From an uncultured Bacteroidia bacterium (GTDB lineage Bacteria > Bacteroidota > Bacteroidia > JANWVE01), in NCBI GenBank assembly GCA_938028625.1, contig CALIZB010000169.1, positions 1 through 36,189 on the forward strand: 36,189 nucleotides of DNA, read 5' to 3'. The translations under genes and the position numbers were made by a program. Positions 1 to 36,189 of this stretch are shown here, piece by piece; position 1 is the first letter of the stretch; each line of letters starts with the position of its first letter. The notes beneath the pieces were generated by a model that was not told where the DNA came from, did no database searches, and worked only from the letters and a program-made list of their open reading frames with translations.

Positions 1-648
1 ATTGGAATATGGGCATTAGGCTATCAAGGTAGTAATACAGAATTAGATAATGCTATTTTAGAAAAATTCTCTACCTGCGGTTCAGTTCCTTGTACCTACA
101 CGTTTTATGACATGGGCGGACCTAATGGAAATTATTTTAACAAAGAAAAATGGATTTATACTATCAATCCTGATGGTTTAAATCAAGTACAGTTACAGTT
201 TACCGCATTTGACCTTGACAACAACTATGACTATCTTAAAATTTATGACGGTGCAGATACCACTATGCCACTTTTAGCAAATCTTACAGGAAATTCCCTC
301 CCTCCGATATACAACAGTACAAACTATGCCTTAACCCTGTATTTTACTTCGGACAATGCTACGGTTAAACCCGGTTGGGTTGCTCAATGGACGTGCAGTC
401 CTGTTGCGGCTATTCAAAATAATTTTCAGAATGATGTAAAAATACGTGTATATCCTAATCCTGCACAGAATAAAGTATTTTTCTCTGTACCTGTTGAAGA
501 AGTCAGAATAATAGACAACATAGGTAAAATACAAATTATTCAAAAACACACTGACAACCTTAATATAGAACAGTTAAGTTCAGGAATTTACCTTGTGCTA
601 TACAAGCATAAAAATCAACTATGTACAGAAAAAATAATTAAGTATTAA
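1..648 (+). CDS. Secreted CUB-domain protein with T9SS sorting tail (5' partial)
   Basis: The reading frame is open from base 1, so the start lies outside the window and the last 215 residues are seen. Residues about 38-135 look like a CUB-type beta-sandwich: aromatic-rich strands, then the DYLKIYDG signature, then a conserved FTSDN segment near the end. The last ~75 residues form a type A T9SS C-terminal domain, beginning with the VYPNPAQNK motif and ending in GIYLV and a basic EKIIKY tail. The product is therefore probably exported by Sec, crosses the outer membrane through the T9SS and is anchored or released at the surface. CUB modules in such proteins usually accompany a catalytic or adhesive domain, which would lie upstream and is not visible. 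The next gene's promoter starts 9 bases after the stop. Confidence 0.85.
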   Translation: MGIWALGYQGSNTELDNAILEKFSTCGSVPCTYTFYDMGGPNGNYFNKEKWIYTINPDGLNQVQLQFTAFDLDNNYDYLKIYDGADTTMPLLANLTGNSLPPIYNSTNYALTLYFTSDNATVKPGWVAQWTCSPVAAIQNNFQNDVKIRVYPNPAQNKVFFSVPVEEVRIIDNIGKIQIIQKHTDNLNIEQLSSGIYLVLYKHKNQLCTEKIIKY

Positions 649-656
649 AACCAAAC

Positions 657-687
657 TTTGTTTTTCTTAAAAAAATTCTTAATTTTG
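657..687 (+). promoter_or_regulatory. Bacteroidetes-type promoter of the nucleotidyltransferase gene
   Basis: A TTTG -33 element (657-660) is followed after 19 bases by TAATTTTG (680-687), an exact match to the TAnnTTTG -7 consensus. The -7 box ends 9 bases before the ATG at 697, so the 5' leader should be only a few bases long. Confidence 0.65.
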
Positions 688-696
688 ACTTTCAGT

Positions 697-1626
697 ATGG
701 AATTATGTGAACCCCTGCTTTCCTCGCTCTTGTACTTTGACTACTTTAAATATCCGCTTAAACTGCATGAAATACATCAGTTTCTGTATAAAAAAACTTC
801 TGTTCAAGAAGTAAAAAAACATTTGCGTTATCTGTTAGACCTGAATATTGTACACAGCTATAAACAGTATTATGCTTTGTCGGAAGATATTCAGGAATGG
901 GTAGAAAAGCGCGAAAAAAATTTTTCTTTATCACAGGAGTATTGGATAAAGGCAGACAGATACAGCCGCCTGATAGGTAGGTTTCCTTATGTAAGGGCAG
1001 TTTTTATTTCAGGTTCACTCTCTAAAAATAATACGGATACAAATGGAGATATAGATTATTTTATTATTACTAAAAACAATCGCTTATGGTTATGTAGAAC
1101 TCTCCTTGTGTTATTCAAAAAAATGTTTTTGCTCAATTCCAAAAAGTACTTTTGTGTAAATTATTTTTTAAGCGAATATCACCTTGCTATCCCTGATGAA
1201 AACCGTTTCGTAGCTGTGGAACTCTTTACTATGCGCTTAATGTATCAGGAACAGGACTTGCGCACAAAGGTTCTCCAAAACAATCTTTGGGCAGTAAAAA
1301 TGCTTCCCAACTATGATTTACGGCATTATCATTATGGACATTTAGCTCAAAAACGAGTGTGGTACAAAACACTATTAGAAAATTGTATGAATAATTTTTT
1401 AGGCACATGGTTAGATAATCTTTTTCACAAAATTACCTTTCGGAGGTGGAAAAAAAAATTCGGATACCTGCCAAAGGAGACTTTTGAAGTCGCTTTTCGT
1501 TCGCTCAAACATTCTTCCAAACATCATCCACATCAATATCAGCAGAAAGTGATAGAATATGTTCAGACAAACTTATCGCTTTACATGGAAAAATGTAGTC
1601 CTATGGCTACAGAAATTACTTCTTAA
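697..1626 (+). CDS. Winged-helix/nucleotidyltransferase-fold protein
   Basis: 309 residues from the ATG at 697, chosen because a good promoter ends just upstream; a TTG at 658 in the same frame lies inside the promoter. Residues ~8-60 resemble a winged-helix module. Residues 102-124 carry the nucleotidyltransferase-superfamily signature: FISGSLSKN (G106, S107) followed by DIDYFI (D118, D120), the metal-binding DxD pair. The C-terminal part is basic and helical, with many His and Lys. The family transfers nucleotidyl groups to protein, RNA or small acceptors, or acts as a toxin, but the substrate cannot be read from the sequence. No antitoxin-like partner is adjacent, which argues against a MNT/HEPN toxin pair. 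It converges with the T9SS gene on the other strand, with a 5-base gap. Confidence 0.7.
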   Translation: MELCEPLLSSLLYFDYFKYPLKLHEIHQFLYKKTSVQEVKKHLRYLLDLNIVHSYKQYYALSEDIQEWVEKREKNFSLSQEYWIKADRYSRLIGRFPYVRAVFISGSLSKNNTDTNGDIDYFIITKNNRLWLCRTLLVLFKKMFLLNSKKYFCVNYFLSEYHLAIPDENRFVAVELFTMRLMYQEQDLRTKVLQNNLWAVKMLPNYDLRHYHYGHLAQKRVWYKTLLENCMNNFLGTWLDNLFHKITFRRWKKKFGYLPKETFEVAFRSLKHSSKHHPHQYQQKVIEYVQTNLSLYMEKCSPMATEITS

Positions 1627-1631
1627 CACTG

Positions 1632-3032
1632 CTAATTTTTCACAAATTTAGTGCGATATACTTTACCTTGTTCATGGGTAAGCGTAAGTATATAAACTCC
1701 TGCATGCAAGTGCTGTATACCTAATTGTTCAGATAAGATATTTCCTGTTTTTTTCTGTGTTTCTGAAAGAATTTTACCCTGCATATCAGTTATTTGTATG
1801 CGGATATTACCTGGTGTATAATTTGAACCCTGTATTTGTATAAAATCTGTGGCAGGATTAGGAAAGACTTGGGTTTCTGTAAATACATCAGGGCTTTGGT
1901 GAATAGAAACAGCTTGTCTTGCATCAAAAATATACAAGCCTGTTTGCATATCAGATGCTAGTATTCTGCCACTCGGTAAAAACGGATATACGCCCCAGTT
2001 GCCTACATAACTCGCTTCTGCCAAAGTATCATTTTTAGGATAGGTGTCGTAATAGCCCACCTCTACGGGATTCGCGGGATTGCTTACATTAAAAATGCGC
2101 AGCCCGTCTGAGTAATACGAACAGTAAATATAATCGCCTACCCAATAAGGAATATGCGGTACTTTATATTTTTTGTTTGTACTAGAACTGATGTGCGCAA
2201 GAAGTTCAGGATTATTGAAATCGCTGATGTCATAGATTTTGAGGGGTAAATTATGTGGTACTTCATCAGTAAATACAATTTTTTTATGGTCTGGGCTAAG
2301 CCACGAAGAATGATTATACCCTGAATACTGATACCCCGTAATACGCATCAGTTCTATGGGATTAGCAGGATTTCTGTAATCATAAACAAACAAACCGTCA
2401 AAACCATTAGAACAGTACGCTGTATCATTATACACGGTTACTTGATGTACATGGCTGAAAAAAGGTTCGTTTAATACAGAAATGAGTTGTGGTCTTTCAG
2501 GATTTTGCAGACTGTACACTGCCATTTTATAAAAGCCTGTTACCCCTCCGGGATTGCGTGTACTGCATGCATATAAACGATTGTTTTCAATGTACATGCT
2601 ATGAATGTTGGTACAGATAGTATCACTTTGATAAACAATATGTACAGAATCGGGAAGATAGCTTAAATCGGCTACAATGAGCGAAGAATTAGCGCAGTTG
2701 TCTGCCGCCATATACGCATAGTGAGAATAGGTTTTTAAATCTCTGTTAATGCATCGCGAGGAGATAAGGTCAGGGATATACGCGCGCAATACTGGGTGTG
2801 TAGGATTAGTTACTTCAATAAAATAATATCCTGAAACTCCTCCAAGCAGGGCATATTCACGTCCATTTTGAGCATAGCCCCAAATTTCATTGTACTTTTG
2901 AGTAAAAAGATGTGTAGTATCTGAATTTGGTGCTCCATTCCAATGACCTAATAAGGTAATATTATAGCTGATTTGCCCCCAAGAACAAGATAAAGCAAAG
3001 AATGCGAATAAGAAAAACAGGTTCTTTTTCAC
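1632..3032 (-). CDS. Choice-of-anchor B family secreted protein with T9SS tail
   Basis: 466 residues from a GTG at 3032. The frame stays open to an ATG at 3134, but that start overlaps the flavoprotein gene and puts a hydrophobic stretch in front of a normal signal peptide. From the GTG the protein begins VKKNLFFLF and a signal peptide ends near SCSWG/QIS; a near-consensus -7 box (TATTTTTTG, 3045-3053) lies 12 bases upstream. The body consists of repeats with the pattern 'IFDVSNPANPVEVG', typical of LVIVD/choice-of-anchor-B beta-propeller proteins. The C-terminus is a T9SS domain starting at VFPNPATD. The expected location is the cell surface. The ligand is unknown. Confidence 0.8.
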   Translation of the reverse strand: MKKNLFFLFAFFALSCSWGQISYNITLLGHWNGAPNSDTTHLFTQKYNEIWGYAQNGREYALLGGVSGYYFIEVTNPTHPVLRAYIPDLISSRCINRDLKTYSHYAYMAADNCANSSLIVADLSYLPDSVHIVYQSDTICTNIHSMYIENNRLYACSTRNPGGVTGFYKMAVYSLQNPERPQLISVLNEPFFSHVHQVTVYNDTAYCSNGFDGLFVYDYRNPANPIELMRITGYQYSGYNHSSWLSPDHKKIVFTDEVPHNLPLKIYDISDFNNPELLAHISSSTNKKYKVPHIPYWVGDYIYCSYYSDGLRIFNVSNPANPVEVGYYDTYPKNDTLAEASYVGNWGVYPFLPSGRILASDMQTGLYIFDARQAVSIHQSPDVFTETQVFPNPATDFIQIQGSNYTPGNIRIQITDMQGKILSETQKKTGNILSEQLGIQHLHAGVYILTLTHEQGKVYRTKFVKN

Positions 3033-3111
3033 TTTGGCAAGATACAAAAAATACATATAAAGTAAAACGAAGTTACACAAAATTATGAAATAAAAACGTA
3101 TTAACCTTATT

Positions 3112-4236
3112 TTATAAAGAGATTTTACTCCCATGAGTTTGTTTAATTAACCAACGAGTAATTGGCATAGAATGCTTCAAAGTCATAAGGGAAAATGCTG
3201 TCAAGGTAGTATTGCCAAATAAATGCTGTAATCTTTTTCCCCATGCAATTCGGCTATAAAAGTGCTTTCTCCATTGTTTTGCATACAATAACTCTGCCTG
3301 TTTGCGGGAGATTCTGCCTTCAAATGCCTGTATTAAAATTTCTGATGCTATTTTTGCTCCATGAATAGCCATTGACATACCATTACCACAAAGTGGGGTG
3401 ATTAGCCCTGCGCTATCACCTACCATGAATATATGCTGTTCTACGGGATTTTTTGGGGAAAAAGAAATTTCATTTATCGTTTCAGGTGTATCCCATAAAA
3501 ACTCTGCATTTGTAAATATATCTTTGAGAAACGAGTTTTTACAAAGTACATTTTTTTCCATTTCAGGAATAGATTTATGTTTTTTAAGGTGTTTTTTGTG
3601 TGTGAGATAGCATAAACAATGTTGGTTGTTTTCTATGGCAGAGATACCACAGTAGCCTTCATCAAAATTATGTAAAGCAATTGTGTTTTTATCAAAATCG
3701 TATTTAACGTGATATTTTACAGCAATATAAGGCGTTTTTTTGTAAAAAAACGGACGATTTAAGATACGGTCTAAATTACTGCGTTTGCCATAACTTCCTA
3801 TCACATATTTTGCTGTGAGCATTTGCCCTTGTTGAGTAGATATGTAAAAGGTGTTATTTTCAAAATAAATGTTTTCAACTGTGGTATTGAGGTAAAACTG
3901 TACTCCTACTTTGAGATTTTGTTCATAAATAAAGTTGTCTAATGTATACCTGCTAATACCAAAACCGCCTAAATCCAAAGGCGCAGAAAGTTTTATTTTA
4001 CCTGATGGGGAAGTTATTTGTAAGTTTTGGATATTTGAGGGGTTAAGTTCTTGTATGTTTAATCCTAAATGATGTAACCAGTCCCATACTTCATAAGAGA
4101 TATACTCTCCACAAACTTTATGAAAAGGATACTCTTTTTTTTCTATAACAGCCACAGATAGACCGCTCTGTTTTAACTGACGTGCCGCACACAAACCTGC
4201 TAACCCACCTCCTGTAATAATTATATCATAGTTCAT
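3112..4236 (-). CDS. FAD-dependent oxidoreductase, geranylgeranyl reductase type
   Basis: 374 residues. The N-terminal Rossmann motif is GGGLAG (residues 9-14), with an acidic end of strand 2 (VIEKKE). The CGEYIS segment (42-47) matches the geranylgeranyl-reductase/halogenase-like flavoprotein group, and the second FAD-binding motif GDSAG is at 273-277, followed by PLCGNGMSMAI. Members reduce isoprenoid double bonds or hydroxylate/halogenate small molecules; the substrate here is unknown. The start codon overlaps the stop of the upstream cyclic-nucleotide-fold gene as ATGA (4233-4236), implying translational coupling. No signal peptide is present, so the protein should be cytoplasmic or membrane-peripheral. 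Confidence 0.8.
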   Translation of the reverse strand: MNYDIIITGGGLAGLCAARQLKQSGLSVAVIEKKEYPFHKVCGEYISYEVWDWLHHLGLNIQELNPSNIQNLQITSPSGKIKLSAPLDLGGFGISRYTLDNFIYEQNLKVGVQFYLNTTVENIYFENNTFYISTQQGQMLTAKYVIGSYGKRSNLDRILNRPFFYKKTPYIAVKYHVKYDFDKNTIALHNFDEGYCGISAIENNQHCLCYLTHKKHLKKHKSIPEMEKNVLCKNSFLKDIFTNAEFLWDTPETINEISFSPKNPVEQHIFMVGDSAGLITPLCGNGMSMAIHGAKIASEILIQAFEGRISRKQAELLYAKQWRKHFYSRIAWGKRLQHLFGNTTLTAFSLMTLKHSMPITRWLIKQTHGSKISL

Positions 4237-4823
4237 GATTTTTCACGGGTTTCGGGGTCATGTGCAGGAATATCAGCAGGAATGCGGTTTTTTACCCTAA
4301 AATCTAATATACCGTCATGAACAGGAATGTTTTTGGAAAGTAGTTTAAGTATGACTTTTATTGTCCATTCGTAGTACAGTTCGCCAAATTTAGCAAGCAT
4401 TTTACCTGGAATGTCTTTGTCTTCTTGAAATACTTTCTGAATATCTGTCTGTGCTAATACATACAAAGTGGTTTTTTCCATTACAATAGCATTAAGCGGG
4501 TGCGGTTTGTCTTCTACAAGGCAGTTTTCACCAAATATCTGTCCTTCGGTGAGGGTAGTCAGTCTACGGGAATAGTCGCCGAGTTGTATGCGTAGCTGTA
4601 CCCTGCCGGATTTGACAAAAAACATAGCTTTGCTGGGGTCTCCCTGATGAAAAACTATTTCATCAGTATTGTAGTTTCTTTCATAAATATAGGGTTTGAA
4701 CTCCAGAATTTCGCTGTCCTCCAAAGTACTGAACAATATTATTTTTCTGAAAAAGTTAATAAATTGTTCGTCTTCTTCGGAATGTCGTTTCTTAAACGGG
4801 TTTTTGATAATTTCTTTTAACAT
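4233..4823 (-). CDS. Cyclic nucleotide-binding-fold protein without DNA-binding domain
   Basis: 196 residues. Residues ~30-130 form a CRP-like beta-roll: a GD turn (61-62), MFFVKSGRV (67-75), and a phosphate-binding-cassette-like segment FGENCL (97-102). In CRP/PKA folds this cassette ends with an Arg that binds the cyclic phosphate; here that position is Leu (L110 in HPLNA). The C-terminal 60 residues contain no recognisable helix-turn-helix, so this is probably not a CRP/FNR regulator. It may sense another ligand or work through protein contacts. Co-translation with the flavoprotein gene suggests a shared function. Confidence 0.7.
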   Translation of the reverse strand: MLKEIIKNPFKKRHSEEDEQFINFFRKIILFSTLEDSEILEFKPYIYERNYNTDEIVFHQGDPSKAMFFVKSGRVQLRIQLGDYSRRLTTLTEGQIFGENCLVEDKPHPLNAIVMEKTTLYVLAQTDIQKVFQEDKDIPGKMLAKFGELYYEWTIKVILKLLSKNIPVHDGILDFRVKNRIPADIPAHDPETREKS

Positions 4824-4838
4824 AAACGGCTTTTAGAG

Positions 4839-4846
4839 CAAAGATA
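4839..4846 (-). promoter_or_regulatory. Candidate -7 box for the cNMP-fold/flavoprotein operon
   Basis: The minus strand reads TATCTTTG, an exact TAnnTTTG match, 15 bases before the ATG at 4823. No convincing -33 TTTG was found at the usual spacing. Confidence 0.5.
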
Positions 4847-4883
4847 CGCAAAGTACTCGGATTTCATTCATATAGTCAGAAAT

Positions 4884-5720
4884 TTAGAGTTCTGTATAAA
4901 AGCCATACTGCTGAAATATATCGCGGCTGTATGGAGAACTCAGCCATTGTACAAAGGGCTTGAAATTGTTTGTTCCTTCGTCCCGCAAAATAAGATAAAT
5001 ACCTCTTTTTAAGGGATAAGTATTGTTCTTTACATTTTCTATGCTTGGAAAAACTGCAGCAGAAGCATTATCTTTTTTTAGAGATACTCTTTTTACGCCC
5101 CTTGCTATACCTGCAGGTCCAAAACCGACAGCCCCTTTATCGCGTGACATCTGACTGATAAGCACGTCCCATGTGGGAAGATAGTTTACATTGCCTATGG
5201 GAACCTCATCATTAAGAATGGATTTTTTGAAATATAAATAAGTATCTGAAAAATCTTCTAAACTGTATAAAGAAATGGGCATATCAGGACCACCGAGTTC
5301 TTTCCAGTTGGTGATTTCGCTTCGGTATATCCTGAATACTTGTGAAATGCTTAATTCCTGAATAGGATTATCTTGATGAACAAAAATAGAAAGGCATTCA
5401 TAAGCGAGAGGAATTTGTATGGGTTTTTTACCATAGCGCATTTCAAAATGTTGTATATCATAGTCTGTGAGGAGTTTGTTGGATACTGCCGCATCTATAA
5501 TCCCGTTGTTCAGGCATCGGACTGAATTATGCGCCCCTCCGCCTTGTATATCCACTGTAAAGTTGGGTACAAGTTCTGTGTAGGCATCACTAATTTGGCG
5601 AAGTATAGGCTGAAAGGCATCTACTCCTTTGATAACATAAGTGGTATCTTGTGCAAAAACAGGTACTGAAAAGCAGGTAATGCTACCTAAAATCCATAAT
5701 ACATACCACAACTTTGACAT
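4884..5720 (-). CDS. PstS-like periplasmic substrate-binding protein
   Basis: 278 residues. A signal peptide covers residues 1-23 (cleavage near VFA/QDTT). The rest has the PBP-like type 2 fold of phosphate-binding proteins: IKGVDAFQPIL where PstS has the G-S-T-x ligand loop, then GGGAHNSVRCL and later DKGAVGFGPAGIARGV. Phosphate transport is the best-known role, but no pstC, pstA, pstB or phoU genes are adjacent, and Bacteroidota often carry such proteins next to TonB/ExbB systems or alone. It appears monocistronic, with its own -7 box 7 bases from the start. The ligand is inferred from the family only. Confidence 0.75.
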   Translation of the reverse strand: MSKLWYVLWILGSITCFSVPVFAQDTTYVIKGVDAFQPILRQISDAYTELVPNFTVDIQGGGAHNSVRCLNNGIIDAAVSNKLLTDYDIQHFEMRYGKKPIQIPLAYECLSIFVHQDNPIQELSISQVFRIYRSEITNWKELGGPDMPISLYSLEDFSDTYLYFKKSILNDEVPIGNVNYLPTWDVLISQMSRDKGAVGFGPAGIARGVKRVSLKKDNASAAVFPSIENVKNNTYPLKRGIYLILRDEGTNNFKPFVQWLSSPYSRDIFQQYGFYTEL

Positions 5721-5727
5721 AACCTAA

Positions 5728-5735
5728 CAAACATA
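5728..5735 (-). promoter_or_regulatory. -7 box of the PstS-like gene, next to the start codon
   Basis: The minus strand reads TATGTTTG, an exact TAnnTTTG match, with 7 bases between it and the ATG at 5720. A weak CTTG sits 20 bases further upstream at the -33 position. Confidence 0.5.
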
Positions 5736-5808
5736 AAAACAATTTTTCATACTTGCAAGTTTTATATTCAAAATTTGAGTTTTTACTGTCAGGCTATCCG
5801 TTTTAATA

Positions 5809-7131
5809 CTATCTGAAAAAGCGGAGAATATCATTGAAAGTAGCAAAAATCATCAGACCTATGATGATAAAAAAACCTGCTATCTGTATAGCTTCACGTA
5901 CTTTTATAGATGGCTCTCTGCGAGTTATGCCTTCATAGATAAGTAAAACCACGTGTCCACCATCTAAGGCAGGAATAGGTAAAAGGTTAGTAAATGCGAG
6001 AATAACACTGATAATAGCCGTAAGTTTAAGAAATCCAAACCAACCACCATTGTTTCTTGCTTGTCCGAAGGTTTCAATAATACCCAATGGACCACGAACA
6101 TTTTCAGAAAAAGAAAGCTCTCCCCTGAATATCTTACGAAGTCCTTGTATATTCATTACGACAAAATTCCATGATTCTACCGCACCCGCAGGTATAGCTT
6201 CAAAAAAATTGTATCGTTTAATTTTTTCCGCAATTTCTTGGTTAGGAACTATGCCTAATCCTTTTTCTCCAAGTTTGCCTTTAAGTTCTATTTCTTGACC
6301 ACTACGAAGCACTTTTATTGTAATATCCTTGTTTTTATTTTCGTTGATAGCTGTTTTAAGTTCATCAAAATAACGGGTTTTGGTATCATTAACGCTTAAA
6401 ATTTTATCTCCCTTTTGAATTCCCATAGATGCGGCAACAGAATTAGGTGCAACTTCCGCAATAGTATACTCAAAACGAGGTAAAAATACAGGTTCTCCAC
6501 GTTTTTGTTTAGACAACTTACCGACAAAGTCCGCAGGAATGTTTATTTTTTGCTTCTCACCGTTACGGATAATTTCGTAATACGGATTGTCCTTCAAAAA
6601 CACCTGCGGATTTATCATAGCTTCATACGTTTCAGGCAGTGTGCCGTTTACAGAAGTAATTTTGTCTCCTGTGCGTAAACCTAATTGATAACCCAAACTG
6701 TTTTCAGATACAAAAATGCCATTTTCTAATTGTTTAGAGAGTATCATAGGTTCGCCATATATGGATTTTAATGCCGCAAAAATGAGAATGGCTGTGATGG
6801 TGTTAAAGATAATTCCACCAAGCATGACAAGTATGCGTTGCCATATTGGTTTAGAACGAAATTCATACGGTTTTGGGGGTTCTTTTAGCGCTTCTTTGTC
6901 CATGTTTTCGTCCAATATCCCTGATATTTTGACATATCCCCCAAATGGAATGATGCCAATGCCGTATTCTGTATCTTTTATTTTTTTGCTGAGCTTTATG
7001 TTTTTTATCTCAAAAAACAGGAAAAACTTCTCTACACGCATGCCGAATAGCCTTGCAAAGAGAAAATGCCCAAACTCATGAATAACAATCAAAATAGAGA
7101 GAGCTAAAATTGCCAATAATATATTTACCAT
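5809..7131 (-). CDS. rseP: RIP zinc metalloprotease RseP (site-2 protease)
   Basis: 440 residues, the normal length for the family. The first transmembrane helix holds the zinc-binding HEFGH motif (residues 18-22). One or two PDZ domains follow in the middle (GIQKGDKILSVND is the clearest carboxylate-binding region), and a late transmembrane segment carries the third zinc ligand in LPIPALDGGH (D390). It cleaves transmembrane substrates such as anti-sigma factors and signal-peptide remnants in the inner membrane. In many bacteria rseP follows dxr or bamA-region genes; here it is flanked by the PstS-like gene and a CoA-transferase. A -7 box lies 35 bases upstream of the ATG. Confidence 0.95.
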   Translation of the reverse strand: MVNILLAILALSILIVIHEFGHFLFARLFGMRVEKFFLFFEIKNIKLSKKIKDTEYGIGIIPFGGYVKISGILDENMDKEALKEPPKPYEFRSKPIWQRILVMLGGIIFNTITAILIFAALKSIYGEPMILSKQLENGIFVSENSLGYQLGLRTGDKITSVNGTLPETYEAMINPQVFLKDNPYYEIIRNGEKQKINIPADFVGKLSKQKRGEPVFLPRFEYTIAEVAPNSVAASMGIQKGDKILSVNDTKTRYFDELKTAINENKNKDITIKVLRSGQEIELKGKLGEKGLGIVPNQEIAEKIKRYNFFEAIPAGAVESWNFVVMNIQGLRKIFRGELSFSENVRGPLGIIETFGQARNNGGWFGFLKLTAIISVILAFTNLLPIPALDGGHVVLLIYEGITRREPSIKVREAIQIAGFFIIIGLMIFATFNDILRFFR

Positions 7132-7166
7132 GGTTATATCTTTCTTGAAAAAGTGATATTAGACTG

Positions 7167-7174
7167 CAAAAATA
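7167..7174 (-). promoter_or_regulatory. Candidate -7 box of rseP
   Basis: The minus strand reads TATTTTTG, an exact TAnnTTTG match, 35 bases before the rseP start, giving a conventional short leader. No clear -33 element was found. Confidence 0.45.
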
Positions 7175-7283
7175 ATACCTTGCCTGACTTTTGCAGAATT
7201 TTTTATCTGAATATTGTATAACAAATCAGAAAAAATAAGGTTACTTTGGTACAGTTAGCGCCTACTTAATGACCGAAACTTCT

Positions 7284-8549
7284 TTATCCCCACAGTTCTT
7301 TGGCGGCTTTGGACAAGTTTTCTCTGTGGTCAGGGTGAGCAATGTCAATCAGGGCTTTGGCACGTTGTTCTATATTTTTACCATATAAATATGCTACACC
7401 ATATTCGGTTACTATGTAATGCACGTGAGCGCGGGTAGTAACAACCCCTGCTCCTATTTTAGGGACAACGCTAATACGAGACTCACCTTTTGAGGTAACC
7501 GAAGGTAATGCAATAATAGGTTTTCCACCTTCGGATAAAGATGCGCCTCGTATAAAATCCATTTGTCCACCCACGCCTGAATACATGCGCGTACCGATAG
7601 AATCTGCACACACCTGACCTGTTAAATCTACTTCAATAGCACTGTTAATAGCTGTTACCTTTGGATTTCTACGAATATTTGTTGTATCATTCACATATTG
7701 ACTGTCTAACATTAAAATACTCGGATTATCATGCATAAAATCTAGTAAACGTTGCGAACCCAAAGCAAAACCAGAAACAATTTTGTTTTTATGAATCGCT
7801 TTGTGCTCTCCTGTGATAACGCCTTTTTCTACAAGGTCAATGATACCATCAGAAAACATCTCCGTGTGTACTCCAAGTCCTTTGTGGTTTGTGAGTGCTT
7901 TAAGCACGGCATTAGGAATAGCGCCTATGCCCATCTGAAGGGTTGCTCCGTCTTCTACAAGTTCAGCGATATGATTACCAATTTTTTGTTCAATTTCATT
8001 CGGTTCAGCAACTTCATGCGTAATAAGCGGTTCATCTACCTCTACACCAAAATGGATTTTACTATGGTGTATAACGCCATCTCCAAATGTTCTTGGCATT
8101 TTAGGATTTACTTGTGCAATTACATATCTAGCGCTTTGTACTGCGGATAAAGTTACATCTACGGAAGGACCAAGAGAACAATTACCATGTTTATCAGGGG
8201 GAGAAACTTGTATCAAAGCAACATCTAACGGAAGTATTTTTCTGCGAAAAAGTAATGGCACTTCGCTTAAAAAAATAGGTACATAATCTGCTCGGTGTGT
8301 AGGAATGGCATCTCTTGTATTTTTAGCTATAAAAAACACATTGGTATAAAAGTTTTCTGCATATTCAGGATTAGTATAACTAGCGTCACCTTCGGTATGA
8401 ATATGTACGATTTCTACATTGCGTAATCTGCTTGCTTGTGCGACCATACCTTTGATAAGTTGCTGAGGTGTAGCTGACGCCCCCTGAATAAACACTCTGT
8501 TGCCTGACTGTATCATTCCGCAGGCTTCTTCCAAAGAAACAATTTTCAT
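7284..8549 (-). CDS. Acetyl-CoA hydrolase/transferase family CoA-transferase
   Basis: 421 residues, the length of the 4-hydroxybutyrate/acetate CoA-transferase group (class I fold, two tandem NagB-like domains). The catalytic glutamate is seen in HTEMFSDG (E230). Other family landmarks are SPPDKHGNCSLG (116-127), the CoA-binding-loop-type QMGIGAIPNAV (205-215), and TEYGVAYLYGKN near the C-terminus. It should exchange CoA between short acyl groups such as acetate, butyrate, propionate or 4-hydroxybutyrate through a glutamyl-CoA intermediate in the cytoplasm. No neighbouring fermentation genes narrow the substrate. It is probably monocistronic. Confidence 0.9.
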   Translation of the reverse strand: MKIVSLEEACGMIQSGNRVFIQGASATPQQLIKGMVAQASRLRNVEIVHIHTEGDASYTNPEYAENFYTNVFFIAKNTRDAIPTHRADYVPIFLSEVPLLFRRKILPLDVALIQVSPPDKHGNCSLGPSVDVTLSAVQSARYVIAQVNPKMPRTFGDGVIHHSKIHFGVEVDEPLITHEVAEPNEIEQKIGNHIAELVEDGATLQMGIGAIPNAVLKALTNHKGLGVHTEMFSDGIIDLVEKGVITGEHKAIHKNKIVSGFALGSQRLLDFMHDNPSILMLDSQYVNDTTNIRRNPKVTAINSAIEVDLTGQVCADSIGTRMYSGVGGQMDFIRGASLSEGGKPIIALPSVTSKGESRISVVPKIGAGVVTTRAHVHYIVTEYGVAYLYGKNIEQRAKALIDIAHPDHRENLSKAAKELWG

Positions 8550-8554
8550 GTCAG

Positions 8555-8562
8555 CAAAAATA
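8555..8562 (-). promoter_or_regulatory. -7 box of the CoA-transferase gene, 5 bases from the start
   Basis: The minus strand reads TATTTTTG, an exact TAnnTTTG match. Only 5 bases separate it from the ATG at 8549, predicting a leaderless or 1-2-base-leader mRNA. Confidence 0.55.
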
Positions 8563-8612
8563 CAGTTTTTTAATCAGGACAATGTTAAGCAAAAAAATAA
8601 AAAAAATACCTC

Positions 8613-9203
8613 TCAAAACACTTGACTTAACACCTGCGGTTTTAGCAAGAGAACAAAAGCTATTCCTGTAAGTGCGCCTGCAATATGTGCATCATGATTA
8701 AGGTTATCCATAGAACGCCTTTGTGCATAAATGGAAAATCCTATATACAATGCTCCAAAAAGAATAGCAGGTATACTTATGGGCAACATAAACAAGCCTA
8801 ATTTTGCAAAAGGGTGAAGTAAAATAAAAGCAAATACTACAGCGGAAACAGCTCCTGAAGCGCCAAGAGTGTAATAAGAAGAATTGTTTTTATGCTTAAT
8901 CAGTGAGGGAAGCGAAGAGGTAATCATACTTATTCCATATAAAACAGCATATAGTTCTTTCCCGAGTTCTAATTCCACAAACTGCCCGAAGGACAGCAAA
9001 GCAAACATGTTCATTGCTAAGTGAACAGTATCCGCATGAATAAAAGCAGAGGTAAACAAAGTAAAATACGTTTTTTTACGCTGAAAAGAATACGGATGCA
9101 TCATCCATTTCTGAAAAACAGTTCTGTCGTTCCACGCATATATGGAAAGTGCTACATTTGCTATAAGCAAAAAAGTTGTAACAGGAGTGTGACTTAAATT
9201 CAT
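8613..9203 (-). CDS. Rhomboid family intramembrane serine protease
   Basis: 196 residues from the ATG at 9203. This start makes an ATGA overlap with the stop of the upstream lipoprotein gene (9200-9202); an in-frame ATG at 9224 would add seven basic residues and overlap further. About six transmembrane segments are visible. Catalytic features: HxxxN at H61/N65, the serine in GASGA (S116) and the histidine in DAHIAG (H173). It cleaves transmembrane helices in the inner membrane. It is a compact core rhomboid with no extra cytosolic domain, and the substrate is unknown. Confidence 0.9.
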   Translation of the reverse strand: MNLSHTPVTTFLLIANVALSIYAWNDRTVFQKWMMHPYSFQRKKTYFTLFTSAFIHADTVHLAMNMFALLSFGQFVELELGKELYAVLYGISMITSSLPSLIKHKNNSSYYTLGASGAVSAVVFAFILLHPFAKLGLFMLPISIPAILFGALYIGFSIYAQRRSMDNLNHDAHIAGALTGIAFVLLLKPQVLSQVF

Positions 9204-9613
9204 TTTTTGTTTTGTTTTCTCCAAAAATCGTAGTCTTTGTCGCGGTCTGGGACATAGCTTACCTTTACGGTCTGTCCATTAGTAGCTTTGTTTTTAAGCA
9301 CCAGTAGGGTGTCGCTCAGATGCTGTATGGCAGAAACTTGCTGATTTTGTAGAGTAAGCGTACCTTTGTATTCGTCTATATCCCAGCGACCTTCCTGTAT
9401 CCTGCCTTTTTCATTGGTAATCCATTTGCCTTGTTCTGTAAAAGTAATAGTTACAAAAGGATTTACAGGCTGATATTCATTTCCAATGACTAATTCCGCC
9501 ATACGCCAACTTTTAAGCAGATACTGTGTATTTACTTTTTTTGCTTTTTTTTTAGCACAGGCAACAAGAAGAACACAGAAAACAGGCAGAAAAAGTATAC
9601 GAAGATACTTCAT
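9200..9613 (-). CDS. Small lipoprotein, lipocalin-like
   Basis: 137 residues. A lipoprotein signal ends at the lipobox LVAC (Cys19), followed by a lysine-rich linker. The remainder is a short beta-rich domain with the spacing LLKSWRM...ITFTEQGKW...GRWDIDEYKGTLTL, which resembles the lipocalin-like/META-type small lipoproteins common in Bacteroidota. It is expected to be anchored in a membrane facing the periplasm. Its stop overlaps the rhomboid start (ATGA), and the CcoS-like gene lies 32 bases upstream, so the three may be one operon. The function is unknown. Confidence 0.7.
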   Translation of the reverse strand: MKYLRILFLPVFCVLLVACAKKKAKKVNTQYLLKSWRMAELVIGNEYQPVNPFVTITFTEQGKWITNEKGRIQEGRWDIDEYKGTLTLQNQQVSAIQHLSDTLLVLKNKATNGQTVKVSYVPDRDKDYDFWRKQNKK

Positions 9614-9645
9614 AAAGTTTTGATAATTTTCAAGATAAATAGAAT

Positions 9646-9861
9646 CTAGTTTGTTTTTTCTTTTTGGTTGAATGGAGAAATAGCGTCTTGACCTTCATAT
9701 TCTCTCTCGTCAAAGTCAAGGATTTTGTGGTTCATTTCATTGGTGTTTTTGAACTGTTTGCCTAGTAATGCCCACAGAAATATAAAAACTACACTTATTC
9801 CAAATACCCAGGATACTATCACAAGGTACATACTCATACTGATATTTTGTATAGACTCCAT
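9646..9861 (-). CDS. Small single-span membrane protein, possibly CcoS-like
   Basis: 71 residues with one N-terminal transmembrane helix (about 12-34), then FLWALLGKQFKN and HKILDFDERE. The arrangement helix-FLWA-x-x-GQF/GKQF-short linker-ILxFD resembles CcoS, the small factor involved in assembling cbb3-type cytochrome c oxidase. No cbb3 oxidase or copper-transport genes are in the window, so the assignment is tentative. Its -7 box overlaps the stop codon of the preceding isomerase gene. Confidence 0.45.
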   Translation of the reverse strand: MESIQNISMSMYLVIVSWVFGISVVFIFLWALLGKQFKNTNEMNHKILDFDEREYEGQDAISPFNQKEKTN

Positions 9862-9866
9862 AACTG

Positions 9867-9874
9867 CAAAGTTA
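9867..9874 (-). promoter_or_regulatory. -7 box overlapping the upstream gene's stop codon
   Basis: The minus strand reads TAACTTTG, an exact TAnnTTTG match, whose first three bases are the TAA stop of the isomerase gene (9872-9874). Five bases separate it from the ATG at 9861. Confidence 0.5.
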
Positions 9875-10876
9875 TAATTTTTCTAAAGAACTTTTAAGAT
9901 AATCTATTACTTCAACAGGAGTAGGTTCTGTTTTGTTCTCTTGGGCTAAAAAATAAGATAGCCAATCGCTAAAATGAATAAGGTAAAATACCTGTGCAAG
10001 CATACTTTTGCCCTGTGCAACAATTTCATAAATATCCTGTGTATATTTTTTGAATATTGGTTTGCAAATCTCATATCTGGTTTCTACACGTGGGTGGTCA
10101 TAGGAAGAACGCAGTATCAATACAACGATGTGTTTAATAAGATTTTCAGGAAATTTCCATCCCACTAATTCATTGTGGTTCATTTCAGGGAATATATGAT
10201 GCCAGCACAATTGTTTGGCATTTTCGTTAATTTGTTGCCTTAACCGAATGGCAACGGCTTCCATCTCTTCTGAAGCATAAATTACAGGCATTTTATCTTT
10301 TAAAAACTGTGCGAGTTTTGCAGGACCAGAGTTTGTTTGTCTAAATTCTTCACGGACTTTTTTAAGTAATTGAACGGCTTCCTGCAATTCTTTCTTAAAG
10401 CCTTTTTTAATCAGTTTCAGTTCACGCAGAATATACAGCTGTTGTATAGTAGAAAGTGCTAGCGCCGCGCGCGGAGGGTAGCCTGAGGGTAAAAGAATAT
10501 GTAAAAAATTATGTTTTTGGGCAATTTCTTGTAGCTTTCCGCCTGCGCTAACTGCAATAATTACGGCTTTCTGCGATATTGCCTGTTCTGCTGCGGATAG
10601 TGTTTCTTCAGTATTTCCTGAATAAGAAGACAATATTACAAGAGTATGCTCATTGATAAACGAAGGAATATCATAGTTTCTACTCACAATAACAGGCACT
10701 TTTCCCACTTTGTAGGTATATTTGCGGACTATATCTGCTCCCATAGCAGAACCGCCCAGCCCGCAGACAACAACATTGTGGATTTTATGATAGTGTAAAG
10801 CGGAGAAATCCGTTTTCTCGCCAATTTCAATGGCATGCTCTATCTGTTCAGGAAAGTTATAGATTAAGTTTTCCAT
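9872..10876 (-). CDS. Bifunctional phosphoglucose/phosphomannose isomerase
   Basis: 334 residues, typical of the short two-SIS-domain PGI/PMI family rather than classical PGI (~550 residues). Residues 39-47 (GLGGSAMGA) and 83-92 (SSYSGNTEE) are the sugar-phosphate-binding loops of the first SIS domain. The FPEMNHNELVGW segment carries the conserved Glu and His used in ring opening and isomerisation. It interconverts glucose-6-P or mannose-6-P with fructose-6-P in the cytoplasm, feeding glycolysis and GDP-mannose or polysaccharide synthesis. It starts 6 bases after the preceding secreted-protein gene and is probably co-transcribed with it. Confidence 0.9.
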   Translation of the reverse strand: MENLIYNFPEQIEHAIEIGEKTDFSALHYHKIHNVVVCGLGGSAMGADIVRKYTYKVGKVPVIVSRNYDIPSFINEHTLVILSSYSGNTEETLSAAEQAISQKAVIIAVSAGGKLQEIAQKHNFLHILLPSGYPPRAALALSTIQQLYILRELKLIKKGFKKELQEAVQLLKKVREEFRQTNSGPAKLAQFLKDKMPVIYASEEMEAVAIRLRQQINENAKQLCWHHIFPEMNHNELVGWKFPENLIKHIVVLILRSSYDHPRVETRYEICKPIFKKYTQDIYEIVAQGKSMLAQVFYLIHFSDWLSYFLAQENKTEPTPVEVIDYLKSSLEKL

Positions 10877-10882
10877 AATTTT

Positions 10883-11491
10883 TTACTTTATGACTAAGGT
10901 TTGAAGTGCTTTCTTAAATATACTATTGTATTTTTTTTGATTATTTTTGCCTACAACCATACTGATAGTAGTGAATACATTATCTCTGCCATTCAAAAAT
11001 ACCAGTACCGCAAAATAAGATTTTTTGTTTTCTGTATAGCTTATTTCCATGTAGAGGGCATTTTTGTTGTTTATCTTTTTAAAGTCGCATTCTTCAACGG
11101 TACAGTTGTTTCTACCAAGCAACAGGTATTGCTTGGGGAGTTCCTGTTTAATAATAGATTTAAAGTTTTCGTCCACCTGAATTTTTATATTTTCAGACGC
11201 CACTTTAATGGAAGCAGTATCTTCTTTGGCTATCAGAACATCTAAATTGCCCTCAGATAAATTTTTTTTTGCTCTTTGAATTGCTTGACTATTTTTGTAT
11301 ATCAAAGGTGCGTATACATCAAAATCTATGGTAGATAAATGGCTGAAGTTTTTAGGTATTTCAAAGGTATATCCATGTACGCCATTGTATATTTTTACAT
11401 TTTGACTGAACAGAACCATAGAAAATTGCATAAACAAAAACAGCATAAAAATACATTTTCCACCAAATACCCAATAACTACGGCGTATCAC
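10883..11491 (-). CDS. Exported protein of unknown function
   Basis: 202 residues from a GTG at 11491. The GTG is supported by a perfect -7 box ending 5 bases upstream. A signal peptide or N-terminal anchor spans residues ~10-30 (cleavage near LFSQ/NVK). The mature part has a pattern GYTFEIPKNF... followed by a central helix and two C-terminal strand pairs (ALYMEISYTEN, FTTISMVVG), which recalls the DcrB/PsbP-like lipoprotein fold, but no family can be named with confidence. It heads an operon with the isomerase. Confidence 0.6.
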   Translation of the reverse strand: MIRRSYWVFGGKCIFMLFLFMQFSMVLFSQNVKIYNGVHGYTFEIPKNFSHLSTIDFDVYAPLIYKNSQAIQRAKKNLSEGNLDVLIAKEDTASIKVASENIKIQVDENFKSIIKQELPKQYLLLGRNNCTVEECDFKKINNKNALYMEISYTENKKSYFAVLVFLNGRDNVFTTISMVVGKNNQKKYNSIFKKALQTLVIK

Positions 11492-11496
11492 GGCTT

Positions 11497-11504
11497 CAAA
11501 AATA
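11497..11504 (-). promoter_or_regulatory. -7 box deciding a GTG start
   Basis: The minus strand reads TATTTTTG, an exact TAnnTTTG match, 5 bases before the GTG at 11491. It forms half of a divergent promoter region with the purM gene. Confidence 0.5.
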
Positions 11505-11575
11505 CAAGGTTAAATTTATTTCACAAAATTAAATTAAAATAGATAAAAAAGCAGATAACTTCCATATAAAAAGAG

Positions 11576-11583
11576 TAATTTTG
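11576..11583 (+). promoter_or_regulatory. -7 box of purM
   Basis: TAATTTTG, an exact TAnnTTTG match, with 7 bases before the purM ATG at 11591. No -33 TTTG was seen at the usual distance. Confidence 0.5.
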
Positions 11584-11590
11584 CACTTAA

Positions 11591-12757
11591 ATGTCGGATT
11601 TATATCACTTGCGAGGAGTTTCCTCTGACAAAAAAGAAGTACATAATGCTATCAGCTTTTTGGATAAAGGTTTGTATCCCAAGGCCTTTTGCAAACTTAT
11701 TCCTGATATTCTTACCCAAAACCCTGAATATGCTTTGGTTATGCACGCTGACGGTGCAGGTACAAAATCTTCACTTGCGTATCTATATTGGAAGGAAACA
11801 GGAGATATATCCGTATGGAAAGGTATTGCCCAGGACGCCCTCGTCATGAACACAGATGACCTTTTATGTGTAGGCATCACTGATAACATAGTTTTATCCT
11901 CCGCAATAGGACGGAATAAAAACCTTATTCCGCAAGAGGTTATTGCGGCTATTATTCAAGGAACACAAGAACTTATAAGTCAATTTGCACAATGGGGAGT
12001 ACGCATCCACTTTGCAGGGGGAGAAACCGCCGATGTAGGTGATTTGGTACGTACTATTATTGTAGATGCAACAACCACAGCGCGCATTAAGCGAAGCCAT
12101 GTAATAGATAATGCTAACATTCAGGCAGGTGATGTAATTGTAGGTTTATCTAGTTTTGGGCAAGCTACGTATGAAACAGAATACAACAGCGGTATTGCTA
12201 GTAATGGCTTAACTTCGGCAAGACACGATATCTTATCCAAATTCTATGCGCAGAACTATCCTGAAAGCTATAATACTGATTTACCGCAAGAAGTAGTTTA
12301 TACAGGCGCGTTCAAACTAACAGATACTTTACCTGAGTTACCTGATATCCCTATCGGAAAATTAGTACTCTCACCTACGCGTACCTATTTGCCTGTGATG
12401 CAAGTTGTATTTTCAGAGTTCAGAACGAATATTCACGGCATAGTACATTGTAGCGGAGGAGGACAAACCAAGTGCCTTAATTTTGTGGAAAGTCTTCACA
12501 TTATAAAAAATAATCTTTTTGATACACCACCGTTATTTAAATACATTCAGCAAGGTTCAGGTACGGAATGGAAGGAAATGTACAAAGTTTTTAATATGGG
12601 ACACCGTCTTGAAATATACACAGATGAAAAAACTGCTGAAAATATCATTAAAATTGCTCAAACCTTTAATATAAAAGCTCAAATTATAGGATATTGTGAA
12701 GCATGTTCAGAAAAAAAATTAACTTTGCACACTAAACACGGAATTTTTGAATACTAA
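11591..12757 (+). CDS. purM: Phosphoribosylformylglycinamidine cyclo-ligase (AIR synthetase)
   Basis: 388 residues, the long form usual in Bacteroidota. Hallmarks of the PurM fold: HADGAGTKSSLAYLYW (substrate/ATP loop), an ALVMNTDDLLCVG strand, and HFAGGETADVGDLVRT (GGETAD is a family signature), then GLSSFGQATYE and HCSGGGQTK in the C-terminal half. It catalyses ATP-dependent ring closure of FGAM to AIR, step 5 of purine synthesis, in the cytoplasm. The following mscL and recX genes are spaced by 3 bases each, giving a purM-mscL-recX operon unrelated by pathway. Confidence 0.92.
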   Translation: MSDLYHLRGVSSDKKEVHNAISFLDKGLYPKAFCKLIPDILTQNPEYALVMHADGAGTKSSLAYLYWKETGDISVWKGIAQDALVMNTDDLLCVGITDNIVLSSAIGRNKNLIPQEVIAAIIQGTQELISQFAQWGVRIHFAGGETADVGDLVRTIIVDATTTARIKRSHVIDNANIQAGDVIVGLSSFGQATYETEYNSGIASNGLTSARHDILSKFYAQNYPESYNTDLPQEVVYTGAFKLTDTLPELPDIPIGKLVLSPTRTYLPVMQVVFSEFRTNIHGIVHCSGGGQTKCLNFVESLHIIKNNLFDTPPLFKYIQQGSGTEWKEMYKVFNMGHRLEIYTDEKTAENIIKIAQTFNIKAQIIGYCEACSEKKLTLHTKHGIFEY

Positions 12758-12760
12758 TTT

Positions 12761-13192
12761 ATGTCTTTCCTTAAATCCTTTGTTACAGAGTTCAAGACCT
12801 TTGCCATAAAAGGCAACGTGATAGACCTTGCCGTAGGTACAATTATTGGTGCGGCATTTGGTAAAATTGTAACCTCAGTCATTAATGATTTGGTTATGCC
12901 ACCTATTGGTATGCTGTTAGGGGGTACAAAATTTAATAACTTAAAAGTTGTTCTTAAATATGCCTATAAAGATGTCAGCGGTGCTGAACAACCAGAAGTT
13001 GCTATAATGTACGGAAACTTCATACAAACCGCCGTAGACTTTACCATATTAGCATTTATTATCTTTCTTATGGTCAAAGCAATAAATAAACTCAAACGTA
13101 AGCAAGAAGAAGCCCCTGCGCCCCCTGCAGAACCTACTAATGAGGAAAAACTCCTTGCCGAAATCCGTGATTTACTTAAAAATAAGCAGTAA
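12761..13192 (+). CDS. mscL: Large-conductance mechanosensitive channel
   Basis: 143 residues. The N-terminal amphipathic helix and first transmembrane helix show the family pattern [20 protein letters not shown], with [14 protein letters not shown] following. The second helix is [19 protein letters not shown], and the C-terminal bundle ends in [15 protein letters not shown]. The pentameric inner-membrane channel releases solutes on hypo-osmotic shock. It begins 3 bases after purM. Confidence 0.97.
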
Positions 13193-13195
13193 ACA

Positions 13196-13660
13196 ATGCA
13201 CGATTTGCCTAAACCTTTGCAGGAAATTTATGTAAAGTTGGCTAAATACTGTGCGTATCAGGAAAGGTGTACGCATGAAATACACGAATACCTGAAAAAG
13301 TATGAACTCTCAAAAACACATGAACAAGCTCTGATTCAAAAATTAGAACAGGACAAGTTCCTTGATGATGAACGGTTTGCTGTACAGTTTGCCAAAGGTA
13401 AATTTCATGTCAAAAAATGGGGTAAAATAAAAATACGTCACGAACTCAGACAGAAACATATTTCTGACGAACTTATAGAAAATGCCCTTGAAACTATTCC
13501 TGATGAAGAATATTATACTGTTTTGAAAGAACTTGTTCAAAAAAGCGGGTATGATACAGAAAACTATGCTGAAAAAGTAAAAGTTTTACGGTATCTGCAA
13601 GGTAAAGGCTATGCTTATGACGAGATTAAGCAGGTTTTGCAGAATATTGATGAAGATTAG
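13196..13660 (+). CDS. recX: RecX-family regulatory protein
   Basis: 154 residues built of three-helix repeats typical of RecX: YCAYQERCTHEIHEYLKK, LEQDKFLDDERFAVQFAKGKF, WGKIKIRHELRQKHISDELIENAL and a final repeat ending YLQGKGYAYDEIKQVLQ. RecX binds RecA filaments and modulates recombination and the SOS response. recA is not in the window. It is the third gene of the purM operon, 3 bases after mscL. Confidence 0.88.
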   Translation: MHDLPKPLQEIYVKLAKYCAYQERCTHEIHEYLKKYELSKTHEQALIQKLEQDKFLDDERFAVQFAKGKFHVKKWGKIKIRHELRQKHISDELIENALETIPDEEYYTVLKELVQKSGYDTENYAEKVKVLRYLQGKGYAYDEIKQVLQNIDED

Positions 13661-13672
13661 CAGTTGTTTTTG

Positions 13673-13680
13673 TATTTTTG
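13673..13680 (+). promoter_or_regulatory. -7 box 4 bases before the FtsL-like gene
   Basis: TATTTTTG, an exact TAnnTTTG match, with 4 bases before the ATG at 13685. This predicts a leaderless transcript starting inside the recX operon. Confidence 0.5.
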
Positions 13681-13684
13681 CAGT

Positions 13685-14041
13685 ATGTCCAATAAGCCAA
13701 TTAACCAAAAAATTAAGCCTGACATAAAATTAGAACCCGAAATTATTGACGAGAAAAAAGTACAGTATTCGTCTTTTGACAGTTATGTCAAGTTTATAGT
13801 TTTTCTAATGTTGCTTGGCATTGTATATATCGCTTATACCAACAGGGCAGAAAACACCCGCAGAAAAATTCATAAATACCAGCAAGAACTCAAAGAACTC
13901 AAATGGCGATATGCAGAGTCCCATGCCCGTCTAATGAAACAGACTCAACAGGCACACATTGCCCAAAAAGCAGATACACTCGGCTTAAAAATGTTACAAA
14001 GTCCCCCTATCCAACTGATTGTTAACCCAAAAGAAAAATAA
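13685..14041 (+). CDS. FtsL/DivIC-like cell-division protein
   Basis: 118 residues from the ATG at 13685; an in-frame TTG at 13664 lies upstream of the -7 box and was not used. Bitopic layout: ~35 cytoplasmic residues, one transmembrane helix (FIVFLMLLGIVYIAY), then an extracytoplasmic coiled coil (ENTRRKIHKYQQELKELKWRY continuing through the ESHARLMKQTQQ segment) and a short tail ADTLGLKMLQSPP, which is the usual FtsL end. FtsL works with FtsB/FtsQ and FtsWI at the septum. It usually sits between mraW and ftsI; here those genes are absent, so this copy is displaced from the dcw cluster. Confidence 0.65.
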   Translation: MSNKPINQKIKPDIKLEPEIIDEKKVQYSSFDSYVKFIVFLMLLGIVYIAYTNRAENTRRKIHKYQQELKELKWRYAESHARLMKQTQQAHIAQKADTLGLKMLQSPPIQLIVNPKEK

Positions 14042-14045
14042 TAAT

Positions 14046-15146
14046 ATGATACGTTCTATTTTTTTATTCTTGTTTCTTTTCTTTGTTTCTCACTTATGGG
14101 CAAACGAAACATACACCGTATTTTGGAGATTAGACATCAAAAAAGAAAGTGAAAAAAATAAGTATTCTTTCAGTGAAATTTCAGAATACCTTTACAAAAT
14201 TACTCAAGACAAGAAAGCCCTTATTTATGCAGATAGTTTGTGCAAAACCAAATTGATAAAAGATAATTTTATCCAACATCTGTTTGAAAAAAACCAGTCC
14301 GTAGCAGGATATACTATTCTTAAAGCACAAGAAGTATGGAAATTTACCAAAGAAGGAATTACAAGTAAAGTAACTCTTCTTGCCTTTGAGAATCCTGAAT
14401 TACCTGAAAAAGACCCTTACAGAACGTTGTTTGTATCACAAAAGTATTTTTCTACTGTTCTTAAAGAAATAACTTTATCAGGATATTATCATGGTAGAGC
14501 AGACATACCCCTCGGAGAATGGATAAAAAAACACGATTTTGAATATACTATCCTTAAAACTACACCTACATTACCAAATCCCCCCTATACCTTTCAATAC
14601 AATAAAATCATAGACGATACAACTTATAAAAAAATACAGATATTATTTGATTTCTTTCCTGAAAATAATAAAATTCTCAACCACACCTACAGAAGAGATA
14701 AAAATGTATTAGCAGAACTAAGTTATCTGCATACATACAGCAATGAAACACAAAGTAATTCATTTAGAAATGTGCTTATAGAGGCTTTAGAAAAAAACAA
14801 ACTCATTAAAAGCAATGCTGAATTAGAGGAAATTTTGCAAAATAACACTGCTAATTATGTATTTTACCTTGAAGGCATACATTCTGTTTCAGGTATAGAA
14901 TGGACTAATATACGAGTATATATCAGTTCAGGAATACATTCTACACTTCCACAATTTTTATGTGCAGATGTTTCTAAAAGTAAGATAAAAACCATAGATA
15001 CTTATCTCAAAAAAAATTCAGGACATACTCTTGTAGAATATTTTACAAAAGTAAAAGTTGATTTTTTGGTTTCTCATATCAATAACAGTTTTGCCAAAGA
15101 CGCCGAAGAAGGTTTGTTGTTAAGACACTATCTTTTTCATTTTTAA
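14046..15146 (+). CDS. Secreted protein of unknown function
   Basis: 366 residues from the ATG at 14046, 4 bases after the preceding stop. This start gives a clean signal peptide (MIRSIFLFLFLFFVSHLWA/NET). The mature part shows no motif I recognise. It is rich in Lys, Glu, Tyr and Thr, is predicted mixed alpha/beta, and has no further membrane segment or T9SS tail. It is probably periplasmic and co-transcribed with the FtsL-like gene. Confidence 0.6.
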   Translation: MIRSIFLFLFLFFVSHLWANETYTVFWRLDIKKESEKNKYSFSEISEYLYKITQDKKALIYADSLCKTKLIKDNFIQHLFEKNQSVAGYTILKAQEVWKFTKEGITSKVTLLAFENPELPEKDPYRTLFVSQKYFSTVLKEITLSGYYHGRADIPLGEWIKKHDFEYTILKTTPTLPNPPYTFQYNKIIDDTTYKKIQILFDFFPENNKILNHTYRRDKNVLAELSYLHTYSNETQSNSFRNVLIEALEKNKLIKSNAELEEILQNNTANYVFYLEGIHSVSGIEWTNIRVYISSGIHSTLPQFLCADVSKSKIKTIDTYLKKNSGHTLVEYFTKVKVDFLVSHINNSFAKDAEEGLLLRHYLFHF

Positions 15147-15227
15147 TAGTTGATTAAAATCAATATATTAAAAAAATATAAGTAATTTTTTTATGATGCG
15201 TTTTTATTAAATTTCAGTAAAAATTAG

Positions 15228-15235
15228 TACATTTG
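15228..15235 (+). promoter_or_regulatory. -7 box of the TonB-dependent receptor gene
   Basis: TACATTTG, an exact TAnnTTTG match, 30 bases before the ATG at 15266. The surrounding 119-base gap is very A+T-rich, with a weak TTGAT/ATCAA hairpin at 15150-15163. Confidence 0.45.
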
Positions 15236-15265
15236 TGTAGCCTTTAACTATTTCTTATTACTATT

Positions 15266-17683
15266 ATGAAATGCTACGTGTTCTGTACTTTTATTCTGTG
15301 CGTTCACTACCTGTATAGTCAAGCACCTATTGAAAACGATTACTTTGACATGAGTTTAGAGGACTTGATAAATGTAGAGGTAATTACAGCATCTAAAAAA
15401 GCACAGAAAATTGAGGAGGTTCCTGTACCCATGTATGTTATTACCCATGAAGACCTTAAAATTTATGGCTATACTCATATTGGAGAGGCATTAAAAATGG
15501 TACCAGGAATAGAAATTATTCAAGGTGCAGACCATGACTACCAAGTTTCTATCAGGGGATTAAGTACTACGGGCTATAATGTATCTAATAAAGTGTTATT
15601 TCTTATCAATGGGAGGTCTGTGTACAATGAAGTATTCGGAGGAGTAAGAATGCAATCCTTTAATATCAGCATAGATGAAATAGAACGCATTGAGGTAGTA
15701 AGGGGTTCTGCATCGGCGCTGTATGGGGCAAATGCATTTGCAGGTATTGTGAACATCATTACCCGAAGTCCTGAAAAAGAAAAAGGTATTCATGCAGGGC
15801 TGTTATACGGCAGTTTCAATCAAATACAAGGAAATATGCGCTATGGAGGTAGTTTAATGGAAAACAAACTGCAATACAAAATAGGTATCAATTATCAACA
15901 ATTAGAGCAAACTAAGGCTCGCATGAGCGATTTAAATGATGTTGAAAAACAGAGAAAAGAAGATTTAGGGTATCAGAAAGGAAGTATTCAGTCCCTTAAT
16001 GCAAAAAATGTGAATATTGGAGTAAATTACAATTTTAATACAGATAAAAAAATTGAGTTCACAGCAGGTTTTTCAGATAACATGGCTGATACGTATTATA
16101 CCTATCCCGCAGAGTTTAGTGCAAGAGATTATTTTGTACAAGCACAGTACATAGACTCTACAAATCTTATTCGTGTATACTACAATGGTCAGAATAATGT
16201 AAAATATGGAGTAAATCGCTTTTTAAGTAAAAATACGGCTACAAATCCCTATCTTGTGCTTACCCAACGAGCAGAATTTTATCCCGTTGATGCAAACAAC
16301 AACCCTATTTCCTATCAGACCGTTGATGCGGAATATAATCGTAACATTAAAATAGGAAGTAAAATACAATGGATTTTAGGTGCAAGCGCAAGAAACAACA
16401 ATATTCAAGCTATACTCTTTACCTCTGACGCAATGCGAAAATATAAAAACCAGTATTTTGGTGCGGCATTTACACAAATAGAATACAAGCCTATTTCTAA
16501 ATTATTGCTTATAGGAGGTATTCGTGCAGACTATAACAACGTTATCGGTAAAAACATAAATCCGCGTTTTACAGCATTATATCAAGCACATAAAAATCAT
16601 ACTGTCCGTTTGGGTGCGGGTACAGCTACACGAAATCCTCACTTCTTTGATTTATATTTAGATACCTATGTAAAAGTAGCCAACCTCAAAACAGCCACCG
16701 GACTTGACCCCATTCTTAATCTTACAAATAGTTCTAATTATGTTGTGCTTTCTGTAAAGGGAAATGAAAACTTACGTTCTGAGCAGATGCTCAATGCAGA
16801 TGTAGGTTATCAAGCTAAACTCTCTAAAATACTACAAATTAAGATAGATGGTTTCTATAATCAACTTAAACATGCTATTATGTTTTCTAATAGCACACCT
16901 GTAAGTACTATTGAAAGAATTGAAAATATACATGGAATATTCGCGGCACAAGGCGCTGATGTTTCTAGCTTAATTGCCAATAACATGAACCAAAGTGAAA
17001 TGCAAACCACTATTCAAAATTTAGATGCACAAATTGCCTATCTCTCTGCGAATGACCCAAGTAACCCTGCATTACCACAGTTAATAGCGGTTAAAAGTGT
17101 ACTAGCAGGCACCTCTTCAAAACCTGGGCTAATTAGCTTATATGGTACTCCGAAAGAAGTACAAACGTCTGTATACAACAATAACAAAACCTTTAATTTC
17201 TGGGGTGCAGAGTTAGGTATATTTCTTATTCCAACGAAAAAGTTTTCTATTACAGCTAATTATGCTTATCTTAATGTAGACCCTGTGTATAACAAGTTAG
17301 GTGTCCCCCAAGGTGCAGATATAAAAACCGAGAGTTCTCCTGTACATAAGGCTAATATTGGAATAAAATATCAATTATCGTATTTTTACACAGGCACTAT
17401 GTTTAATTACAACTCAAAAATAGTGTATCTCATAGACAACAACAAAAATGGAGTGTATGACTTGGCAGATGTTCAGCAATATAGTAATGGTGGGTTAGGT
17501 ACAATTCAAGACCGTTTTAATCTCAATGTAAATATTGGTTTTAGGTATAAAAAAGTGGATATTTATGCTATGGTCATCAATGCACTACAACCAGATTACA
17601 GGCAATTACACGATACTTATTCCGTAGATGGTGGTGATAATCTTAACCGTAGATTTTGTGTAGGAGTGAGAATAGATATGTAA
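15266..17683 (+). CDS. TonB-dependent outer-membrane receptor
   Basis: 805 residues. A signal peptide ends near LYS/QAPI. The plug domain (about 40-165) shows the family pattern: VPVPMYVITHEDL, YTHIGEALKMVPGI, VSIRGLST, LFLINGRS, IDEIERIEVVRGSASALYG and ANAFAGIVNIIT. The rest is a 22-strand-type barrel with alternating aromatic residues, ending with a terminal strand FCVGVRIDM. It imports a scarce ligand such as a siderophore, cobamide or oligosaccharide across the outer membrane using TonB energy. No SusD partner or uptake genes are adjacent. The carboxypeptidase-like N-terminal domain of SusC proteins is missing. A calcium-loop-like segment occurs near residues 724-735. Confidence 0.93.
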   Translation: MKCYVFCTFILCVHYLYSQAPIENDYFDMSLEDLINVEVITASKKAQKIEEVPVPMYVITHEDLKIYGYTHIGEALKMVPGIEIIQGADHDYQVSIRGLSTTGYNVSNKVLFLINGRSVYNEVFGGVRMQSFNISIDEIERIEVVRGSASALYGANAFAGIVNIITRSPEKEKGIHAGLLYGSFNQIQGNMRYGGSLMENKLQYKIGINYQQLEQTKARMSDLNDVEKQRKEDLGYQKGSIQSLNAKNVNIGVNYNFNTDKKIEFTAGFSDNMADTYYTYPAEFSARDYFVQAQYIDSTNLIRVYYNGQNNVKYGVNRFLSKNTATNPYLVLTQRAEFYPVDANNNPISYQTVDAEYNRNIKIGSKIQWILGASARNNNIQAILFTSDAMRKYKNQYFGAAFTQIEYKPISKLLLIGGIRADYNNVIGKNINPRFTALYQAHKNHTVRLGAGTATRNPHFFDLYLDTYVKVANLKTATGLDPILNLTNSSNYVVLSVKGNENLRSEQMLNADVGYQAKLSKILQIKIDGFYNQLKHAIMFSNSTPVSTIERIENIHGIFAAQGADVSSLIANNMNQSEMQTTIQNLDAQIAYLSANDPSNPALPQLIAVKSVLAGTSSKPGLISLYGTPKEVQTSVYNNNKTFNFWGAELGIFLIPTKKFSITANYAYLNVDPVYNKLGVPQGADIKTESSPVHKANIGIKYQLSYFYTGTMFNYNSKIVYLIDNNKNGVYDLADVQQYSNGGLGTIQDRFNLNVNIGFRYKKVDIYAMVINALQPDYRQLHDTYSVDGGDNLNRRFCVGVRIDM

Positions 17684-17694
17684 CGCTTATTTTG

Positions 17695-18320
17695 CTATAA
17701 GTCAACAGGTATTTCTTTGATAGTACTGAGTTTACAGTATATTTGTTCATAAGTTGGTTTTTGTGTAAATATGTCACTAGCAATACTGTCTATTTTTTCT
17801 TTGGTTACCTTAATGGCTTGTTCAGATTGGTCTATGCCTATCCAATTTCTACCTAAAAGTTGTGCGGACTTCAAAGTTGTTCCCGAACCACAAAAATAGT
17901 CTAAAACATAACTGCTTGGTTTTGATGAAGTTTTAATAATTAAATCTAATAAATCTGCGTTTTTTCTGTTGGGTATAGCGGATATTGTGGGTCTTTCATT
18001 TCCCAGATATCTTGTATTCGTTTTCCTTCTTGCTTGTCTAAATAAATTTTCTTGCGTGGATTGCCGTTGTCTGACCACTCAATAAGCCCTTGTTTGTCCC
18101 AAATTTTTAAGCCTAATGCTTTTTTGTTGAGCCACCTGCGGAAAAAGGGTCCGATTTGTCGGTTTGTTTCTTTGGGTTCGGTGCGTTTCTCAAAAATCTT
18201 ATCAAGTCCCATTTGGTACAGCCTTCCGCAAATTCGGTTTATTGTCTTGGGATTTCTTTCTATTGTAGCACTATCACGTTTCAGAAAAGCAATGTAACTG
18301 TTTTTGATAGGAAATAAACT
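17695..18320 (-). pseudogene. Remnant of a restriction-modification locus (DNA methyltransferase C-terminus)
   Basis: Two overlapping minus-strand frames read as one broken gene. The first (open from 18320, with no good start) contains RNPKTINRI and KETNRQIGPFFRRWL, which look like the N-terminal part of a type II restriction endonuclease, then a methyltransferase segment ending DIWEMKDPQYPLYPTEK. The second frame continues NADLLDLIIKTSSKPSS and the AdoMet-binding motif LDYFCGSGTT, then GRNWIGIDQSEQAI, and stops at 17695. The frames join at a run of six T on the + strand (17960-17965); one extra base would restore EKNADLL. The DPPY catalytic motif and the whole N-terminal half of the methyltransferase are absent, so the remnant should be inactive. 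A stop (18321-18323) and prfB bound it. Confidence 0.75.
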
Positions 18321-18340
18321 CTAATGTTTTACTAAACTAA

Positions 18341-19439
18341 CTAAATTGTTCCTCCCTTTGCACTACCAAATTCCATGAGATAGGCTTTAATAAATGGTGT
18401 AATATCGCCGTTCATTACAGCGTCTACGTTGGAAGTTTCGTAGCCTGTTCTGTGGTCTTTTACGCGTCTATCATCAAAAACATAACTGCGAATCTGACTG
18501 CCCCACCCAATTTCTTTTTTACTGTTTTCTAATTTTTCTTTCTCTGCCTGACGTTTTTCTAATTCTATTTGATATAATCGGCTTTTTAGCATTTTTATGG
18601 CTCGTTCTCTGTTTTGCAATTGAGATCGCTCTTCTTGACAAGCTACCACAATTCCCGTAGGAATATGCGTAATACGTACGGCTGTTTCTACTTTGTTTAC
18701 GTTCTGACCACCTTTGCCCCCTGCACGATAGGTATCCATTTGTATATCTGCGGGATTAATTTCAATTTCTATGGTATCATCAATTTCAGGATAGACAAAA
18801 ACTGATGCGAATGATGTATGCCTACGTGCATTAGCATCAAACGGAGATATGCGCACTAATCTATGCACACCTACTTCGGACTTTAAATAGCCATACGCAA
18901 AATCGCCTTCTATACTTAATGTACAACTTTTAATTCCTGCGCCTTCACCTATCTGCTCTTCTAATAAATGGACTTTGAAGCCATTTTTTTCTGCCCACAT
19001 GGTATACATGCGCATGAGCATTTCTGCCCAGTCCTGACTTTCTGTACCGCCTGCTCCCGCATTGATAGTAAGAATAGCATTGAGTTTATCTTCTTCTTTA
19101 CTCATCATGTTTCTGAATTCTACCTCTTCTAAAAAACCTAATGCCTTCTGATAAGATTGTTCTAATTCTTGTTCAGAAATTCCTTCTTCTTTGGATATTT
19201 CATAATTCAAGATTAAGTCCTGCACTAAACTGTCCAACTCTTCATACAGTTTTACCCATATTTTGAGGGATTTAATTTCCTTTAATACATTTTCAGCAGA
19301 TTTAGGATTATCCCAAAAGTCTTGTGCATAAGTGATATTTTCTAATTCCTGAATTTTACTTTGTTTAGCATCAACGTCAAAGATACCTCCTTAACGCATC
19401 TGTGCGTTGTAATATGTTCTGATATTGCTCGTAAGTCAT
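18341..19439 (-). CDS. prfB: Peptide chain release factor 2, programmed +1 frameshift
   Basis: The gene starts at the ATG at 19439, runs 20 codons to an in-frame TGA (19377-19379), shifts +1 and continues to 18341, giving 365 residues, the E. coli length. The shift site reads CTT TGA C, preceded by AGGAGG (19386-19391 on the complementary strand) with a 3-base spacer, the classical autoregulatory layout: scarce RF2 slows termination at TGA and favours frameshifting. The product has the RF2 codon-recognition tripeptide SPF ([14 protein letters not shown]) and the catalytic GGQ in [11 protein letters not shown]. It releases peptides at UGA and UAA. A -7 box lies 5 bases before the start. Confidence 0.95.
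19376..19391 (-). promoter_or_regulatory. prfB recoding site (Shine-Dalgarno, slippery CTT, TGA, C)
   Basis: The minus strand reads AGGAGG TAT CTT TGA C across this interval. The Shine-Dalgarno-like element stimulates +1 slippage of the CTT-decoding tRNA; the zero-frame TGA followed by C is the weak stop read by RF2 itself. Confidence 0.93.
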
Positions 19440-19444
19440 GCGTG

Positions 19445-19452
19445 CAAAATTA
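19445..19452 (-). promoter_or_regulatory. -7 box of prfB, 5 bases from the start
   Basis: The minus strand reads TAATTTTG, an exact TAnnTTTG match, with 5 bases before the ATG at 19439. It is one half of a 58-base divergent promoter region with the aminotransferase gene. Confidence 0.5.
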
Positions 19453-19463
19453 GGAAATTTGTT

Positions 19464-19493
19464 TTTGATACAGCCTTATTTTTACTACTTTTG
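19464..19493 (+). promoter_or_regulatory. Promoter of the aminotransferase gene
   Basis: TTTG at 19464-19467, an 18-base spacer and TACTTTTG at 19486-19493 match both Bacteroidetes promoter elements. The -7 box ends 4 bases before the ATG at 19498, predicting a leaderless mRNA. Confidence 0.65.
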
Positions 19494-19497
19494 ACCA

Positions 19498-20562
19498 ATG
19501 ATTAGCTTGACGCCAGGTCCTACCTTTATGCCTGATTTTATACGGGAAATACTGCAAAAACCCATTGTCTACCACCGCTCTGAGGAGTTCAAAGAAATGT
19601 ATGCTGAAGTTAGCCGTATGTTAAAAAAACTGTTTTTAGCTATAGAGGAGTACACAACTTTATGTCTTACAGGAAGTGGTACAAGTGCTATGGAAATGTT
19701 ATTAGCCAATCTTGACCCACACAAAAAGTTACTCATAACCGATTTTGGAAAGTTTAGCGGTAGATGGGCAGAAATTGCACAAGCATATAATCTCACATAT
19801 ACAGTATTGCAGTACACATGGGGAGATTATCCCAAAGTCAAGGAAGTTATACAAGCTATAGAACAAGATAAAGATATTGAGGTATTATGTCTAACGCACA
19901 GCGAAACCTCTACGGCAACTCGCATGGACATAGAGCAAATTGCTTTTTATGCAAAAAAAACACGTCCTGATATTTTAATTTTAGTTGATGGTATTACCAG
20001 CGTGGGCGCTATGCCGTTGTACACCCATGCATGGGGTTTGGACGCAGTTATTACCTCTTCCCAAAAAGCTTTGGGCTGTCCGCCTGGTATGAGTTTTATG
20101 GTGTTAAGTCCTGAATATATTCAGAAAGCACAACCTTGTGGATATACTTATAATTTGCAGAAATATTTGGACAGTCATCAAAAACAACTTACTCCATTTA
20201 CTCCCGCAACACAAATTTTAATGGCAGTAAAGCGCTCATTGGAATACTTTATTCAAACAGGTTTGCCTGCAATATGGAATCATACCCATACACTTGCACA
20301 GTATACCCGTGAAAAAATTCAGGAACTCGGGTTAAAATTATGTAGTGATAATCCATCAGATAGCCTTACGGCATTTTATCTACCCGAAAACATCAAATCA
20401 ACAGAATTTATTGAAAAAGTATATCAACAAACAGGAATCTTATTAGGTAAAGGGCAGGGAGAGTGGAAAGAAAGAATAATCAGGATAGCTCATACCGCAT
20501 ATGTCAAGCAAGAATATGTGCAGACTGCACTAGAAAGTATAAAAACAAGTATTTCCTCTTGA
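19498..20562 (+). CDS. Class V PLP-dependent aminotransferase
   Basis: 354 residues with the alanine-glyoxylate/serine-pyruvate aminotransferase layout. The N-terminus is LTPGPT, a glycine-rich PLP phosphate loop is at GSGTSAMEM (59-67), the PLP-pyridine aspartate is in LVDGITS (D164), and the Schiff-base lysine is in SSQKALG (K190). The C-terminus has GKGQGEWKERIIRIAHT, where RIAH holds the substrate-carboxylate arginine. It probably transfers an amino group between a small amino acid (Ala, Ser, or phosphoserine by analogy with SerC relatives) and an oxo-acid. No serA or glyoxylate genes are adjacent to decide. It is followed by 674 bases without an intact gene. Confidence 0.85.
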   Translation: MISLTPGPTFMPDFIREILQKPIVYHRSEEFKEMYAEVSRMLKKLFLAIEEYTTLCLTGSGTSAMEMLLANLDPHKKLLITDFGKFSGRWAEIAQAYNLTYTVLQYTWGDYPKVKEVIQAIEQDKDIEVLCLTHSETSTATRMDIEQIAFYAKKTRPDILILVDGITSVGAMPLYTHAWGLDAVITSSQKALGCPPGMSFMVLSPEYIQKAQPCGYTYNLQKYLDSHQKQLTPFTPATQILMAVKRSLEYFIQTGLPAIWNHTHTLAQYTREKIQELGLKLCSDNPSDSLTAFYLPENIKSTEFIEKVYQQTGILLGKGQGEWKERIIRIAHTAYVKQEYVQTALESIKTSISS

Positions 20563-20604
20563 TATAACAGACAAGAAAAATGTTTTTGTTGCTTCAAAAA
20601 CAGT

Positions 20605-20980
20605 TATAAAATCTTTTTATTTAGTTGTTGTTTTCTTTTTCTGTTTTGTAAATATTTTGCACAGAAATTCTCTGACGGCAGTGTTGTAAAATATACAGGC
20701 AGTGTAGGTTCTAATTCTATTGAAATGACTCTTATGCAGTCGCAGATTGATATTTCTGGTTTTTATTTTTATACAAAAGTAAGACAACCCATATAGTTAA
20801 GTTCATAAATGGGTATAATTAACAAGAATTACACAAAGTTTACTGAAAAGGTAGGAGGTAATATAACCGGATATTTTTTTTCTCAAAGATTTTGATATAG
20901 AAACGAGTTCAACGGTATATGGCACATGGAAATCTCCTGACGGAAAAAAATCCTTTTCTATTGTTCTGTACAGAAAGTAA
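20605..20980 (+). pseudogene. Decayed gene for a small secreted protein
   Basis: Translation of the gap shows a coherent but broken protein. A hydrophobic signal-like start (KIFLFSCCFLFLF) leads to FAQKFSDGSVVKYTGSVG, SIEMTLMQSQIDISGFYFY and KVRQPI, then TAG (20794-20796). The same frame continues through TAA (20806-20808) to KFTEKVGGNITGYF. After a frameshift near 20885-20895 it resumes as DFDIETSSTVYGTWKSPDGK and ends LYRK at 20980. The pattern YTG...IEMTL...GYYYY...G.W.SPDGKKSF is one I associate with small secreted Bacteroidota proteins. There is no start codon at the expected place. Two stops plus one frameshift make it inactive. Confidence 0.65.
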
Positions 20981-21236
20981 CTTGTAACGATTTTTTTTTG
21001 TATTTTTACAAAAAAGTCAGTTTTTATGGATAGAAAATTCTATCTTAAAATACTGGGGCAACTCTGTTTGTTTATTGTACAGATTTTTTATAATTTGTAC
21101 ACTTTCTATATAAAAAGTTTATGACGTAGAAAAACACCATAAAAAACAAAACTTTAACAGTTTTGCTTAATACAGCCCTATAGAAAAACATCTTTTCTAT
21201 TGATTTTTTGCACAAGAGCATATATTTTTACCTTCT
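20981..21236 (+). other. A+T-rich leader region of the helicase fusion gene
   Basis: No credible gene is present; a 32-codon open frame at 21026-21124 has no support. A near-consensus -7 box TATTTTTA (21223-21230, one mismatch) ends 6 bases before the ATG at 21237, and a TTTTTTG lies at 21204-21210, but the spacing between them is short (12 bases). Confidence 0.4.
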
Positions 21237-24200
21237 ATGAACACTTATATGCATTCCGTTATATTTATTGACACAGAAATTGAATATAAAAGCAAAAAAA
21301 TTCTTGACATAGGTGCGATTAAGGATAACAATGATATTTTCCACAAAAACTCACTGCCTGAGTTTATACAGTTTCTTAATGGTAATCAGTTTATCTGCGG
21401 GCATAATATTCTTCATCATGATATACAGTATATAGGTCATGCAATAGACAGTGCAGGTATACCCCGTCAAAATATTATTGATACATTATTTCTCTCACCT
21501 TTGTTTTTCCCCACACACCCCAGCCATGCTTTGTTAAAAGATGATAAAATATACTCTGAAGAAGCCAACAATCCGCTTAATGATGCGATTAAAGCAAAGG
21601 ATTTGTTTTATGATGAAGTTGCTGTTTTCAGTCAGACTGATGAAACTTTTAAACAGATACTTTATTTGCTGTTGCATAACAGTGAAGAGTTCTGTGCTTT
21701 TTTTAACTTTCTCAATTATCAGAGTGAACCGAAAGAACTTCAAGCGTTAATTTATCAGAAATTTGAAAACGAAATCTGCACACAGGCAGACCTATCAAAA
21801 ATATTATCAGAGTTTCCTGTTGAACTTGCCTACTGCCTGTCATTGATTGAGGCTTTTGTAAAACAGAAAAAAAGCTTTTCTACCCTGCCCCCATGGGTAT
21901 TAAAAAACTATCCTCATACAGAGCATATACTGCATACTTTGCGAGATAAACCCTGCATAAGCGGGTGCATATACTGTGATAAAGCATTAAACCCGCACAA
22001 GGCATTAAAAAAGTACTTCGGATTTGATGCGTTCAGAACATACAACGGAGAACCTTTGCAGGAAAATGCGATCAAAGCGGCAGTTCATCACAAATCATTG
22101 CTGGCTGTTTTTCCCACAGGGGGTGGAAAATCTATTACTTTTCAGATACCTGCTCTTATGAGCGGCGAAAACACTAGAGGACTTACGGTTGTTATTTCTC
22201 CTTTACAGTCCCTGATGAAAGACCAGGTAGACAACCTTGAAAAAACAGGCATTACGGAAGCGGTTACTATCAATGGTTTGCTTGATCCTGTTGAACGGGC
22301 AAAATCTTTACAAAGGGTAGAAGACGGCAGTGCTTGCATTTTGTATATTTCACCAGAATCACTCCGTTCAAAAACTATTGAACAACTTATTCTGGGAAGA
22401 AACATCAGCCGTTTTGTTATTGATGAAGCTCACTGTTTTTCTTCATGGGGACAGGATTTTCGTGTGGATTATCTTTATATCGGGGATTTTATAAGACACA
22501 TTCAGGAAACAAGAAACTTGCACGAAAGAATTCCTGTTTCTTGCTTTACTGCCACAGCAAAACAAAAAGTAATTGAAGATATCTGCCGTTATTTCAAGGA
22601 AAAACTCTCGCTTGACCTTGAAATTTATACTACAAAAACAGCAAGAACCAACCTTACATACAAAGTTTTTGAGAAAAAAGACGAAGAAAAATATCAGGCA
22701 CTCAGGGATTTGATTGAAAAAAAAGCCTGTCCGACTATTGTATATGTATCCAGAACTCATAAAGCCTCTCAACTTGCATTATGGTTAAATAAAGACGGGT
22801 TTAAGGCCAAGGCCTATCATGGCAAAATGGACACCAATGAAAAAACTGCTAGTCAGAATGCTTTTATCTCAGGGGAAGTTTCTATTATGGTAGCCACTTC
22901 TGCTTTTGGAATGGGCGTTGACAAAAAAGATGTAGGTATGGTTATTCACTATGAGATTTCAGACTCGTTAGAAAACTATATTCAGGAAGCAGGGAGGGCG
23001 GGGCGTGATGAAAATATTACCGCAGAATGCTTTGTTTTATTTAATGAAGATGATATTGACAAGCATTTTATTTTACTTAATCAGACTAAACTCTCCATCA
23101 AAGAAATAAAACAGGTCTGGAAAGCTATCAAGGAAATTACAAGATTTCGGTCAAAGGTTTCCATTTCAGCTCTGGAAATTGCACGCAAGGCAGGCTGGGA
23201 CGACAGCATTGCGGATATTGAGACACGCATAACGAGTACAATTGCCGCTCTGGAAGATGCAGGATACCTTAGGCGGGGACAAAATACGCCAAGGGTTTTT
23301 GCTACCAGTATCCTTTCTAAAAACGTTCAGGAAGCCATTGATAAAATCAATGCGTCAGTACATTTTGAGGATAAACAGAAAGAAAAAGCTATACGCATTA
23401 TAAAAAAACTTTTTGCCCAGAAAAGCAGAAAAAACCTCAGTGAAGAAACCCCTGAATCAAGGATTGATTATATCAGCGACCATCTCGGCATTGTTAAAGA
23501 TGAAGTTATAAGTATTGTCAATCTGTTACGGGAAGAAAAAATCCTTGGAAACACAAAGGATTTGACAGCGTTTATCAAAACAAAAGACAACAAAAACCGC
23601 TCCCTGAATATTCTTCAAAACTTTTGCAAGATTGAAAACTTTCTCATTTCTGTCTTTCAAGAAGAAGAAACACATTTTTCTCTTAAAGAACTCAAACAGC
23701 AGGCTGAAACGAGCGAATGCGGGGAAATAAAAATTCCCCAGCTGATAACCCTCATCAACTTCTGGAAAATCAAAAAATGGATTAAGCACCAGAATTATGA
23801 GCATTCTAAAAACCATATTTCTGTTCTTTTACTCTCTCCGAAAGAAAAACTCAAAGAAAAACTTCAAAAACGGCATATTCTCGCAAAACTTATAACAGAA
23901 TATCTGTATAAAAAAATGACAATCCATGCTTCAAAAGAAGACGAAACCCAAGAACAGATTCTGGTCGAGTTTTCTGTTTATGAATTAAAGGAAACCTTTG
24001 AAAAGCAAAATGAACTTTTTCAGGAACAGGTATCTTATGAAGATATTGAAGACGCACTGCTCTACCTTTCAAAAATTGATGCTATAGACCTTGAGGGTGG
24101 GTTTCTGGTAATTTACAATCGCCTGACTATTGAGCGATTAGAGCAGAACAATAAAAAACAATATACCGAAGAAGACTATCACAAACTTAAACAGTTTTAT

Positions 24201-26066
24201 GAAAACAAAATTCAGCAAATTCATATTGTGAGTGAGTATGCAAAAAAAATGATTACAGATTACAAAATCGCTTTGCAGTTTGTAGAAGATTATTTTCAGC
24301 TTAATTACAGTTCTTTTCTTAAAAAGTATTTTCCGGATAGTAAAAATGAAGAAATCAGGTTAAAAATAACTCCCCGAAAATTCAGACAGATTTTTGGAGA
24401 ACTCTCTGCGGCACAACTTAACATTATAAATGACAATCAATCCCAGTACATAGTGGTTGCCGCAGGACCAGGAAGCGGTAAAACCAGAGTGCTAGTTCAT
24501 AAACTTGCTTCTCTGATTTTTATGGAAGATATAAAATATGAACAACTGCTCATGCTTACGTTTTCAAGAGCGGCGGCTACCGAGTTCAAAAAACGCTTGC
24601 TGAACCTTATTGGAAGCGCCGCAAACTATATTGAAATAAAAACGTTTCATTCTTACTGCTTTGATTTACTGGGCAACATTGGCAGCCTGGAGAAATCAGA
24701 TGAAATTATAAGAAAAACCATTGCAAAAATTAGAAACAAGGATGTGGAAACCAACCGAATTACGAAAACGGTTCTTGTTATTGATGAAGCACAAGATATG
24801 AGCGAAACAGAGTTTGGTCTTGTAAAAATCCTTATGGAACAGAACGAAGACATGAGAGTAATTGCCGTAGGTGATGATGATCAAAATATTTATGAGTTCA
24901 GAGGTGCAAATTCAAAATATCTTAAAGAATTTATTACTCTCAGTAACGCAAAAAAATATGAACTGACCGAAAATTACAGAAGCAAAAACAACCTTGTACA
25001 CTTTGCCAGTCAGTACGTAAAACAAATTAAAAACAGATTAAAAGAAAACCCTGTCTTTGCAAAACAAACCGAAAATGGCACAATACAATTATTTCGCTAC
25101 CAGAACGGTAATTTTTTGGTTCCTTTTGTACAGGATATTCTTACTACTGACCTTACAGGTACAACTTGTATTATCACTAAAACTAATGAAGAAGCCTTGC
25201 AGGTTACAGGACTTCTTTTACAAAACAATATTCCCGCAAAACTCATTCAGAACAATGACGGGTTTAATTTGTATAATCTATTGGAAATGAGGTTTTTCTT
25301 ACAACAATTACACACTCATGGCAATACTGTTGTTATCTCTGATGAAGTATGGGAAAACGCAAAACAAGCATTAAAAAATACTTTTCACAGAAGTACAAAA
25401 TTAGAAATATGCTCTCTGATGATACAGAATTTTGAAACGGTTAATCCCAAAAAGAAATACTTTTCTGACCTAGAAACTTTTATCCGAGAGTCTAAACCCG
25501 AAGACTTTTTGAGTGTAGACCGTGAAACGGTTTTTGTTTCTACCATTCATAAAACCAAAGGAAAAGAGTTTGACACAGTGTTTCTGCTTCTTCAAAATTT
25601 TACTCCGAGCACAGAAGAGGAAAAAAGGCAGGTATATGTAGCTATGACAAGGGCAAAAAATACCTTGCATATTCATCTTAATTCCAGTTTTTTGGATACC
25701 TTCACAGCAGAAAACCTATACCGTACTGAAAAAAATGGAACATATCCTGTTCCTGACACACTGTTCCTGCACCCGGGTCTTAAAGATGTATGGCTGGATT
25801 ATCTTATAACAAAACAGCATCTTGTTGATGAGCTTATGAGCGGAGATGACTTAGAAGTAAGAGATTTTGAATGCCTGAACCAGAAAGGGTATTCAGTGCT
25901 GAAATTTTCCAAAGGATTTACTGAAAAAATTGAAGAACTGAAAAAGAAAAACTATTTTCTCAGAAGCGCAAAAGTCAATTTTATTGTATACTGGCTTAAA
26001 GAAGGTACTGAAAAAGAAATAAAAATTGTATTGCCTGAACTTTATTTTCAAAAAGCAGGCAAATAA
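21237..26066 (+). CDS. Exonuclease-RecQ-UvrD fusion helicase
   Basis: 1609 residues with three enzymatic modules. (1) Residues ~5-130: DnaQ-like 3'-5' exonuclease with FIDTE (D12, E14), GHNILHHD (55-62) and NNPLNDA (D116); the usual catalytic His before the last Asp is Asn. (2) A possible metal site, C240/C244/C247, then a RecQ helicase: PTGGGKS (293-299), DEAHC (396-400) with the aromatic loop FSSWGQDFR, FTATA, and QEAGRAGRD (583-591). RecQ's usual zinc cysteines after motif VI are absent. (3) A ~430-residue middle with winged-helix-like segments, then a UvrD/Rep SF1A helicase: GPGSGKT (1077-1083), DEAQD (1183-1187), GDDDQNIYEFRG, ENYRS, TIHKTKGKEFD and VAMTRAK (1468-1474). Cytoplasmic DNA repair or anti-phage processing is the likely role, but its biology is not established. 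Confidence 0.92.
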   Translation: MNTYMHSVIFIDTEIEYKSKKILDIGAIKDNNDIFHKNSLPEFIQFLNGNQFICGHNILHHDIQYIGHAIDSAGIPRQNIIDTLFLSPLFFPTHPSHALLKDDKIYSEEANNPLNDAIKAKDLFYDEVAVFSQTDETFKQILYLLLHNSEEFCAFFNFLNYQSEPKELQALIYQKFENEICTQADLSKILSEFPVELAYCLSLIEAFVKQKKSFSTLPPWVLKNYPHTEHILHTLRDKPCISGCIYCDKALNPHKALKKYFGFDAFRTYNGEPLQENAIKAAVHHKSLLAVFPTGGGKSITFQIPALMSGENTRGLTVVISPLQSLMKDQVDNLEKTGITEAVTINGLLDPVERAKSLQRVEDGSACILYISPESLRSKTIEQLILGRNISRFVIDEAHCFSSWGQDFRVDYLYIGDFIRHIQETRNLHERIPVSCFTATAKQKVIEDICRYFKEKLSLDLEIYTTKTARTNLTYKVFEKKDEEKYQALRDLIEKKACPTIVYVSRTHKASQLALWLNKDGFKAKAYHGKMDTNEKTASQNAFISGEVSIMVATSAFGMGVDKKDVGMVIHYEISDSLENYIQEAGRAGRDENITAECFVLFNEDDIDKHFILLNQTKLSIKEIKQVWKAIKEITRFRSKVSISALEIARKAGWDDSIADIETRITSTIAALEDAGYLRRGQNTPRVFATSILSKNVQEAIDKINASVHFEDKQKEKAIRIIKKLFAQKSRKNLSEETPESRIDYISDHLGIVKDEVISIVNLLREEKILGNTKDLTAFIKTKDNKNRSLNILQNFCKIENFLISVFQEEETHFSLKELKQQAETSECGEIKIPQLITLINFWKIKKWIKHQNYEHSKNHISVLLLSPKEKLKEKLQKRHILAKLITEYLYKKMTIHASKEDETQEQILVEFSVYELKETFEKQNELFQEQVSYEDIEDALLYLSKIDAIDLEGGFLVIYNRLTIERLEQNNKKQYTEEDYHKLKQFYENKIQQIHIVSEYAKKMITDYKIALQFVEDYFQLNYSSFLKKYFPDSKNEEIRLKITPRKFRQIFGELSAAQLNIINDNQSQYIVVAAGPGSGKTRVLVHKLASLIFMEDIKYEQLLMLTFSRAAATEFKKRLLNLIGSAANYIEIKTFHSYCFDLLGNIGSLEKSDEIIRKTIAKIRNKDVETNRITKTVLVIDEAQDMSETEFGLVKILMEQNEDMRVIAVGDDDQNIYEFRGANSKYLKEFITLSNAKKYELTENYRSKNNLVHFASQYVKQIKNRLKENPVFAKQTENGTIQLFRYQNGNFLVPFVQDILTTDLTGTTCIITKTNEEALQVTGLLLQNNIPAKLIQNNDGFNLYNLLEMRFFLQQLHTHGNTVVISDEVWENAKQALKNTFHRSTKLEICSLMIQNFETVNPKKKYFSDLETFIRESKPEDFLSVDRETVFVSTIHKTKGKEFDTVFLLLQNFTPSTEEEKRQVYVAMTRAKNTLHIHLNSSFLDTFTAENLYRTEKNGTYPVPDTLFLHPGLKDVWLDYLITKQHLVDELMSGDDLEVRDFECLNQKGYSVLKFSKGFTEKIEELKKKNYFLRSAKVNFIVYWLKEGTEKEIKIVLPELYFQKAGK

Positions 26067-26067
26067 T

Positions 26068-26121
26068 GGTTTAAAGATAAACCAATACCCAAGCATTTTG
26101 CGGAATAACCACGCTTGGGTA
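26068..26121 (+). terminator. Candidate terminator hairpins between convergent genes
   Basis: Two inverted repeats follow the stop codon at 26066: GGTTTA/TAAACC with a 4-base loop (26068-26083), and TACCCAAGC/GCTTGGGTA (26086-26094 and 26113-26121, 18-base loop). Neither has a strong T-run, so intrinsic termination is plausible but not certain. It could serve tsf on the other strand too. Confidence 0.4.
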
Positions 26122-26152
26122 AAATATATGGTTCTGAAAAAAAGGTTGTTTT

Positions 26153-26992
26153 TTATTTTGCGCCAAGTTGTACGCGCTTAAAAGCAACTACTTTCAAATT
26201 TGGGTCAAACTCTTCTAGATATTTTTTTACTGTTTTACCATTATCTCGCACAAAATCCTGATGCAGTAAAGTGGCTTCTTTATAGAATTTGTTAAGCTTA
26301 CCCTGTGCAATTTTTTCTATCATGTTTTCGGGTTTACCTTCCTGACGGGCAAGTTCTCTGCCAATTTCAAGTTCTCTTTCTATAATTTCTTGGGGTACGG
26401 ACTTTTCATCTATGGCTACGGGGTTTAATGCGGCAATTTGCATAGCAACAGCTTTACCTACTTCTTCTATTCCTTCTTTATGGCTTCCTTCCAGAGAGAC
26501 TAGTACTGCCAAACGGTTTCCAGGGTGGGTATAGCTTACTACAATACCATTACTACTTAAATAAATGGTTTTGCTTACCGTAATTTTCTCACCAATTTTT
26601 GCCATCATGTCTAATAAGTGGTCACTGATTTTTTTACCTTCTATGGATTTTTCAGCCATTGCATTCTCGTCCTGAACTTTTTCAGATAAAGCAAGATGTG
26701 CAACTTTCTGTGCAAAAGCACTAAATTCTTCATTTCTTGCTACAAAGTCTGTTTCGCAATTGAGTTCTATGGCAGCAGCGCTTTTTTTATCTTCACTGAC
26801 CACACATACTACTAGACCTTCTTTAGCATCTCTATCCTGACGGCTGGCAGATATTTTCTGTCCTTTTTTACGAAGAATTTCTATCGCTTTTTCAAAATCG
26901 CCTTGCGCTTCTTCCAACGCTTTTTTACAATCCATCATGCCTGCACCTGTCTGCTGGCGTAGTTTATTAACCTCTGCGGCTGTAATTTGCAT
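26153..26992 (-). CDS. tsf: Elongation factor Ts
   Basis: 279 residues, the normal length. The N-terminal UBA-like domain reads VNKLRQQTGAGMMDCKKALEEA. The EF-Tu-contacting core carries ETDFVARNEEF, and the dimerisation-type repeats follow, ending with VAFKRVQLGAK. It is the nucleotide-exchange factor that regenerates EF-Tu-GTP. It usually follows rpsB; here a divergent gene lies upstream and tsf has its own -7 box, so rpsB must be elsewhere. Confidence 0.96.
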   Translation of the reverse strand: MQITAAEVNKLRQQTGAGMMDCKKALEEAQGDFEKAIEILRKKGQKISASRQDRDAKEGLVVCVVSEDKKSAAAIELNCETDFVARNEEFSAFAQKVAHLALSEKVQDENAMAEKSIEGKKISDHLLDMMAKIGEKITVSKTIYLSSNGIVVSYTHPGNRLAVLVSLEGSHKEGIEEVGKAVAMQIAALNPVAIDEKSVPQEIIERELEIGRELARQEGKPENMIEKIAQGKLNKFYKEATLLHQDFVRDNGKTVKKYLEEFDPNLKVVAFKRVQLGAK

Positions 26993-27015
26993 ATACTTCT
27001 TGAATTTTTATGCGA

Positions 27016-27045
27016 CAAAATTACAAAAACCTTTTTAGTTACAAC
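27016..27045 (-). promoter_or_regulatory. Candidate tsf promoter
   Basis: The minus strand reads TAATTTTG (27016-27023), an exact -7 match, 23 bases before the tsf ATG. GTTG (27042-27045) is a one-mismatch -33 element with an 18-base spacer. Confidence 0.5.
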
Positions 27046-27079
27046 ATAAAAACAAATTTTTTATTTATTTTGTATTCTC

Positions 27080-27829
27080 ATGCACAAAAATATCCTCTTA
27101 ACTGCTTTTGTATTTTTTTCCGTATCTTTGGGTATAGCTCAGAATGTAAAGGATACATTAGTTTCGTTTTTTAACTTTAAGGTAGTGGCAAGCTATCAGC
27201 TTCCTGCTATGGATTTAGCCAAGCGTTTTGGCAATCATGCTACGGTAGGTGCGGAGATAGCGTATAAAAACATACACAATTGGCTATGGAGCGCAGGGAC
27301 TACAATTACTTTTGGCAAAAAAATACGCGAACCTAATCACTTACAAAATTTATGGACAAATCAAAATACTATTATCGGGGTAGATGGTAGAAATGCGGCT
27401 ATTAGTAGGTATCATAGAGGCTATCAGATTTATATGCAAGGAGCAAAAATATTCCCAAAAATTGGGGGCATAAACCCAAATTCAGGGCTTTTTGTACAGG
27501 GCGGAATGGGATACATTCAGCATAAAATACGCATAGAAACTATTGGAAACACTGTTAAAGACCTGAATAAAGGAAGCGTAGAAGGGTATGACCGCCTGTG
27601 CGGAGGGTTAATGCTTAATGAAGGAATAGGATATTTGTTCTTAGACAACAATCGTTTAGCAAATTTCTTTGTATTATTAGAATGCATACAAGGTTTTACC
27701 AAAAGCCTCCGAAAAATACAGTATGATGTACCCAATCCTGATACAAAAACCCGCTTTGATATGGCAGTAGGGATAAAAATCGGCTATATGCTGACTTTTT
27801 ACAGAAATATTGAAAAAGACTATTTTTAA
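27080..27829 (+). CDS. Putative outer-membrane beta-barrel protein
   Basis: 249 residues. The signal peptide is MHKNILLTAFVFFSVSLGIAQ. The mature chain alternates hydrophobic and polar residues in strand-like stretches with many Gly and aromatic residues (WSAGTTITFGKK, GLFVQGGMGYI, GIGYLFL), ending in FDMAVGIKIGYMLTF, as small outer-membrane barrels do. No enzymatic motif was seen. The gene is divergent from tsf, and its stop overlaps the stop of the cytochrome gene on the other strand by 4 bases (27826-27829), so the pair is tail to tail. Confidence 0.6.
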   Translation: MHKNILLTAFVFFSVSLGIAQNVKDTLVSFFNFKVVASYQLPAMDLAKRFGNHATVGAEIAYKNIHNWLWSAGTTITFGKKIREPNHLQNLWTNQNTIIGVDGRNAAISRYHRGYQIYMQGAKIFPKIGGINPNSGLFVQGGMGYIQHKIRIETIGNTVKDLNKGSVEGYDRLCGGLMLNEGIGYLFLDNNRLANFFVLLECIQGFTKSLRKIQYDVPNPDTKTRFDMAVGIKIGYMLTFYRNIEKDYF

Positions 27830-29667
27830 TTGCATTTTTTTAATAGTTCTTTGGCTTCATGATTCTGTGGTTGTATTTGCAATAATCTTATAAGATATTT
27901 TTTAGCCTCTGCGTTTTTACCTTGCTGAATATATATACTGGCAATATTACCTAATGCGTTGATATTATCAGGATGTAGAGAAAGTTCCTGCTTTAACTCT
28001 ATTTCTGCCAAGTCAAATTTAGATTGTAAAATATACACAAATCCTACATTGTTATGTACACCTGGGTATTTGTAGTCTAATTTTATGGCTTCTTTGAATG
28101 TTTGTAGGGCTTTATCATATTGTTGATTTTTTAGATAAGCATTACCAAGTTTTATGATAAAGTCTATATGTCTAGGCATGTTTTGGTGAGCTTGTTCAAA
28201 ATGAGATATAGATTTATTTAAGTTATTTTGTGCCAAATGGGCTTCTGCAATATAATAATGTGTCCATGCATCTTTTGGTGTTTCTTTTTGTGCCACAGCG
28301 AGTAATGTCAAATAATCTTTTCTGAAAAAGAAATATTGTACTTTCTCTTTGTAAGGTAAAATAGATAAAAATTTTGCAACACTATCCAAGTATGCAGGCC
28401 TTGGATCTACTTTTTCAAAGTAATGTAACCATGCAATAGCTTTATCTATGTCTTTTACCTTATTTTCTGTAAAACAAACTAAGCCAATAAATTCTTTTTG
28501 TTTTGCTTTCTGGGTTTCTGAAATAGGTTTGCGAATATAATGGTCTGTAAAAGAAACATGCGGAATATCCGAAGTACCTGATTTAGTCAAATGACAGCCT
28601 GAACAGTCAAAATTCTTGCTTTTTTGTATGTGTGCAGGGGCTTTACAAATGCTTGTGTTTGTTGTATGGCATTTCTGGCAAGCATCATTATAGTTTTTTT
28701 GTTGTACTTCATGCGGATTATGGCAAGTAGTACACGTCATTTCTCCTTTGGATTGAATAAAACAAGCACTACGTTTTAATCTCTCTGCATGAGAAGCAAT
28801 ACCAAAATCTTGTTTATTATTATATTCAGGCAAAAAAACTGCATAAAAATCATGTAAAGATTTACCGGGTTCAAAACTCTGTGTGGTGTGATATACATTT
28901 GTTCCCTGTAAATGACACTGCTGACAAACATCTATTTGTCTATCTAGAGGTAGCTTTGCAGGATTTATTATAGCATTGTTCTTTGTTTTCTTACCTGATT
29001 GCATAATTTTTACGTGTTCGCTTCCTTTACCATGACATTTTTCACAGTCAATACCGAGCGCTACTTTTTTATATTGGTACAATGCGCCTTGTTCTAATTC
29101 ACTGTTTCCATTATGGCATTGTATGCACTCTAATCCAATAGGGCGGTCAAAACGGGAGTTATTACCGTTTTCATATCCAGGGCTGATATCCCAAATTTGT
29201 TTTTTTACATACCATGTAATAGGAAATTCATATAAAAATCCGTTTCTGTTAGCAATATAAGACCTTGTTTGATGTCCCGAACCTACAATATAATCTACTT
29301 TTTCAGTGCGTTTATATACAGTATCTTTACCTTGCAGGCGATATTCCATAATGTAAAAAGTGTCTTTTTTGTAGAAAGGTTTGTAATAGAGATTTTTGTA
29401 TTTGTCAAAAACAGTACTTTTAGTGTCAAAACGCTCAATTTTAGGTTGCTGGTTTGGTAGATACCATGATTTGCCCATACCTGTGTGTATAAAACTATTA
29501 TGAATATCCTCATGGCAGGATTTGCACGTTTGTATACCTACGTATTGTAAGGTATCTGTATTTGTTATATTTTGGGATTGTTTTCTTTTAACCTTACTGC
29601 AAGACAATATAATTACAGCAAGTAAAGCAATAAAGGTAAGCAGAAATACAATTCTACGAATATACAT
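27826..29667 (-). CDS. Seven-heme cytochrome c lipoprotein with TPR repeats
   Basis: 613 residues. A lipobox ends at Cys23 (ILSC). Seven CxxCH heme-attachment motifs are seen with first cysteines at 48, 181, 208, 248, 312, 330 and 355. The TCTTCHNPHE and CSGCHL motifs resemble the doubled-CXXCH/NrfB-like multiheme groups. From ~455 to the end there are about four tetratricopeptide repeats (IAEAHLAQNNLNKSISHFEQ, LGNAYLKNQQYDKALQTFKE, VGFVYILQSKFDLAEIEL, IASIYIQQGKNAEAKKYL). It should be a membrane-anchored periplasmic or surface electron-transfer protein whose TPR half docks a partner. Its start overlaps the stop of the barrel-like gene upstream (TAATG, 29665-29669), so the two are translationally coupled. 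Confidence 0.88.
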   Translation of the reverse strand: MYIRRIVFLLTFIALLAVIILSCSKVKRKQSQNITNTDTLQYVGIQTCKSCHEDIHNSFIHTGMGKSWYLPNQQPKIERFDTKSTVFDKYKNLYYKPFYKKDTFYIMEYRLQGKDTVYKRTEKVDYIVGSGHQTRSYIANRNGFLYEFPITWYVKKQIWDISPGYENGNNSRFDRPIGLECIQCHNGNSELEQGALYQYKKVALGIDCEKCHGKGSEHVKIMQSGKKTKNNAIINPAKLPLDRQIDVCQQCHLQGTNVYHTTQSFEPGKSLHDFYAVFLPEYNNKQDFGIASHAERLKRSACFIQSKGEMTCTTCHNPHEVQQKNYNDACQKCHTTNTSICKAPAHIQKSKNFDCSGCHLTKSGTSDIPHVSFTDHYIRKPISETQKAKQKEFIGLVCFTENKVKDIDKAIAWLHYFEKVDPRPAYLDSVAKFLSILPYKEKVQYFFFRKDYLTLLAVAQKETPKDAWTHYYIAEAHLAQNNLNKSISHFEQAHQNMPRHIDFIIKLGNAYLKNQQYDKALQTFKEAIKLDYKYPGVHNNVGFVYILQSKFDLAEIELKQELSLHPDNINALGNIASIYIQQGKNAEAKKYLIRLLQIQPQNHEAKELLKKCN

Positions 29668-30338
29668 TAGGCTTTTTTATTTTTGTTTTTTAGTTCGTAT
29701 TCTCTTCGTTTTATATCATTATGAAAAATGATGTTAAGCAAATCTCCAAGGTACAATTTTACACGAATAGAATAAGTAGGCCGAGTTAAATCATCTGCAA
29801 TATCATTAGGACGAGAACCTAAACGCACATATCTGTATCCAACTCCTCCTCCTAAACCAATAAAAGAAAAGAGTTTATAGTATCCCATTGCTCCAAGATT
29901 GACTACTTGCGCGGGTAACACATAGTTAATAGGTAAAGTTCTATTACTGTTATTCGTAGTATTTACTCCACCAAGTCCTAATTCAAAAGGAAAGTATACC
30001 TCCCAATGTTTAGTATTGACTAAAATGTAATGATATTCCATAGAATAATACCTAAAATTTTGTACAGTTATGAGTGTATCTATACCATTTTTAGAATTTA
30101 TTTCAGTAAAACGCGAGTTTTTAGATAAAGCGTAGTACCCAGCGCCCAAACGGCTTTTATATCCAATTTGTATAGTAGCTAAAATGCCATTAAAGCGTAC
30201 AGCTCTGTCCCCAATAAAACTGTTTTTGTTATCAAACTGAAAGTTGAATTTAGGTTTAAAGGGTTTTTGCTGTGCCATAATACACCTTAAAACAGCTACT
30301 TGTATCAAAATCAGACAAAGCAAAGTATAGTATCTCAT
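29667..30338 (-). CDS. Exported beta-rich protein coupled to the multiheme cytochrome
   Basis: 223 residues. A signal peptide ends near IMA/QQKP. The mature part has short amphipathic strands with Gly/Tyr turns (ILATIQIGYKSRLGAGYYAL, FELGLGGVN, FIGLGGGVGYRYVRLGS, YSIRVKLYLGDLLNI), the look of a small outer-membrane barrel, with a basic tail. The stop shares a base with the cytochrome start. No family name can be given. By position it may help locate or connect the cytochrome at the outer membrane, but this is inference. Confidence 0.55.
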   Translation of the reverse strand: MRYYTLLCLILIQVAVLRCIMAQQKPFKPKFNFQFDNKNSFIGDRAVRFNGILATIQIGYKSRLGAGYYALSKNSRFTEINSKNGIDTLITVQNFRYYSMEYHYILVNTKHWEVYFPFELGLGGVNTTNNSNRTLPINYVLPAQVVNLGAMGYYKLFSFIGLGGGVGYRYVRLGSRPNDIADDLTRPTYSIRVKLYLGDLLNIIFHNDIKRREYELKNKNKKA

Positions 30339-30340
30339 AC

Positions 30341-30360
30341 CAAAATTACCTACAAAAATA
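30341..30360 (-). promoter_or_regulatory. Two tandem -7 boxes before the barrel-cytochrome operon
   Basis: The minus strand reads TATTTTTG (30353-30360) and then TAATTTTG (30341-30348), both exact TAnnTTTG matches. They end 14 and 2 bases before the ATG at 30338. Only the distal one leaves a leader; the proximal one would place the transcript start at or inside the start codon. Confidence 0.45.
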
Positions 30361-30466
30361 CAGTATTTCTACATCAGAAAATGAGATTTTTTACGGAAAC
30401 TCCTTTATAACTTGTGTGGAAACTGTTTTTTTCTGAAATTTGTATTACAGAAAGAACAATTCATCT

Positions 30467-30751
30467 ATGGGTACTTATTCCAATCCGTATTATCAGGAAA
30501 ATGAAAAAGACAGCATTGCTGGCCATGACAAAGATGCTAGACTCATTGTATTTAATGACGATTTTAATACTTTTGATTATGTTGAAGAATGCCTGATTAA
30601 CATTTGTAATCATTCTCCCGAACAGGCGCAGCAGTGCTCACATCTTATTCACTGGCGGGGCAGTTGCTGTGTAAAACAAGGTGAGTACAGCACTATGCAG
30701 GATATGGCAAAAAAACTCAAAAGATGTGGGTTAAAAGCAGGAGTACAATAA
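30467..30751 (+). CDS. clpS: ATP-dependent Clp protease adaptor ClpS
   Basis: 94 residues from the ATG at 30467; a TTG at 30440 in frame would add nine residues not expected in the family. The core reads LIVFNDDFNTFDYVEECL (the NDD loop contacts the N-degron amino group), then the helix SPEQAQQCSHLIHWRGSCCV and the last strand/helix pair. ClpS delivers N-end-rule substrates to ClpAP. No clpA gene is nearby. The last codons and stop overlap the T-run of the terminator serving the convergent gene. Confidence 0.92.
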   Translation: MGTYSNPYYQENEKDSIAGHDKDARLIVFNDDFNTFDYVEECLINICNHSPEQAQQCSHLIHWRGSCCVKQGEYSTMQDMAKKLKRCGLKAGVQ

Positions 30752-30778
30752 AAAACACTCCCAAGGATATGAGAGTGT
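30751..30778 (-). terminator. Rho-independent terminator for the 30805-31674 gene
   Basis: On the minus strand ACACTC (30773-30778) pairs with GAGTGT (30755-30760) and is followed directly by a T-run. The T-run reaches the clpS stop codon. Confidence 0.65.
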
Positions 30779-30804
30779 GTATAAAAATGTATGTAAAAAC
30801 AAGA

Positions 30805-31674
30805 TTAAGATTTTTCTTTTAATTCAATTCTGTGATATTGACAGCTAATGTTCTTTTTTGACTTTTCAGAACCTTCGCTGTATTGATAAATATTGAGACA
30901 GTCCACGTAGGTTACTGTATTAGAAGCATTATAATTAAGTTTTATCCAGTTCAGTTTATTTTTGTTAAATGCAATTACATGGTTCATTGTACCATCTTCA
31001 TTATATTTAACTACGTAATTTTCGTAAGTTTCATATACACCGCGTTCTACATGGCGGGCGTACACGTTAAAATGCAGGTACTGAACTTCGTTGTTTTCAT
31101 CAAAAAGTGGAAGTAAATGGCTTACTTTTCTTACCAAATAGGCTTGTTCTTCAGGCTGATTTTCGGGAAAATGTTCATCATAAAGGTATTTTCCTTTTGC
31201 AGGTGAAAGAATAAGGTTGTTTCTGTGATATAATTGGGTAAGCACAAAAGGATTTTCATATAAGCCCGCAGTACTAGCTAGATTTTCTGCATCTATCTGT
31301 TTTTTGTACTTCATGTCATATCTTGGAGCATTAGCATTTTTATTGTGAATATCTATCTCATAAGCCATTTCTTTACAGTTAAAATCTTTGGGAAGTTCAA
31401 CTTTGGGAAACAAGGCATTTAACTCATTTTTAGTCAGTAATTCTCTAATAGAAAATTGTGTTTTTTCTGTTTCAGTGAATATCTGCTTTGTATCCATTTC
31501 CATTTTTTTTGGAAAAGGATTAAATACTTTTTTATTAGACACATTCGGATTATCATCTAAAAGAGATGCGCTCATTTTGCTCGTTTTTACATTTGAAAAT
31601 ACATTTTGGTTATATAAAACAGCACCCCCTATAAGTACAAGCCCCAGAACAGGCAACAAGATTTTTGATTTCAT
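30805..31674 (-). CDS. Membrane-anchored or exported protein of unknown function
   Basis: 289 residues. An N-terminal hydrophobic helix (KSKILLPVLGLVLIGGAVLY) acts as a signal or anchor, with no lipobox. The rest is soluble, acidic to neutral and rich in Asn, Lys and Tyr, with a stretch of beta-like segments (VQYLHFNVYARHVERGVYE, YVVKYNEDGTMNHVIAF). Two cysteines near the end (YVDCLN, ISCQYH) could pair. I recognise no family. It is probably monocistronic, with a terminator on each side. Confidence 0.6.
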   Translation of the reverse strand: MKSKILLPVLGLVLIGGAVLYNQNVFSNVKTSKMSASLLDDNPNVSNKKVFNPFPKKMEMDTKQIFTETEKTQFSIRELLTKNELNALFPKVELPKDFNCKEMAYEIDIHNKNANAPRYDMKYKKQIDAENLASTAGLYENPFVLTQLYHRNNLILSPAKGKYLYDEHFPENQPEEQAYLVRKVSHLLPLFDENNEVQYLHFNVYARHVERGVYETYENYVVKYNEDGTMNHVIAFNKNKLNWIKLNYNASNTVTYVDCLNIYQYSEGSEKSKKNISCQYHRIELKEKS

Positions 31675-31734
31675 TACAATTCTATTAAACGGAAAGTATG
31701 CTTATAAAGTTAAGTGTTTCAAAAATTTTTATAT

Positions 31735-31770
31735 AAAAAATGCCTGTAACACAACGGATACAAGCATTTT
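31735..31770 (-). terminator. Rho-independent terminator for the T9SS protein gene
   Basis: On the minus strand AAAATGCTTGT (31760-31770) pairs with ACAGGCATTTT (31737-31747), with one mismatch and a 12-base loop, and is followed by further T residues. It sits 27 bases past the stop at 31797. Confidence 0.65.
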
Positions 31771-31796
31771 ATTTGTGAGTTATAATTTTTCAGATT

Positions 31797-32531
31797 TTAG
31801 TGTGCCACCACAATTTTATTTATTAGTACAGGTTCACTTTGGGACTGAATATACGCATGATACACACCATTAGGTAGGTTTCCTACATGTATAAAGGCAA
31901 TACCTTGCATTTCAGTGATATTTTGTTGTGCTACCACTTGTCCAAGCGAATTAGTCATTAACAGCACTGCCTTTTTATTTTTTGGGTGTAATTGATAATT
32001 GAATGAAACAAAATCATGAGCAGGATTAGCAGAGATGAGTTGAGCTTGTGGCTTATAGGCATTCATAACTTCTTGAATAGAAGAGGAAGCAGTAGTTACA
32101 TAGGTTACTTTTACGCAAGATGAGTCATTTGGATTATCTTCATTATACACACAGAACTTCATTTCTACTGTACCTGTATTTACGTCAGGTTCATAAGTAA
32201 ATTTTAAGGTTTCTGTACCGCTACCTGCTAACTCTGCGGGAGGAGCAGATGAAATAGGAATTAACGTTGGGCTACCCCCATAACAATTAGACGCATAGCA
32301 GGTTTGCCAACCAGAACCCGTAGGAATAGAAGTAAGTGGAGTAGCTGTGATACGGTACTTTAATGTGCGAGTATCAGTATTAACCATGGTTACTACGGCA
32401 TCAACGCTGGTATTGATGGTTGTATTTTTAGTTTGGCTTTTAGGGCTTAACGTCATGGTACTTTGAGCATTAAGAAAGTTGAAACTCATTATGCAACTTA
32501 TCGCCGTAAGAATAAATATGCTTGTTTTCAT
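31797..32531 (-). CDS. Secreted protein with T9SS sorting tail
   Basis: 244 residues. A signal peptide ends near LNA/QST. Residues ~25-150 form a beta-sandwich-like domain with paired cysteines (QTCYASNCYGG, and KFCVYN with SSCVKV), resembling Ig-like or choice-of-anchor domains. The C-terminal ~75 residues are a type A T9SS domain (SANPAHDFVSF, NSLGQVV, LPNGVYHAYI, ending in INKIVV). It is a small surface or released protein of unknown ligand. A promoter with both elements lies 21 bases upstream. Confidence 0.75.
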   Translation of the reverse strand: MKTSIFILTAISCIMSFNFLNAQSTMTLSPKSQTKNTTINTSVDAVVTMVNTDTRTLKYRITATPLTSIPTGSGWQTCYASNCYGGSPTLIPISSAPPAELAGSGTETLKFTYEPDVNTGTVEMKFCVYNEDNPNDSSCVKVTYVTTASSSIQEVMNAYKPQAQLISANPAHDFVSFNYQLHPKNKKAVLLMTNSLGQVVAQQNITEMQGIAFIHVGNLPNGVYHAYIQSQSEPVLINKIVVAH

Positions 32532-32552
32532 AGTATATCAAAAAGAATTATA

Positions 32553-32584
32553 CAAAGTTAATATACTACATACAAATATCCAAA
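32553..32584 (-). promoter_or_regulatory. Promoter of the small T9SS protein gene
   Basis: The minus strand reads TTTG (32581-32584), a 20-base spacer and TAACTTTG (32553-32560), matching -33 and -7. A 21-base leader follows before the ATG at 32531. Confidence 0.6.
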
Positions 32585-32642
32585 TAAAACTTTTGAGCCT
32601 TATACTTCTCAATTCAAATATTTTTTCAATTATTGAAAACAA

Positions 32643-33695
32643 TTATACCGTCTTAAACTTGTTTTGTAGTTTTAGTACAGCATTTACAAGCAGAATAAGT
32701 ACAGGTACTTCTATAAGCGGACCTACAACACAAGCAAATGCTTCATCTGAATTTATACCAAAAACAGCAATCGCGACAGCAATGCCTAATTCAAAATTAT
32801 TTCCTGCCGCAGTGAAAGCTAATGAAGTAGATTTAGCATAATCTGCACCTGCTTTTTTAGCTATAAAAAAAGCCGCAAAAAACATAATTACAAAGTAAAA
32901 TGTAAGTGGTATAGCTATTCTTATCACATGCAAAGGAATTGTTACGATTAATTTTCCTTTTAAGCTAAACATTACAACTATCGTGAAGAGCAAAGCAACA
33001 AGCGTAATTGGGCTAATTTTAGGAATAAAGTTTTTTGAATACCATTCTTTACCCTTTGATTTGATGAGAAAATATCGTATGGTCATTCCTGCAAAAAAAG
33101 GAATACCTAAATAAATCAGTACACTTTCTGCAATGCGTCCAATACTAATTTCTACCAAAGCGCCTTTAAATCCGAATAGTGGTGGTAAATATGTCACAAA
33201 CACATACGCATAAACACTGTAAAATAGTACTTGAAAAATGCTATTAAAAGCAACCAGACCTGCTACATATTCGTTATCGCCTTTGGCTAAATCATTCCAA
33301 ACAATTACCATAGCTATACATCTTGCAATTCCTATCATAATTAGTCCTGTCATGTACCCAGGCATATCAGATAAAAAAATCATTGCCAAAACAAACATTA
33401 AAATAGGACCTACTACCCAGTTTTGAAGTAATGAAATAAGTAGAATTCTTTTGTCTTTGAATACTTTGTAGAGTTCCTCATATTTTACTTTCGCCAAAGG
33501 CGGAAACATCATTAAAATTAAACCTATGGCAATAGGTATATTTGTTGTGCCTGATTGAAATTGATGTATAAATTGTTCTGTACTTGGTACAAAATATCCT
33601 ATACTTACACCTATACCCATAGCTAAGAATATCCACAAGGTAAGGTAACGGTCAAGAAAAGATAGCTTTTTACGTTTTTCTATTGGAGTTTGCAT
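32643..33695 (-). CDS. ACR3-family arsenite efflux permease
   Basis: 350 residues with ten transmembrane helices, the ACR3 (BASS superfamily) layout. Landmarks are [15 protein letters not shown] in the first third and the conserved cysteine segment [19 protein letters not shown]; that Cys is needed for transport in characterised ACR3 proteins. [20 protein letters not shown] is the other unwound helix pair. It exports arsenite, and antimonite in some members, by H+ antiport across the inner membrane. It stands alone here: no arsR, arsC or arsM is adjacent within the window. Confidence 0.92.
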
Positions 33696-33722
33696 ACTTT
33701 TTTAACAACAGAGTTTATTATT

Positions 33723-33734
33723 ATATTGCAATAT
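33723..33734. promoter_or_regulatory. Palindrome upstream of the arsenite permease gene
   Basis: ATATTGCAATAT is a perfect 12-base palindrome 27 bases upstream of the permease start. It overlaps TAATATTG on the minus strand, a one-mismatch -7 box, so it could be an operator for an ArsR-type repressor encoded elsewhere. The A+T richness of the region lowers its weight. Confidence 0.35.
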
Positions 33735-33846
33735 TACAATAACGAATACAAACAAAAAAACTAATCCATTTTATCCTGTAAAAAATCCATTGTAAATAAA
33801 ACTTAATAACCGTTATTTAAACTGTACATATTAGAGCGATTATAAC

Positions 33847-33877
33847 AAAGAATGCAAGTTTAGTACTTGCATTCTTT
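33847..33877 (-). terminator. Strong hairpin terminator after nrdA
   Basis: A perfect 13-base-pair stem, AAAGAATGCAAGT/ACTTGCATTCTTT (33847-33859 and 33865-33877), with a 5-base loop, 18 bases past the nrdA stop. The T-run on the minus strand is short. Confidence 0.65.
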
Positions 33878-33895
33878 AAAGTATTTTAAGTTTTT

Positions 33896-36189
33896 TTATC
33901 CGCTACACGACTCACATGCGTCAGGATTATCTAATGAACAGGAAATTTCTTGTTGTTTAATAATGTCCTCTTGAAGAGTAGTTTTATCTATGGTGAATTG
34001 TATAGCATCGGTAGCGGCTTTGGTTCTTAAATAGTACATACCTGTTTTTAATCCTGCTTTCCATGCGTAAAAGTGCATAGAGGTTAGTTTAGCATAATTC
34101 GGATTTTCCATGAATAAATTTAGGCTTTGGCTTTGGCAGATAAACGCACCTCTATCGGCTGCCATATCAATCAAGGTTTTTTGTTTAATTTCCCAAGCCG
34201 TTTTATAGAGTTCTTTAAGGTCATTAGGTATTTCAGGAATGTTTTGTATAGAACCTTTATGCAGGATAATTTTATCTTTTAACCTTTCGTTCCATATACC
34301 TAAATCTACTAAATCCTTCATCAGATGTTTGTTTACAATAGCAAACTCTCCTGAAAGCACTCTGCGTGTGTATATGTTAGATGTATAAGGTTCAAAACAT
34401 TCGTTATTACCAAGAATTTGCGAGGTTGAAGCTGTGGGCATAGGTGCAATAAGCAAACTATTTCTTAAACCATATTGCTGAATACGGTATTTTAATCCTT
34501 CCCAATCCCAACGGTCAGAGGGCTTTACGCCCCACATATCAAATTGTAAAATACCTTGACTAGCAGGAGAACCTTGAAATGTTTCATAAGGTCCGTATTT
34601 TTTAGCGAGTTCATTACTTTCAGTAAGTGCGGCAAAATAAATAGTTTCAAAAATAGCTTTATTTAAGGCTCTTGCTTCTTCGCTTTCAAAAGGAAAACGC
34701 ATAAGAATAAAAGCATCTGCTAAACCTTGCACTCCTATACCAATAGGTCTATGACGCTTATTAGAACGTTCTGCTTCAGGTACAGGATAGTAGTTGCCAT
34801 CAATAATTTTATTAAGGTTTCGGGTAATAGTACGCGTAACTTCTACAAGTTTATTAAAATCAAATGATTTACGAACAGGATCTACAAATTTAGGTAATGC
34901 AATAGAAGCCAGATTGCATACTGCAATTTCGTCAGGGGAGGAATATTCCAGAATTTCTGTACATAAATTACTGCTTCGGATAGTCCCCAGATTTTTCTGA
35001 TTGGATTTTTCGTTGGCGGTATCTTTGTAAAGCAGATAAGGATTTCCTGTTTCTATCTGTGCATCAATGATTTTTGACCATAATTCACGAGCTTTAATGG
35101 TTTTACGTTGTTTTCCTTCTCTTTCATAGCGTTCATACAATTCATTAAATTCCTTACCATATACATCATACAATCCTGGTGCTTCATTAGGACAGAATAA
35201 AGACCATTCGCTGTCTGTTTCTACACGGTGCATGAATAAATCTGGGATCCAGAGGGCATAAAACAAGTCTCTTGCCCGCTGTTCTTCCTTTCCATGATTT
35301 TTTTTGAGGTCTAATACATCAAAAATATCAGCATGCCAGGGTTCAATATAAATAGCAAAAGCACCTTTACGTTTTCCTCCCCCTTGGTCTACGTATCTTG
35401 CCGTATCATTGAATACCCGTAACATAGGCACTAATCCATTAGAAACACCATTTGTACCTTTGATATAGCTGTCCTTAGCACGGATATTATGCACGCTTAA
35501 TCCTATTCCTCCCGCAGATTGAGAAATTTTTGCACATTGTTTTAAGGTTTCATAGATACCATCTATACTGTCTTCTTTCATGGTAAGCAAAAAGCAGGAA
35601 GACATCTGCGGTTTGGGCGTACCCGCATTAAAAAGTGTAGGAGAAGCATGCGTGAACCAACGTTCAGACATGAGATTGTAGGTTTCAATAGCGGCATCTA
35701 AATCGTGTTTATGTATACCTATGGATACGCGCATAAGCATGTGTTGGGGGCGTTCTACTACTTTACCGTTCATTTTGAGCAAGTAAGAGCGTTCTAATGT
35801 CTTAAACCCAAAATAGTCGTAGCCAAAATCGCGGTCATGGATAATCGTGCTGTCTAATAGTTCTGCGTTAGCCATTACAATTTCGTAAACATCATCAGCA
35901 ATTAAGCCTGCGGGTTGTCCACTTCGGGGGTCTATGTAATGATATAGCTTATCAATGGTTTTAGAGAAAGATTTATCTGTATTTTTGTGTAAATTAGAGA
36001 TAGCAATTCTTGCGGCAAGAATTGCATAATCAGGGTGCTTGGTTGTTAAAGATGCGGCGGTTTCTGCGGCAAGAGTATCTAATTCCGTAGTGGTTACGCC
36101 GTCATAAATACCCTGAATAACTTTTTTGGCTACTTCTATGGTATCCACATGTTTAGGGTCTAAGCCGTAGCTCAGTTTCTGAACACGGA
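33896..36189 (-). CDS. nrdA: Ribonucleoside-diphosphate reductase alpha subunit (5' partial)
   Basis: The frame is open to the window edge, so the true start is beyond 36189; about 764 residues are seen. The N-terminal fragment [16 protein letters not shown] is the end of an ATP-cone, meaning overall activity regulation by ATP/dATP is likely. The barrel has [15 protein letters not shown], the active-site region NLCTEI (Asn, Cys, Glu), and [19 protein letters not shown]. The C-terminal swinging arm ends in ACESCSG, the redox cysteine pair. It reduces ribonucleotides to deoxyribonucleotides as a class I enzyme with an NrdB partner, which is not downstream here. Confidence 0.95.

What the first reader, a model, noticed from the sequence alone, without database searches (positions are those of the whole stretch)
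21237..26066. Single protein joining a DnaQ-like exonuclease, RecQ and a UvrD/Rep helicase
The sequence shows complete motif sets for an SF2 RecQ helicase and an SF1A UvrD helicase plus an N-terminal DEDD exonuclease in one uninterrupted 1609-codon frame. RecQ and Rep/UvrD translocate 3'-5' on ssDNA in characterised members, so two motors of like polarity with a 3'-5' nuclease could load on opposite strands of a fork or end, as RecBCD does with two helicases and a nuclease. Its place near an R-M scar and a dead gene is compatible with an accessory or anti-phage role, but that is inference. Long RecQ-family proteins of this type exist in databases as I recall; I know of no defined function.
Basis: partly seen in the sequence, partly recalled or inferred. 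Interest (0 to 1): 0.78.

Follow-up and report, generated by a model that had tools for sequence, protein, structure and literature searches.

The report
Exonuclease–RecQ–UvrD helicase fusion protein
One very large bacterial protein carries a DNA-chewing exonuclease-like domain and two different DNA-unwinding motors; the gene jumps between bacteria, tends to sit near anti-virus genes, and belongs to a family that no paper we could search describes, so it is a good candidate for a new kind of bacterial defence enzyme, although its function is untested.

Summary
In detail: window 21237-26066 (+) is one 1609-codon frame encoding a DnaQ-like domain, a RecQ core and a UvrD-like motor. Full-length single-ORF relatives occur in Bacteroidota, Campylobacterota, Cyanobacteria and Proteobacteria, often on plasmids. 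All regions evolve under purifying selection.

New details: (1) the exonuclease keeps its four metal-binding acids (D12, E14, D62, D116), but the catalytic His of DEDDh enzymes is Asn111 in nearly every relative. (2) Four Cys (181, 240, 244, 247) behave as a unit, kept in most relatives and lost together in two lineages: a probable metal or Fe-S site. (3) The RecQ core lacks the Zn/RQC/HRDC extension and the UvrD motor lacks the 1B insertion.

The gene is accessory: 15 of 396 Bacteroidota genomes have it, its two sampled congeners lack it, and its divergence does not follow housekeeping genes. It has no conserved partner. Its neighbours hit many more PADLOC defence models than control genes, and type I HsdM lies within 10 kb in 3 of 17 genomes.

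The RecBCD analogy fails as stated, because RecBCD uses motors of opposite polarity. Best reading: a stand-alone, mobile DNA end/fork-processing enzyme, probably defensive. No function has been tested; no literature was found.

The parts
21237..26066 (+). full gene: DnaQ-like / Cys4 connector / RecQ / linker / UvrD-like / beta C-terminal domain, 1609 aa
   Evidence: single-ORF relatives
21258..21635 (+). DnaQ-like exonuclease domain, residues 8-133
   Evidence: motifs invariant; RNase H-like secondary structure in the AF2 model; weak PDB profile hits to DnaQ-fold exonucleases
21270..21278 (+). ExoI motif D12-x-E14
   Evidence: invariant 20/20 and 19/19 in a second, overlapping set
21399..21422 (+). 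ExoII motif GHN....D, residues 55-62
   Evidence: invariant
21567..21584 (+). ExoIII region N111-N-P-x-N-D116: Asn where DEDDh enzymes have His
   Evidence: N111 and D116 invariant 20/20, 18/19; HMM alignment to 9l85_A puts N opposite its H and D opposite D
21777..21977 (+). Cys4 connector: C181, C240, C244, C247, predicted metal or Fe-S ligand set
   Evidence: all four in 18/20 and 19/19; all lost in L051 and three of four lost in L050
21999..23132 (+). RecQ SF2 helicase core, residues 255-632 (Walker A 293-299, DEAH 396-399, motif VI 583-590)
   Evidence: TIGR00614 284.7 bits, cut-off 219.8; closest solved structure RECQL5
23133..24386 (+). family-specific linker, residues 633-1050; helical with short beta pairs (winged-helix-like), no RecQ Zn/RQC/HRDC match
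   Evidence: TIGR01389 match ends at position 352 of 591; AF2 model; only weak hits in the PDB, the best to small DNA-binding regulators
24399..25691 (+). UvrD/Rep-like SF1A helicase, residues 1055-1485 (Walker A 1076-1083, DEAQD 1183-1187, GDDDQ 1212-1216, motif VI 1467-1473), without the 1B insertion
   Evidence: Pfam; Foldseek to UvrD/PcrA/Rep, then AdnAB/AddAB/RecB/GajB; 25 aa versus about 108 aa at the 1B site in the genome's own UvrD
25722..26054 (+). beta-rich C-terminal domain, residues about 1496-1606, unidentified
   Evidence: AF2 secondary structure; conserved across phyla; no HIRAN match
17695..18078 (-). truncated N6_N4 DNA methyltransferase remnant, 3.2 kb upstream
   Evidence: PF01555 positions 159-221 of 221; in-frame TGA in the six-frame match

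Best explanation
SHOWN: this is a member of a widespread family of large single-gene proteins, undescribed in the literature searched. Each joins a divergent DnaQ-like exonuclease domain, a Cys4 connector, a stripped RecQ core, a family-specific linker and a compact UvrD-like motor. The gene is accessory, moves horizontally, has no conserved partner, and lies in defence-rich or mobile neighbourhoods more often than control genes. INFERRED: the protein is a self-sufficient DNA end/fork-processing machine used mainly against foreign DNA. The likely sequence of events is that the Cys4/linker part engages a non-self intermediate such as an unprotected end, a gap or a phage or plasmid fork. The RecQ and UvrD motors, both expected to run 3'-5', then strip and unwind it, moving in tandem on one strand or diverging from a gap or fork. 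The exonuclease trims the exposed 3' end, or only holds it if the Asn variant has lost catalysis. The foreign molecule fails to circularise or replicate.
For: Architecture and motifs. Spread: Bacteroidota, plasmids of Aliarcobacter, cyanobacteria, alpha- and gammaproteobacteria. Patchy: 15/396 Bacteroidota genomes, absent from both congeners. Horizontal transfer: helicase identity is uncorrelated with EF-Ts (rho -0.10, P 0.72) or RF2 (rho 0.31, P 0.24); for example G090 is 70% in the helicase and 53% in EF-Ts, while G180 is 42% and 53%. Neighbourhood: 126 neighbours hit 135 PADLOC models at E<=1e-20, against 24 models for 123 control genes, about 20 of those from one UvrD helicase. Near neighbours include a type I methyltransferase, a GmrSD-like enzyme, a type II REase-like protein and a dGTPase, RhuM, and two candidate methyltransferases in L079. 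HsdM lies within 10 kb in 3/17 genomes: expected 0.17-0.28, Poisson P 0.0007-0.003. Thiothrix: type I-D CRISPR genes about 5 kb away. Pseudanabaena: WYL regulator next door and a large DEAD/DEAH helicase 5 kb away. No conserved partner. Purifying selection in every region, exonuclease included.
Against: There is no functional data. No full-length PADLOC model was seen among the best 25 hits. Many relatives, including this window (prfB, an aminotransferase and tsf around it), sit beside ordinary genes. PADLOC model counts are inflated by redundant models, and the output did not give per-protein counts for all neighbours. Control genes were drawn from a subset of the same genomes, not matched one to one. 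Defence islands, mobile elements and repair cargo overlap in location. The exonuclease may be inactive (His to Asn). Motor polarity is taken from family knowledge, not tested.
Confidence: 0.5

Rival explanations
1. It is a mobile-element maintenance enzyme: plasmids and integrative elements carry it to repair, restart or process their own replication or transfer intermediates, and chromosomal copies are remnants of such elements.
For: Plasmid copies in several bacterial lineages; directly beside parAB and the rep region in Aliarcobacter and near ParA/ParG/SSB genes in a Bacteroides finegoldii record; neighbours of IMG/VR copies are rich in integrases, ParB-like proteins and DNA methyltransferases.
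Against: No consistent linkage to rep, relaxase or par genes and no recurrent neighbour at all; many chromosomal copies lack obvious element genes; restriction genes are enriched near it.
Confidence: 0.25
2. It is an auxiliary chromosomal repair enzyme, a bacterial WRN-like exonuclease-helicase with a second motor, that resolves stalled forks or recombination intermediates and is transferred because it gives damage tolerance.
For: Exonuclease-RecQ order as in WRN; RecQ core closest to RECQL5 and E. coli RecQ; strong purifying selection in all regions; many copies beside housekeeping genes.
Against: Very patchy, absent from congeners; the genome has its own RecQ and UvrD; lacks RQC/HRDC; restriction-rich neighbourhoods.
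Confidence: 0.2
3. A mechanistic alternative that can go with any of the roles above: the DnaQ-like domain is catalytically dead and only binds 3' ends, so the protein is a pure dual-motor translocase or remodeller.
For: The DEDDh His is Asn in essentially all members; one member (L082) also lost the fourth acid.
Against: The four acids are invariant across relatives of only about 28% identity, and dN/dS of the domain is 0.03-0.18.
Confidence: 0.35

Closest known systems
WRN (human exonuclease-RecQ helicase)
   Same: N-terminal DEDD-type exonuclease followed by a RecQ core in one chain
   Different: WRN has the DEDDy tyrosine, RQC and HRDC (established knowledge); this family has Asn at the DEDDh His position, no RQC/HRDC match, a Cys4 connector and a second, SF1A motor
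RecQ family helicases (E. coli RecQ, RECQL5)
   Same: complete SF2 core; TIGR00614 above cut-off; best PDB relative RECQL5
   Different: no Zn/RQC/HRDC; embedded in a 1609-aa multi-enzyme chain
UvrD/PcrA/Rep (SF1A)
   Same: all signature motifs; best Foldseek hits
   Different: 1B insertion missing; well below all equivalog cut-offs; carries an extra C-terminal beta domain
ExoDinG (B. subtilis and S. aureus DinG; PMC12525004, PMC12345164)
   Same: DnaQ-type 3'-5' exonuclease fused to an SF2 helicase
   Different: DinG is XPD-like, reported 5'-3' in S. aureus DinG; no RecQ and no UvrD part
RecBCD / AddAB / AdnAB
   Same: helicase plus nuclease acting on DNA; UvrD part resembles their motors
   Different: RecBCD combines motors of opposite polarity and a PD-(D/E)XK nuclease in separate subunits (established knowledge)
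Gabija (GajB) and Hna
   Same: helicase-nuclease defence; GajB is a UvrD-like helicase; Hna is a single-gene helicase-nuclease defence protein (PMC13381803)
   Different: GajB works with GajA; Hna has an SF2 helicase and a PD-(D/E)XK nuclease (845 aa), no RecQ and no UvrD part
DpdF / PsyrT-type RecQ defence helicases
   Same: RecQ core scores highly to these PADLOC models
   Different: match covers the RecQ core only; no recurrent Dpd or DprA partner

Membership tests
RecQ helicase subfamily | SF2 RecQ core motifs, TIGR00614 above cut-off | tested here: met
   284.7 bits, cut-off 219.8; motifs invariant
RecQ helicase subfamily | Zn-binding/RQC and HRDC domains of canonical RecQ | tested here: not met
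   TIGR01389 match ends at 352/591, 316.9 bits against cut-off 640.2
UvrD/Rep SF1A helicase | UvrD_N and UvrD_C motifs | tested here: met
   PF00580 115.5 bits (cut-off 23), PF13361 69.3 bits (cut-off 25.6)
UvrD/Rep SF1A helicase | 1B insertion between motifs Ia and II | tested here: not met
   25 aa here versus about 108 aa in the genome's own UvrD
DEDDh exonuclease | four acidic residues of ExoI-III | tested here: met
   invariant 20/20; 18/19 for D116
DEDDh exonuclease | catalytic His five residues before the last Asp | tested here: not met
   Asn111 in 20/20; HMM alignment
DEDDh exonuclease | Pfam RNase_T match | tested here: not met
   no match above noise
DEDDh exonuclease | 3'-5' exonuclease activity | not testable with these tools
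   needs biochemistry
WRN | exonuclease then RecQ core in one chain | tested here: met
WRN | DEDDy Tyr and HRDC | tested here: not met
   position 112 is Asn or Asp; no HRDC match
RecBCD-like | two motors of opposite polarity plus PD-(D/E)XK nuclease | tested here: inconclusive
   no PD-(D/E)XK family match; polarity inferred only from RecQ/UvrD family knowledge
Gabija | adjacent GajA | tested here: not met
   no recurrent neighbour in about 50 loci
Catalogued PADLOC defence system | a model covering the whole protein | tested here: not met
   the best 25 hits each cover one helicase module
Vertically inherited core gene | uniform presence and divergence tracking housekeeping genes | tested here: not met
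   15/396 genomes; no correlation with EF-Ts or RF2
Anti-phage defence system | protects cells against phage | not testable with these tools
   needs phage assays

The most novel reading that the evidence does not exclude
A new class of single-gene bacterial immune effector: a WRN-like exonuclease-RecQ joined through a metal-binding connector to a second SF1A motor, with a conserved Asn variant of the DEDD active site, that recognises and dismantles foreign DNA ends or forks without any partner protein.
Probability: 0.3. Interest if true: 0.8.

Novelty: new variant of a known kind. Interest (0 to 1): 0.6.

Why it matters
Two motors from different superfamilies plus a nuclease fold in one chain is an unusual machine and a ready test bed for how like-polarity motors cooperate. 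The invariant His-to-Asn change asks whether a DEDD nuclease can work without its usual base. If the protein is defensive, it adds a widespread family that NCBI labels only 'RecQ family ATP-dependent DNA helicase' and that current defence catalogues appear to miss.

Tried and rejected
HIRAN identity for the C-terminal domain: suspected by eye, no Pfam HIRAN match in the gene in 17 genomes. RNase_T membership: not seen. Clean empty site in congeners: tsf and the next gene are conserved, but the other flank differs in both, so the site is only a synteny breakpoint. Conserved partner gene: none. E. coli carriage: 55 genomes hit over a short stretch, but the two inspected are a different, roughly 700-aa RecQ next to DprA. 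Phage carriage: no isolate phage record has a place covering 80% or more and the linker finds none; IMG/VR copies lie with integrases and methyltransferases, with no virion genes among the 25 commonest families. Literature: seven searches gave no description of this fusion. Foreign base composition: gene GC 35.8% against 35.0% for the rest of the window, so uninformative.

Full report
OBSERVATION. The frame 21237-26066 (+) is a real 1609-codon gene. Pfam finds an SF2 core (DEAD 273-448, Helicase_C 484-590) and an SF1A core (UvrD-helicase, UvrD_C), all above cut-off. NCBIfam accepts the RecQ subfamily (TIGR00614, 284.7 bits, cut-off 219.8) but not canonical RecQ, PcrA, UvrD or Rep equivalogs. 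The N-terminal domain is invisible to Pfam RNase_T, yet it carries invariant D12, E14, GHN...D62 and D116. It folds in AlphaFold2 as the beta-beta-beta-alpha-beta-alpha core of DnaQ-like enzymes (mean pLDDT 81.8 for residues 1-700; the loop at 100-108 is below 50). Its profile weakly finds solved DnaQ-fold exonucleases (E 0.015-0.14).

NOT AN ARTEFACT. Full-length single-frame relatives were found in Flavobacterium and Chitinophagales (66-70% identity), Bacteroidales (about 48%), an Aliarcobacter plasmid (about 34%), and plasmids of cyanobacteria, alphaproteobacteria and Thiothrix (about 28%). Pairwise dN/dS is 0.03-0.28 in every region, including exonuclease, connector, linker and C-terminal domain.

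ANATOMY. (a) Exonuclease: in 38 of the 39 rows of the two alignments (which share eight sequences), the residue five before the last Asp, His in DEDDh enzymes, is Asn111; the exception, L082, has Lys and has also lost the last Asp. The HMM alignment to 9l85_A places this Asn opposite a His and the Asp opposite an Asp. (b) Connector: C181, C240, C244 and C247 are all present in 18/20 and 19/19 rows. Nostoc L051 has none; Aliarcobacter L050 lost three. Joint retention and loss suggests one metal or Fe-S site; this is inference. (c) The RecQ core lacks the Zn/RQC/HRDC extension and is closest to RECQL5 and E. coli RecQ. (d) A family-specific linker of about 420 residues; only weak PDB hits. (e) A compact UvrD-like motor missing the 1B insertion (25 aa against about 108 aa in the genome's own UvrD). 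Its structural relatives are UvrD, PcrA and Rep, then AdnAB, AddAB, RecB and GajB. (f) An unidentified beta-rich C-terminal domain; a HIRAN guess was tested and not supported. Chemical motifs of both motors are intact, so both are expected to be active ATPases (inference).

DISTRIBUTION. 15 of 396 sampled Bacteroidota genomes carry it, scattered over 12 of 172 genera. Both sampled congeners of the host lack it. Identity of the helicase to other genomes does not track EF-Ts or RF2 identity (rho -0.10 and 0.31): a genome of another class (G090) shares 70% in the helicase but 53% in EF-Ts, while G180, equally distant by EF-Ts, shares 42%. This supports horizontal transfer. A linker query finds 22 plasmid records. 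No isolate phage record carries a full-length copy. About 14 IMG/VR contigs carry it, next to integrases, methyltransferases and ParB-like genes rather than obvious virion genes.

NEIGHBOURHOOD. No gene recurs as a partner over about 50 loci, so the protein is probably self-sufficient. For 26 Bacteroidota members, 126 neighbours (within three genes) matched 135 PADLOC models at E<=1e-20; 123 control genes from the same genomes matched 24, about 20 of which come from one UvrD helicase. These are model counts, inflated by redundancy, not gene counts. Named neighbours include a type I methyltransferase next door (L160), a GmrSD-like protein next door (L163), a type II REase-like protein (L018), a dGTPase (L014), RhuM near four copies and two candidate methyltransferases in L079, one confirmed by Pfam. 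Type I HsdM lies within 10 kb in 3 of 17 genomes against 0.17-0.28 expected (P 0.0007-0.003). On plasmids, one copy is about 5 kb from a type I-D CRISPR locus, one follows a WYL regulator near a large DEAD/DEAH helicase, and one abuts parAB. In this window the nearest defence trace is a broken methyltransferase. The gene lies at a synteny breakpoint beside tsf.

MECHANISM. Shown: domain content, conserved motifs, accessory status, defence-biased context. Inferred: the protein acts alone on DNA ends, gaps or forks. Characterised RecQ and UvrD relatives move 3'-5' (established knowledge), so the two motors would either run in tandem on one strand or diverge from a gap or fork. They cannot mimic RecB plus RecD, which have opposite polarities. 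A 3'-5' exonuclease would trim the strand the motors track, as WRN's arrangement suggests, unless the Asn variant only binds 3' ends. The most likely biological use is against foreign DNA (0.5), ahead of mobile-element self-maintenance (0.25) and auxiliary repair (0.2).

KNOWN OR NEW. Modules are known and NCBI names such proteins 'RecQ family ATP-dependent DNA helicase', but seven searches of the held literature found no description of this three-part fusion. The main text of the DefensePredictor paper (PMC13092281) does not mention RecQ, UvrD or helicases. Subscription papers and supplements were not searchable, so an existing description cannot be excluded. I class it as a new variant of the helicase-nuclease kind, with function untested.

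Noticed in passing
window 19376-19392 (-): prfB next to the gene carries what looks like the canonical programmed +1 frameshift site (AAGGAGGTATCTTTGAC on the minus strand), which explains why the listed ORF starts late.
   Followed up: partly
L198 9560-16332 and L197 9567-12988 (E. coli 2/0 and SCU-102): Accessory RecQ helicase plus DprA pairs (PsyrTA-like), one embedded between hsdS and hsdR of a type I R-M operon, the other on an integrase-bearing island at a tRNA-Thr.
   Followed up: no
L082 7929-12869: A family member in an IMG/VR contig that lost the fourth exonuclease acid (D116 to Cys, N111 to Lys), a possible nuclease-dead natural variant.
   Followed up: no
plasmid NZ_CP046704.1 99381-104935 (Nostoc sp. 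ATCC 53789): A family member appears split by an IS1634 transposase gene, a naturally disrupted copy.
   Followed up: no
L160 354-7378 (-): Directly downstream of a family member: type I methyltransferase, then further same-strand genes, two of which resemble a GmrSD-like protein.
   Followed up: partly
window 20563-21236: AT-rich (27.6% GC) 674-bp non-coding stretch before the gene; no recognisable remnant gene was found.
   Followed up: partly
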